This document shows, one piece after another, positions 1 through 47,979 of a stretch of DNA of 47,979 bases. Within the stretch, counting starts at the first letter, position 1. The number at the start of each line of letters is the position of its first letter. Location: positions 1-47,979 of the forward strand of contig NZ_RSEL01000027.1 in assembly GCF_003958625.1 (NCBI RefSeq), in the 5' to 3' direction. The stretch is from Tsuneonella rigui (GTDB taxonomy: Bacteria; Pseudomonadota; Alphaproteobacteria; Sphingomonadales; Sphingomonadaceae). A program made the translations under genes and the position numbers. The notes beneath the pieces were generated by a model that saw nothing but the letters and a program-made list of their open reading frames with translations, was not told the origin of the DNA and ran no database searches.

Positions 1-2702
1 TCGGCACCCGCAGCGGACCCGACACCGGCAGCCTCAACACCGGCAACACCAATTTCACCTCGGTGGTCGCGACCGCGACCGGCTCGGGCGGCTTCGGCGG
101 CGACGGCGGAGTCGGCACGTCGACCACCGGGAACGGCGGCGACGGCGGTGCCGCCAATTCCGGGCGCACGGTGCTTCTCGTTCGCGGGTCCCAGGTAACG
201 ATTACGGGCAGCGTGCTCATGACCGCTGACGCAGTCGGGGGTGACGGCGGCTCGGGCGCAAACATGGGCAACGGCGGCGCCGCGACTGTCGGCGCCGGCG
301 GCACCGGAGTGGCGGTGGCGGTCACCTCGCGTTTCCAGCAGCCGGCCCAGCGCGGTTTCCTCAACGCGCAAGATATCTTCGGGTCGACCCAAGCGTTCGG
401 CGGCGACGGTACGATCGTTGGCGCCGCCAGCGTAGTCGATTCGGCGGTGCAGTTCGAAGTGAGCGGCGCCGATGTTTCGGCCAATTCGCTCAGCCTCTCG
501 GCGAGCGGTGACACAGCAACCGGCACCCTCCCCAGTTACGTAAGCATCGCGAACGGCACCGTCGATATCCCGGGGAGCCTGAGCATCGAGACGCCCGGCA
601 ACCTCTTTGTCACGCTCGACAATTCGACGGTCAAAGTAGGCGATCTGTTCCTCTCGGCCGGCAACTTCGTCGCCGGGCCGACCCAGCCGACTACCCGTGG
701 AACATTCAACGTCGCGGGGGCCTTCGACATCTCCTCTACCCTCGATTTCCTCGCCTACGCCAACTTCAACGTGGCGGGAGACGGCTTGTTCGATGCCGAT
801 AGATCGGTGTCCACCGGCGACCTCACGTTCGGCGGCACGCTCGATCTGTCGGCGGTGGGTTCGATCACGACCGGCACCATCGACGCCGGGCTGGTCTCGC
901 TCAACGCGGGGCAGAACCTGGCGACTGCGGCGATCACCTCGGACAACGGCATCTTCCTCGTGTCCGGTGGAACCACCTCGATCGGCAACCTGAGTTCGGG
1001 CGGGACGACGCCCGGCGCGGGAAAGATCGCGATCGCTTCGAGCGGTCCGCTCACCGCAGGAACGATGCAGAGCACGGGCGATCTCGGCATCCAGTCGGTC
1101 GGGTCGATCACTACCGGCAATCTCGTCGGGCGCGACGTGGTGCTGCTATCGGGCGGGAACCTCAACACAGGGTCGATATCGGCGCTCAACGGAACACAGG
1201 CGACCGGCCAAATTTACTTCGGCAGCGTCGCCATGGCGTCCAGTTCGACCAACGTTTTCCAGCCGTTCCAGACCGCCGGCGGATTGCTGTCGCTGCTTCC
1301 AGCGGACCCGCTGGCGCTCAACGGATCGGCGACCTTCAGCGGGCCGCTGCAGGCCGGCGCCGTACGCGGGGCAGTGACCGGCGCCCTTTCGGCCCAGGCG
1401 ATCGACGCCCAGTCCTTCCTCAGCTTGTCGGCGGGCGGGCTGGCGTCGATCGGCGGCGCCTGGCGCGCGCCCGATATCGAGATCGTTTCAGGCGATATTG
1501 CGATCGGTTCGGCCGGGTCGCTCGATGCCCTGTCGGTCAACGGCGTGATCGAGCTTGCCTCGAGCAACGCCGCCGGGGTCACCGTGGGCGACGGGCAGAG
1601 CGGCAGCGGCTATGCTCTCGATAATGCGGAGTTCGGCCGCATCAAGGCGGGCGAGATCGGCGTGGTCGGCCTCGACACGCAGCAGGCAACCGACATGACG
1701 ATCGGCAACCTGACGATCACCGGCAACCAGCTTTACGGGGCGGGCGGCTCGGTGTTTTTCGCGACCGGCGACCGGCTGACACAAACGCCGGGCGGCATCG
1801 TCCGCGTTGCGGGAGCGTTGAATGCGACCGGCTTCGCAGCGACCAATGAGCTCGGATTGCTCGCGGGCACGGTCGAGATCGAGGCGGCGAATGGGTCGAT
1901 CAAGGTGAGCGATGGCTCCAGCAACCTCGGCGGGTTGGTCACCATTGATGCCGCTCACATCCACGTCGCGACGGACGCGATCCTGACCAAGCTGCGTGCC
2001 GACCCGGCATATGCCGACCATATCAGCGAGCTGAACTCGCCTTCACTCGTGACGCGCCCAGACGGCGTGCTCAATGCGCTCGGCATCGAATTCTTCCCCG
2101 GGGAGACCCTCTACATTCAGAATACGGGCACTGCGGGAACGCCTGCCGGCTTCCTTACGACGCTGGACAACACCGATGTCGTGCTGCCTGCCACGCCGCC
2201 GGCCAACGGCATCGAAGTGGTCATCAACGGCCAGTTCCAGACGGCGACGGGACTGGCGACCGGCCGCGATGCTTCGAATCTCGTGCAAGGATTGAAGACG
2301 ACGGACCCCACAGTGTTCGAGGGGTTCAGCGGCACGAGCCAACTCAACGGGTGCGTGTTCCTGACGGGCGTGTGCGCCACCAGCATCACCTCGGACCCGG
2401 TCGCGGCGCTCTCGAGCGAGATCACGATAGTGACCGGGACGACACTCGACGACGCACCGCGCGCGCCGGCGGCCCTGGATGCCGACGAGGGCGGCGACGA
2501 AGCCAGCGAGAGCGAAGATCGCCAGGACGAGGAAGACGCAGACGACGCCGACGATTCGCCGATCGCGCCGCCCGCTCCGCTGATCAACACGCGCCAGCTC
2601 AATCCCGACCTCAACGTCGCTGACCCGGTCTCGGGGGCCGGCAACCCGGCGCTGCTGGGGTCTGCCGTCGACGAAACCATCGCCGAGGGAGAAAGCGAAT
2701 GA
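1..2702 (+). CDS. Large FHA/TpsA-like glycine-rich surface protein, 3' part (5' truncated by window edge)
   Basis: The reading frame is open from the first complete codon at base 3, with no start signal nearby, so this is the C-terminal ~900 residues of a larger protein. The visible part opens with Gly/Asp/Asn-rich runs (GGDGG, GNGG), then hundreds of residues of short Ser/Thr/Gly/Leu repeats such as LSASG, GSITTG and LNAGQN, typical of the beta-helix shaft of filamentous-haemagglutinin-like exoproteins. Two cysteines (codons 2352 and 2373) lie seven residues apart, followed by an acidic Asp/Glu stretch (~2480-2570) and a Pro-rich tail. No autotransporter barrel is seen, so two-partner secretion is inferred; no TpsB is in the window. 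It overlaps the CHAT gene by ATGA, so the two are probably translated together. The FHA family call is by composition and context; a specific substrate or function cannot be given. Confidence 0.75.
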   Translation, partial: GTRSGPDTGSLNTGNTNFTSVVATATGSGGFGGDGGVGTSTTGNGGDGGAANSGRTVLLVRGSQVTITGSVLMTADAVGGDGGSGANMGNGGAATVGAGGTGVAVAVTSRFQQPAQRGFLNAQDIFGSTQAFGGDGTIVGAASVVDSAVQFEVSGADVSANSLSLSASGDTATGTLPSYVSIANGTVDIPGSLSIETPGNLFVTLDNSTVKVGDLFLSAGNFVAGPTQPTTRGTFNVAGAFDISSTLDFLAYANFNVAGDGLFDADRSVSTGDLTFGGTLDLSAVGSITTGTIDAGLVSLNAGQNLATAAITSDNGIFLVSGGTTSIGNLSSGGTTPGAGKIAIASSGPLTAGTMQSTGDLGIQSVGSITTGNLVGRDVVLLSGGNLNTGSISALNGTQATGQIYFGSVAMASSSTNVFQPFQTAGGLLSLLPADPLALNGSATFSGPLQAGAVRGAVTGALSAQAIDAQSFLSLSAGGLASIGGAWRAPDIEIVSGDIAIGSAGSLDALSVNGVIELASSNAAGVTVGDGQSGSGYALDNAEFGRIKAGEIGVVGLDTQQATDMTIGNLTITGNQLYGAGGSVFFATGDRLTQTPGGIVRVAGALNATGFAATNELGLLAGTVEIEAANGSIKVSDGSSNLGGLVTIDAAHIHVATDAILTKLRADPAYADHISELNSPSLVTRPDGVLNALGIEFFPGETLYIQNTGTAGTPAGFLTTLDNTDVVLPATPPANGIEVVINGQFQTATGLATGRDASNLVQGLKTTDPTVFEGFSGTSQLNGCVFLTGVCATSITSDPVAALSSEITIVTGTTLDDAPRAPAALDADEGGDEASESEDRQDEEDADDADDSPIAPPAPLINTRQLNPDLNVADPVSGAGNPALLGSAVDETIAEGESE

Positions 2703-5700
2703 CCGGTCGTCCGTTCTCCGGCGCCGCGCTCGGGGCCCTTGCACTCGCATTGAGTGCTCCCGTCGCGGGACAAGCCACTCCGCTGTCGGTGCGCTCTACA
2801 TTCCGAGTCGGCACCTCGGGGGTCGCGTGCACGGCCCAAAACTCGCCGGGCGATCCGCGCATCCACGGCATGTTCGATCGTGCTTACAAATTGAGTTGCC
2901 GCGATGCCGCGGGCGCGATCGGAAGTCTTATCGCAGTGCGCCGACTGGTCGCTCCGGCGGCCGAGCCCAGCGCACTCGGCGCAGTCGATCTAGCGTGCGG
3001 AGAAGTCGGCCGCACCGATCTCGCGAGCGTCGGCACGGTCGAGACGGTCACCTGCCGCGACGCCAAGGTGAACGTCGACTACCGCCGCTATGCGATCGAG
3101 CGCGATGGGGTGTCTTATCTTGTCGAAGGCCTGGCCGGCTACGACCCGGCGCTTCGCCTGGCGCTGGCCTCGGTCGTGAACGGACGGCCCGAACCGGGCG
3201 AGATTCGCGTCGCTTCGACCGAAGTCAGCGATCCCGCCGCCTTTGCGCGGGTCCAGGCGGGCCTGCTCGAAGCGGGCGATGCCGCGCTCGAGGGATATTC
3301 GCGCAACAACGGCGGCCGCTTCGCGGAGTCGGCCGAATTCTTTGATACCGCTGCCGCTCGCAATGCCGACAATCCGGCCCGGCAAGCCGAAGCTTTGGCC
3401 AACGAGGGCCTGCAGTTTTCCAATCTCGGAAACTTCCAGGCTGCCGACCGCCTGTTTGCGCAGGCGGCAGCGAAGGTCGCGCGCGGCGATGATGTTTCCC
3501 AGCGTCTGCTACGCAACTACCGGGCGATCAATCTGCTGAACCAGGGGCAGTCCACCCGCGCGCTCAAGGTGCTGGCGGAAGCCGTCGCTCCGGTGGACGA
3601 GGACTTCGATGTGGAGGCGCTTCGCCAGGGACAGATCAATCCGCCGCTGGCGGCGCAGATCAACCGCGAAAATTCCGGCCTGCAACGGATCGCCGGTCTC
3701 GACCCCGGCCTGAGCGCGGCCGAGCGGGGACAAATCCTCGAGGGCCAGGCGCAGATGCTACAGGGCATCGCCAGCCGCCAGCAGGGCAAGTTGGCGGATG
3801 CGGCAGCGCTCCTCACGGCGGCGGCCAACCAGATCGACGCCGTGCGGGACGGACGGGTTACCTCGACCGGCTTCCTGCGTTCCGAAATCCAGATTGAGCT
3901 TGCATTGATTGCCGAGGCGCAGGGCCGGCGGGCCGAAGCTGCCAGTGCGTTCGACAACGCTATCGCTGCCATCAACGCCTCATATCCCAATTCCCCTGCC
4001 CTGGTGGCCGCTATGGCGCGCAAGGCGGGATTCCTGGGCCGCGGTGGCGATGTCGCTGGGGCGCGCGCCCTTTACGAGCAGGTGGTCGAGCTCGCGCCGG
4101 GAATTCCCGACGCCGGGCCGACGCTGCGGTCGCTCCTGGGCCCTTACTTCTCGCTGCTCGCCAGCGCGGGCGGGGCCGACGCCGCCGCAGCGATGTTCGA
4201 CGCGTCGCAAGTGCTGGAACGGCCCGGCGTCGCGCAAACGCAGGCCATTCTCGCGCGGCAACTTTCGGAAGGCAATGGCGAGGCCTCGTCGCTGTTCCGC
4301 CTCGCGGTCGGGCGCAGCCGCGAGATCGCACGGCAAGAGGTAGACCTTGCGCGGATGCGGGCGATTGCAAGCCCCACCGCGGCGGACCTCGACAATCTGC
4401 GTATCGCGCAAGAAACTCTCGCCGCGCTCAAGCAGGAACAGGCCGCTCTCGCTTCCAAGCTCTCGGCGTTCCCGCGCTACAATGTGCTCGCGCCGCAGAC
4501 CGTCGGCATCGGCGATCTTCAGGCAGCGCTCCAACCGGGCGAGGGCTATTACAAGCTGATCGTCGTTGGCGACGATCTCTATGGACTCTTCGCGACCCAT
4601 GGCGAGGCGCGCGTGCTGCCCCTTCCCGGCACCCGCGGCGAACTGGAAAAAGATGTTCAGGCCGTGCGCGACAGCGTGGTCAGCGTGGTCAGCGGTCAAC
4701 CGATCATCGACCCGTTCGATGTCGTCAAAGCCCGCGCGCTATACGTCAAACTGTTCGGCTCGCTCGATAGCGAGATCAAAGGGCTGAAGCACCTGATCTT
4801 CGAGCCCGACGGGCCGATGCTGCAATTGCCGCCGTACCTGCTGATTACCGACGACCGCGGGATCACCGCCTATCAGGACCGTTTGAAGCAGCCGAAGGCC
4901 GACGAATACGACTTCACGGGCATCGACTGGTTGGGGCGGGGCCGCAAGGTTTCCATCGCGGTCAGCCCGCGCGGCTTCCTCGACATTCGCAAGTTACAGC
5001 CGTCGCAGGCAACCCGCGCGTACCTGGGCCTGGGCAACAACGCGCCCTTGCCGGAGCGGCCGCTCGGTGCCGTGGCCACCGAATGCGACTGGCCGATCGC
5101 GGTATGGCAGCACCCGATCGCGCCCGACGAATTGCTGTTCGCGCAGACCAAGTTCGGAGGCGAGTCGAGCGGCGTTCTGACCGGTTCGCAATTCACCGAC
5201 AGCGCTCTGCTGTCGGATCAGTCGCTCGACGAATACAAGATCCTGCACTTCGCCACCCACGGTCTCGTGTCGGCACCTCGGGCCGGGTGTCCGGCACGTC
5301 CGGCCCTAGTGACTTCCTTCGGGGACAGTGGATCGGACGGGCTGCTGAGCTTCCGGGAGATCTTCGACCTCAACCTCAATGCCGATCTAGTGATCCTGTC
5401 GGCGTGCAACACGGCGGGCATGGCGACAGTCGATGCGTCGCGCGAAGCCGGTGTCAGCACGGGCGGCAACTATGCTCTCGATGGTCTGGTTCGCGCTTTC
5501 GTGGGCGCGGGAGCACGCACGGTCATCGCTAGCCATTGGCCGGTTCCTGACGACTTTGACGCTACCAAGCGGCTGATCAGCGGGTTACTCGATGCGCGCC
5601 CAGACGAACCGATCGCGGGCGCTCTGGAGCTGGCTCAGGAAAGTCTGATGGACGATCCCGACACCTCGCACCCGTACTATTGGGCGGCATTTGTTATTGT

Positions 5701-5779
5701 CGGCGATGGCGAAAAAACCCTTGTGACTAAGTCTTCAAAAAGCCTCGGGGCGGCTGTCGACAGCGAGACAAAGGAGTAG
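2699..5779 (+). CDS. Secreted TPR-CHAT domain (caspase-like) protease
   Basis: A 1026-residue protein with an N-terminal signal peptide (hydrophobic run ending near GQA, ~residue 26), so periplasmic or exported. Residues ~190-460 are TPR-like helical repeats (AEFFDTAAARNADN, AADRLFAQAAAK). A helical, coiled-coil-like segment spans ~540-590, and a CHAT domain ~605-1010. The CHAT dyad is intact: His854 in HFATHG and Cys903 in LSACNTAG, followed by LVRAFVGAGARTVIASHWPV. CHAT domains are clan CD cysteine peptidases related to caspases and separase. The ATG overlaps the stop of the upstream adhesin gene by four bases. I infer that it processes, releases or monitors that surface protein; the substrate is not shown by sequence. 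Export is notable, because the CHAT proteases studied in defence systems act in the cytoplasm. Confidence 0.88.
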   Translation: MTGRPFSGAALGALALALSAPVAGQATPLSVRSTFRVGTSGVACTAQNSPGDPRIHGMFDRAYKLSCRDAAGAIGSLIAVRRLVAPAAEPSALGAVDLACGEVGRTDLASVGTVETVTCRDAKVNVDYRRYAIERDGVSYLVEGLAGYDPALRLALASVVNGRPEPGEIRVASTEVSDPAAFARVQAGLLEAGDAALEGYSRNNGGRFAESAEFFDTAAARNADNPARQAEALANEGLQFSNLGNFQAADRLFAQAAAKVARGDDVSQRLLRNYRAINLLNQGQSTRALKVLAEAVAPVDEDFDVEALRQGQINPPLAAQINRENSGLQRIAGLDPGLSAAERGQILEGQAQMLQGIASRQQGKLADAAALLTAAANQIDAVRDGRVTSTGFLRSEIQIELALIAEAQGRRAEAASAFDNAIAAINASYPNSPALVAAMARKAGFLGRGGDVAGARALYEQVVELAPGIPDAGPTLRSLLGPYFSLLASAGGADAAAAMFDASQVLERPGVAQTQAILARQLSEGNGEASSLFRLAVGRSREIARQEVDLARMRAIASPTAADLDNLRIAQETLAALKQEQAALASKLSAFPRYNVLAPQTVGIGDLQAALQPGEGYYKLIVVGDDLYGLFATHGEARVLPLPGTRGELEKDVQAVRDSVVSVVSGQPIIDPFDVVKARALYVKLFGSLDSEIKGLKHLIFEPDGPMLQLPPYLLITDDRGITAYQDRLKQPKADEYDFTGIDWLGRGRKVSIAVSPRGFLDIRKLQPSQATRAYLGLGNNAPLPERPLGAVATECDWPIAVWQHPIAPDELLFAQTKFGGESSGVLTGSQFTDSALLSDQSLDEYKILHFATHGLVSAPRAGCPARPALVTSFGDSGSDGLLSFREIFDLNLNADLVILSACNTAGMATVDASREAGVSTGGNYALDGLVRAFVGAGARTVIASHWPVPDDFDATKRLISGLLDARPDEPIAGALELAQESLMDDPDTSHPYYWAAFVIVGDGEKTLVTKSSKSLGAAVDSETKE

Positions 5780-5865
5780 TCTGCTTCTGCCACTCTGTGG
5801 CGACCAGGCGGCATGACCGATCCCGGCCCATGGCCGGTCTGCTCGAATATGCCTTCTGAGGTTCC

Positions 5866-7554
5866 TCAATAAGCGGATAGCGCGATTTCGCGATCGGCAT
5901 TTGCCCATGCCTTTTGCCGTTCGCTGTCGATCAATTCGGCCTCAGACTCGCGCTTTTGCGCCCTCAGAGCCTGGACAAGCCCGTTCAGCGCCCACCCGTT
6001 GTTGGGATGACGCGCCAGGTCCTCGCGGAAGACAGATTCCGCATCGGACGACCGACCGGCTTTGAGCAAGGCAGCGCCGAGCAGGTGGCGGACCGGGAAG
6101 AACACATCTTCCGGCTCATTGTACGAAAGTCCGTCTTCCAACGCTGCAGCATCCTTGAGTAGCGCGATCTCTGCAATGGAGTCACCGGAAGCCGAAGCAA
6201 GACGAGCTGCAGCCTTGCGTTGACCGATTTCGTACAGCGAACGCCCGATATTCATGCCTTGACCGGCATCAGGGGGCGAAGCGGCGATCAGCGCCTTCGC
6301 CGCGTCCAACTCACGCTCTGCTTCCGTGATATTCCCAGTGGCTGCGAGAGCGGTCGCCCGGTTCTGGTGGAACGAGATCGAAAGCCCGGCAAGCTGCGGG
6401 TTGGGAACCGGCTCACGAAGCATCTCATCCCAGCGCCCGAAGCGCACCAAGACGTCGTACAAGTATCCAATCGACCAATCGAGGCCAGGCATGGCGAGCA
6501 GCATGCTGTCGGGCATCGCTTCGCGCGCTGCCCGGCTGGCCGATATCGCCTCTTCCGATCGCCCGCCCATCGCGGCTGCAAAGGCGAGGAACTGGTAGTT
6601 GTGCACGAGGTACATCGGGTAATAGTCCGGCGGCGCCGTGCGGGAGATATAAGCCACGTCTGCGGCCGCCCCCAAGCGGTTGGCTTCCGCCGCCTCTTCG
6701 TATCTGCCGACGCGCTGCATGATGTGCGAAGGCATGTGCACCAAGTGTCCGGCCGCGGGCATCATAGTCTTCAATGCTTCCGCTGCTGCGAGACCGGTTT
6801 CGGGATTCTTCGACGCCTCCACGGCATGAATGAGGTAATGGTTGGCGCCGGGGTGATTGGCGTCAGACGCCAGAACCCGCTGAAGGGTTGCCACGATCTC
6901 GAGGGTTCCGGGGTTGGGCGAACCGTCAACGTTCCAAAGCTTCCAGGGATTGGTGTTCATCAGCGCTTCGGCGAAGAGCGTTTGAACGTCATTGTCGCCC
7001 GGGAAATCGCTCGCGACCTTGCGCATCGCCTCAACGTAAGAGGTCATCCGCGGGCCCAAGTTCGTCGGATCAAGCGCCTTCGCGCCATCATACCGGACCG
7101 CCAACGCCGAAATCAGTGCCTGCTCTACGGGCGAGCCGCCCGTCGACGCGTCTCGCGCCCTCCTCAGGGCCTCCCAACCCGCTTGCGCCCGGGCCTCGCT
7201 CATGGCCGGCATGTTGTAATTCGGGCCGAGCGTGAGAGCGACACCCCAATAGCAAATCGCGCATGCCGGGTCGATCTCGGCCGCCTTAGCAAAGGACCTG
7301 GTGGCCTCGTCATGGTTGAAGGCCCAGACAAACCGCATTCCTTGGTCGAAATATTGCTGAGCTTCAGTGGACCGAGTGGAAATTGGGCGGCGGAAGACGC
7401 CTAAACCGTCGAACAACTGTGCGCCGCTGGCCCAATCAGCCACTGTTACGCGCTCCGCTTCGCCATGGGCGTGCTCATCTTGCGCCAATGTCGGAACCGG
7501 CGCGGCACACAAGGCTGCAGCAAAAAGCATGCGGCGAGTTTTTGAAAGAGCCAT
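5866..7554 (-). CDS. Periplasmic TPR-repeat protein of unknown function
   Basis: A 562-residue protein with a clear signal peptide (MALSKTRRM, then a hydrophobic stretch to LAQ at ~25) and a His-rich mature start (DEHAHGEAE). The rest is TPR-like: AFNHDEATRSFAKAAEIDPACAICYW, then repeats to the C-terminus (HPNNGWALNGLVQAL). A CxxC (Cys98, Cys101) sits in the first repeat. Conserved-looking histidines occur in ANHYLIHAVE and HLVHMPSHI. CAICY lacks the His of a haem-c site. A GTG one codon upstream is possible, but the ATG at 7554 is better placed, five bases after GGGGAG. It is convergent with the CHAT gene. I do not recognise a named function; a scaffold or metal-binding role is only a guess. 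Confidence 0.82.
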   Translation of the reverse strand: MALSKTRRMLFAAALCAAPVPTLAQDEHAHGEAERVTVADWASGAQLFDGLGVFRRPISTRSTEAQQYFDQGMRFVWAFNHDEATRSFAKAAEIDPACAICYWGVALTLGPNYNMPAMSEARAQAGWEALRRARDASTGGSPVEQALISALAVRYDGAKALDPTNLGPRMTSYVEAMRKVASDFPGDNDVQTLFAEALMNTNPWKLWNVDGSPNPGTLEIVATLQRVLASDANHPGANHYLIHAVEASKNPETGLAAAEALKTMMPAAGHLVHMPSHIMQRVGRYEEAAEANRLGAAADVAYISRTAPPDYYPMYLVHNYQFLAFAAAMGGRSEEAISASRAAREAMPDSMLLAMPGLDWSIGYLYDVLVRFGRWDEMLREPVPNPQLAGLSISFHQNRATALAATGNITEAERELDAAKALIAASPPDAGQGMNIGRSLYEIGQRKAAARLASASGDSIAEIALLKDAAALEDGLSYNEPEDVFFPVRHLLGAALLKAGRSSDAESVFREDLARHPNNGWALNGLVQALRAQKRESEAELIDSERQKAWANADREIALSAY

Positions 7555-7634
7555 CACGTCTCCCCAGCGCGACCACTCTCGAGGCTACATGACTGATGGC
7601 AGCGCGCAACCGTGATTACCGAAGTGGCGCCAGT

Positions 7635-7694
7635 GTCCGCTATTGCGTGATTTTCACCCGAGGCGGGCTTTCGGCTACCGGCCCGGTAGCGGAC
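7635..7694. repeat. Nested inverted repeats upstream of the periplasmic TPR gene
   Basis: A near-perfect palindrome GCTACCGG-C-CCGGTAGC occupies 7674-7690. An outer pair, GTCCGCTA (7635-7642) and TAGCGGAC (7687-7694), overlaps its right arm, so two alternative pairings are possible. It lies 80-140 bases upstream of the start codon of the leftward TPR gene and could be an operator or a leader structure for it. No regulator is known. Confidence 0.5.
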
Positions 7695-8072
7695 GTCGGA
7701 TTGAGTCAAACTACCGTCTTCAATCCGTTTCCTAAGTATCAGATAGTCGGGTTTGATTCATACTCTCTAATTCTCAGGAGCCCCTGCAAGTCCCTACGAT
7801 TTAGTCTGCAGGAAGCCTGAGATCGGCGCTTAACCGCACGCTCTTAAACAAATAATGTCGCGCCTCCCTTGGGTGAGAGTCTGGAAATCCGCCTAAATGG
7901 CCGCCATGAGGGAATAGGAGGCAGTACCGATCAGCCGAGCTCTTCTGACAGCTATTTCGAGTCAGCACACGGCGACGCACGCGCGGATTTTCACGCACAA
8001 ACGGGAATTGACCTCCATCCCGAAGCTGATGGGCCGGGGGCACATGCCGCCCCCCGAGTCCCCTAGGCAGCG

Positions 8073-8090
8073 ATCGCCAATGCTGGCGAT
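8073..8090 (+). terminator. Short hairpin followed by T-run, possible weak terminator
   Basis: ATCGCC (8073-8078) pairs with GGCGAT (8085-8090) around a six-base loop and is followed on the plus strand by TTTTC. There is no plausible upstream gene on that strand, so its function is doubtful. Confidence 0.25.
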
Positions 8091-8115
8091 TTTCTACGCT
8101 ATTTCAGAGGGTGCG

Positions 8116-8138
8116 GAAATCGCCGGCGAGCTTCGCCG
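8116..8138 (-). terminator. Possible terminator of tRNA-Leu
   Basis: On the minus strand, ten bases after the tRNA 3' end, CGGCGA-AGC-TCGCCG forms a six-pair stem (8138-8124), followed by GCGATTTCC. The stem is compact, but the T-run is only three bases, so this is a weak call based on position. Confidence 0.35.
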
Positions 8139-8147
8139 AAGAACAAA

Positions 8148-8234
8148 TGGTGCCCAGAAGAGGACTCGAACCTCCACGCCCTTGCGAGCGCCGCCACCTG
8201 AAGACGGTGCGTCTACCAATTCCGCCATCTGGGC
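8148..8234 (-). tRNA. tRNA-Leu (anticodon CAG)
   Basis: The 87-base class II tRNA reads on the minus strand from GCCCAGATGGCGG to TCTGGGCACCA, with the CCA encoded. The acceptor stem GCCCAGA pairs with TCTGGGC. The anticodon stem CCGTC/GGCGG closes the loop TTCAGGT, giving anticodon CAG. A long variable arm (GCGCTCGCAAGGGCG region) and the T-arm GGTTCGAGTCC are present. It decodes CUG, the dominant Leu codon in this GC-rich genome. Confidence 0.97.
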
Positions 8235-8283
8235 ACTTGTCGACTGGCCGGTCGTCAGAGCCGGTCGTCGGGTAGGCGCGGGC

Positions 8284-8312
8284 CGATAGCGGGGGCACGC
8301 GCAGCTTGTCAA
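8284..8312 (-). promoter_or_regulatory. Promoter of tRNA-Leu
   Basis: On the minus strand a perfect -35 TTGACA (8312-8307) is separated by 17 bases from CTATCG (8289-8284), close to the alphaproteobacterial housekeeping -10. Transcription would begin near 8277, giving a leader of about 43 bases before the mature tRNA 5' end. A direct repeat of GACGACCGGC lies in that leader (8269-8260 and 8256-8247). Confidence 0.7.
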
Positions 8313-8382
8313 CGATGCGGTTGCGGCGAAAGGGCGTTTGCGGCAGGGCGCTCGTCAGAATTCGATCCTGAGTGAGTGAACA

Positions 8383-9327
8383 ATGGCACGACGTGACCCC
8401 CTGAACGGCAAGCTGGTGACGGTGATCGGCGGCAGCGGGTTCCTGGGCGACCACGTGGTGCAGGCGCTGCTGTGGCGCGGGGCGCGGGTGCGGATTGCCA
8501 GCCGCCATCCCGAGAAGGCCTATCGGCTCAAGCCGCTCGCGCAGCTCGGGCAGATCCAGTTCGCGCGGTGCAATGCGACGCGGGCCGACAGCGCCGCCGC
8601 GGCGGTTGCCGGGGCAGATGCCGTGGTCAACCTGATTGGCACCTTCTCCGGCGACGTGATGGGGACCATCTGCGGCAGCGCGCAGAACATCGCCCAGGCT
8701 GCGGCGCGGGCCGGGTGCGAGGCGCTGGTGCATGTCAGCGCGATCGGAGCCGATGCCGAATCGGCGGCGGACTACGCACGGGCCAAAGCCGAGAGCGAGG
8801 CGGTGGTGCTGGCCGCGTTCCCGACCGCGACGATCCTGCGGCCGAGCGTGCTATTCGGCGAGGACGACCGCTTCGTGCAGATGTTTGCCGGCCTGATCGC
8901 GCGCCTCCCGGTGCTGCCGGTGTTCGCGCCGCAAGCCGAGCTGCAGCCGCTGTTCGTCGACGACGCGGCCGAGGCGGTCGCGGCGGCGCTGTCCGATCCG
9001 GCCAAGCACGGCGGCAAGATTTACGAAATCGCCGGGCCAGAGGCCGTGACGATGCTCGAGCTCAACCGCCGCATCTGCGCCAGCCAGAACCGCAAGCGTG
9101 GCCTGATCGAAGTGCCCGATGCGCTGTCGGCCCTTTTCGCCGCGCTGCCCGGCACCCCCATGAATAGCGACCAGTGGACCCTGCTCAAAGCGGGCAACAA
9201 GCCCTCAGGCGTGCATCCGGGCCTCAAGGAACTCGGCATTACGCCGCGCCCGCTTGGGCTGTTCCTCGACCGCTGGATGACACGCTACCGCAGGTACGGC
9301 CGCTTCAACGAGCGCGCCCCGAGCTAA
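8383..9327 (+). CDS. NDUFA9-like NAD(P)-binding protein (complex I-associated atypical SDR)
   Basis: A 314-residue protein with an N-terminal Rossmann nucleotide-binding motif (GGSGFLG, residues 16-22) and VVNLIGTFSG, HVSAIGAD and YARAKAESE segments. These match the atypical short-chain reductases related to mitochondrial complex I subunit NDUFA9/39 kDa. Bacterial members are assumed to bind NAD(P)H and assist complex I or quinone metabolism, but the reaction is unproved. Position Tyr in DYARAKAE replaces the usual SDR YxxxK, as is common in this family. It ends in a four-base convergent overlap with the NfeD gene. It appears to stand alone and is transcribed away from tRNA-Leu. Confidence 0.88.
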   Translation: MARRDPLNGKLVTVIGGSGFLGDHVVQALLWRGARVRIASRHPEKAYRLKPLAQLGQIQFARCNATRADSAAAAVAGADAVVNLIGTFSGDVMGTICGSAQNIAQAAARAGCEALVHVSAIGADAESAADYARAKAESEAVVLAAFPTATILRPSVLFGEDDRFVQMFAGLIARLPVLPVFAPQAELQPLFVDDAAEAVAAALSDPAKHGGKIYEIAGPEAVTMLELNRRICASQNRKRGLIEVPDALSALFAALPGTPMNSDQWTLLKAGNKPSGVHPGLKELGITPRPLGLFLDRWMTRYRRYGRFNERAPS

Positions 9328-9809
9328 GCCTCGGCCGGCGGAGCGTTCCCTTCATCCTTGAGCAGCGTCAGCGGCTCGACGATCAGCGTGCCGCCGTCCG
9401 AACCGATGATCCGCACCCGCGTGCCGGCGGGAAGCTCGGGACCGCGCGCGGGCCATTGGCTGTCGCCCTGGGTCACCCGGCCCTCCCCGTGCTCGATCGC
9501 CACGGCGACCGTGCCAGTCTGGCCGACGAGCCGCCCCATGCGGTTGTTCATCAGCGGATCGTCGCTCTCGATCGGAGTCTCGCCGAACATCCGCCGCGCG
9601 GTGTAGACCGCGATCAGCGAGAGGAACACGAAGTTCACGACCTGCAGCGACACCCCCGGATCGAACACGAAAGTGAGCGCGCCGGTCATCAGGGCCGCGA
9701 GCGCCAGCCAGATCAGGTACACGCCGGGCACGATCATCTCGAACCCGGCGAGCACGAGGCCGAGGCCGATCCAGGCCCAGGCGGCGTCGAGATCGGTCAA
9801 CCAGTCCAT
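9324..9809 (-). CDS. NfeD family membrane protein
   Basis: About 161 residues: two or three N-terminal hydrophobic helices (AWIGLGLVLAGFEMIVPGVYLIW, then LQVVNFVFLSLIAVY), then a C-terminal OB-fold-like domain (MGRLVGQTGTVAVAIEHGEGRV). This is the short NfeD (YbbK-type) architecture without the ClpP-like protease domain. NfeD proteins work with SPFH proteins in membrane microdomains, and the gene overlaps the stop of the SPFH gene next door. The ATG at 9809 follows a GTG at 9812; both overlap that stop and the choice is uncertain. Confidence 0.88.
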   Translation of the reverse strand: MDWLTDLDAAWAWIGLGLVLAGFEMIVPGVYLIWLALAALMTGALTFVFDPGVSLQVVNFVFLSLIAVYTARRMFGETPIESDDPLMNNRMGRLVGQTGTVAVAIEHGEGRVTQGDSQWPARGPELPAGTRVRIIGSDGGTLIVEPLTLLKDEGNAPPAEA

Positions 9810-10813
9810 CACGCGCTTTCGTCGTTGCCCGTGCGCGGCACGGCGGCGCGCGGGCGCGGCCTGGCTAGCTGGACCCCGCCGTCACCCGGCGCGGCCGGAG
9901 CGCCCTCCCCAGGCCTGGCGATTTCGCGCACCAGCTCGCCGATCCCGCCGAGTGAACCGATCAGCTGGGTAGCCTCGACCGGGAACAGGATGGTCTTGGC
10001 GTTGGGCGAGGTGGCGAACTTGCCGACCGCCTTGGTGTACTCCTGCGCGATGAAGTAGTTGATCGCCTGGTTGCCGGACTGGGCGATCGCCTCGCTCACG
10101 GCGCGGGTCGCCTGCGCCTCGGCCTCGGCTGCGCGCTCGCGCGCCTCGGCATCGCGGAAGGCGGCTTCCTTCTTGCCCTCGGCGGAGAGGATCGCCGACT
10201 GCTTCTCGCCCTCGGCACGCAGGATGCGGCTGGCGCGTTCGCCCTCGGCCTCGAGAATTTCGGCCCGCTTCAGGCGCTCGGCCTTCATCTGCCGCGCCAT
10301 CGCCTCGGAGATGTCGGTCGGCGGGCGGATGTCCTTGATCTCGACCCGGGTGATCTTGAGGCCCCATGGCGAAGTCGCGTGATCGACCACGCCCAATAGG
10401 CGGGCGTTGATCTCGTCGCGCTTCGACAAGGTCTCGTCGAGATCCATGCTGCCCATCACCGTGCGCAGGTTGGTCGTCGTGATGGCGTTGATCGCCTGGT
10501 AGAGGTTGTGGACTTCGTACGCCGCCTTGCCGGCATCGAGCACCTGGAAGAACACCACCGCGTCGACTCCGACCATCGCGTTGTCGGCGGTAATGATCTC
10601 CTGGCCCGGGATGTCGAGCACCTGCTCCATCATGTTCACCTTCTGGCCGACGCGGTCCACGAAAGGCGTGATGATGTGCAGGCCCGGCGCGGCCGACTTG
10701 GTGAACTTGCCGAACCGCTCGATCGTATAGACGTAGCCCTGCCGCACCACGCGCACCGAACTCAGCAAGAAGATCAGCAGAACCGCGACGACCAGGATCA
10801 GTATCAGACCCAT
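9809..10813 (-). CDS. qmcA: SPFH/Band 7 (stomatin-like, QmcA-type) membrane protein
   Basis: A 334-residue protein with one N-terminal membrane helix ([18 protein letters not shown]), a Band 7/prohibitin domain ([26 protein letters not shown] ... [15 protein letters not shown]), then a charged Ala/Glu coiled coil ([19 protein letters not shown]), and a Pro/Arg-rich tail. This is the QmcA/slipin arrangement, paired with NfeD as in many bacteria (E. coli qmcA-ybbK). The likely role is organising oligomeric membrane microdomains and guarding membrane proteases. The ATG at 10813 is chosen over one at 10831 because GAGGAG lies seven bases before it. Confidence 0.9.
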
Positions 10814-11252
10814 TTCCCACTCCTCAAACATAACGATATCGTAGCGGCAGGCGGCCCGCCCGCAAGGAAAACCGGATCGCCGGTCATGGGCAGGGTGTCA
10901 CGCAAAACGGCCCTCGAAACTCTGTGACTTTGGGCCGGTCGGTCCTCGGCGAATAAGGTCGCCGCGATCGGGCGCGTGTGACTTTCGGGTCGGGTGAAAG
11001 CCACACGATCACGTGATCTTGCCGGGACGATGGAGGTGACAGGCGCCCATAGGCGTCGTTTGAAGCAGGCTAAGTCCATGTAGGAAACGCCTTTTTGCTG
11101 CTCGTCGACCCCACGCAGACGCTCGTCGAATGGCCCACACGGTCGTCGACCGAGCGCGGGCGCTCGTCGAGCCGGCCGCGCACTCTCCGCCACCTCCGCT
11201 AGCAGCACGGCGGGGACGAAGCGCGCAGCCGCGCTCGATGGAGATTGGGGAC
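10814..11252. promoter_or_regulatory. Repeat-rich bidirectional regulatory region between qmcA and the TonB-dependent receptor
   Basis: This 439-bp divergent intergenic region has no gene I can support. It carries the palindrome ACGATATCGT (10833-10842), two TGTGACTTT copies 54 bases apart (10923 and 10977), the imperfect inverted repeat GTGTGACTTTC/GAAAGCCACAC (10976-10986 and 10996-11006), the palindrome GATCACGTGATC (11007-11018), and four phased copies of GCTCGTCGA-like sequence (11100-11171). Such density suggests regulated transcription, most plausibly of the receptor gene. Confidence 0.55.
11100..11171 (+). repeat. Four helically phased direct repeats (consensus GCTCGTCGAN)
   Basis: Ten-base copies start at 11100 (GCTCGTCGAC), 11121 (GCTCGTCGAA), 11141 (GGTCGTCGAC) and 11162 (GCTCGTCGAG). 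The spacings are 21, 20 and 21 bases, or two helical turns each, so a protein bound to all four would lie on one DNA face. The sequences between copies are unrelated. The last copy is 82 bases before the receptor start codon. Confidence 0.65.
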
Positions 11253-13346
11253 ATGAAGCTTACCGCAACGGCGCTGCTGTGCAGTGCGGCGATGGCCGTG
11301 CCGGGACAAGCGCAGGACGCACCGATCAGGGACGCGCCCCCTCCCCAAGCGACCGAAATCGTTCCGCCGAGCGAGACGCCTGCCGGCCGCCAAGTCTACA
11401 CCCCGGCCGACTTCGCGCGCTATGCGCCGAAGACCGCAGCGGACATGATCCAGCAGGTGCCCGGCTTCCAGATCCGCGAAAGCGAGCAGCTGCGGGGCCT
11501 GGGCCAGGCAACGGGCAACGTGCTGTTCAACGGCAAGCGGTCCTCGACCAAGTCGGATTCGCTGTTCGACCTCCTCAGCCGCATTCCGGCGGCGAACGTC
11601 GAGCGGATCGAAATCGTCGATGGTGCGACGCTCGATATCCCCGGCCTTTCCGGGCAGGTCGCCAACATCGTTTACCAGTCCTCCTCGCTGTCGGGCCAGT
11701 TCGCCTGGACCGGGGAGATGCGCGCGCACTACGCCGATCCGTTGTTCACCCGCGGGAGCGTTTCGATCAGCGGGCGCAGCGGTGCGCTCGAATACGAAGC
11801 TGGAATCGACAACAGCGGCGCCGGCCGCAGCGCCGCGGGCGGACCGACGCTGATCCGCGGTGGCAGCGGCGCGATCATCGAGACTCGCTCCGACGAGTGG
11901 ACCAGCAACTACGACGCCCCCAAAGTGTCGGGCAAGCTGACCTGGACCGGCGCCGGCGGCAGCGTCGCGCACGGCCACGCGGATTACCAGCGCACCTATT
12001 CGCATTACGACGAACTGGGCTTGCGCGTCTCGCCTGGGCTGCCGGACCGCCTGCGCGGGTTCATCGAGCGGAACGATACCTGGAATTACGAGCTGGGCGG
12101 CGATTACGAGTTCGGCTTTGGCCCGGGCAAGCTGAAGACGATCGGCCTCAGGCGCTACAGCCACGAGCCGTACTTGCAGGAGACGCGGACCGAATTTGCC
12201 GACAACAGCCCCCATACCGGCGACCGCTTCACGCAGACCGGCAATCTCGGCGAAACGATCGCGCGCGGCGAGTACAGCTGGAAGATGTTCGGCGGCGATT
12301 GGCAGCTCTCCGCCGAGGCCGCGTACAACACGCTCGACAACGTATCCGGGCTGTTCACGCTCGATCCGAACGGCCAGTTCATCGAGATTCCCTATCCCGA
12401 GGGCACCGGCGGGGTGAAAGAAGACCGCTATGAGGCAATGCTGAGCTTCGGCCGCAAGCTGACCGATACGCTGTCGTTCCAGATCGTCGGCGGCGCGGAG
12501 ACTTCGACCATCTCGCAAACCGGCGCCAATGGCCTGACCCGCAGCTTCTTCCGGCCCAAGGGCACGCTATCGCTGGCGTGGAAGCCGTCCAACGACTTCG
12601 ACATGGCACTGAAAATCCGCCGCCGCGTCCTGCAGCTCGATTTCTACAACTTCCTGGCCCGGGCCTTCCTCAACGACGGGAACGCCAACGCCGGCAATAA
12701 TGAACTGCGGCCGCAACAGGACTGGAGCTACGAGGGCGAGATCAACAAGAAGCTGGGACCGTGGGGTTCGCAGCAGGTCCGCCTAGTCTACCGCGACGTC
12801 GAGGATTTCGTCGACGTGATCCCCGTGGCGGGCGGCGAATCGGTCGGCAACATTCCCAAGTCCTGGGCGGCGGCGATCGTCTCGACCAGCACGATCAAGT
12901 TCGATCCCGCCGGACTCAAGGGGCTGAAGCTCGACATGACCGGGGTGCTGCAGACCTCACGCCTGCGCGATCCCTTCACCGGCGAGAAGCGGCAATGGAG
13001 CGGGTTCGTCACTCGGCAGCTCTTCGCTACCCTGCGCTACGACATGCCCGAAACCGATTGGGCGTTCGGCGCGGAAGCGAGCCACAATTTCCGGCAGCCG
13101 CGCTATCGCAGCAACTCGGTCGACAAGACGTGGGAAGGCCCGTGGTTCGCGAATGTGTTCGTCGAGAACAAGGACATCGCCGGCCTGACCGTGCGGGCGG
13201 ACGTGGGCAACGTGCTCAATGCGCGATCGCGGCGCGAGCGGACGGTGTGGACGGGCCTGCGGGGAGTAACGCCGATCTCCTTCACCGAGTCGCGCGACCG
13301 CCTGATCGGGCCGATCTTCACGCTATCGGTGCGCGGCAACTTCTAA
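11253..13346 (+). CDS. TonB-dependent outer-membrane receptor
   Basis: A 697-residue protein with a signal peptide (MKLTATALLCSAAMAVPGQAQ) and a plug domain (~50-150: FARYAPKTAADMIQQVPGFQIRE ... VLFNGKRSSTKSDSLFDLLSRIPAANVERIEIVDG). A long beta-barrel follows, rich in alternating aromatic strands and ending in the terminal Phe (SVRGNF) expected of outer-membrane barrels. It would take up a siderophore, metal complex or other large nutrient using TonB energy; the ligand cannot be read from sequence, and no transport partner is adjacent. The ATG at 11253 is chosen, after GGAG and directly before a good signal peptide; the frame is open further upstream to 11130 through the repeat array, but that extension has no signal sequence. 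Confidence 0.92.
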   Translation: MKLTATALLCSAAMAVPGQAQDAPIRDAPPPQATEIVPPSETPAGRQVYTPADFARYAPKTAADMIQQVPGFQIRESEQLRGLGQATGNVLFNGKRSSTKSDSLFDLLSRIPAANVERIEIVDGATLDIPGLSGQVANIVYQSSSLSGQFAWTGEMRAHYADPLFTRGSVSISGRSGALEYEAGIDNSGAGRSAAGGPTLIRGGSGAIIETRSDEWTSNYDAPKVSGKLTWTGAGGSVAHGHADYQRTYSHYDELGLRVSPGLPDRLRGFIERNDTWNYELGGDYEFGFGPGKLKTIGLRRYSHEPYLQETRTEFADNSPHTGDRFTQTGNLGETIARGEYSWKMFGGDWQLSAEAAYNTLDNVSGLFTLDPNGQFIEIPYPEGTGGVKEDRYEAMLSFGRKLTDTLSFQIVGGAETSTISQTGANGLTRSFFRPKGTLSLAWKPSNDFDMALKIRRRVLQLDFYNFLARAFLNDGNANAGNNELRPQQDWSYEGEINKKLGPWGSQQVRLVYRDVEDFVDVIPVAGGESVGNIPKSWAAAIVSTSTIKFDPAGLKGLKLDMTGVLQTSRLRDPFTGEKRQWSGFVTRQLFATLRYDMPETDWAFGAEASHNFRQPRYRSNSVDKTWEGPWFANVFVENKDIAGLTVRADVGNVLNARSRRERTVWTGLRGVTPISFTESRDRLIGPIFTLSVRGNF

Positions 13347-13364
13347 TCCGCCGCCGCTGCCTGG

Positions 13365-13633
13365 AGGGTCCAGACCCATAGCTGGCAATGGCCGGGATCG
13401 CCCGCAGAGGGCCTGTGGCAAGGAGCGCGGCGTCGGCGCGTAGCGGCGCTACGCGCAAGCCAAGCGAGGCCGACCACAGGCCCTCTGCGGGCGACCGCGA
13501 AGCGGCGGGCCGATTTCGGCCCAGGGCGGCGTCCCTCGTCAGTCACGATGCGCTGCATCGCTCCCTCCTCGCTCCTGGCCCCGAACCGAAATCCGCTCCG
13601 TCACGGGCGTTGCCAGCTATGGGTCTGGACCCT
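13365..13633. repeat. 269-bp nested palindromic element (MITE- or REP-like)
   Basis: The ends are a perfect 24-bp inverted repeat (13365-13388 and 13610-13633; left arm begins AGGGTCCAGACCCATAGC). Inside it lies a perfect 21-bp inverted repeat (13398-13418 and 13474-13494; core CGCAGAGGGCCTG), and inside that a 9-bp hairpin GCGCGTAGC/GCTACGCGC (13436-13444 and 13448-13456). Further small hairpins occur on the right side (GGCCGA-TT-TCGGCC near 13509; CGATGC-GCT-GCATCG near 13549). It fills the gap between the receptor and aldo/keto reductase genes. There is no transposase and no obvious target duplication. It looks like an intergenic repeat family, possibly mobilised in trans; copy number is unknown. 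Confidence 0.75.
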
Positions 13634-13645
13634 AGGGCGCGGCGG

Positions 13646-14635
13646 ATGGAGAAGCGCGAACTCGCCGGCCGCATGGTCCATCCCGTCGGGCTGGGCTGCA
13701 TGAATCTGTCGTGGGCCTATGGCGACCCGCCGCCGCACGCGGACAAGGTGCTCCTGCTCGAGCGGGCGCTGGAGCTCGGCTACGATCACTTCGATACCTC
13801 GAACATCTACGGGCTGGGGCGCAATGAAACGCTGCTCGGAGAGGCGATCATGCACGCTAGGGAACGGTTCCTGCTCGCGAGCAAGACCGGGATCGTGGTG
13901 CAAGGCGCCGGCCGCGGGATCGATTGCCGGCCGGAGGCGATGCTGGCCTCGCTCGACGAGAGCCTGGCGCGGCTGAAGACCGATCACATCGACCTGTTCT
14001 ACATGCACCGGCTCGACCGCACGGTGCCGGTCGCCGACATGGTCGGCGCGCTCGCGCGGGCGATCGAGGCGGGCAAGATCGGCGCTTACGGCGTGTCCGA
14101 GTGGGGCGCCGCCCACATCCGCGAGGCGCATACCGTGTACCCGATGGCGGCGGTGCAGACCGAATACTCGCTGTGGACTCGCAACCCCGAGATCGCAGTG
14201 CTGGAGACGACCCGCGAGCTAGGCATTGCGTTCGTCGCGTTCTCGCCGGTGGCGCGCGGCGCGCTGGGCGGAGAGCTGCGCGATCCTTCGACGCTGGGCG
14301 ACAAGGACTTGCGCCGCAAGATGCCGCGCTTCGACGCCGATCACTGGCCCAGGAACCTTGCGCTGATCGAGCGCTTCGACGCTCTCGCCGCTGACGCCGG
14401 CGTCGCCCCGGCGCAGTTGGCGCTGGCGTGGGTGCTCGCACAGGGGCCGCACGTGCATGTGATCCCCGGCACGACCAGCGTGGCGCATCTGGAAGAGAAC
14501 TTCGCCACGCTGTCGCTCGACGTGCCCAGCGCGGTGCTCGACCAAGCCAACGCCCTGATCAACCAGGCGAGCGTCAGCGGCCCGCGTTATTCACCCGCAG
14601 CGCAGGCGAGCGTCGATACCGAGGAGTTCGCCTAG
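13646..14635 (+). CDS. Aldo/keto reductase
   Basis: A 329-residue protein with the full aldo/keto reductase pattern: LGLGCMN near the start, then GYDHFDTSNIYG with catalytic Asp and Tyr, LASKTG with the catalytic Lys, HIDLFYMHRLD with the His, and NADPH-binding IPGTTSVAHLEEN. These enzymes reduce aldehydes and ketones with NADPH. The natural substrate is unknown; the closest relatives by pattern are the AldC/IolS-type oxidoreductases. The ATG at 13646 is preferred because the open frame upstream runs into the palindromic element and encodes unrelated Arg/Ala-rich sequence; an ATG at 13619 is an alternative. The 3' end overlaps the convergent hydrolase gene by four bases. Confidence 0.9.
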   Translation: MEKRELAGRMVHPVGLGCMNLSWAYGDPPPHADKVLLLERALELGYDHFDTSNIYGLGRNETLLGEAIMHARERFLLASKTGIVVQGAGRGIDCRPEAMLASLDESLARLKTDHIDLFYMHRLDRTVPVADMVGALARAIEAGKIGAYGVSEWGAAHIREAHTVYPMAAVQTEYSLWTRNPEIAVLETTRELGIAFVAFSPVARGALGGELRDPSTLGDKDLRRKMPRFDADHWPRNLALIERFDALAADAGVAPAQLALAWVLAQGPHVHVIPGTTSVAHLEENFATLSLDVPSAVLDQANALINQASVSGPRYSPAAQASVDTEEFA

Positions 14636-15489
14636 AGCTTCGCGTAAAGCGCCAGCAGGCGTTCCCACGCGCGCTCGGCCTGCGCGGCGTTGTAGACAGG
14701 GCTGTCGGGCACGCACCAGCCGTGGTCGGCGGGATAGACCTCGATCTCCGCATTCGCGCCGATCTTGTTGGCTGCTGTTCGCAGGATATTCTTCGCCTCG
14801 GGCTGCTTGGCATCGTCGTTCTGCGCGATCGCGATGAGGTAATGGTGGCCCCGCTGCAGCATCAGGTGCGGGCTGTCGCCCTTGTCGGTCGCGAGGCCCC
14901 CGCCGTGGAAGCTCGCCGCGGCCTTGACCCGCTCCGGCACCGCGGCGGCCGAATAGATCGTGTAGGCCCCGCCCATGCAGTAGCCCTGGTTGCCGATGCC
15001 GCGCCGGGTGTCGACCGCCCGCTGGCCGTCGAGCCACGCCACCAGCGCCTTCGCATCGCGATTGATCGCGGCGGGCGCGGTCGCCTTGGTACGCCACGGC
15101 GTGACCTTCTCGAAGCCATTGTTCTTCATGAAATCGGCGAAGTCCGCGAACTGCGGCGCGGGGACGTCGCGGTAATACGGGTTGGCGACCAACACCGCGT
15201 AGCCTTCGCCGGCCAGCCGCCGGGCCATCTGCTTCTTCACTTCGCGCAAGCCCGCGATGTCGGGCCACAGGATCACCGCGGGCGCCTTCTTGGCGGGGTG
15301 GACGAAGAACGCGTCCATCGTCCCGTCGGCGGTGGGTACCTGGACCATGCTCTCCGTCAGGCCGCTGGTGCTGCCCGAATTCTCCATTGAGGTGCAGGCG
15401 GCCAGACCAGCGAGCGCGCCGGTGGCGGCGAACGCGCGGCGGCTGAGGCCCTTGCTGGCGAACTCGTCAAGATTGGTCTCGTCGCACAT
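14632..15489 (-). CDS. Dienelactone hydrolase family protein, Tat-exported lipoprotein
   Basis: A 285-residue alpha/beta hydrolase. The N-terminus has a twin-arginine motif (SRRAF, residues 16-20) followed by a hydrophobic stretch and a lipobox LAAC (Cys32), so it is probably folded in the cytoplasm, exported by Tat and lipidated. The nucleophile is Cys171 in GYCMGG, the dienelactone-hydrolase signature, and His256 in ADHGW completes the site together with an Asp near 220. The family hydrolyses cyclic ester or lactone bonds; here the substrate is unknown and no aromatic catabolic genes are adjacent. AGGAG stands eight bases before the ATG. It is divergent from the PQQ alcohol dehydrogenase. 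Confidence 0.9.
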   Translation of the reverse strand: MCDETNLDEFASKGLSRRAFAATGALAGLAACTSMENSGSTSGLTESMVQVPTADGTMDAFFVHPAKKAPAVILWPDIAGLREVKKQMARRLAGEGYAVLVANPYYRDVPAPQFADFADFMKNNGFEKVTPWRTKATAPAAINRDAKALVAWLDGQRAVDTRRGIGNQGYCMGGAYTIYSAAAVPERVKAAASFHGGGLATDKGDSPHLMLQRGHHYLIAIAQNDDAKQPEAKNILRTAANKIGANAEIEVYPADHGWCVPDSPVYNAAQAERAWERLLALYAKL

Positions 15490-15632
15490 GCTGTCAGCTC
15501 CTCATGGTCCCGTCGCGGCGCAATCTATCAGCCGGTCCGCGCGCGTCCAGCCGCGAGGCCGGTTGCAATCGAGGACCTGCAATGCAAGACCGTCTCTCAG
15601 CCGCGGACAACGCGGAAAGCGGGAGGACTGGG

Positions 15633-17771
15633 ATGCGGTGGTTCGTGGGGTTCGCGATGGCCCTGGCGCTGGCGGGGTGCAACTCGGGCAGCGGCGGGGC
15701 CGAGAGTGCGGCCAAGGTCACTCCCCCGACCGAAGGCGTCACCGACGCGATGATCGCCGCCGCCGCGGGCGAGGAGTGGCTGACCTACGGCCGCGACTAC
15801 GCCGAGCAGCGCTTCTCCCCGCTGACCCAGATCGACGAAAGCTCGGTCGGCAAGCTTGGCCTGTCGTGGTTCTTCGACCTCGACACCGCGCGCGGGCAGG
15901 AAGCGACCCCGCTGATGCACAACGGCGTGCTCTACGTCACCAGCGCGTGGAGCAAGGTCTATGCGTTCGACGCGGTGACCGGCCAGCTCAAGTGGTCGTA
16001 CGATCCGCAAGTCCCGCGCGAGACGCTGGTCCGCGCGTGCTGTGACGCGGTCAACCGCGGTGTCGCGCTCTACGGCGACAAGGTCTATCTCGGCACCCTC
16101 GACGGGCGGCTGGTCGCGCTTAACCAAAGCGACGGCAAGGTCGCCTGGTCTAAGCTCGCGGTGCCCGACCAGAAGAACTACACCATCACCGGCGCTCCGC
16201 GCGCGGCCAAGGGCCTGATCCTGCTCGGCAGCGGCGGCTCGGAGTACAAGGCGCGCGGCTACATCGCGGCCTACGACTGGAAGACCGGCAACGAGGTGTG
16301 GCGCTTCAACACCGTGCCCGGCAACCCCGCCGACGGGTTCGACAAGGACGGCGTCAACGCCAAGGCGATGGAGACCGCGGCGAAGACCTGGGGCGGCGAG
16401 TGGTGGAAGCTGGGCGGCGGTGGGACGGTGTGGGATTCGATCGTTTACGATCCGCAGACCAACCTCGTCCTGTTCGGCACCGGCAATGCCGAGCCGTGGA
16501 ATCCCAAGGCGATCGATCGCGGCACGGGGGACGCGCTCTACACCGCCTCGATCGTGGCAGTCGATGCGGACACCGGCCAGTATCGCTGGCACTTCCAGGA
16601 GACGCCCGAGGACCGGTGGGACTTCGACAGCAACGCGCAGATCATCATGGCCGACCTCGAGATCGGCGGCCAGCAGCGCCACGTCGCGATGCACGCGCCG
16701 AAGAACGGCTATTTCTACGTCCTCGACGCCAAGACCGGGCAGTTCCTCAACGCGAAGCCCTTCGCGACCCAGAACTGGACCACCGGGATCGACCCCAAGA
16801 CCGGCAAGCCCGCGATCAATCCGGAGGCGCGCTACGAGGTCACCGGCAAGCCGTTCATCTCGCTCCCCAGCGCGATGGGCGCGCACTCCTGGCAGCCGAT
16901 GAGCATGAGCCGGCAGACCGGCCTCGTGTATATTCCGACCAACCAGGTCGCCGCGGCCTATCTCGCGGCGCAGGGGTGGAAGGAAAGCGACATCGGCTTC
17001 CAGGTCGGGCTCGACAGCGGCAAGACCGCGGTGCCGGCCGACGCCAAGGCGCGCGCCGCGGCCAAGGCCGCGACCACCGGCGCGCTGCTGGCGTGGGATC
17101 CGGTCAAGCAGGCGCCCGCGTGGAAGGTCGATTATCCCGGTCCGTGGAATGGCGGCACGCTGGCGACCGCCGGCAACCTCGTGTTCCAGGGCACCGCGAC
17201 CGGCCAGTTTGTCGCCTACAATGCCAAGAGCGGCGGCAAGCTGTGGTCCTTCCCGACCCAAACCGGGGTGATCGCCGCGCCGATGACCTACTCGATCAAT
17301 GGCGAGCAGTACGTCGCCATCCTCGCCGGCTGGGGCGGCGTGTACGACCTTGCCGCGGGCGTGGTGGCCGATAAGTCGGGCCCGGTCCGCAACATCAGCC
17401 GCCTGCTGGTGTTCAAGCTCGGCGGCACCGCCAAGCTGCCGGCGGTCAAGCCGATGGCGAAACAGGTGCTCGACCCGCCGCCGTTTACCGGCACGCCCCA
17501 ACAGGTCGCGCTCGGCAGCGACCTGTTCGGCCGCTACTGCTCGGTCTGCCACGGCGACGCGGCGGTCGCCGGCGCGCTGGTGCCCGACCTCCGGCACTCG
17601 GCGGCGATCGGCTATCCCGATACGATCAAGTCGGTGGTGATCGACGGGGCATTGCAGCACAACGGCATGGTCAGCTTCGCCAGCGCGCTGCGCCCGGCCG
17701 ATGCCGAGGCGATCCGCCAGTACCTGATCAAGCGCGCCAACGAGGACAAGGCGCTGGAGGGGAAGCGCTGA
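15633..17771 (+). CDS. PQQ-dependent quinohaemoprotein alcohol dehydrogenase with C-terminal cytochrome c
   Basis: A 712-residue lipoprotein: signal peptide with lipobox LAGC (Cys16), an eight-bladed PQQ propeller (~40-590) and a cytochrome c domain with haem site CSVCH (636-640). The vicinal cysteines Cys136-Cys137 form the PQQ-contacting disulfide of this family. TGNAEPWNP holds the metal-binding Asn. Catalytic Asp330 lies in RWDFDS with a second acid, Asp332, two residues on; in PedH- and XoxF-type enzymes that second Asp marks lanthanide instead of calcium at the PQQ site. It would oxidise alcohols in the periplasm and pass electrons through its own haem. GGGAGG stands seven bases before this ATG. 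No pqq biosynthesis genes are in the window. The aldehyde dehydrogenase downstream could use its product. Confidence 0.93.
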   Translation: MRWFVGFAMALALAGCNSGSGGAESAAKVTPPTEGVTDAMIAAAAGEEWLTYGRDYAEQRFSPLTQIDESSVGKLGLSWFFDLDTARGQEATPLMHNGVLYVTSAWSKVYAFDAVTGQLKWSYDPQVPRETLVRACCDAVNRGVALYGDKVYLGTLDGRLVALNQSDGKVAWSKLAVPDQKNYTITGAPRAAKGLILLGSGGSEYKARGYIAAYDWKTGNEVWRFNTVPGNPADGFDKDGVNAKAMETAAKTWGGEWWKLGGGGTVWDSIVYDPQTNLVLFGTGNAEPWNPKAIDRGTGDALYTASIVAVDADTGQYRWHFQETPEDRWDFDSNAQIIMADLEIGGQQRHVAMHAPKNGYFYVLDAKTGQFLNAKPFATQNWTTGIDPKTGKPAINPEARYEVTGKPFISLPSAMGAHSWQPMSMSRQTGLVYIPTNQVAAAYLAAQGWKESDIGFQVGLDSGKTAVPADAKARAAAKAATTGALLAWDPVKQAPAWKVDYPGPWNGGTLATAGNLVFQGTATGQFVAYNAKSGGKLWSFPTQTGVIAAPMTYSINGEQYVAILAGWGGVYDLAAGVVADKSGPVRNISRLLVFKLGGTAKLPAVKPMAKQVLDPPPFTGTPQQVALGSDLFGRYCSVCHGDAAVAGALVPDLRHSAAIGYPDTIKSVVIDGALQHNGMVSFASALRPADAEAIRQYLIKRANEDKALEGKR

Positions 17772-17777
17772 TTCCTT

Positions 17778-17901
17778 AGCCCTCTCCCCTTGCGGGAGAG
17801 GGAGGAGCGCCGTCAGGCGCGGAGGGAGAGGGGACCGCCGCGCCAGCGGCGGCTCACGCCGCCGACCCTCTCCCAACCCTCTCCCTCAAGGGGAGAGGGC
17901 T
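17778..17901. repeat. Long inverted repeat of CCCTCTCC type between the two dehydrogenase genes
   Basis: A 15-bp arm AGCCCTCTCCCCTTG (17778-17792) is repeated inverted at 17887-17901. Further CCCTCTCC/GGGAGAGG copies and the self-complementary GCCGCCGCGCC/GGCGGC region lie between them, so the transcript could fold into a long branched hairpin. It begins six bases after the alcohol dehydrogenase stop. It may act as a terminator or RNA-stabilising structure, or be a dispersed intergenic repeat. Confidence 0.6.
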
Positions 17902-17985
17902 TAGCAGCAATAACCATTTGGCCACCCGCCCGCGCGTGGTAGGTTGCCGCCCGAAACCGATTCCAAACAAAACCCGGAGAGCCCG

Positions 17986-19410
17986 ATGCCCGAGACCTAT
18001 CCCAACCTGATCGATGGCGAGCTGGTCACCACCGCCGCGACGATGGAAGTGCTGAACCCCGCGAATGAGCAGGTCATCGCGCTGGTCCCCTCGTGCGGCA
18101 AGGACGAGCTCGACCGCGCAGTCGCCGCCGCGCGCCGCGCGTTCCAGACCTGGAAGAAGACCCCGGTCGACGATCGCCGCAAGGTGATCCAGGGCATCGC
18201 CGCCGCGATCAAGGACAACGCCGACGAGCTGTTCCGCCTGCTCACCACCGAACAGGGCAAGCCCCACGCGCAGGCGCAGATGGAGATCTACGGCGCCGCC
18301 GGCATGGCCGCCGCGCAATCGACGCTCAATCTCGAAGAGACCATCAACCAGGATGACGAGCAGCGCCTCAGCCGTACCCGCCGGGTGCCGGTGGGCGTGG
18401 TCGGCGGCATCGTCCCGTGGAACTTCCCGGTGATGATGGCGATCCAGAAGATCGTCCCCGCGCTGCTGTCGGGCTGCACGATCGTGCTCAAGCCGAGCCC
18501 GTTCACCCCGCTGACCACGCTCAAGATCGCCGAGCTGATCAAGGACGTGGTGCCCGCCGGCACGGTCAACATCATCACCGGCGAGGACAGCCTCGGCCCG
18601 CTCATCACCGAGCATCCGGACATCGACAAGATCACCTTCACCGGCTCCACTGCGACCGGCAAGAAGATCATGGAAGGCGCCTCGAAGGACCTCAAGCGCA
18701 TCACGCTGGAGCTCGGCGGCAACGACGCCTCGATCGTGCTGCCCGATGCCGACGTCTCCAAGGTCGCCGAGCAACTGTTCTGGTCGAGCTTCTCCAACGC
18801 CGGGCAGATCTGCGTCGCCGCCAAGCGGATCTACATCCACGAGGACATCTACGACGAGCTTTCCCAAGCGATCGCCGAGTACGCCAAGCAGGTCAAAGTC
18901 GGCGACGGTTCCGAGCAGGGGACCGGCGTCGGTCCGATCCAGAACAAGAAGCAGTTCGACCGGGTGTGCGAGCTGATCCAGGACGCCAAGGACAACGGCT
19001 ACAAGTTCCTGACCGGCGGCGACGTCGATCCCTCGGGCACCGGCTACTACGTGCCGATCACCATTCTCGACAATCCGCCCGAGGATGCGCGGATCGTCGC
19101 GGAAGAGCAGTTCGGCCCGGTCATGCCGCTGATGAAGTTCTCGACCACCGAGGAAGCGATCGAGCGCGCCAATAACTCCGAATACGGCCTCGCCGGCGCG
19201 GTGTGGACCGCCGATCCGGCCAAGGGAGTCGAAGTCGCCGAGCAGCTCGAGACCGGCACCGTGTGGGTCAACGAGTACCTCCACCTGTCGCCCTTCGCGC
19301 CGTTCGGCGGGCACAAGCAGTCGGGCTTCGGCGCCGAGTACGGCCTCGAAGGCCTGAAGGAGTTCACCTACCCGCAGGTGATCACGGTCAAGAAGGACGC
19401 CTTCGCCTAA
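17986..19410 (+). CDS. NAD(P)+-dependent aldehyde dehydrogenase
   Basis: A 474-residue member of the aldehyde dehydrogenase superfamily: GIVPWNFPV and KPSPFTPL cofactor segments, FTGST nucleotide loop, general base Glu242 in LELGGND and nucleophile Cys276 in NAGQICVA, ending in PFGGHKQSGFGAEYG. It oxidises an aldehyde to a carboxylic acid in the cytoplasm. Specificity is open; the pattern fits the broad-range AldA/betaine-aldehyde/aminobutyraldehyde group. Placement directly after the PQQ alcohol dehydrogenase suggests a two-step alcohol to acid route, though the structured 214-base gap may separate transcripts. The ATG at 17986 follows GGAGAG; the frame upstream to 17944 is not needed. Confidence 0.92.
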   Translation: MPETYPNLIDGELVTTAATMEVLNPANEQVIALVPSCGKDELDRAVAAARRAFQTWKKTPVDDRRKVIQGIAAAIKDNADELFRLLTTEQGKPHAQAQMEIYGAAGMAAAQSTLNLEETINQDDEQRLSRTRRVPVGVVGGIVPWNFPVMMAIQKIVPALLSGCTIVLKPSPFTPLTTLKIAELIKDVVPAGTVNIITGEDSLGPLITEHPDIDKITFTGSTATGKKIMEGASKDLKRITLELGGNDASIVLPDADVSKVAEQLFWSSFSNAGQICVAAKRIYIHEDIYDELSQAIAEYAKQVKVGDGSEQGTGVGPIQNKKQFDRVCELIQDAKDNGYKFLTGGDVDPSGTGYYVPITILDNPPEDARIVAEEQFGPVMPLMKFSTTEEAIERANNSEYGLAGAVWTADPAKGVEVAEQLETGTVWVNEYLHLSPFAPFGGHKQSGFGAEYGLEGLKEFTYPQVITVKKDAFA

Positions 19411-19470
19411 CTTTGGGAACTTCCCACCCCGGCGCGGCGAGCGTAGTCTCTCGCGCCGGGGAGGATTACG

Positions 19471-19716
19471 ATGGCAAAGGGCACGGACATCCCGGCCGAT
19501 TTCGGCGCGCTGGTGGGGTGGGATCACCAGGACCTCGGCGACCGGGTGATGGTGCGGCTGCAGAGCACGCAGCATGCGGACCTTGGCTCCGACAGCACGC
19601 TTGATGAATTCCGCTATTTCATGACCAAGAACCAGGCGGTCGTGCTGGCAAACTACCTCTATTCGATCTCCGAGCGGTTGCCGCAGGCCAAGCGCAAGCG
19701 GGGCTGGTTCCGGTAA
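19471..19716 (+). CDS. Small hypothetical protein (81 aa)
   Basis: A soluble 81-residue protein of mixed composition (GWDHQDLGDRVMVRLQST, then DEFRYFMTKNQAVVLANYLYSISERL), ending in a basic tail KRKRGWFR. There is no signal peptide or membrane segment. A strong ribosome site GGGGAGGA stands six bases before the ATG, which supports a real gene. It lies between the aldehyde dehydrogenase and a GDT1-family transporter. I do not recognise the family. The helix with YLYSISERL could mediate dimerisation. Confidence 0.7.
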   Translation: MAKGTDIPADFGALVGWDHQDLGDRVMVRLQSTQHADLGSDSTLDEFRYFMTKNQAVVLANYLYSISERLPQAKRKRGWFR

Positions 19717-19760
19717 CCTCCCTTGCTCTCCACGGCGGCGCCCGCCACAGCGCCGCCGAT

Positions 19761-20324
19761 ATGGAAGCCCTGCTCACCTCCACCGCGCTGGTCGCGCTCG
19801 CCGAGATCGGCGACAAGACAATGCTGCTGGCGATCGTCCTCGCCACCCGCTTTCGCCGCCCCCTGCCGATCATCGCCGGTATTTTCTTCGCCACCATCGC
19901 GAACCACGCGCTCGCCGCCTGGGCGGGAAGCTTGGCCGCCGAGTTCTTTGCCGGGCAGGCCTTTCGCCTGATCGTTGCCGCAAGTTTCGTCGTGATGGGC
20001 CTGTGGACCCTGATACCCGACAAGTTCGATGACGACGACGCGCCCGCGGTAACGTCGCGGGGTGCGTTCCTGACCACTCTGGTCGCGTTCTTTATCGTCG
20101 AGATGGGCGACAAGACCCAGCTCGCGACGGTCGCGCTCGGCGCGCAGTATCACGATGTGTTGGCGGTCGCGGCCGGCACCACGCTCGGCATGATGATCGC
20201 CAACGTACCCGCGGTCCTGCTGGGCGATGCGCTGGTCAAGCGCGTGTCGCTCAAAGCCGTGCGGATCGCCGCCGCCGCGCTGTTCGTCGCGGTCGGCGCG
20301 TGGATGCTGGTCGAAACGCTCTAG
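19761..20324 (+). CDS. TMEM165/GDT1 family cation transporter
   Basis: A 187-residue membrane protein with six predicted helices in two homologous halves, each carrying the family signature: EIGDKT (15-20) and EMGDKT (114-119). A short acidic loop (DDDDA, ~90-94) separates them. UPF0016/GDT1 proteins export Mn2+ or Ca2+ from the cytoplasm, and several bacterial members are Mn2+ exporters. I saw no manganese riboswitch in the short 44-base upstream gap. The family call is firm; the ion is inferred. Confidence 0.92.
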   Translation: MEALLTSTALVALAEIGDKTMLLAIVLATRFRRPLPIIAGIFFATIANHALAAWAGSLAAEFFAGQAFRLIVAASFVVMGLWTLIPDKFDDDDAPAVTSRGAFLTTLVAFFIVEMGDKTQLATVALGAQYHDVLAVAAGTTLGMMIANVPAVLLGDALVKRVSLKAVRIAAAALFVAVGAWMLVETL

Positions 20325-20358
20325 CGAATCGCTCGCCTTCGTCGTCAGGTGCCGGCGT

Positions 20359-20790
20359 ATGGGATCGTCCTACCGTCCGCTGATCCGCCACGCGCTGCTT
20401 TATGGCGGCGTACTGGCGATCCTCGCGCTGGCGGCGGCGCTGATCGACTTCCGCCTGACGCTCGGCGGCGGCCCGGCGCGGCTGTCGGGGCTAATGCTCG
20501 CGCTGCTGTTCTCGGGGCTCGGCATCTGGCTCGGGCTGCGCCTGTCGCCCCGGCGGCGCGAGGCTTTCGAGCGCAATGCCGCGGGCATCGCCGCGCTCGG
20601 CATCAGCGCGCGCGAGCTCGAGGTGCTCGATCGGCTGGCCGAAGGCGCCTCGACCAAGGTCATCGCCCGCCAACTCGCGATCTCGCCCAACACGGTGAAG
20701 ACGCACCTCGCGCGGCTGTTCGAGAAGCTGGAGGCGACCAATCGGACGCAGGCGATCGCCAAGGCGCGCGCGCTCGATATCCTGCCCTGA
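20359..20790 (+). CDS. Membrane-anchored LuxR-type HTH transcriptional regulator
   Basis: A 143-residue protein with two N-terminal membrane helices (ALLYGGVLAILALAAALI and LSGLMLALLFSGLGIWLGL), followed by a basic linker (SPRRREAFERN) and a complete LuxR/GerE DNA-binding domain (~78-140: ISARELEVLDRLAEGASTKVIARQLAISPNTVKTHLARLFEKL). There is no receiver or ligand-binding domain, so any sensing must occur in the membrane or through a partner. The next gene encodes a DUF4199 membrane protein, a frequent neighbour of such regulators. The ATG at 20359 is chosen, 34 bases after the transporter stop. Confidence 0.88.
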   Translation: MGSSYRPLIRHALLYGGVLAILALAAALIDFRLTLGGGPARLSGLMLALLFSGLGIWLGLRLSPRRREAFERNAAGIAALGISARELEVLDRLAEGASTKVIARQLAISPNTVKTHLARLFEKLEATNRTQAIAKARALDILP

Positions 20791-20877
20791 AATCGCGCAA
20801 ATCACCCGGATGGGCGATTGGTTTTGGTGCGGTTCGGGTTAGCCTCGCGGGCTCAGGCCAACACGGGGGACTGGAAG

Positions 20878-21396
20878 ATGACTCGCATAATTCTGCTCTA
20901 CGGATCGACCGCCGGCGGTATCGTCACCGCGATCATGCTGTTGTCGATCGGCTCGGGCGTGCACAGCGTAGTGCTGGGCTACCTGTCGATGCTTGTGGCG
21001 CTGAGCATGGTCTTCATCGGCATCAAGCGATACCGCGACGAGCAATTGGGCGGCACCATCCGCTTCTGGACCGCGATCGCGGTCGGGCTCGGCATCTCTG
21101 GCGTAGCCTCGCTGTTCTATGCGCTGGGGTGGGAGGCGTACCTCTACGCCACCGATTATCGCTTCATGCCCGAATACACCGCCAGCCTGATCGAAGCGCA
21201 GCGCGCCGCGGGCGCTTCGGCGCAGGAGATCGCGAAGATGTCGGCAGAGATGGACGCGTTCGCCAAATCGTACGAGAACCCGCTGATCCGGCTGCTGTTC
21301 ACCCTCAGCGAGATCGCCCCGGTCGCGCTGATCGTGACGCTGATCGCGGCCGCATTGCTGCGCAAGCCCGGCTTCCTGCCGGCACGCGCCCGATAG
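20878..21396 (+). CDS. DUF4199 family membrane protein
   Basis: A 172-residue protein with four membrane helices: two at the N-terminus (ILLYGSTAGGIVTAIMLLSIG; VVLGYLSMLVALSMVFIGI), one at ~62-84 and one at ~140-165. A charged helical loop (~95-135) rich in Glu and Lys lies between the last two. IGIKRYRDEQLGGTIRFW is typical of DUF4199. Its function is unknown. It follows the membrane-anchored LuxR regulator by 87 bases, and I infer that the two form a sensory pair. GGGGGA stands before the ATG at 20878; the upstream extension is not supported. Confidence 0.85.
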   Translation: MTRIILLYGSTAGGIVTAIMLLSIGSGVHSVVLGYLSMLVALSMVFIGIKRYRDEQLGGTIRFWTAIAVGLGISGVASLFYALGWEAYLYATDYRFMPEYTASLIEAQRAAGASAQEIAKMSAEMDAFAKSYENPLIRLLFTLSEIAPVALIVTLIAAALLRKPGFLPARAR

Positions 21397-21403
21397 GGAG
21401 ACG

Positions 21404-21790
21404 ATGATGGCAAAAGTGCTCGGAGTGGGCGGCATATTCTTCAAGTCGGCCGACCCGCAGGCCACTCGCGAGTGGTACAATCAGGTGCTCGGCATCGAGT
21501 TCGAAGGCTGGGGGGGAACCGTTTTCCTGCCCGAAACCGCTGCCGCCCACCCTGGCGCCGGCACCGTGTTCAGCCCGTTCGACGCGGCGAACGACTACTT
21601 CGCGCCGTCGGAAGAGCAGTTCATGATCAACCTGATGGTCGACGATCTCGAAAGCATGCTGGTGCGCTGCGCCGGGCACGGGGTCGAGCCGATCCTGCAC
21701 ATGCCGAACGAGGCCAACGGCCACTTCGCGCACATCATGGATCCCGATGGCCGCAAGATCGAGCTGTGGGAGCCGAAGCCGATGGGCTGA
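21404..21790 (+). CDS. VOC family (glyoxalase/bleomycin-resistance fold) protein
   Basis: A 128-residue single-module VOC protein: GGIFFKSADPQATREWYNQVLGI at the start and GHFAHIMDPDGRKIELWEP at the end, the usual beta-alpha-beta-beta-beta pattern with the metal ligand Glu in IELWEP. Such proteins are lyases, dioxygenases or antibiotic-binding proteins; no substrate can be named. Tandem ATG codons at 21404 and 21407 follow GGGAG, and the second has the better spacing. It begins seven bases after the DUF4199 gene and may share its transcript. Confidence 0.88.
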   Translation: MMAKVLGVGGIFFKSADPQATREWYNQVLGIEFEGWGGTVFLPETAAAHPGAGTVFSPFDAANDYFAPSEEQFMINLMVDDLESMLVRCAGHGVEPILHMPNEANGHFAHIMDPDGRKIELWEPKPMG

Positions 21791-21800
21791 AGGCGACCGT

Positions 21801-23132
21801 TCAGGCGGCGGGCTTCGGGGGCGTGGCGGCCACCTTCGGCGCCACCCGCCAGATCACGTTGCCGCCGTCGTCGGCGATCAGCAGCGCGCCGCTCGCGTCG
21901 AACCCGACACCAACCGGGCGCCCGCGCACGGTGAAGTCCTTGTCTGTGAACCCGCCGACGAAGGTCTGCGCCTTGCCGCTCGGCCGGCCATTGGCGAACG
22001 GCACGAACGCGACCTGGTAGCCGTTGGGCTTCTCGCGGTCCCAGCTGCCATGCTCGCCGATGAACGCACCGCCCTTGTACTGCGCGGGGAAGGCCGAGCC
22101 GTTCTCGAAGACAAGCCCAAGCCCGGCGACGTGCGATGACAGCGCGTAGTCAGGCGGAATCGCCTTCCTGACCATGTCGGGCCGCTCGGGCTTCACCCGC
22201 TTGTCGACATGCTGGCCGTAATAGCTCCACGGCCAGCCGTAGTGCGCCCCGGCCTGCACGTGCGTCATGTAGTCGGGCACGAGATCGTTGCCGAGCTCGT
22301 CGCGCTCGTTGACCACGGTCCACAGCTCGCCGGTGGTGGGGTTGAAGGTGAGGCCGTTGGGATTGCGCAGGCCGGTGGCATAGATGCGCTTGGCGCCGTC
22401 CTCCGGGTGCACTTCCCAGATGGCGGCGCGGCCTTCCTCGGCTTCCAGCCCGTTCTCGACGATGTTCGAGTTGGAGCCGACCCCGGCATAGAGGCGGCTG
22501 CCGTCGGGGCTGATGGTCAGGTCCTTGGTCCAGTGGTGATCGATCGTGCCCTTGGGCAAGTCGGTCAACCGCGTGGGGCGGCCGAGCCTGGTCTGGCCGG
22601 GCGTGAAATCCCACCGCAGGATCGCGCCCGTCTCCGCGACATAAAGATAGCCGCCGTTGACGACGATGCCGAATGGGGAATCGAGCTTCGAGGCGAGCAC
22701 GGTCTTCTGGTCCGCCTTGCCGTCACCATCGGTGTCGCGGAGCAGCAGCAGGTCGTTTGCGGGTGGCTTGTCGGCGTGCGACGCGCCGAGCACCATCCCG
22801 TAGATGATGTCCTTCGGCCGGTTCACTCCCTCGAGGCCAGGCCCGCCGGATTCGACCACCAGCACGTCGCCGTTGGGCAGACCCAGCACCCGGCGCGGGC
22901 CGGCAAGGTCGGTCGCGAACGCAGTGATGGTGAACCCTTCGGGGACTGTCGGCGTCTGCCCGCTCTTCCAACCGACGATGTTGGCGATGCCCATCGGCGG
23001 GATCAGGAACTGCTGCGGCTCAGGCAGGAACGGATCGGCACCGATCTGGCGCGAGGGGTCGATGATCTCCTTCGAGCACCCCGTCAGCGCGAGCGCGGCG
23101 AGAGCGGCGGTAGCGAGCAGGCGCGGGCTCAT
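21801..23132 (-). CDS. PQQ-type sugar (L-sorbosone) dehydrogenase family lipoprotein
   Basis: A 443-residue lipoprotein with signal peptide and lipobox LTGC (Cys19), then a six-bladed propeller typical of soluble glucose/sorbosone dehydrogenases: GFTITAFATDLAGPRRVLGLPNGDVLVVES, DTDGDGKAD (calcium-type loop), HHWTKDLTISPDGSRLYAGVGS, GLRNPNGLTFNPTTGELWTVVNERDELG, GAHYGWPW and GEHGSWDREKPNGYQV. Family members oxidise aldoses or related aldehydes in the periplasm with PQQ. The ATG at 23132 overlaps the stop of the DUF2231 gene, and GAGGAGG stands 8 bases upstream. The long open frame beyond 23132 is not part of the gene. Confidence 0.9.
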   Translation of the reverse strand: MSPRLLATAALAALALTGCSKEIIDPSRQIGADPFLPEPQQFLIPPMGIANIVGWKSGQTPTVPEGFTITAFATDLAGPRRVLGLPNGDVLVVESGGPGLEGVNRPKDIIYGMVLGASHADKPPANDLLLLRDTDGDGKADQKTVLASKLDSPFGIVVNGGYLYVAETGAILRWDFTPGQTRLGRPTRLTDLPKGTIDHHWTKDLTISPDGSRLYAGVGSNSNIVENGLEAEEGRAAIWEVHPEDGAKRIYATGLRNPNGLTFNPTTGELWTVVNERDELGNDLVPDYMTHVQAGAHYGWPWSYYGQHVDKRVKPERPDMVRKAIPPDYALSSHVAGLGLVFENGSAFPAQYKGGAFIGEHGSWDREKPNGYQVAFVPFANGRPSGKAQTFVGGFTDKDFTVRGRPVGVGFDASGALLIADDGGNVIWRVAPKVAATPPKPAA

Positions 23133-23581
23133 CGTTCGTCCCTCCTCACCACGTGGACATAGGCGAGCCGCCCCCCGAGGTGTCCGCTGACGACGAGCAG
23201 CAACACGGTAATGATCGACAGCGTCAGCCCCGTCGGCACCACCGAGGTCCACCCGTCGCGGGCGTGGACGAAGTTGTTGAACAGCGCGACCACGAACAGC
23301 ACGAGGTTGGCGATCATGTGGATCCAGCCGATCAGCGGCCGACCATCCTTGCAAGTGCCGAGGAAGAAATCGATCGCCCCGAACACCGCCGCGATTCCCG
23401 CAAACAGCGTACCGAACGCGAGCAGCCATTGCGAGATGTTGGTCCACTGCACGTTCGCCGTGTTGGCATAGGCGATATCGGTCAGCAGCGCGCCGATGAA
23501 GCACACGATCGGGAAAGGCACCAGCATCGCATGGATGGGCACGCCATGCAGCGTCGCCTTGGGGATGATCGGCGTGGACAT
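23129..23581 (-). CDS. DUF2231 family integral membrane protein
   Basis: A 150-residue protein with four membrane helices (MLVPFPIVCFIGALLTDIAY; ISQWLLAFGTLFAGIAAVFGAIDF; IHMIANLVLFVVALFNNF; GLTLSIITVLLLVVSGHLGG) and histidines near helix ends (HGVPIHAMLVPFP; GWIHMIANL; SGHLGGRL) that could bind haem. DUF2231 proteins are unassigned, often next to periplasmic oxidoreductases. The coupled ATGA overlap with the PQQ-type dehydrogenase suggests a membrane electron acceptor or anchor, which is inference. The ATG at 23581 is preferred over one at 23593 because GAGG precedes it. Confidence 0.87.
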   Translation of the reverse strand: MSTPIIPKATLHGVPIHAMLVPFPIVCFIGALLTDIAYANTANVQWTNISQWLLAFGTLFAGIAAVFGAIDFFLGTCKDGRPLIGWIHMIANLVLFVVALFNNFVHARDGWTSVVPTGLTLSIITVLLLVVSGHLGGRLAYVHVVRRDER

Positions 23582-23659
23582 GGGCAACCTCATCGCAGCG
23601 GAGATGGTTGCAAAGTTAACGAACCAGAGCCGCTCCGGTTTCAGTCGACCTGATAATTA

Positions 23660-24685
23660 TTAGCGGCGGGCCAGTGCGGCCTCACTCTCGCTCATTAGCT
23701 CGGCGATGATGTCGGCGACCGGCTCCTCCGCCTTGACCATGCCGACCGACTGGCCCGCCATGAGGCTGCCGTTCTCGACATCGCCGTCGATCACCGCGCG
23801 GCGTAGCGCACCGGCCCAGTAGTGCTCGATCTGCAGTTGCGCCTCGGCCATCTCGACCGCGGAGCTGTCGAGCAGGCCAGCGACCTCGCGCTGCTTGGCG
23901 GTGAACAGCTCGGTGCCCTTGTTCTTGAGCGCGCGGACCGGGATCACCGGCAGGCGCGGATCGACCTGCACGCTCGCCACCGCATCGCGCGCACCGGCGC
24001 GGAAGAACGCCTTCTTGAAGTTCGGGTGCGCGATGCTCTCGGTCGCGCAGGCGAAGCGGGTGCCAAGCTGCACCCCTACCGCGCCCATTTCCAGATAGCC
24101 CGCGATCGCCTCGCCCCGGCCGATCCCGCCGGCGACGAACACGAGGTATTCCTCATTGAGCTCGGGTAGCATCTCCTGCGCCAGCACGCTGGTCGAGACC
24201 GGACCGATGTGGCCGCCCGCCTCCATCCCTTCGATCACCAGCGCGTCGCCGCCCGAGCGCAGCAGCTTCTTCGCCAGCGCGAGCGTCGGCGCGAACACCA
24301 GCACCTTGGCGCCGCCCCCATTTCCTTGGCCTGCCTTGATCGCCTCGACGCTGCCCTTGGGCGGGATGCCGCCCGCGAGCACCACGTGGCCGATCCCGTG
24401 CCGCCCGCAGACCTCGATCAGGTCGAACAGCTGCGGGTGCATGGTGATGAGGTTCACCCCGAACGGCTTGCCAGTGAGCGCCCTGGTCGCAGCGATCTCG
24501 GCATCGAGCAGCTCGGGCGTCATCGCTCCGCACGCGATCACCCCGAAGCCGCCCGCGTTGCTGATCGCCGAGACGAGGTTGCGCTCGGAAACCCAGCTCA
24601 TCGCCCCGCACAGGATGGCATACTCGGTGCCGAGAAACTCGCGGCCGCGGCGCATCAGCGCGCTGGTCTTGGGATAGCTGCTCAT
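23660..24685 (-). CDS. Nitronate monooxygenase family FMN protein
   Basis: A 341-residue TIM-barrel protein of the 2-nitropropane dioxygenase/nitronate monooxygenase family: LGTEYAILCGAMSWVSERNLVSAISNAGGFGVIACGAM at the start, HVVLAGGIPPK, the flavin-proximal EGMEAGGHIGP, and the FMN phosphate site VFVAGGIGRGEAIAGYLEMGAVGVQLGTRFACATES. It oxidises propionate-3-nitronate or related alkyl nitronates using FMN and oxygen. The related enoyl-ACP reductase FabK has the same fold but a different context. It appears monocistronic. The ATG at 24685 is chosen; the frame upstream adds only twelve unlikely residues. Confidence 0.88.
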   Translation of the reverse strand: MSSYPKTSALMRRGREFLGTEYAILCGAMSWVSERNLVSAISNAGGFGVIACGAMTPELLDAEIAATRALTGKPFGVNLITMHPQLFDLIEVCGRHGIGHVVLAGGIPPKGSVEAIKAGQGNGGGAKVLVFAPTLALAKKLLRSGGDALVIEGMEAGGHIGPVSTSVLAQEMLPELNEEYLVFVAGGIGRGEAIAGYLEMGAVGVQLGTRFACATESIAHPNFKKAFFRAGARDAVASVQVDPRLPVIPVRALKNKGTELFTAKQREVAGLLDSSAVEMAEAQLQIEHYWAGALRRAVIDGDVENGSLMAGQSVGMVKAEEPVADIIAELMSESEAALARR

Positions 24686-24733
24686 GCGCGGGCGCTTAGG
24701 GACGGCGAGCCCACCGGGCAAGCGGGACGGCGC

Positions 24734-25963
24734 CTATTCGCAAAGACCCGCGGCCCGTTTGGCGATCCCGGAGAGACCCTTGCATTTGGGCTTGCCGGAG
24801 GGCGCGGGTGCGGCATTTTCCGCCTGCGGCGTGCCATCCATCCCGGGCAGGCCGAGCATCAGCGTGGTGTTCGAACGGAAGCGCACGCGCGCGATCCAGT
24901 CGGGCTTCCACGCCGCTTTCGCGTTCGCCGGGCGCGGCGGGTAGGAGAAATCGGCCTGCGGGCCGTAGCCGTAGAGCTGCGTCATCGCGACCTCGCCGGC
25001 TGCCTGCTTGACCTCCGCGGGCACGGTGCAGCTGACTTGCGACGAGGGCATGACCGTCCCCGCCGCCACCAGCTTGCCGACCGCGGCGGGCGAGAGCCAG
25101 CCCGCGAGCGCGCCGCCGAATTGCTGGCTGGAGGCCGAGCTCCACCACACCATGTCGCCGCCCTGCCCGCCGTCCTTCGCGCCCATCAGCCAGGCGTAAT
25201 AGCCGGTCGCCTTGGGCAGCGCGTTCCAGTTCAGTTGGACAGCGCCGCTCGGCAGGTTGGCCGAGCGCGCCTGTAGCGCCGGCATGAAATCGTCCGCCAG
25301 GGTGAAGTCGATCTGCGGTGCGTACGTGCTGACCACCTTGTGCGGGCCGAGCAGCGAGGATTGCGCCGACACCTGCTTGCTGTCGCGCGCGTTGGGCCAT
25401 TCGCCGTAGGTCGCGCTGTTGGAAGCGAGAATCTGCCAGTCTTCGGGTAGGTTCACCCCTTGGGCGAACAGGCCTGGCGGGACCTGCCCCTTGGCGAGCT
25501 TGGCGAAGTCGATCACGACCGGTTGCCCCTTGGGCGCATGCTCCCCGCAGCCCCAATAGAGGAGCAGCCGTCCCTTGGGCATCTGACCCGGCGGGATGGT
25601 GCCGGGCACGTATTCAGGCGCCTGCGCGCGCTCGGGCGTGATCAGCGGAACCGAAGCGCCCAGCTTGGCGACGGCCGGCATAAAGTGATCCGCCTTGGGC
25701 GCGCCGGTCGCCGCGCGATTGGAGCCGAGCCGCAGCTCCACCGTGTGCGCGACCTGCCCGCCGCCGCCGCGCATCATGTTCATCGCCATGCCCAGTCCGC
25801 TGCCGCCGGCGCCCATTCCCGCCATGCCCGAAAGCGTCGAGGCATCGACGGTATAGCGCGCCACCGTGGTCGAGGCGCCTTGCGACACCGCCGGCGCCGG
25901 AAGCGTGACCGCCGCGGCCGCGCCGCAAACCACCGCCGTGCCGGCGATCAGACGAAATTTCAT
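24734..25963 (-). CDS. Exported protein of unknown function (409 aa)
   Basis: A signal peptide (MKFRLIAGTAVVCGAAAAVTLPAPAVSQG) precedes a Gly/Met-rich segment (GMAGMGAGGSGLGMAMNMMRGGGGQ, ~45-70) and a mixed domain containing GRLLLYWGCGEHAPKGQPVVIDF, NALPKATGYYAWLMGAKD and paired cysteines near the C-terminus (KPKCKG, GLCE). No membrane anchor or known enzyme motif is visible. GGGAGG stands seven bases before the ATG at 25963. I do not recognise the family; it resembles conserved exported hypotheticals of sphingomonads. It is flanked by unrelated nitronate monooxygenase and purT genes. Confidence 0.75.
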   Translation of the reverse strand: MKFRLIAGTAVVCGAAAAVTLPAPAVSQGASTTVARYTVDASTLSGMAGMGAGGSGLGMAMNMMRGGGGQVAHTVELRLGSNRAATGAPKADHFMPAVAKLGASVPLITPERAQAPEYVPGTIPPGQMPKGRLLLYWGCGEHAPKGQPVVIDFAKLAKGQVPPGLFAQGVNLPEDWQILASNSATYGEWPNARDSKQVSAQSSLLGPHKVVSTYAPQIDFTLADDFMPALQARSANLPSGAVQLNWNALPKATGYYAWLMGAKDGGQGGDMVWWSSASSQQFGGALAGWLSPAAVGKLVAAGTVMPSSQVSCTVPAEVKQAAGEVAMTQLYGYGPQADFSYPPRPANAKAAWKPDWIARVRFRSNTTLMLGLPGMDGTPQAENAAPAPSGKPKCKGLSGIAKRAAGLCE

Positions 25964-26047
25964 GGACTTGCCTCCCTCACGCGCCGCGAACGGCGTCCCA
26001 TTTTTCGGGCCATACACCGCCCGGCGGGGGCTGCGAAGAGGGGGCGA

Positions 26048-27211
26048 TCAGCTGCCGTAGGACAGCGTGATGCGGGCGGCGGCATCGCGTGCCTTGCGGC
26101 GGGCGTCCTCGACATCCCCGGCGGTCGCCAACGCCACTCCCATGCGGCGATAGGGACGGCTGGTGGGCTTGCCGAAGATGCGCACGTCGGTGCCCTCCTC
26201 GGTCAGCGCCTCAGCGAGACCGGAGTAGGATACCGTCTCGCTGTCGCGATCGGCCAGGATCACTGCCGAGGCTGCGGGCCGGGCGCGGATGGCGGCGGGG
26301 ATCGGCAGGCCGAGGATCGCGCGGGCATGGAGGTCGAACTCGCTGAGGTTCTGGCTGGCCAGCGTCACCATGCCGGTATCGTGCGGGCGCGGGCTGAGTT
26401 CGGAGAAGATGACTTCGTCGCCCTTCACGAAGAACTCGACCCCGAACAGGCCATGGCCGCCGAGATCGTCGACCACCTTGCGCGCCATATCCTGCGCGGC
26501 GGCGATTGCAGTCTCGGACATCGGAGTCGGCTGCCAGCTTTCGCGATAGTCGCCGCGTTCCTGGCGGTGACCGATCGGCGGGCAGAAGCTGACTCCACCC
26601 GCGTGGCGGACGGTGAGCAGGGTGATCTCGTAGTCGAACTCGACGAACGCCTCGACGATCACCCGCGCGCGGTCGCCGCGCATTCCGGAAACGGCGTAGT
26701 CCCACGCTGCGGCCAGCTCGGCCTCGCTGCGGACGGTCGACTGGCCCTTCCCGCTCGACGACATCACCGGCTTAATGACGCACGGGAAGCCGGTGAACGC
26801 GGCTGCCGCGCGCACTTCCTCCAGGCTCTCGGCATAGCGGTAGCGCGAAGTGACGAGGCCCAGCTCTCCCGCCGCGACATCGCGGATCGCGTCGCGGTTC
26901 ATCGTCAGCTGCGCCGCGCGGGCAGAGGGCACGACGTGGAAGCCTTCGCTCTCCAGCTCGACCAGCACCTCGGTGCGGATCGCCTCGACCTCGGGCACGA
27001 TGAAGTCCGGCCGATGCTTCTCCACCGCCGCGCGCAGGGCCGCGCCGTCGAGCATCGAGAACACTTCGCGCGCATCGGCCATCTGCATCGCCGGCGCGTT
27101 GTCATAGGCGTCGCACGCGATCACATAAGCGCCGAGGCGCTTGGCCGAGATGACGAATTCGCGCCCAAGCTCGCCCGAGCCGAGCAGCAGGATCGTCGCG
27201 GTGTGGCTCAC
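26048..27211 (-). CDS. purT: Formate-dependent phosphoribosylglycinamide formyltransferase PurT
   Basis: A 387-residue ATP-grasp enzyme: [20 protein letters not shown] at the start (GAR-binding loop), [28 protein letters not shown] (ATP-binding Lys and Gly loop), [30 protein letters not shown], as in PurT and PurK. It makes formyl-GAR from formate, GAR and ATP, the folate-independent third step of purine synthesis. The start is a GTG at 27211: GAGGA overlaps the stop of lysC eight bases before it, so translation is probably coupled to lysC. The longer upstream frame lies inside lysC and is not used. Confidence 0.94.
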
Positions 27212-27221
27212 CTTTGGGTCC

Positions 27222-28502
27222 TCAGGCGGCCTCGTCGCTCGCGTCGAGCCCGTAGGCGGTGTGCAGCACGCGCACCGCGAGCTCGGTCTCGTCCTCGTCA
27301 ATCATGACCGAGACCTTGATCTCGCTGGTCGAGATCGCCTGGATGTTGATCCCGCGCTCGGCGAGCGCCTTGAACATCGTCGCGGCGACGCCCGCGTGGC
27401 TCTTCATGCCGACGCCGACCACGCTGATCTTGGCGATCTTGCTGTCGGTGATGATGCGGTTGAAGCCGATCTCCTCGCGCCGGTCCTCCAGCAGCGCCTG
27501 CGCGCGGGCGAGGTCGGCCATCGGCACGGTGAAGGTCACGTCGGTCTCGCCCTTGTCGCGACCGACGTTCTGAATGATCATGTCGACGTTGATGCTGGCG
27601 GCGGCAAGCGGCTCGAAGATATGCGCCACCGCGCCGGGCCGGTCGGGCACGCGGGTGAGGATGACCTTCGCTTCGTTCTTGTCGTGCGCGATGCCGGTGA
27701 CGTGCTGGCGTTCCATCTCGCCTCTCTCCAAAATCTCTTCCATCTCGCTTTCCGAGACGATCATGGTGCCGGGGATCTCGTCGGCGGGCACGGCGTCGTC
27801 GCCGATGAAGCTCGAGAGGACCTGCACCCGCACGCCCTCCTTCATCGCGAGCCCGACCGAGCGGGTCTGCAGCACCTTGGCGCCGACGCTCGCGAGCTCG
27901 AGCATTTCCTCGTAGGTCACCGCCTTGAGCTTGCGCGCCTTGGCGACGATGCGCGGGTCGGTGGTGTAGACGCCGTCGACATCGGTGTAGATGTCGCACC
28001 GGTCCGCCCCGATCGCCGCCGCGACCGCGACCGCCGAGGTGTCCGACCCGCCGCGCCCCAGCGTGGTCACGCGGTTGTCGTGCCCCAGGCCCTGAAAACC
28101 CGGGATCACCGCGATCTCGCCCGCGGCCATGCTGGCGAGCAGCGCCTCGCTATCGATGTCCTCGATCCGGGCCTTGGCGTGCGCTTCGATGGTGTGGATC
28201 GGCAATTGCCAGCCGAGCCACGAGCGCGCCTTGCAGCCCAATGCCTGCAAGGTGAGCGCGAGGAGGCCGCTGGTCACCTGCTCGCCGCTGGCGACGACGA
28301 CGTCGTACTCGGCCGGATCGTAGAGCGGGTTGGCCTCGCGACAGAAATTGACCAGCCGGTCGGTCTCGCCCGCCATTGCGGAGACGACCACCGCGACCTC
28401 GTGCCCGCCCGCGGCCTGCTTGCGCACGATGTTCGCCACCCGGCGGATGCGCTCGGTCCCGGCCATCGAGGTACCGCCGAATTTCATCACGATGCGCGCC
28501 AA
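27222..28502 (-). CDS. lysC: Aspartate kinase LysC
   Basis: A 426-residue aspartokinase: the kinase core begins with KFGGTS (7-12) and includes [48 protein letters not shown]. Two C-terminal ACT domains follow (~265-340 [29 protein letters not shown]; ~345-426 [43 protein letters not shown]), the regulatory module for lysine/threonine feedback. It phosphorylates aspartate, the entry to lysine, threonine and methionine synthesis. An internal start for a beta subunit, known in this class, could lie before the ACT region but is not shown. purT follows ten bases later. Confidence 0.96.
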
Positions 28503-28554
28503 GTGTGCACGACTCCCGCTGGATGCGTTACGGCGGCGCTGTTACGGGGGCCGC

Positions 28555-29316
28555 ATGGTCGATGCAACACAGCCCGCCGCTAGCAAATCTTTGCCGGCCG
28601 CAACGATCCGCGCCGAAGAAGCCGCGCACTTCGGCAAGCTGGCAGCCGAATGGTGGGATCCTAAAGGCTCGTCGGCGATGCTCCACCGCCTCAACCCGGT
28701 GCGGCTCGGCTTCATCCGGGACGCTATCGACCGCCACTGGCGCCTGGACGGCGAATGCGTGCGGCCACTTACCGGCAAGACGGCGCTCGACGTCGGCTGC
28801 GGGGCGGGCCTGCTGTGCGAGCCGCTCGCCCGGCTGGGCGCGCACGTCACCGGGGTCGATGCCGCGCCGGAGAACATCGCGGCGGCGCAGGCGCACGCCG
28901 CGGGATCGGGCCTGACGATCGACTATCGCGCGGGCGAGCTATCCACGCTGCCAGCCGCGACCTTCGATCTCGTCACCTGCCTCGAGGTGATCGAGCACGT
29001 CGCCGACAAACGCGCCTTCATCGGCGAACTGGCGGCGCGGCTGGCGCCGGGCGGACTGATGATCCTCTCCACGCCCAACCGCACGCCGCAGTCGCGGCTC
29101 TTATTGGTCGATGCGGCGGAGACCGTCGGCGTGATCCCGCGCGGCACCCATCACTGGGATGATTTCGCGACCCCCGACGAGCTTCGGGAACTGCTGGCCG
29201 GAGCCGGGCTGGCGATGGGCGAACCCCAAGGCATCGCCTTCTCGCCGACGAGAGGCCTGCACCTCTCGCCCGACCTGTCGCTCAACTACATCGTCACGGC
29301 CGTGCGGAGCGCCTGA
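28555..29316 (+). CDS. ubiG: Ubiquinone 3-O-methyltransferase UbiG
   Basis: A 253-residue class I SAM methyltransferase with the UbiG pattern: EEAAHFGKLAAEWWDPKGSSAMLHRLNPVRLGFIRD at the start, SAM motif I ALDVGCGAGLLCEPLARLGA, then LVTCLEVIEHVADKRAF and the UbiG-specific LSTPNRTPQSR and VIPRGTHHWDDFATPDEL. It performs both O-methylations in ubiquinone synthesis. The ATG at 28555 is 52 bases from the divergent lysC start. The 3' end overlaps the convergent phosphodiesterase gene by 23 bases. Confidence 0.95.
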   Translation: MVDATQPAASKSLPAATIRAEEAAHFGKLAAEWWDPKGSSAMLHRLNPVRLGFIRDAIDRHWRLDGECVRPLTGKTALDVGCGAGLLCEPLARLGAHVTGVDAAPENIAAAQAHAAGSGLTIDYRAGELSTLPAATFDLVTCLEVIEHVADKRAFIGELAARLAPGGLMILSTPNRTPQSRLLLVDAAETVGVIPRGTHHWDDFATPDELRELLAGAGLAMGEPQGIAFSPTRGLHLSPDLSLNYIVTAVRSA

Positions 29317-30316
29317 GCGCCGCCGCGAGCGCGGGGTCGTCGGTGAACAGGCCATCAACTCCGGTCGCTGCGAGCAGGCCCCAAGCCGCTGCGTAGTTGC
29401 CCTCCGCGGTGGGATCGCTGCCGTTCCGCAGCGGTGCGGGGAGGAACGCGTTCTCCTTCCGCAGCGTCCACGCGTGCACCTTGAGGCCCGCGGAATGCGC
29501 CTGCTCGACCAGCGGTGTCGCCTTGCCGTCGGCGGCGGCAACCTGCCGAACGTCGGGCCCGATCGCATCGGCATAAGCCGCGATTTCGGCGAGACCACTG
29601 GGCGTCAGCATCTCGGCATAAGTCATGCCGGGCTCGTCCGCCGGACCGCCATCGGGTGACACCAATTGCACAAGTCGTGCGTCGGTCAGCTTGTCGAGAC
29701 GCTTGAGCGGCGCCACCTCGAAGCTCTGAATGAAGATCGGCGCGTCGGCTGTGTCGAGACCTTCCTTCTTCAGCGCCGTGACCAGCAAGTCGACGCTGTC
29801 GATCCCCTGGCTGAGCAGGAAGGCGGGGTGCTTGAGCTCCGGATAGAGACCGATCCGGTGGCCCTTCTCGGCCTCCTTGGCCCGGACCAGGCTGACGATT
29901 TCGGCGAAAGTCGGCACCTGATAGAGACCGTCGAAGCGGGCGTTGCCGGGGCGGATCGCCGGTAGGCGCTCCTTCGCGCGCAATGTGCGCAGTTCGGCGA
30001 GCGTGAAGTCCTCCGCAAACCAGCCGACGACCAACTGCCCGTCGATCTCCTTCGAACGGCGTCGGTCGGCGAACTGTTCGCGGTCCGCGACATCGGTGGT
30101 GTCGCTCAGCTCGTTCTCGTGCCGCGCGACCAGCACCAGGTCCTTGGTTACGACGAGGTCCGGCTCGATGAAGTCGGCCCCCGCATCGATCGCGCGCTCG
30201 TAGGCGGCGAGGGTGTGCTCGGGCCGTTCCCCGCTCGCGCCGCGGTGCGCGATGATCAGCTGGGCGTGAGCGGGCATGGCCGTCAGGAAGGCGGCGAGGA
30301 CAAGCAGGATTCGCAT
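29294..30316 (-). CDS. glpQ: Periplasmic glycerophosphodiester phosphodiesterase (GlpQ type)
   Basis: A 340-residue protein with a signal peptide (MRILLVLAAFLTAMPAHA) and the catalytic GDPD core directly after it: IAHRGASGERPEHTLAAYERAIDAGADFIEPDLVVTKD, with the HRGASG and EPDLV metal-site residues, then VARHENEL and a GlpQ-type TDVADREQFADR insertion. The C-terminal TIM-barrel half includes PELKHP, IFIQSF and HAWTLRKEN. It hydrolyses deacylated phospholipids to glycerol-3-phosphate and an alcohol. The ATG at 30316 is required for the signal peptide; the open frame beyond it runs into the neighbouring kinase gene. Confidence 0.92.
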   Translation of the reverse strand: MRILLVLAAFLTAMPAHAQLIIAHRGASGERPEHTLAAYERAIDAGADFIEPDLVVTKDLVLVARHENELSDTTDVADREQFADRRRSKEIDGQLVVGWFAEDFTLAELRTLRAKERLPAIRPGNARFDGLYQVPTFAEIVSLVRAKEAEKGHRIGLYPELKHPAFLLSQGIDSVDLLVTALKKEGLDTADAPIFIQSFEVAPLKRLDKLTDARLVQLVSPDGGPADEPGMTYAEMLTPSGLAEIAAYADAIGPDVRQVAAADGKATPLVEQAHSAGLKVHAWTLRKENAFLPAPLRNGSDPTAEGNYAAAWGLLAATGVDGLFTDDPALAAALRRSARP

Positions 30317-30347
30317 GGCGGCGGTTGTGGCAAGGGCCCGATGAATA

Positions 30348-30857
30348 TCAACCGAGCGCCGCGGTGATCGCCTCGCGCGCCTGCGCTTCGCGCGCGGCCC
30401 AGTCGCCCGAGATCGTGCGATAAGTGACGCCCGTTTGTCGCAGGAGGTCCTCGGCGACCTGGGCAAACTCCATGCGCGCTTCCTCCAAGCCGAAGAAGCG
30501 AGTTCCGTCGAACACCCACGGCACGTCGGGCGAGAACAGCAGGTAGAGCTCCGCCTTGTCGTATTGCAGCAGCTCGTCCGGGATATGGTTGAACAGCATC
30601 TGCGACCAGGCGGCGGTCATCAGCGGGTCGGTATCGAGCAGCGCCAGCCGGGGCTTGTCCGCGGTCGCGGCGCGCATCGATCGGTCCTGCGCCCGCGCAA
30701 TCGTGAGCAGCGCGTCCATGGTGAACTCTGTCGAGACCGTCTCGGCGTAGGTGCGCCCGTATTCCGCTACCAGCGGACAATCGAAGTCCGCCGCAAGCTG
30801 CTGCGCGAGGGTCGACTTGCCGGTGCTCTCGGCACCGTGAAAACACACCCGGATCAT
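30348..30857 (-). CDS. NadR-type ribosylnicotinamide kinase (AAA family ATPase)
   Basis: A 169-residue P-loop kinase: MIRVCFHGAESTGKSTLAQQL with Walker A GAESTGKS (8-15), then VAEYGRTYAE, LLDTDPLMTAAWSQMLF and FDGTRFFGLEEARMEF. This equals the C-terminal kinase domain of NadR, without the adenylyltransferase or HTH domains. The ATG overlaps the stop of pnuC by four bases. Together they would import nicotinamide riboside and phosphorylate it to NMN, trapping it for NAD synthesis. The substrate is inferred from family and context; the pairing makes it strong. Confidence 0.9.
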   Translation of the reverse strand: MIRVCFHGAESTGKSTLAQQLAADFDCPLVAEYGRTYAETVSTEFTMDALLTIARAQDRSMRAATADKPRLALLDTDPLMTAAWSQMLFNHIPDELLQYDKAELYLLFSPDVPWVFDGTRFFGLEEARMEFAQVAEDLLRQTGVTYRTISGDWAAREAQAREAITAALG

Positions 30858-31420
30858 GCCGGCTTCCCCCGATAGGCGCGGGTCCATTCGCGCAGGCCGA
30901 TGATGGATAGGACCAGGAACGCGGCGTAGAGCACCGCGAGCAGATGAAGATCGCGGATCACGTAGAGCACGATCGAAACCACGTCGATCACCACCCACGC
31001 CGCCCAGTTTTCGATCCGCCGGAACGAGAGCAGGATCTGCGCGGCGATGCTCATGCCGGTGACGGCGCTGTCCGCCATCGGCAGCGCGGCGTTGGTATAG
31101 CGCGCCATCGTCAGCCCGAGCGCCACGCTGCCCGCAGCGGTGGCGGCGAGCCAGGCGATCCGGGCGGGCCAGCTTAGCCAGCGCACCGGCACTTCGTCAT
31201 CCGCCCCCTTGGCGCGCGACCACAGCCACCAGCCCCACGCGTTGACGATGAAGAAGAACACCTGGAGCCCGGCCTCCGCGTAGAGGCGCGCCTCCACCAG
31301 CACCACGCCGATGCAGCTGACCATCGCCATCGCGACGGGGAAGTTCCACACCGATCGGCGGATCAGCAAAATAATGTTGAGGAAGCCGAGGACGAACCCG
31401 GCGATCTCCAGCGGGCTCAT
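30854..31420 (-). CDS. pnuC: Nicotinamide riboside transporter PnuC
   Basis: A 188-residue membrane protein with about seven helices and the PnuC pattern: EIAGFVLGFLNIILLIRRSVWNFPVAMAMV at the start, LQVFFFIVNAWGWWLWSRA (the WGWWLW substrate motif), AAQILLSFRRIENWAAWVVIDVVSIVLYVIRDLHLLAVLYAAF. PnuC carries nicotinamide riboside by facilitated diffusion, driven by intracellular phosphorylation by the coupled kinase encoded just downstream. No NAD-responsive riboswitch was recognised upstream, where the ArsC-like gene ends five bases away. Confidence 0.93.
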   Translation of the reverse strand: MSPLEIAGFVLGFLNIILLIRRSVWNFPVAMAMVSCIGVVLVEARLYAEAGLQVFFFIVNAWGWWLWSRAKGADDEVPVRWLSWPARIAWLAATAAGSVALGLTMARYTNAALPMADSAVTGMSIAAQILLSFRRIENWAAWVVIDVVSIVLYVIRDLHLLAVLYAAFLVLSIIGLREWTRAYRGKPA

Positions 31421-31424
31421 CGGC

Positions 31425-31784
31425 TCAGCCCAGCTTGGCTTCCCATTCCGCCGCGTCGAACCCCACCAGCACGCCCCCGCCGCACGCCTCGCCGCACTCG
31501 ATCACCGGGCGCTTGATCACCGTCGGGCGCGCCACCATCAGGCGGATCGCCTTTTCGGCGTCGAGGTTCTCCTGCTGCGCAGGTTCGAGGCTGCGGAATG
31601 TGGTGCCGCGGCGGTTAAGCAGCTTCTCCCACCCCACCGCCTCGACCCAGCCGCGCACGCGGTCCTGGTCGGCGCCTTCCTTCTTGAAGTCGTGGAACTC
31701 GTACTCGGTGCCCTTCGCGCTGAGCCAGGTGCGCGCTTTCTTGACCGTGTCGCAGTTGGTGATGCCGTAGAAATGGATCGTCAT
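31425..31784 (-). CDS. ArsC/Spx family (YffB-type) reductase
   Basis: A 119-residue thioredoxin-fold protein: IHFYGITNCDTVKKARTWLSAKGTEYEFHDFKKEG with single Cys11, and later LLNRRGTTFRSLEP and RPTVIKRPVIE. This is the YffB-like group of the ArsC superfamily, which uses one cysteine and probably glutathione. Arsenate reductase activity is doubtful without other ars genes. It overlaps the monooxygenase gene by four bases and belongs to the leftward coupled run starting at yebC. Confidence 0.88.
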   Translation of the reverse strand: MTIHFYGITNCDTVKKARTWLSAKGTEYEFHDFKKEGADQDRVRGWVEAVGWEKLLNRRGTTFRSLEPAQQENLDAEKAIRLMVARPTVIKRPVIECGEACGGGVLVGFDAAEWEAKLG

Positions 31785-32092
31785 GGGTCCTGTCCAGTAA
31801 AACGGTGCACCCGCGGCTCAGCGCAGGCGAACAGCGTGTATTCCGCATAGTATTGTTGGCGCCCCTTGTGCTGGACCGCGCGGTGCTCGGCAAGCCTGCC
31901 CCACGCGCGGGCGCTCGCTTCATCGTCCCATTCGCTGATCGCGACCACCTCGCCGTCGTCGGCGGTGTAGGACTTGAAGCTGCGGTAGCCGGGTTGGGCC
32001 TGCGCCATTCGCTCCATTTCGTCGGCGTCGGCATCATAGGCGGCGGCGTCCATGTCGCCGCGCTTGCGGTTGCGAAAGACGACGAGAAACAT
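31781..32092 (-). CDS. Antibiotic biosynthesis monooxygenase (ABM) domain protein
   Basis: A 103-residue dimeric alpha-beta barrel protein: [72 protein letters not shown], the ABM pattern with the aromatic and His residues of the pocket. Relatives include quinol monooxygenases and haem-degrading proteins; the activity here is unknown. It shares one base with the ruvC stop (TGATG) and overlaps the ArsC-like gene by four. Confidence 0.88.
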   Translation of the reverse strand: MFLVVFRNRKRGDMDAAAYDADADEMERMAQAQPGYRSFKSYTADDGEVVAISEWDDEASARAWGRLAEHRAVQHKGRQQYYAEYTLFACAEPRVHRFTGQDP

Positions 32093-32562
32093 CAGCGCTC
32101 TCCCAGGTGCGCGTCGGCGATGGCCACCGCGAGCGCATCGGCTGCGTCTGCGCCCGCGATCTGCGCGCCGGGCAGCAGCACCTTGAGCATGGCCTGAACT
32201 TGCGCCTTTTCCGCGCCGCCGGTGCCGACCACCGCTTTCTTCACCAACCGCGCGGCATGCTCACGCACCGGCACCCCGGCCCGCCCGCACGCCGCCAGCA
32301 CCGCGCCGCGCGCCTGCGCGAGCTTGAGGGTCGACTGCGGGTTCTTGTTGACGAACACTTCCTCGATCCCGACCCGGTCGGGCGCGTGGACCGCGATCAG
32401 CGCGGCAACCGCGTCGTGGAGGTGGTGCAGCCGCTCGGCCATCGGCGCCTTCGCGTCGGTCGGAATCTGGCCGTTGGCGAGGTGGCTCAGCCGCGAACCC
32501 TCGGCGCGGACGACGCCCCACCCGGTGCACGAAAGTGAAGGGTCGAGGCCCAGAATAATCAT
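32092..32562 (-). CDS. ruvC: Holliday junction resolvase RuvC
   Basis: A 156-residue RNase H-fold nuclease: [16 protein letters not shown] with Asp7, [23 protein letters not shown] with Glu67, and [16 protein letters not shown] with Asp139 and Asp142, the four metal-binding acids. It resolves Holliday junctions by paired nicking, normally with RuvAB, which is not next to it here. Length is slightly below E. coli RuvC because the C-terminal tail is short. yebC upstream is a common neighbour of ruvC. Confidence 0.96.
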
Positions 32563-32572
32563 GAAGGCATTA

Positions 32573-32926
32573 TCAGAGCCGCAGTCCCAGTCGCGGCCCG
32601 ACCTGCATCATTGCGAGGTAGAGCACCACCGTCAGCGCACAGCCAGCCGCGAGCGCGAGCCAGAAGTTGACGCCGCCACGCAGCAGTGCGGGGATGAGCA
32701 GGAACATCGGCAGGCTCGGCAGGACGTACCAGAAGGTCGCCTGTGCGTGGATGGCCATGTTTTCCGCATCAGGCCTCTGGTGCCACAGGAAGATCATCCC
32801 CAGCACCGAGACCAGCGGCAGCGACGCGACCACCGCCGCGGTCGCCGGCAACCGCCGCCCGATCTCCGAGATGGCCGCGATCATCGCCCCGGCGAGCAAC
32901 GCCCTGGCGACGAGCGCCCAGGTCAT
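32573..32926 (-). CDS. DUF3147 family membrane protein
   Basis: A 117-residue protein with four membrane helices ([78 protein letters not shown]) and the RLPATAA and HQRPD loops seen in DUF3147. Function unknown. The ATG at 32926 overlaps the yebC stop by four bases, and ruvC follows ten bases on, so it is translated within the DNA-repair/translation run. Confidence 0.85.
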
Positions 32927-33666
32927 CCCAGCTTTTCCGCCACCGCGTCGCTGACGGTGTAGTTGCCCCACACGGTCTGCACATCGTCGTCGTCTTCCAG
33001 CGCATCGACCAGCTTGAACAGCGTGGGCGCATCCCCTTCCGCCACGTCGACCGTCAGGTTCGGCTTCCACGCCAGCTTGACCGATTCCGGCTCGCCCAAG
33101 ACCTTCTGCAGGCCGCCCGCCACTTCGTGCAAGGACTCCATGTCGGTCCAGATGGTGTGGCCGTCATCGTCGCTTTCGACATCGTCCGCGCCCGCCTCGA
33201 TCGCGGCTTCGAGGACTTTCTCCTCGTCGCCCGCACTCGCCGGATACTCGATCAGGCCCTTGCGCTCGAACCCGTGGCTGACCGCGCCGCTCGCACCGAG
33301 ATTGCCGCCGTTCTTGGCAAACGCGGTGCGCACGTTGGTGGCGGTCCGGTTGCGGTTGTCGGTCAGCGCCTCGACGATCAGCGCGACGCCGCCGGGGCCG
33401 TAACCTTCGTAGCGCACTTCCTCGTAATCCTCGCCCCCGGCTGCCGCCGCCTTCTCGATGGCGCGGGCGATATTGTCCTTCGGCATCGACAGCGCCTTGG
33501 CGTTGTTGACCGCCAGCCGCAGGCGCGGATTCATGTCCGGATCGGGCGCCCCCATCTTGGCCGCGACGGTGATCTCGCGGGACAGCTTCGAGAACTGCGC
33601 CGAGCGCTTCTTGTCCTGCGCGCCCTTGCGGTGCATGATGTTTTTGAACTTGGAATGGCCTGCCAT
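32923..33666 (-). CDS. YebC/PmpR family protein
   Basis: A 247-residue protein with the invariant start [21 protein letters not shown], then [39 protein letters not shown] and the acidic third domain. YebC proteins were described as transcription regulators (PmpR) and more recently as translation factors easing ribosome stalls at proline runs. It heads the five-gene leftward run. A TTTTCGAAAA palindrome (33689-33698) lies just upstream. Full length and well conserved. Confidence 0.94.
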
Positions 33667-33716
33667 GGGTCCGTTCTGCTGACTGTGATTTTCGAAAACG
33701 GGGGCGCATTAGCCGC

Positions 33717-34439
33717 ATGAGCGGGCAACCGACAAGAGCGGGATGGATCGGGCGCGTGCCCGGCGAATGGCGCGCCTTCGCGGCGTTCCTGCGCAATCCA
33801 GTCCTGCCCGACCGGGCGCGGATCTCGCTGCTCGGCTCGGCGCGCGCGCTGCCGCCGCTGTTCGTGCTCGACATGCTGCTGATGGCGGTGGTGTTGGGTG
33901 GCATCGGTGTCGCCACCGCGCTGGGTCTCAAGCTGCCCGAGCACATGCTCAACGAGCTTCAGCTGAGCCCGGGACTGATCGCCTTCATCGTGATCGGCGC
34001 GCCGATTGCCGAGGAAGCGCTGTTCCGCGGTTGGCTGTCGGGCCGACCGGGCCACATCCTCGCCGTGGTCGCACTGCTGGTCGGCGGCGCGCTGCTGGTG
34101 ATTATACCGCATCCGATCGTGAAACTCGTCGGCGTCGCGGGCGGTTTGACTGCAATAGCGGCCCTCGTCATGCTCCGCGGCCGACCGGCGCTATCGTGGT
34201 TCCAGCGCCATTTCCGCTGGTTCTACTACGCGAGCGCGCTGCTGTTCGCGGCCATGCACCTGACCAATTTCGCCGCCGGCGGCATTTCGCCGACGTTCCT
34301 GCCGCTGGTGCTGCCGCAGCTCATGCTCGGGCTGGTGCTCGGCTACATCCGGGTGAACTACGGCCTGTTCACCGGCGCGGCGTTGCACATGCTGCACAAC
34401 GCCGCATTCGCCGGCCTGATGCTGCTCGGGGCGAGCTAG
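33717..34439 (+). CDS. CPBP family intramembrane glutamic endopeptidase
   Basis: A 240-residue protein with about seven membrane helices and all CPBP (Abi/Rce1-type) motifs: EEALFRG (Glu99, Glu100, Arg104), FAAMH (Phe177, His181) and HMLHN (His224, Asn228). These form the active site of Rce1-like prenyl proteases. In bacteria roles include bacteriocin self-immunity and membrane protein processing; none can be chosen here. It diverges from yebC by 50 bases and converges with the SDR gene. Confidence 0.92.
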   Translation: MSGQPTRAGWIGRVPGEWRAFAAFLRNPVLPDRARISLLGSARALPPLFVLDMLLMAVVLGGIGVATALGLKLPEHMLNELQLSPGLIAFIVIGAPIAEEALFRGWLSGRPGHILAVVALLVGGALLVIIPHPIVKLVGVAGGLTAIAALVMLRGRPALSWFQRHFRWFYYASALLFAAMHLTNFAAGGISPTFLPLVLPQLMLGLVLGYIRVNYGLFTGAALHMLHNAAFAGLMLLGAS

Positions 34440-34441
34440 TC

Positions 34442-35329
34442 CTACCCGTTGACGACGGTCCCGCCGTTGGGGTGCAGCACTTGTCCCGACATGTAGCTTG
34501 AATCCTCGCACGCGAGAAACAGGAACGCGGGCGCCACCTCGTTCGGCTGGCCGGGCCGGCCCATCGGGGTGTCCTCACCGAAGGTCTTCATCTTTTCCTT
34601 CGACGCGCCGCCGAACGGGTTGAGCGGGGTCCAGATCGGTCCCGGCGCCACGCCGTTCACGCGAATCCCGTCTGCGATCAGGTTCTCCGACAGCGAGCGG
34701 GTGAACGCGGTAATCGCGCCCTTGGTGCTCGAATAGTCGAGCAGCTCCTTCGAGCCCTGGTACATCGTGATCGAGGTGCAGTTGATGATCGACGCACCCT
34801 TTTTCAGGTGCGGCCGCGCCGCCTGGACAAGATAGAACATCGAGAAGATGTTGGTCTGGAACGTACGCTGGAGCTGCTCGACCGTGATGTCGGTGATGTC
34901 CTCGTCCGGGTGTTGCTCGCCCGCATTGTTGACCAGCACGTCGAGCCGGCCCCACTGGTGGATCGTCTTCTTGACCAGCTCCTTGCCGACCTCCGGATCA
35001 CCCAGGTCGCCGCGATGGAGCAGGGCTTCGCTGCCTTCGTCCTTGATCCGGTCGGCAGTGAACTTGGCGTCGTCGTCCTCTTCGAGATAGGCGATGGCGA
35101 CCTTGGCCCCTTCGCGCGCGAACAGGATGGCGGTCGCGCGGCCGATCCCGCTGTCGCCGCCGGTGACGATCGCGACCTTGCCCTTGAGCCGTCCGGAGCC
35201 GGGATAACGCGGCTCCCACTCGGGCTTGTCCTTCATCTGGCTTTCGTGGCCGGGCATCCGCGGCTCTTCGCCGGTTTCCTCGACGTGAGCCTTGTCGACG
35301 GTTTCGAGTTCCTGTGTGTCCTCAGTCAT
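34442..35329 (-). CDS. SDR family oxidoreductase (YhdG/glucose 1-dehydrogenase-like)
   Basis: A 295-residue classical-type short-chain dehydrogenase with a charged N-terminal extension (ETGEEPRMPGHESQMKDKPEWEPRYPGSGRLKGK), then the cofactor site VTGGDSGIGRATAI, LVNNAGEQHP, catalytic Ser in CTSITMYQG and Tyr/Lys in YSSTKGAI, and the C-terminal APGPIWTPL and YMSGQVLHPNGG. The extension with MPG and P-E-YPGS marks the general-stress-type SDR subgroup found in many bacteria. NAD(P) is the expected cofactor; the substrate is unknown. ATG at 35329 is chosen with AGGA 11 bases before it. Confidence 0.9.
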   Translation of the reverse strand: MTEDTQELETVDKAHVEETGEEPRMPGHESQMKDKPEWEPRYPGSGRLKGKVAIVTGGDSGIGRATAILFAREGAKVAIAYLEEDDDAKFTADRIKDEGSEALLHRGDLGDPEVGKELVKKTIHQWGRLDVLVNNAGEQHPDEDITDITVEQLQRTFQTNIFSMFYLVQAARPHLKKGASIINCTSITMYQGSKELLDYSSTKGAITAFTRSLSENLIADGIRVNGVAPGPIWTPLNPFGGASKEKMKTFGEDTPMGRPGQPNEVAPAFLFLACEDSSYMSGQVLHPNGGTVVNG

Positions 35330-35397
35330 GGGGATGAGTGTCCTTTCACCCATCCCAACCGACACTTTGCGGCGCCGTTCCGCCGCTTCGTCGCGCG

Positions 35398-35634
35398 TCA
35401 GCCCAGGCCGAGCGCGTTCTTGTAGACCTCGAGAATGGTTTCCATCTCGGCGCGGTCGTCGGGCTTCATCTTCCTGAGGCGCACCACCTGGCGCATGATC
35501 TTGGCGTCGTAGCCGACCGCCTTAGCCTCCGCGTAGACGTCGCGAATGTCGTCGGCGATGCCCTTCTTTTCTTCCTCGAGACGCTCGATGCGTTCGATCA
35601 GCAGGCGCAGGCGGTCGTCGGTGGCGTCGGCCAT
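35398..35634 (-). CDS. gapR: GapR family (DUF2312) nucleoid-associated DNA-binding protein
   Basis: A 78-residue, almost wholly helical protein: [70 protein letters not shown]. This is the full DUF2312 pattern of GapR, which clamps overtwisted DNA ahead of replication and transcription in Caulobacter and relatives. It sits between the SDR gene and a DUF1244 gene, all leftward. The family assignment is strong; equivalence to Caulobacter GapR is by similarity. Confidence 0.92.
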
Positions 35635-35718
35635 TTCAAGTGAGCTCCGGTGAGATGTGAGAATCGGTTGGCCGCTCGATAGCCAGCCCGCTGGAGCGTT
35701 TGAAGGCCGAGTGGAAAA

Positions 35719-36027
35719 CTATTCCGCCGCGTTGCGCTTGAGGCTCGCCTCCATGCGGGCGAGCTGCTCGGGCGTCGCCTCGGCCTGGTGCTTGGCCTTC
35801 CATTCCCCCGCCGGCATACCGTGGATGAGTTCGCGCGCTGCTGCCTTGTCGCCCGAATAGCCCGCCTCCCCGATCCAGTCGGCCAGGCAATTGCGACAGA
35901 AGCCCGCCAGCCCCATCAGGTCGATGTTCTGCGCGTCAGTGCGATGGCGCAGGTGGCGCACCAGCCGGCGGAAGGCGGCGGCGGCCTGGGCATCATCGAG
36001 TTGATCGAGGGGGTCGGTCGCGGTCAT
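35719..36027 (-). CDS. DUF1244 family protein
   Basis: A 102-residue helical protein with the DUF1244 core: AFRRLVRHLRHRTDAQNIDLMGLAGFCRNCLADWIGEAGYSGDKAAARELIHGMPAGEWKAKHQAEAT. The FCRNCL cysteine pair may bind metal or a cofactor. Found across alpha- and gammaproteobacteria with no known function. It is upstream of gapR by 84 bases and divergent from pyk, and could share the gapR transcript. Confidence 0.9.
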   Translation of the reverse strand: MTATDPLDQLDDAQAAAAFRRLVRHLRHRTDAQNIDLMGLAGFCRNCLADWIGEAGYSGDKAAARELIHGMPAGEWKAKHQAEATPEQLARMEASLKRNAAE

Positions 36028-36071
36028 ATCAATCCTTGTCTTGATCGGGCCTGCTGCCTAGGCGGCGCTCC

Positions 36072-37526
36072 ATGCAGACGCTCGAACCGCGCAAGCGCAA
36101 GGTCAAGGTCCTCGCGACGGTGGGTCCCGCCAGCCGTTCCCCCGAGATGCTCGCCAAGCTGCTGCGCGCAGGCGCCGACGCCTTCCGCGTCAACATGAGC
36201 CACGGCGAGCATGCCGACCACGCGGCGACCATCAAGGCGATTCGCGACCTGGAAAAGAGCACCGGCCGCCCGATCGCGATCCTCGCCGACCTGCAAGGTC
36301 CGAAGCTGCGGGTCGGCACCTTTAAGAACGGCCAGGCGGTGATCCGCCACTCAGGCCATTTCACGCTCGACCGCAATTCTGAGCCGGGCGACGAGACCCG
36401 CGTCGAACTGCCGCATCCCGAGCTGTTCGCGGTGCTCCACAAGGGCCAGCGTCTGCTGATCAACGACGGCAAGATCCGCCTGCGGGTGATCAAGACCGAG
36501 CCAGACAGCGTGCTGTGCTCGGCCGAGGTCGGCGGCGTGATCTCGGACCGCAAGGGTGTCAACGTGCCCGACGCCGAAGTGCCGATCCCCGCGCTGACCG
36601 ACAAGGACCGGCGCGACCTGGCCTTTGCGATCAGCCAGGGCGTCGACTGGATCGGCCTGTCGTTCGTCCAGCGGCCGGAGGACCTGGCCGAGGCGCGGCG
36701 GCTGATGGGCGGTCACGGCGCGCTGTGCGCCAAGATCGAGAAGCCCTCTGCTGTGCGCCGTTTGGAGGAGATTATCGAGCTGAGCGACGGGCTGATGGTC
36801 GCCCGAGGCGATCTTGGCGTAGAGCTCGACCCCGAAGAAGTGCCGCCGCTGCAGAAGCGTATCGTCAACTGCGCGCGCACCGCGGGCAAGCCGGTGATCG
36901 TCGCGACGCAAATGCTCGAATCGATGATCGAGAGCCCGACGCCGACCCGCGCCGAGGTCTCGGACGTCGCCAACGCGGTCTACGACGGTGCCGACGCGGT
37001 CATGCTGTCGGCCGAAACCGCCGCCGGCCAGTGGCCCGAAGAAGCGGTCGCGATCATGGACCGCATCGCCACCCAGGTCGAACGCGACGACGCCTACCTC
37101 GCACGGGTGCGCTTCCTCGACACCCCGCCCGATCGGACCACCGCCGACGCGCTCAGCCATGCGTGCATGACGATTGCCGACACCGTCACCATCAGCGGAA
37201 TCGTGGTATTCACCGGCTCTGGCAGCACCGCCCGCCGCGTGGCTCGCGAGCGGCCGAGCGTGCCGATGATCGTGTTAACGCCGTCGGTGCGCACGGCTCG
37301 GCGCACCGCCTTGCTATGGGGCGCGCACCCCGTCTCGACCAAGGACATCGGCAGCTTCGAAGAGATGATCGCCAAGGGCAAGCGAATGGCGCTGCGCCAC
37401 GGTTTCGGCGAGGCGGGCAGCAAGCTGATTGCGCTCGCCGGCGTGCCGTTCGGGACCCCGGGCAGCACCAACTTGCTGCACGTCGTCACGCTGAGCGGCG
37501 ACGAGTTGACCCGCCACCCGGGGTAA
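36072..37526 (+). CDS. pyk: Pyruvate kinase
   Basis: A 484-residue pyruvate kinase: KVLATVGPASRSPEML and FRVNMSHGEH at the start, DLQGPKLRVG, the Lys/Glu active site CAKIEKPSAVRRLEEIIELSDGLMVARGDLGVEL, TQMLESMIESPTPTRAEVSDVANAVYDGADAVMLSAETAAGQWP, and a C-terminal regulatory domain (~350-484). It makes pyruvate and ATP from phosphoenolpyruvate and ADP. It starts 44 bases from the divergent DUF1244 gene and ends two bases from the next, convergent, stop. Confidence 0.97.
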   Translation: MQTLEPRKRKVKVLATVGPASRSPEMLAKLLRAGADAFRVNMSHGEHADHAATIKAIRDLEKSTGRPIAILADLQGPKLRVGTFKNGQAVIRHSGHFTLDRNSEPGDETRVELPHPELFAVLHKGQRLLINDGKIRLRVIKTEPDSVLCSAEVGGVISDRKGVNVPDAEVPIPALTDKDRRDLAFAISQGVDWIGLSFVQRPEDLAEARRLMGGHGALCAKIEKPSAVRRLEEIIELSDGLMVARGDLGVELDPEEVPPLQKRIVNCARTAGKPVIVATQMLESMIESPTPTRAEVSDVANAVYDGADAVMLSAETAAGQWPEEAVAIMDRIATQVERDDAYLARVRFLDTPPDRTTADALSHACMTIADTVTISGIVVFTGSGSTARRVARERPSVPMIVLTPSVRTARRTALLWGAHPVSTKDIGSFEEMIAKGKRMALRHGFGEAGSKLIALAGVPFGTPGSTNLLHVVTLSGDELTRHPG

Positions 37527-37528
37527 GG

Positions 37529-37759
37529 TCAGGGGCTGACCGGCGCGTCGTCGTCGCTTAGCAACAAGACGCCCATGCCGATTGCGCCGATCAGCACGAT
37601 GATCAGCGCCCGCACCAGGTCGCTGCCGCCAAGTTCGGATTCGTCCGAGATGGGAGCGCTGGCGCGGGGCATCGGCGCAGCTTGCGCGGCCTGCGCGGCG
37701 ACCGGCAGCGCAGCCAACGACGTAGCCGCGGCAGCTAACGACAACTTACGGAAAGACAT
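37529..37759 (-). CDS. Small exported or membrane protein (76 aa), unknown
   Basis: It has a signal-like N-terminus (MSFRKLSLAAAATSLAALPVAAQAAQA), a short Pro/Ser/Glu-rich linker, and a C-terminal membrane helix (LVRALIIVLIGAIGMGVLLL) followed by DDDAP. GAGGA stands eight bases before the ATG at 37759. Proteins of this layout are common and unassigned in sphingomonads. The leftward ATG at 37801 is not favoured. Confidence 0.7.
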   Translation of the reverse strand: MSFRKLSLAAAATSLAALPVAAQAAQAAPMPRASAPISDESELGGSDLVRALIIVLIGAIGMGVLLLSDDDAPVSP

Positions 37760-37868
37760 CGCAAATTCCTCTTGTTCCGGGTCTGGAAGGAGTGGGACCA
37801 ACCCCCTTCCCGCGTGCCCGTTCCGAGATCGATGAAAGATGCGGCGGCCCGTTGGCTGGCCGCGATAG

Positions 37869-37886
37869 AGCCCCCAGGTCGGGGCT
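37869..37886 (-). terminator. Hairpin at the gltX stop codon, possible terminator
   Basis: On the minus strand AGCCCC (37886-37881) and GGGGCT (37874-37869) form a six-pair stem around a six-base loop, beginning at the gltX stop. No T-run follows, so intrinsic termination is uncertain. Confidence 0.3.
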
Positions 37887-39214
37887 TAGCCTTGGCGGTA
37901 GAAGTCGAGCCGCTCGCGCGCGCGCCGTTCACCGATCAGGGGCAACAAGGCGTGCATGTCAGGGCCATGATCGCGGCCCGTCAGCGCTTGGCGCAGCGGC
38001 ATGAACAGCGCCCTGCCCTTGCGCCCGGTTGCGTCCTTGAGGGCTGAGGTCAGTGCGCCCCACGGATCCTCGCCCCAGCTGAGCAGATCGGCTGCCTGCG
38101 CGAGAAAGGCGCGATCCTCTTCTCCGAACTCGGGCGCAACGATCGGTCCGGTGATGACCCGCCACCAATCGGCCGCGTCGGCGACCCGTTCCAGGTTCGG
38201 ACGCACCGCGAGCCATGCGCGCTCGTTCATACCGGCGGGCAGGCGATCTGCGACTTCGCTATACGACAGCTGGTGCACGATCGCGTGGTTCAAGCGCTCC
38301 AGCTCGGCCTCGTCGAACCGCGCCGGCGCGCGGCCGAAGGTGGCGAGATCGAAGCTCTCGATCAGCCGCGCGCGGTCCATGATTGGCTCGACCGGCTGCG
38401 AAGTGCCGAGCCGGGCGAGCAACGCGACGATCGTCTGCGGTTCGATTCCACGCTCGCGGAAGGCATCGCACCCGAGCGAGCCCAGCCGCTTCGACAGCTT
38501 GCCCTCGTTGCCGACCAGCAACGCTTCGTGCGCGAAGCGCGGCGGATTGGCGCCGAGCGCGGTGAACATCTGGAGCTGAGCGGCGGTGTTGCTGACGTGG
38601 TCCTCGCCGCGCAGCACGTCGGTCACACCCATCTCCACGTCGTCGATCGCGCTCGGGAGCATGTAGAGCCACGATCCATCGGCACGGCGGACGACCGGGT
38701 CGGACAGTTGTGCGGCCTCGAAGTGCTGGCGTCCGCGGATGCCGTCGACCCACTCGACCGGCTCCGCATGGTCGAGCTTGAACCGCCAATGCGGCGCGAC
38801 GCCATCGGCCGCGAAACGCGCGTGATCCGCCTCGGTGAGCGCGAGCGCGGCACGGTCGTAGATCGGCGGCAAGCCGCGTCCCAGCAGCACCTTGCGCTTG
38901 AGGTCGAGCTCCTGCGCGGTTTCGTAGCAGCGATAGACCCTGCCTGCCTCGCGCAATCGTTCGAACGCCGTTTCGTAGATCGCGAGCCGCGCCGACTGAC
39001 GCTCCTCGCCGTCCCATTCGAGGCCGAGCCAGGTCAGGTCCGCGCGGATTCCGTCGACGTATTCCTCCGCGCTGCGGACGGCATCGGTATCGTCGATCCG
39101 CAGCAGGAACCGTCCGCTCGCGCTCCTCGCCAGCAGCCAGTTGTGCAGCGCCGTGCGGATATTGCCGACGTGCAGGTTGCCGGTGGGAGAGGGGGCAAAA
39201 CGGGTAACGGTCAT
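37886..39214 (-). CDS. gltX: Glutamate-tRNA ligase (short, GltX2-like)
   Basis: A 442-residue class I aminoacyl-tRNA synthetase: VTRFAPSPTGNLHVGNIRTALHNWLLAR at the start carries the HIGH-equivalent HVGN (15-18), then LLRIDDTD, and KLSKR (239-243) as the KMSKS loop, with the C-terminal anticodon-binding helical domain. It charges tRNA-Glu. Alphaproteobacteria commonly carry two GluRS forms, and the length and Asp-rich RIDDTDAVRSAEEY suggest the second, possibly non-discriminating, form; this is inference. The ATG at 39214 overlaps the metW stop, placing gltX at the end of the metX-metW run. Confidence 0.94.
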   Translation of the reverse strand: MTVTRFAPSPTGNLHVGNIRTALHNWLLARSASGRFLLRIDDTDAVRSAEEYVDGIRADLTWLGLEWDGEERQSARLAIYETAFERLREAGRVYRCYETAQELDLKRKVLLGRGLPPIYDRAALALTEADHARFAADGVAPHWRFKLDHAEPVEWVDGIRGRQHFEAAQLSDPVVRRADGSWLYMLPSAIDDVEMGVTDVLRGEDHVSNTAAQLQMFTALGANPPRFAHEALLVGNEGKLSKRLGSLGCDAFRERGIEPQTIVALLARLGTSQPVEPIMDRARLIESFDLATFGRAPARFDEAELERLNHAIVHQLSYSEVADRLPAGMNERAWLAVRPNLERVADAADWWRVITGPIVAPEFGEEDRAFLAQAADLLSWGEDPWGALTSALKDATGRKGRALFMPLRQALTGRDHGPDMHALLPLIGERRARERLDFYRQG

Positions 39215-39801
39215 CGGGAAAGCTCGAACAGCGCGTACTCGGCGCGCAGGTTGGCAAAGGCGGGCGACAATGCGCGCTCGCCGGAGAAGTACCACGCGCG
39301 TTCGCAGCGCACGCCCTTGGCCGCGATCAGTTCGCGGAAATCGGCGACGGTGACGTGGTGGATGTTCTCGGTCTCGTACCAGCTCACCGGCAGATGGCGC
39401 GTCACCGGCATCCGCCCGCGCAGGGTCAGCGCCGCGCGGGTGCGCCAGTGGGCGAAGTTGGGAAACGACACGAACGCCTGCCGGCCGACCCGCAGCAGTT
39501 CGTCGAGCATGCGGTCGGGTCGCGCCGCGGTCTGCAGGGTCTGCGACAGGATCGCGTAGTCGAACGCCTTGTCGGGATAGTCGGCGAGGTCGCGGTCGGC
39601 ATCGCCTTGCACCACGCTAAGGCCCCGGGCGACGCAGCGCTCGACGAGCACGGGGTCGACTTCCATCCCGCGCGCATCGCACCCGCGCTCGCCCTGCAAC
39701 TCGGCCATCAGCGCGCCGTCGCCGCAGCCGATGTCGAGCACGCGCGCACCGGTGCGCACGTTGCGCGCGATCACCGCCAGATCAGGCCGCAGCGCGCTCA
39801 C
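39211..39801 (-). CDS. metW: Methionine biosynthesis protein MetW
   Basis: A 196-residue SAM-fold protein: [15 protein letters not shown] motif [91 protein letters not shown] and [16 protein letters not shown], the full MetW pattern. MetW partners MetX in homoserine acylation. It overlaps metX upstream and gltX downstream by four bases each. Confidence 0.95.
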
Positions 39802-40895
39802 TCGATGAACCCTTTCACAACCCGGTCGAGCGCGGCGTGCTCGAGCAGGAAGCTGTCATGCCCGTGCGGCGCGGAGAGCTCGACGAAGCTCACCGCCGCG
39901 CCTGCCGCGTTGAGCGCGTGAACGACGTGGCGGCTCTCCGCGGTGGGATAGAGCCAATCGCTGTCGAAACTGACTAGGCAGAAGCGGGCCGTGGCTCCGG
40001 CGAAGGCATCCGCCAACCGGCCGCCATGCTCTTCGGCAATGTCGAAGTAGTCCATCGCGCGGGTGATGTAGAGGTAGCTGTTGGCGTCGAAGCGCTGGGT
40101 AAAGCCGCTCCCTTGGTAGCGCAGGTAGCTCTCGACCTGGAAATCCGCATCGAAGCCGAACGACTTGGCCTCCCGATCCTGCAGGTTGCGACCGAACTTC
40201 TCGGTCAGGCCGTTCTCCGACAGGTACGTGATGTGCGCCGCCATCCGCGCGACCGACAGCCCTTTGTCTGGCGCGCGGCCCGATCCGTAGTAGTCGCCGC
40301 TTTGCCACTCGGGATCGGCCATGACCGCCTGGCGGCCGACCTCGTGAAAGGCGATGTTCTGCGCCGAGTGGCGCGCGGTGGTCGCGATCGCCAGCACCCG
40401 CGCGGCGCGGTCAGGGAAGTTGGCGGCAAGGCTCAGCGCCTGCATCCCGCCCATCGATCCGCCGACCACAGCATGCAGCCGCTCGATCCCGAGCCCATCG
40501 AGCAAGGCGATCTCGGCGCGCACCATGTCGCGGATGGTGATGACCGGGAAGCGCATCGCCCACGGCTGGCCGTCGGGCGCGGGGCTGGCGGGGCCGGTCG
40601 AGCCCATGCAGCCGCCGATCACATTGGCGCAGATGACATGGAAGCGGTCGGTATCGATCGGCTTACCGGGGCCGACCATTCGCTCCCACCAGCCCGGCTT
40701 GCCGGTCAGCGGATGCGCGCTCGCGACATACTGGTCGCCGGTCAGCGCGTGACAAACGAGGATCGCGTTATCGCGCTTCTCCGAGAGTTGGCCATACGTC
40801 TCGTATGCCACCGTGACGCCCTCAAGCGCGCTGCCGTTGTCGAGCGGCAGCGGGGCGGGGAGCGCATAGCTCTGGGTGGCAGTCGTGGGAGCCAT
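39798..40895 (-). CDS. metX: Homoserine O-acyltransferase MetX
   Basis: A 365-residue alpha/beta hydrolase-fold acyltransferase: [47 protein letters not shown], nucleophile Ser147 in VVGGSMGG, Asp313 in SDWLYP and His346 in PHGHDSF complete the triad. It activates homoserine for methionine synthesis, with acetyl-CoA or succinyl-CoA; which one cannot be told from the sequence. The ATG at 40895 is chosen; the frame remains open far upstream into hisC, which is a base-composition effect. It is the first gene of metX-metW-gltX. Confidence 0.95.
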
Positions 40896-40985
40896 TGCCG
40901 GGCCGCTAAATAGGAAGAGCCGCCATTGGGCAACCTCTCGCATTTCTTTGATGCAAGCGCGGCGGCGCTGCCATAAGCGCCGCGC
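40896..40985. promoter_or_regulatory. Divergent promoter region metX/hisC
   Basis: This 90-bp gap must hold the promoters and leaders of both operons. On the metX strand a hairpin GCAT-loop-ATGC (40954-40940) and nearby GGCGGC/GCCGCC complementarity could fold the leader. I did not recognise a known SAM riboswitch. Confidence 0.4.
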
Positions 40986-42086
40986 ATGGCCGACCGTCCC
41001 ACTCCGAAGCCCTGGATCGCGCGCATCCATGCCTACACGCCGGGCAAGGCGAGCAGCGACGGCGGTCGTCCGCTGTTCAAGCTGTCGGCGAACGAGAACC
41101 CGCTCGGCACCTCGCCTGCGGCACTGGCGGCGATGGCCTCGGCGGCGCCGGCGAGCCGCTACCCCGATCCCGGTAGCACCGCGCTGCGCGAGGCGCTCGG
41201 CGCCAAGCACGAGATCGATCCGGCGCGCATCGTCTGCGGGACGGGCTCGGACGAGCTGCTCAACCTCGCAGTGCAGGCATTCGCGGGGCCGGGCGACGAG
41301 GTGCTGTTTCCGCGCTACAGCTTCGCGGTGTACGACATCGCCGCGCGGCGCTGCGGCGCGGAACCGATCGAGGCCGCGGACGCCGAATACGGCTGCGACG
41401 TCGACGCCCTGCTCGCCGCGGTCACCGAGCGGACGCGGGTGGTGATGCTCGCCAATCCCAACAATCCGACCGGCACCTTCTTGACCGCGAGCGAGGTGGC
41501 GCGGCTGCACGCAGGGCTGCCGGCGAACGTGCTGTTCGTGCTCGATCAGGCCTACGCCGAGTATCTTGATCCCGCTGACGACGACCAGGGCCTGGCCTTG
41601 GCCGAGCGGCACGCCAACGTGCTCGTGACGCGGACCTTCTCGAAAATTCATGGCCTCGCCGGGGAGCGGATCGGCTGGGCGACCGGGGCGCCCGATCTGA
41701 TCGGCGAACTCAACCGCATCCGTGGTCCATTCAACGTGACCAATCACGGTCAGGCGGCGGCGCTCGCCGCACTGGGCGATGATGAGTGGGTCGAGCGCAG
41801 CCGGGCCAAGAATGCCGCCGAGCGCGCCCGCTTCGTCGTCGCGCTGGAGACGCTCGGCAATCACGGGATCCGCCCGGTGCCAAGCCAGGGCAATTTCGTA
41901 CTCGTGCTATTCGAAGGCGCACTGTCCGCAGAAGCGGCGATGGCGGCGATCAGCGACGCGGGCTACGCGGTGCGGCACCTGCCGAGCCAGGGTCTGGGCC
42001 ACGCCTTGCGCATCACCATCGGCACGCGCGCGGACATGGACGCGGTCGCCGACGCGATCGCCCGAGCGGCGCGGAGCGCGGCATGA
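40986..42086 (+). CDS. hisC: Histidinol-phosphate aminotransferase
   Basis: A 366-residue fold-type I aminotransferase: [15 protein letters not shown] at the start, [35 protein letters not shown] and PLP-binding Lys220 in [15 protein letters not shown], ending in [16 protein letters not shown]. In alphaproteobacteria HisC often serves aromatic amino acids also, and here it overlaps the cyclohexadienyl dehydrogenase gene by ATGA, as in the hisH-tyrC pair of Zymomonas. I infer roles in histidine and in tyrosine/phenylalanine synthesis. Confidence 0.95.
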
Positions 42087-42994
42087 GCTTCGCGCGTGTC
42101 GCGATCATCGGCCTCGGCCTGCTCGGCGGATCGATCGGGCTGGCGGTGCGGGAAAGCCTCGCCGGTTGCACCACCACCGGGTTCGACGCGGACCCCGATG
42201 TCCGGCGCCGCGCGGGCGTGCGCGGGCTGGTGAGCCGGGTCTGCGACAGCGCCGCCGAGGCTGTCGCCGATGCCGAACTGGTCATCTTCTGCGTCCCCGT
42301 CGGCGCGATGGAACAGGCCGCGCGCGAGATCGCCGATGTGCTCCCCACCGACGCAATCGTCAGCGATGTCGGCTCGTCCAAGGCGGCGGTGGGGGAGGCG
42401 CTGAAGAAGGCGCTGCCCGGAGCCACGGTCATCCCTGCGCACCCCGTCGCAGGTACCGAGCGCAGCGGGCCCGACGCGGGCTTCGCGCACTTGTTTCGCC
42501 AGCGCTGGTGCATCCTTACTCCCGTTGAAGGCACCGATCCGGCCGCGCTCGCCAGGTTATCGGCGTTCTGGGAGGCACTCGGCGCCAAGGTCGAGCTGAT
42601 GGACGCCGCGCACCACGACCTGGTGCTCGCGGTGACCAGCCACATCCCGCACCTCATTGCCTACACCATCGTCGGCACCGCCAGCGATCTCGAAGGCGTG
42701 ACCCGCAGCGAGGTGATCAAGTACTCGGCGGGCGGCTTCCGCGATTTCACCCGCATCGCCGCGAGCGACCCCACGATGTGGCGCGACGTGTTCCTGACCA
42801 ACCGGGAGGCGGTTCTCGAGATGCTCGGCCGCTTCACCGAGGACCTGACCGCGCTCCAGCGCGCGATACGGGAGCGGAACGGCGACGCGCTGTTCGACCT
42901 GTTCACCCGCACCCGCGACATCCGCCGCTCGATCGTCGAGCAGGGCCAGGATGACGCGCGGCCCGATTTCGGCCGCGGCGACCACGACGGCTAG
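42083..42994 (+). CDS. tyrC: Prephenate/arogenate (cyclohexadienyl) dehydrogenase
   Basis: A 303-residue TyrA-family dehydrogenase: [17 protein letters not shown] dinucleotide site, [41 protein letters not shown] with the catalytic His, and [19 protein letters not shown]. There is no ACT domain at the C-terminus, consistent with the feedback-insensitive sphingomonad enzymes. It forms the tyrosine precursor by oxidative decarboxylation. It is coupled to hisC and ends in a four-base convergent overlap with plsC. Confidence 0.93.
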
Positions 42995-43671
42995 TCGTTC
43001 AGCGCGTTGATCGCGGCGTGCACGCGCGCCTCGGCCTCCCCGCGCGGGAGGCCCGGCGGGATAGGCTCGCCGAAGCGGTAGGTGATGACCCCGCTCTTCT
43101 TCCACCGCCGGTGATAGAGCGGGCCGCTGTTCACGGCGACCGGGATCACCGGCAGGCCGAGCAGCTTGTAGAGGCCCGCGAAACCCGCCTGCAGCTTGGG
43201 GCCGGTCCCGTGCGGCACGCGGGTGCCTTCGGGGAACAGCACCAGCGGGCGCCCGCTCGCGACCAGTTCCTTCGCCGCCGCGATCATCGTCCGCAGCGCC
43301 TTGGGACCTTGGTCGCGGGCCACCGGCACCAGGCCATAGGCTCGCGCTGAAGGCCCCCAAAGCGGGATCGAAAACAGCTCTTCCTTCGCGAAGACCGACG
43401 GATTGCGGAACTGCGCGGGCGCGTCGATCGCCTCGAAGAAGCTCTCGTGCTTGATCGCGTAGAACGCCGGACCATCCGGCACATCCCCCTCGATCCGCAC
43501 CCGCATGCCGAGCAGCACGCGAGCGCAGGCGCGGTGGAACTGCGCCCACCCGCGCACGACCTTGCGGAATGCGCGCGCGCTGAACGGCAGGACCAGCAGC
43601 GAGCCTGAGGTGTAGAAGATCGAGCCCGTGTAGAACACGAGGTAGAACAGCAGGCTGCGCAGCACCGCCAT
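42991..43671 (-). CDS. plsC: 1-acyl-sn-glycerol-3-phosphate acyltransferase family protein (PlsC)
   Basis: A 226-residue membrane-bound acyltransferase with an N-terminal membrane segment (SLLFYLVFYTGSIFYTSGSLLVL). The catalytic H(x)4D position reads KHESFFE, that is His75 and Glu80, so Glu replaces the usual Asp. FPEGTR (146-151) and GLPVIPVAVNSGP are normal. It transfers an acyl chain to lysophosphatidic acid or a related lipid. It starts one base after the YdcF stop and is the last gene of the leftward ftsE run. Confidence 0.9.
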   Translation of the reverse strand: MAVLRSLLFYLVFYTGSIFYTSGSLLVLPFSARAFRKVVRGWAQFHRACARVLLGMRVRIEGDVPDGPAFYAIKHESFFEAIDAPAQFRNPSVFAKEELFSIPLWGPSARAYGLVPVARDQGPKALRTMIAAAKELVASGRPLVLFPEGTRVPHGTGPKLQAGFAGLYKLLGLPVIPVAVNSGPLYHRRWKKSGVITYRFGEPIPPGLPRGEAEARVHAAINALND

Positions 43672-43672
43672 C

Positions 43673-44209
43673 TCAGCCGCCCTGCGGCACCAGCCGCGCG
43701 AGCGTGCTCGCGATCAGCTTGTTGTATTCGAGAAACAGGATGCCGAGGCGCGGGCGCGACGGAACCGCGTCGCGGACGACCGTCACGCCGCCGGGCAGGG
43801 CGGATTCGAGCTCGCCCGCCGCACGGCGCATGTGCCAGTCGGTCGTTACCAGTCGCAGCGAGTGGTAGTCGTTGCGCTTCAGCCATTCCGCGGTTTCGGC
43901 GGCGTTGCTGCGCGTGTCCACGGCCGCGAAGCCCAGCGTCACGCAACACTGCATCGTTGACGCAGGGACGCGATACTCGGCGGCAAATTCGCCCGGCTTC
44001 ACTTCCCGGTCGACCCCGGTGACCAGCATCGATCGGGCCTGGTGCTCGCGCAGGAGCTTGAGCCCACGGTCGATCCGGCCGGGACCGCCCGTCGGGACCA
44101 CGATCCCGTCGGTCTTCGCGCCCTCCATCGGCTGCGGCAGCGCGGCGGCGAACCACAGGAAGCCGAACGCGTAGAGCAGCGCGAGGAACGAGAGCGCCCG
44201 GCCGATCAC
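43673..44209 (-). CDS. YdcF family (DUF218) membrane protein
   Basis: A 178-residue protein with one N-terminal helix (LSFLALLYAFGFLWFAAAL), then the DUF218 domain: GIVVPTGGPGRIDRGLKLLREH, MLVTGVDREV, SNAAETAEWLKRNDYHSLRLVTTDWHMRRA. Relatives ElyC and SanA affect envelope and peptidoglycan integrity. The start is a GTG at 44209 overlapping the ftsX stop, with AGGAGG five bases before it. This joins it to ftsEX and supports an envelope role. Confidence 0.88.
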   Translation of the reverse strand: MIGRALSFLALLYAFGFLWFAAALPQPMEGAKTDGIVVPTGGPGRIDRGLKLLREHQARSMLVTGVDREVKPGEFAAEYRVPASTMQCCVTLGFAAVDTRSNAAETAEWLKRNDYHSLRLVTTDWHMRRAAGELESALPGGVTVVRDAVPSRPRLGILFLEYNKLIASTLARLVPQGG

Positions 44210-45135
44210 AGCATCCTCCTCAGCGCGCCGAGCACGGTCAGCCGCGCGGTGAACATCGCGATCACCACGCCGACCAGCGGGATCGCTGCGATTAGCACCC
44301 AGTCGATCGCGGCCAATCCGCCGCCCGCGACCATGCCCGAGCCGAGCGCCGCGAACTGGCGCCCCAGCACCAGCACCGCCGCCATGCCGAGCGCGAGGCC
44401 CACCGCGCCGCCTGCAGCCGCATCGAACCCCACGGATCGCTGGAAGATGCGCGCGATCTGCGCGTCGGTGCCGCCGAGCAGGTGGACGATCTCGATCGTC
44501 CCCCGGTTGCCGCCAAGCGCGCTGCGCGCCGCAAGCCAGACCGCCGCGGCACTCGTCAGCGCGAGGAGCACGACCAGGGCAATCGCCAGCCACTGCAGGG
44601 AAGAAATTGCGGTGAACACCGGTCCGAGCCATGAAGACTGCGCATCGACCCGCGCTGCCGGGGCCACCGGGCCGAGCGCGCGGCGCAGCGCGGTCAGCCG
44701 CTCTGCATTGGCAGGCCCGCGCAGCTCGACATCGATCAGCGCCGGGACCGGTACCGCTTCGTCGCCTTCGCTGCCGAGCCAGGGATCGAGCAAGGCGTTG
44801 AGTTCATCGTCGGGGACCACCCGCAGGCTGGCGACTTCTGGCAGACCGGACAGTGCCGCCTCAGCCGCGCGCGTCTGCCGGTCGCGCTCGACCTTGAGCG
44901 GCTCGACCACCTGCACCGTCGCCGCGCCCGATAGCTCGCTGCGCGCGGTGTGGGCAAGGTTGCTGAGCGCGAGTCCACCGGCCCCGGCGATCACCGTCAG
45001 CGCCACCATGATGGCGATCACCCACGGCATCGGCCCGGCGAGCCGCGCGTGCGGTACCAGCGCGGCGGCGCGCTCGCCGCCAAACGGCACCAGGCTGCGC
45101 GCAACCGCACGGGCGAGTACGGGAGGACGCTTCAT
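44206..45135 (-). CDS. ftsX: Cell division protein FtsX
   Basis: A 309-residue permease-like protein with a cytoplasmic N-terminus, a first helix (MPWVIAIMVALTVIAGAGGLAL), a periplasmic domain (~60-165), and three C-terminal helices (LQWLAIALVVLLALTSAAAVW; GFDAAAGGAVGLALGMAAVLVL; IDWVLIAAIPLVGVVIAMF) with the FtsX motif GNRGTIEIVHLLGGTDAQIARIFQ. With FtsE it activates peptidoglycan hydrolases at the division site. It overlaps ftsE by ATGA. Confidence 0.93.
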   Translation of the reverse strand: MKRPPVLARAVARSLVPFGGERAAALVPHARLAGPMPWVIAIMVALTVIAGAGGLALSNLAHTARSELSGAATVQVVEPLKVERDRQTRAAEAALSGLPEVASLRVVPDDELNALLDPWLGSEGDEAVPVPALIDVELRGPANAERLTALRRALGPVAPAARVDAQSSWLGPVFTAISSLQWLAIALVVLLALTSAAAVWLAARSALGGNRGTIEIVHLLGGTDAQIARIFQRSVGFDAAAGGAVGLALGMAAVLVLGRQFAALGSGMVAGGGLAAIDWVLIAAIPLVGVVIAMFTARLTVLGALRRML

Positions 45136-45869
45136 GCCAGCGCCTGCACCCGTGGCGGCTCGCGGCGGGGCGGAAAGCGCAGCGCACCGGTGGGATCGCT
45201 CAGCCGGCCCTTGTCGAGCCGCATGATCAGCGAATCCGGCACCTTGCGCAGCAGATGCACATCGTGGGTCGCGACCACCACCGTGGTGCCGAGCCGGTTC
45301 AATGCCTCGAACAGCCGTAGCAGCTTGAGCGCCATGTCGGGGTCCACGTTACCGGTCGGCTCGTCGGCAACTAGCATATCGGGCCGGCCGATCACCGCGC
45401 GCGCAATGGCGACGCGCTGCTGCTCGCCGCCGGACAGCGTCGCGGGGCGCGCCTCCGCGCGGTGGGTGAGCCCGACCCAGTCGAGCATATCCGAAACCGG
45501 CTTGCGCAATTCGCTCTCGCGTACGCCCGACACGCGCAACGGCAAGGCGACGTTGTCGAACGCGGACAGGTGCGGAACCAGGCGGAAGTCCTGGAACACG
45601 ACCCCCAGCCGTCGGCGGAACGCGGGCAGGCGGTCGCGCGGCAGGGTAATGACGTCCGTCCCGAACATGCGGATCGCCCCGCGCGACGGGCGCTGTGCGA
45701 GATAGAGCAGCTTGAGCATGGAGGTCTTGCCCGCGCCGCTCGCGCCGGTGAGGAAGTAGAACCCGCCCGGATGCAGCGTGAACGAGATGTCGCTCAGGAT
45801 TTCACGGTCGGTGCCGTAGCGCAGGCCCACGTTGTCGAACGTGACCACCTCGGCGGAATCGCCGGTCAC
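45132..45869 (-). CDS. ftsE: Cell division ATP-binding protein FtsE
   Basis: A 245-residue ABC ATPase: Walker A GASGAGKT (42-49), Q-loop VFQDFRLVPHLSAFDNV, signature LSGGEQQR, Walker B MLVADEPTGNVD and H-loop VVATHDVHLLRK. The DFRL and GNVD segments are those of FtsE. The likely start is GTG at 45869 (VTGDSAEVVTFDNV); there is no good ribosome site, and a start within the next few codons is possible. It heads ftsE-ftsX-YdcF-plsC and diverges from the zinc-ribbon gene. Confidence 0.92.
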   Translation of the reverse strand: MTGDSAEVVTFDNVGLRYGTDREILSDISFTLHPGGFYFLTGASGAGKTSMLKLLYLAQRPSRGAIRMFGTDVITLPRDRLPAFRRRLGVVFQDFRLVPHLSAFDNVALPLRVSGVRESELRKPVSDMLDWVGLTHRAEARPATLSGGEQQRVAIARAVIGRPDMLVADEPTGNVDPDMALKLLRLFEALNRLGTTVVVATHDVHLLRKVPDSLIMRLDKGRLSDPTGALRFPPRREPPRVQALA

Positions 45870-46022
45870 CGCGAAGCGCTCGAAACAAAAGGGGAAAAGC
45901 GCACAGCGATCATCGGCAAAACCGGCTATAGACCGGCTTCCATGTGGAAAAAAGCCGTCTGCCAGTGCGATGCACGGCGGTGACTCTTGTGCGCACCTCC
46001 GGCTTGCGTCAGATTCTTTACC

Positions 46023-46853
46023 ATGATCATCGCCTGCCCCGCCTGCACGACCCGCTACGTTGTGCCGGACAGCGCCATCGGCGCGGAAGGGCGGACGGTG
46101 CGCTGCGCCAAATGCCGCCACAGCTGGTTCCAGGACGGGCCGGTGCTCGATCTGGCGGAGGTCGCCGCGGCGCCGGCCGCTGCTGAAGCGCCCGCCGCCT
46201 CGCCTCCCCCGCCTCCGGCTGCGCCTTCCTTCGAGGAGCCGGTCGCCGAGGAACCGGAGGCGGCCTATGCCGAAGCGCGTCCCGCCGACGCGCTAGCCGA
46301 ACCGCCGTCGTGGGAGGAGCCGCCCGCGCCGACCGTGGTCGAAACCGCGCCCACCCCCGAGCCGGAAGCGCAGGACTATGGCGAGGAGGTCTCGCAGTTC
46401 GACTATGCGCCGCCGTTCAGCCCGCGGCGCAATATGCTCAAGGTGTGGACCGCGGCCGCCGCGCTGTTCGCGGTGCTCGCGCTCGGCACCGTCGCCGCGG
46501 TCAGCTATTGGGGCCTGCCCGAATGGGTGCCCATCAGCCGGCCGATCTTCGGTATGGCGCAACCGGACTTGCGGCTCGACTTTCCGAAGGACAAGCAGGA
46601 ACGGCGCACCCTGCCCAACGGCACCGAGTATTTCGGGGCCAGCGGGACCGTGAAGAACATCGGCCGGGAAACGCAGTCGGTGCCATCGATCCTGATCGTG
46701 CTGAGCGATGCGCGTGATCGGATCGTCTACAGCTGGGAAATTCCCCCGCCCAAGTCGCGTCTCGCTCCGGGTGAAACGATGACCATCAACGAGGCTGTGA
46801 CCGACGTGCCCCGATCGGCCAAGTACGCCGATATCGGCTGGAAGCCGAACTAA
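46023..46853 (+). CDS. Zinc-ribbon (MJ0042-type) membrane protein with DUF3426-like C-terminus
   Basis: A 276-residue protein. The N-terminal zinc ribbon has cysteines 5, 8, 28 and 31 (CPAC and CAKC), then a long Pro/Glu/Ala-rich linker (~45-130), one membrane helix ([23 protein letters not shown], ~140-163) and a periplasmic domain ([53 protein letters not shown]). This layout is common beside ftsE in alphaproteobacteria. Function unknown; a zinc-dependent interaction linked to division or redox sensing is possible. It ends four bases before the convergent alanine dehydrogenase stop. Confidence 0.9.
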
Positions 46854-46857
46854 ACGC

Positions 46858-47979
<1,122 letters not shown>

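What the first reader, a model, noticed from the sequence alone, without database searches (positions are those of the whole stretch)
1..5779. Giant surface protein translationally coupled to a secreted caspase-like CHAT protease
The FHA-like exoprotein and the CHAT gene overlap by ATGA, so they are made in fixed proportion. FHA itself needs periplasmic and surface proteolysis of its C-terminal region. A CHAT protease could fill that role here, or cut the exoprotein on a signal. CHAT genes beside large repetitive exoproteins occur in other bacteria as far as I recall, but I know of no established mechanism.
Basis: partly seen in the sequence, partly recalled or inferred. Interest (0 to 1): 0.7.

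Follow-up and report, generated by a model that had tools for sequence, protein, structure and literature searches.

The report
Surface-adhesin operon with dedicated caspase-like protease
Many sphingomonad bacteria pair a giant secreted surface protein with its own exported caspase-like protease, and those surface proteins usually carry a short tail tag not seen in the protease-free relatives examined, which suggests that the protease trims or releases the surface protein.

Summary
An exoprotein ORF (3-2702, cut by the contig start) overlaps by ATGA a 1026-aa TPR-CHAT protease gene (2699-5779) with an export-type N-terminus and intact His/Cys dyad. It is the 3' end of a two-partner secretion (TPS) operon: TpsB, TpsA, CHAT. 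The operon is complete in a congener; the missing half probably lies on contig C3.

The association is not random. In 249 family genomes, all 91 with this CHAT type have the matching TpsB. CHAT and TpsB distances correlate (r 0.92, 50 loci) across three gene orders, one adding a CHASE2-cyclase.

The new finding is in TpsA: after a cysteine pair comes a ~105-residue, predicted-disordered tail with a tag, (D/E)PVTGxGNxxLW, in 26/28 unselected loci of the window's order, against 0/18 TpsAs with no CHAT beside them.

Best reading (0.57): a periplasmic CHAT reads and cuts this tail, processing or releasing the adhesin. It works like LapG on CdrA, with an unrelated, operon-encoded protease. Substrate and cut site are inferred; 'fixed proportion' is untested. 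A betaproteobacterial CHAT-TPS locus lacks the tag, and one genome keeps CHAT apart from TPS. No paper found in the held library names the pairing.

The parts
3..2702 (+). TpsA (two-partner-secretion exoprotein), C-terminal 899 aa; 5' part lost at contig start
2352..2375 (+). cysteine pair of TpsA (NGC-x6-C), end of the folded part; cysteine-hook-like
   Evidence: Cys pair pattern in 26/28 layout A loci, 19/26 named layout A, 16/17 layouts B/C, 0/18 TpsAs with no CHAT beside them; at the edge of the confident AlphaFold region
2382..2699 (+). acidic, predicted disordered C-terminal tail of TpsA after the cysteine pair
   Evidence: block pLDDT 39-54 for residues 291-400 of the 400-aa model; net acidic in relatives
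2622..2657 (+). C-terminal tag of TpsA, DPVSGAGNPALL in the window; consensus (D/E)PV(T/S)GxGNxxLW
   Evidence: goes with CHAT
2686..2692 (+). GAGGGAG, Shine-Dalgarno-like, inside tpsA, 6 nt before the CHAT start
   Evidence: read from sequence
2699..2702 (+). ATGA overlap of tpsA stop and CHAT start
   Evidence: start at -4 in 23/28 loci and 19/26 named loci
2699..5779 (+). exported TPR-CHAT cysteine protease, 1026 aa
2699..2776 (+). signal-peptide-like N-terminus of the CHAT protein (lipobox in the G004b/G006b relatives)
   Evidence: by inspection of the translations; N-termini of relatives listed
2798..3133 (+). N-terminal beta domain with four invariant cysteines (C44, C67, C100, C119)
   Evidence: 18 rows, 24 rows; strands in the model
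3134..4462 (+). TPR-like helical solenoid (residues 146-588)
   Evidence: best sequence match in PDB is kinesin light chain TPR, E 2e-7
4508..5704 (+). CHAT protease domain (residues 604-1002)
5258..5260 (+). catalytic His854 codon (HFATHG)
   Evidence: invariant; H at this column in 116/116 CHATs
5405..5407 (+). catalytic Cys903 codon (ILSAC)
   Evidence: invariant; C at this column in 116/116 CHATs

Best explanation
The locus is the 3' end of a two-partner secretion operon (TpsB transporter, giant beta-helical TpsA adhesin, CHAT) that carries its own exported caspase-fold protease. Shown: gene order, conservation, export-type N-terminus, intact dyad, and a TpsA C-terminus made of a cysteine pair plus an acidic, predicted disordered tail with a conserved tag. 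Inferred: TpsA is threaded through TpsB; the cysteine pair forms a disulfide knot that holds it at the pore; the tail therefore stays in the periplasm. The TPR solenoid of the periplasmic (sometimes lipoprotein) CHAT docks on the tag. The CHAT domain then cuts the tail or the stretch next to a cysteine hook, maturing or releasing the adhesin. In relatives with a second cysteine pair after the tag, a cut at the tag would itself remove the terminal hook. In the CHASE2-cyclase version the event may be coupled to cyclic-nucleotide signalling. It works like LapG on CdrA, but with an unrelated protease encoded in the TPS operon itself.
For: (1) Linkage: 91 of 91 CHAT-positive genomes match the TpsB profile, 145 of 249 have neither, 13 have TpsB only. 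CHAT/TpsB distances correlate r 0.92 against a permutation maximum of 0.455, 50 loci, layouts A, B and C. (2) Control: 18 generic CHAT loci of the same family show no TPS profile hit. (3) Tail model (A1) found in 81 of 249 genomes: 80 of 86 strong-CHAT genomes and 1 of 163 others, and 0 of the 13 genomes with a TpsB-profile match but no CHAT. Of 95 tail hits, 84 have CHAT on the same strand nearby (32 just 3', 52 at 5-30 kb 5') and 11 have no CHAT on their contig. (4) A matrix trained only on 16 layout B/C tags finds the tag in 21/28 layout A tails (and 19/26 named ones, which had been picked with a tag-like pattern) against 0/18 TpsAs with no CHAT beside them, at a threshold exceeded by 1% of shuffles. 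(5) G002 and G163 have TpsBs inside the CHAT-linked clade (SH-aLRT 99 and 100), no CHAT match, and TpsAs without tag or long tail. (6) Outside the family, 8 of 27 CHAT loci have a tag-like C-terminus in the ORF just upstream. (7) Dyad kept in 116/116. (8) TpsA folded up to the cysteine pair, disordered beyond it. [quoted passage not shown] PMC5422565 section 9); DegP, CtpA and SphB1 process FhaB (PMC8263021 abstract). (10) The related TPR-CHAT Csx29 is a specific endopeptidase (PMC10028731 passages).
Against: No cleavage, localisation or binding data. Co-occurrence is partly co-inheritance in one clade, so the Fisher values are not independent. In G002 and G163 the whole TpsA C-terminus differs: they keep only a terminal cysteine pair, like the second pair found after the tag in some relatives, so they do not isolate the tag. 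I therefore lowered this reading from 0.60 to 0.57. Caballeronia grimmiae has CHAT-TpsB-FHA, with a smaller CHAT (728 aa), but its TpsA ends at a cysteine pair without the tag. G135 keeps CHAT-CHASE2-gene 3 with no adjacent TPS genes; its one TpsB-profile match lies 361 kb away. L127, counted as a generic-CHAT control, has a tagged TpsA end 4.3 kb upstream. Six strong-CHAT genomes have no tail-model hit; the five intermediate-CHAT genomes have none either. L064 and L136 end in low-complexity stretches. In the window type the tag lies after the only cysteine pair, so a cut inside the tag alone would not free a disulfide-held TpsA. Export-type N-termini also occur on generic CHATs.
Confidence: 0.57

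Rival explanations
1. CHAT is a sensor or relay rather than a maturation protease: binding of the TpsA tag to its TPR domain switches CHAT on (as target RNA switches Csx29), and CHAT then cuts another periplasmic partner, for example the CHASE2-cyclase or the ~250-aa secreted protein, reporting secretion or adhesion status.
For: Layout B and D operons carry a CHASE2 plus class III cyclase gene and an uncharacterised secreted protein. Csx29 is allosterically activated through its TPR domain (PMC10028731 passages). G135 keeps CHAT-CHASE2-gene 3 without an adjacent TPS.
Against: The window-type layout A and layout C have no CHASE2 gene beside them; layout C nests within B, which implies loss of CHASE2 with CHAT kept.
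Confidence: 0.17
2. Co-inheritance without direct interaction: the operon travels as a unit and the tail and tag serve TpsB or another partner.
For: CHAT and TpsB evolve as one unit (r 0.92); Caballeronia CHAT-TPS lacks the tag; in CHAT-less G002 and G163 the whole C-terminus differs, not just the tag.
Against: 0 of 13 genomes with a TpsB-profile match and no CHAT have the tail model; gene order was rearranged while the pair was kept.
Confidence: 0.14
3. CHAT is a periplasmic holding or quality-control factor: it binds the tag to keep TpsA secretion-competent or tethered, and degrades stalled or misfolded TpsA.
For: Lipobox in the G004b and G006b CHATs would place the protein at a membrane, perhaps beside TpsB; tag conserved with CHAT.
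Against: The catalytic dyad is present in 116/116, so a pure holder is unlikely; 13 genomes with a TpsB-profile match do without CHAT.
Confidence: 0.12

Closest known systems
CdrA-LapG (Pseudomonas aeruginosa type Vb adhesin and periplasmic protease)
   Same: TPS adhesin thought to be held by a C-terminal cysteine hook, with a periplasmic protease that cuts its C-terminal tail (PMC11898600 passages; PMC5422565 section 9)
   Different: LapG is not a CHAT protein (recalled: a BTLCP/transglutaminase-like cysteine protease) and is regulated by c-di-GMP; per the review, maturation-protease genes appear not to be in TPS operons. Here the protease is a caspase-fold TPR-CHAT inside the operon and the tail carries a GNxxLW-type tag
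FhaB processing by DegP, CtpA and SphB1 (Bordetella)
   Same: Regulated proteolysis of the C-terminal region of a TPS exoprotein (PMC8263021 abstract)
   Different: Periplasmic and surface proteases that are not operon-encoded partners, acting on a prodomain; here one dedicated cysteine protease and a ~105-residue disordered tail
Csx29 TPR-CHAT of Craspase (type III-E CRISPR)
   Different: RNA-activated CRISPR partner; here an export-type N-terminus, an extra cysteine-containing beta domain and TPS neighbours
CHAT-CHASE2-ShlB/FhaC loci as annotated in public records (Sphingobium herbicidovorans pMSHV)
   Same: Same gene family and neighbourhood (layout B); its TpsA, annotated hypothetical, carries EPVTGAGNEDLW
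   Different: Annotation only; no function or link stated

Membership tests
CHAT protease family (PF12770) | Pfam model above curated cut-off | tested here: met
   184 bits against cut-off 24
CHAT protease family (PF12770) | catalytic His and Cys | tested here: met
   H854 and C903 invariant in 18/18; H and C at these columns in 116/116
CHAT protease family (PF12770) | protease activity | not testable with these tools
   needs biochemistry
Two-partner secretion (type Vb) system | TpsB with POTRA_2 and ShlB barrel | tested here: met
   on contig C3 of the same genome (L134: ShlB 5.9e-14, POTRA_2 2.1e-9); that TpsB is sister to the one of congener G004 (SH-aLRT 98); not inside the window
Two-partner secretion (type Vb) system | TpsA N-terminal TPS domain | tested here: inconclusive
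   G000:C3 PF05860 34.2 bits against cut-off 33.5 and TIGR01901 E 5.6e-6 below its cut-off, but no Pfam hit by hmmscan; absent from the window by truncation
Two-partner secretion (type Vb) system | right-handed beta-helix exoprotein | tested here: met
   predicted for the C-terminal part; top matches are a TPS haemolysin fragment and beta-helix enzymes
LapG-type adhesin release system | protease of the LapG family | tested here: not met
   only CHAT and TPR families match; that LapG is of another family is recalled
LapG-type adhesin release system | C-terminal cysteine hook in a TPS adhesin | tested here: met
   Cys pair in 26/28 layout A, 19/26 named layout A and 16/17 layouts B/C; a second pair after the tag in 5/28, 1/26 and 9/17; disulfide and anchoring untested
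LapG-type adhesin release system | TAAG cut site and LapD-type c-di-GMP receptor | not tested
   motif not searched; the regulator seen in some layouts is a CHASE2-cyclase
Craspase / Csx29 | Cas7-11 partner | not tested
   no cas gene was searched for; neighbours seen are TPS genes
Contact-dependent inhibition (CDI) | C-terminal toxin domain with immunity gene | tested here: not met
   the TpsA fragment has no Pfam domain, its end is predicted disordered, and the next gene is CHAT

The most novel reading that the evidence does not exclude
A tag-and-protease system for two-partner-secreted adhesins. A C-terminal (D/E)PVTGxGNxxLW tag, left in the periplasm behind a cysteine hook, is read by the TPR domain of an exported caspase-fold CHAT protease. 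Reading the tag switches the protease on. In the CHASE2-cyclase version the event is passed to the cytoplasm as a cyclic-nucleotide signal, so that the cell senses and controls whether its giant adhesin is held, cut or shed.
Probability: 0.22. Interest if true: 0.87.

Novelty: new variant of a known kind. Interest (0 to 1): 0.72.

Why it matters
[quoted passage not shown] Here a caspase-fold protease gene is inside the operon and kept there through rearrangements. The predicted substrate and recognition tag are now explicit, so the role of exported CHAT proteins, and perhaps of other bacterial CHAT genes whose substrates are unknown, becomes directly testable. If true, it adds an unrelated protease type to controlled adhesin processing besides LapG and DegP/CtpA/SphB1, and may link it to CHASE2-cyclase signalling.

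Tried and rejected
Random neighbours: rejected. ATGA overlap as a general property: it holds for layout A only; layouts B and C keep the pair without it. Pseudo-protease idea: a motif pattern failed on distant CHATs, but alignment showed variant motifs with H and C present, so dropped. Tagged TpsA without CHAT (CHAT acting in trans): G210:C29 and G028 looked like cases, but the G210 ORF reaches the contig start and G028 is an 85%-complete genome in about 150 contigs, so not claimed. Tag conservation in alignment A5 and the tag counts of the 26 named layout A loci are biased, because those rows were picked with a tag-like pattern; the unselected counts are the 28 layout A loci and the tail-model search. 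Fisher values ignore relatedness. On plasmids, the Agrobacterium, Azospirillum, two Pseudosulfitobacter, Tolypothrix and Nostoc CHATs looked at had no annotated TPS neighbours (that gene table is incomplete). Paraburkholderia L312 carried no annotation and was not analysed. Phylum-wide draw: 16 of 349 genomes, no further TPS-linked type seen in the 1.5-kb flanks. Foldseek in 'pdb' was not run, only VIA on its ranking. Literature: no paper in the held library has 'CHAT domain' together with 'filamentous hemagglutinin', 'two-partner secretion' or 'CHASE2'; a wider search (12 of 80 listed) led only to caspase-like domains within polymorphic toxins (PMC3482391 passages).
Full report
WHAT IS THERE. 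The window is one whole contig (G000:C27) of a 2.86 Mb genome. Its first ORF, 3-2702 (+), is open at the contig start and ends in TGA overlapping the ATG of the next ORF, 2699-5779 (+), 1026 aa. The second ORF carries Pfam CHAT (E 4.8e-54) and TPR. The protein search of the genome found one other match, a 41%-identical paralogue at G000:C28:232461. The first ORF has no Pfam or NCBIfam hit by itself.

THE COMPLETE OPERON. A congener (G004, 75% identical CHAT) has the same locus complete: TpsB 614 aa, TpsA 2263 aa, CHAT 1013 aa, again with a 4-base ATGA overlap. In the window's own genome an 11.1 kb contig, C3, holds a TpsB (ShlB, POTRA_2) followed by 1264 aa of TpsA running off the contig end. 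That TpsB is sister to the G004 TpsB (SH-aLRT 98). The missing 5' half is therefore probably there; this is inferred and the contigs were not joined.

IS THE ADJACENCY REAL? In 249 genomes of the family, 112 have a match to the CHAT protein; by score I separated 86 strong, 5 intermediate and 21 weak genomes. I fetched 58 strong and 22 weak places, and had 7 further strong loci (the window, its paralogue and five congener loci) and 2 weak congener loci. Of these 65 strong loci, 56 show TpsB and/or TpsA by profile in the slice. Seven more have TpsB 10-23 kb upstream on the same strand, with a long TpsA ORF between. One is the window and one, G135, has no TPS gene beside it. Of the 24 weak loci, 5 (L112-L116) are a distant CHAT-CHASE2-TpsB type and 19 show no TPS profile hit, L117 at a contig end. 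One of the 19, L127, has the 3' end of a tagged TpsA 4.3 kb upstream, with genes of the other strand between. At genome level all 91 strong or intermediate CHAT genomes have a TpsB-profile match, 13 have the TpsB only and 145 neither. A separate scan kept the best 80 of 573 relatives; 78 are titled as Sphingomonadales taxa and two only as Alpha- or Proteobacteria. Of these 80, 26 are layout A, 31 B and 5 C; of 18 unassigned, 12 have a TpsB in the slice and 6 lie at contig edges.

GENE ORDERS. Layout A, TpsB-TpsA-CHAT, is the window type. Layout B is CHAT, a CHASE2 plus class III cyclase protein, a ~250-aa secreted protein without Pfam domain, TpsB, TpsA. Layout C is CHAT-TpsB-TpsA. In the CHAT tree A separates from B and C by one change, and C nests in B. 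CHAT and TpsB distances correlate at r 0.92 (maximum of 2000 permutations 0.455; 50 loci). The pair thus stayed together through rearrangement. In layout A the start sits at -4 in 23 of 28 loci and 19 of 26 named loci. This is compatible with translational coupling but does not show fixed proportions.

THE TAIL TAG. TpsA tails share three things: a cysteine pair, an acidic or proline-rich linker, and near the end a tag, (D/E)PV(T/S)GxGNxxLW, followed by a short tail. AlphaFold folds the window TpsA as a beta-helix up to the cysteine pair and leaves the last ~105 residues disordered. Counts: cysteine pair 26/28 in layout A, 19/26 in named layout A, 16/17 in B/C, 0/18 in TpsAs with no CHAT beside them; loose tag pattern 26/28, 16/17 and 0/18 (the named set is 26/26 but was picked by a tag-like pattern). 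A matrix trained only on 16 layout B/C tags scores 21/28 and 19/26 layout A tails above the 1% shuffle threshold, and 0/18 controls. A variant tag, PVxSGGDxxLY, accounts for most of the misses. A tail profile finds 81 of 249 genomes: 80 of the 86 strong-CHAT genomes and one other (G028, 85% complete); none of the five intermediate-CHAT genomes is found. Of 95 tail hits, 84 have CHAT nearby on the same strand and 11 have none on their contig. A second cysteine pair follows the tag in 5/28, 1/26 and 9/17 of the three sets.

SEPARATING CHAT FROM TpsB ANCESTRY. The 18 controls have distant TpsBs, so ancestry could explain the tag. Two genomes bear on this. G002 and G163 have TpsBs inside the CHAT-linked clade (SH-aLRT 99 for the small group, 100 for the clade) but no CHAT match. 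Their TpsAs end in a single terminal cysteine pair (DLCPKDDRNCTL and VCGDDKNCTTGGPTK) with no tag and no earlier pair. Because their whole C-terminus differs, they show that this TpsB type works without CHAT, tail and tag together; they do not isolate the tag. None of the 13 genomes with a TpsB-profile match and no CHAT has a tail-model hit; G002 and G163 were rows of that profile, and its weakest match, G144, is distant. In other families of the class, 8 of 27 CHAT loci have a tag-like end just upstream, e.g. NTGNEQLW at the very C-terminus, SSWGNEALWQ, VAGSGNEGLWGVGLP and VAASGNEALWDAGSR.

AGAINST. In a betaproteobacterium (Caballeronia grimmiae) a smaller CHAT stands before TpsB and FHA, but that FHA ends at a cysteine pair without the tag. 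Adjacency may thus be older than the tag or have arisen more than once. G135 keeps CHAT and CHASE2 apart from its TpsB. Six strong-CHAT genomes lack a tail hit, and L064 and L136 end in low-complexity stretches. I saw no experiment.

MECHANISM. By the CdrA precedent, a C-terminal cysteine hook is thought to anchor the adhesin to its TpsB, and the periplasmic protease LapG cuts near the C-terminus to release it (PMC11898600 passages; PMC5422565 section 9). FhaB needs DegP, CtpA and SphB1 (PMC8263021 abstract). The CHAT here fits that role with its own recognition element. The TPR part of the CHAT profile best matches kinesin light chain TPR by sequence (E 2e-7), a domain that binds Trp-acidic peptides (PMC6214655 passages). 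This is only suggestive for a tag ending in LW near acidic residues. Where CHAT cuts is unknown. In relatives with a second cysteine pair after the tag, a cut at the tag would remove the terminal hook. In the window type it would not, so a cut upstream of the cysteine pair, or a tail cut that starts further processing as in FhaB, is more likely there.

NOVELTY. Public annotation shows the genes side by side (Sphingobium herbicidovorans), but I found no paper in the held library naming the association, and the 2017 review states the opposite as the rule for TPS operons. I rate it a new variant of a known kind, a TPS system with an operon-encoded caspase-fold protease and a tail tag. After rechecking, the best reading was lowered from 0.60 to 0.57 because G002 and G163 do not isolate the tag.

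Noticed in passing
L003/L004/L135 (G000:C28:232461-249300): Second, rearranged copy in the same genome: CHAT, CHASE2-type protein, secreted protein, TpsB, TpsA of 3060 aa with tag EPITGVGNDDLW.
   Followed up: yes
L102:15620-16378 and L112:12549-13304: A ~250-aa secreted protein without any Pfam or NCBIfam match lies between CHASE2-cyclase and TpsB (L102) or between CHAT and CHASE2 (L112).
   Followed up: partly
L309 (Caballeronia grimmiae plasmid p1): A CHAT-TpsB-FHA operon lies inside a type VI secretion gene cluster, between tssJ and tssA.
   Followed up: partly
L074 (G135): CHAT-CHASE2-secreted-protein genes kept with no TpsB/TpsA beside them; the one TpsB-profile match of this genome lies 361 kb away.
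   Followed up: partly
L159, L161-L166, L170 (TpsAs with no CHAT beside them): A different group of TpsAs, many with long Pro-rich repeats, shares a basic C-terminal end such as VPVYPRKQARH, perhaps another C-terminal signal.
   Followed up: no
L135, L139, L141, L142, L145-L147, L150, L151, L107-L110, G004b: A second cysteine pair directly follows the tag at the TpsA C-terminus in these loci but not in the window type.
   Followed up: partly
L307 (Pseudosulfitobacter plasmid P8) 4074-12320: Caspase-family protein, serine protease, two hypothetical proteins and a CHAT protein stand in a row on a small plasmid.
   Followed up: no
window 9324-10831 (-): NfeD-like and SPFH/band-7 genes, themselves overlapping by 4 bases; an ordinary pair.
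   Followed up: no
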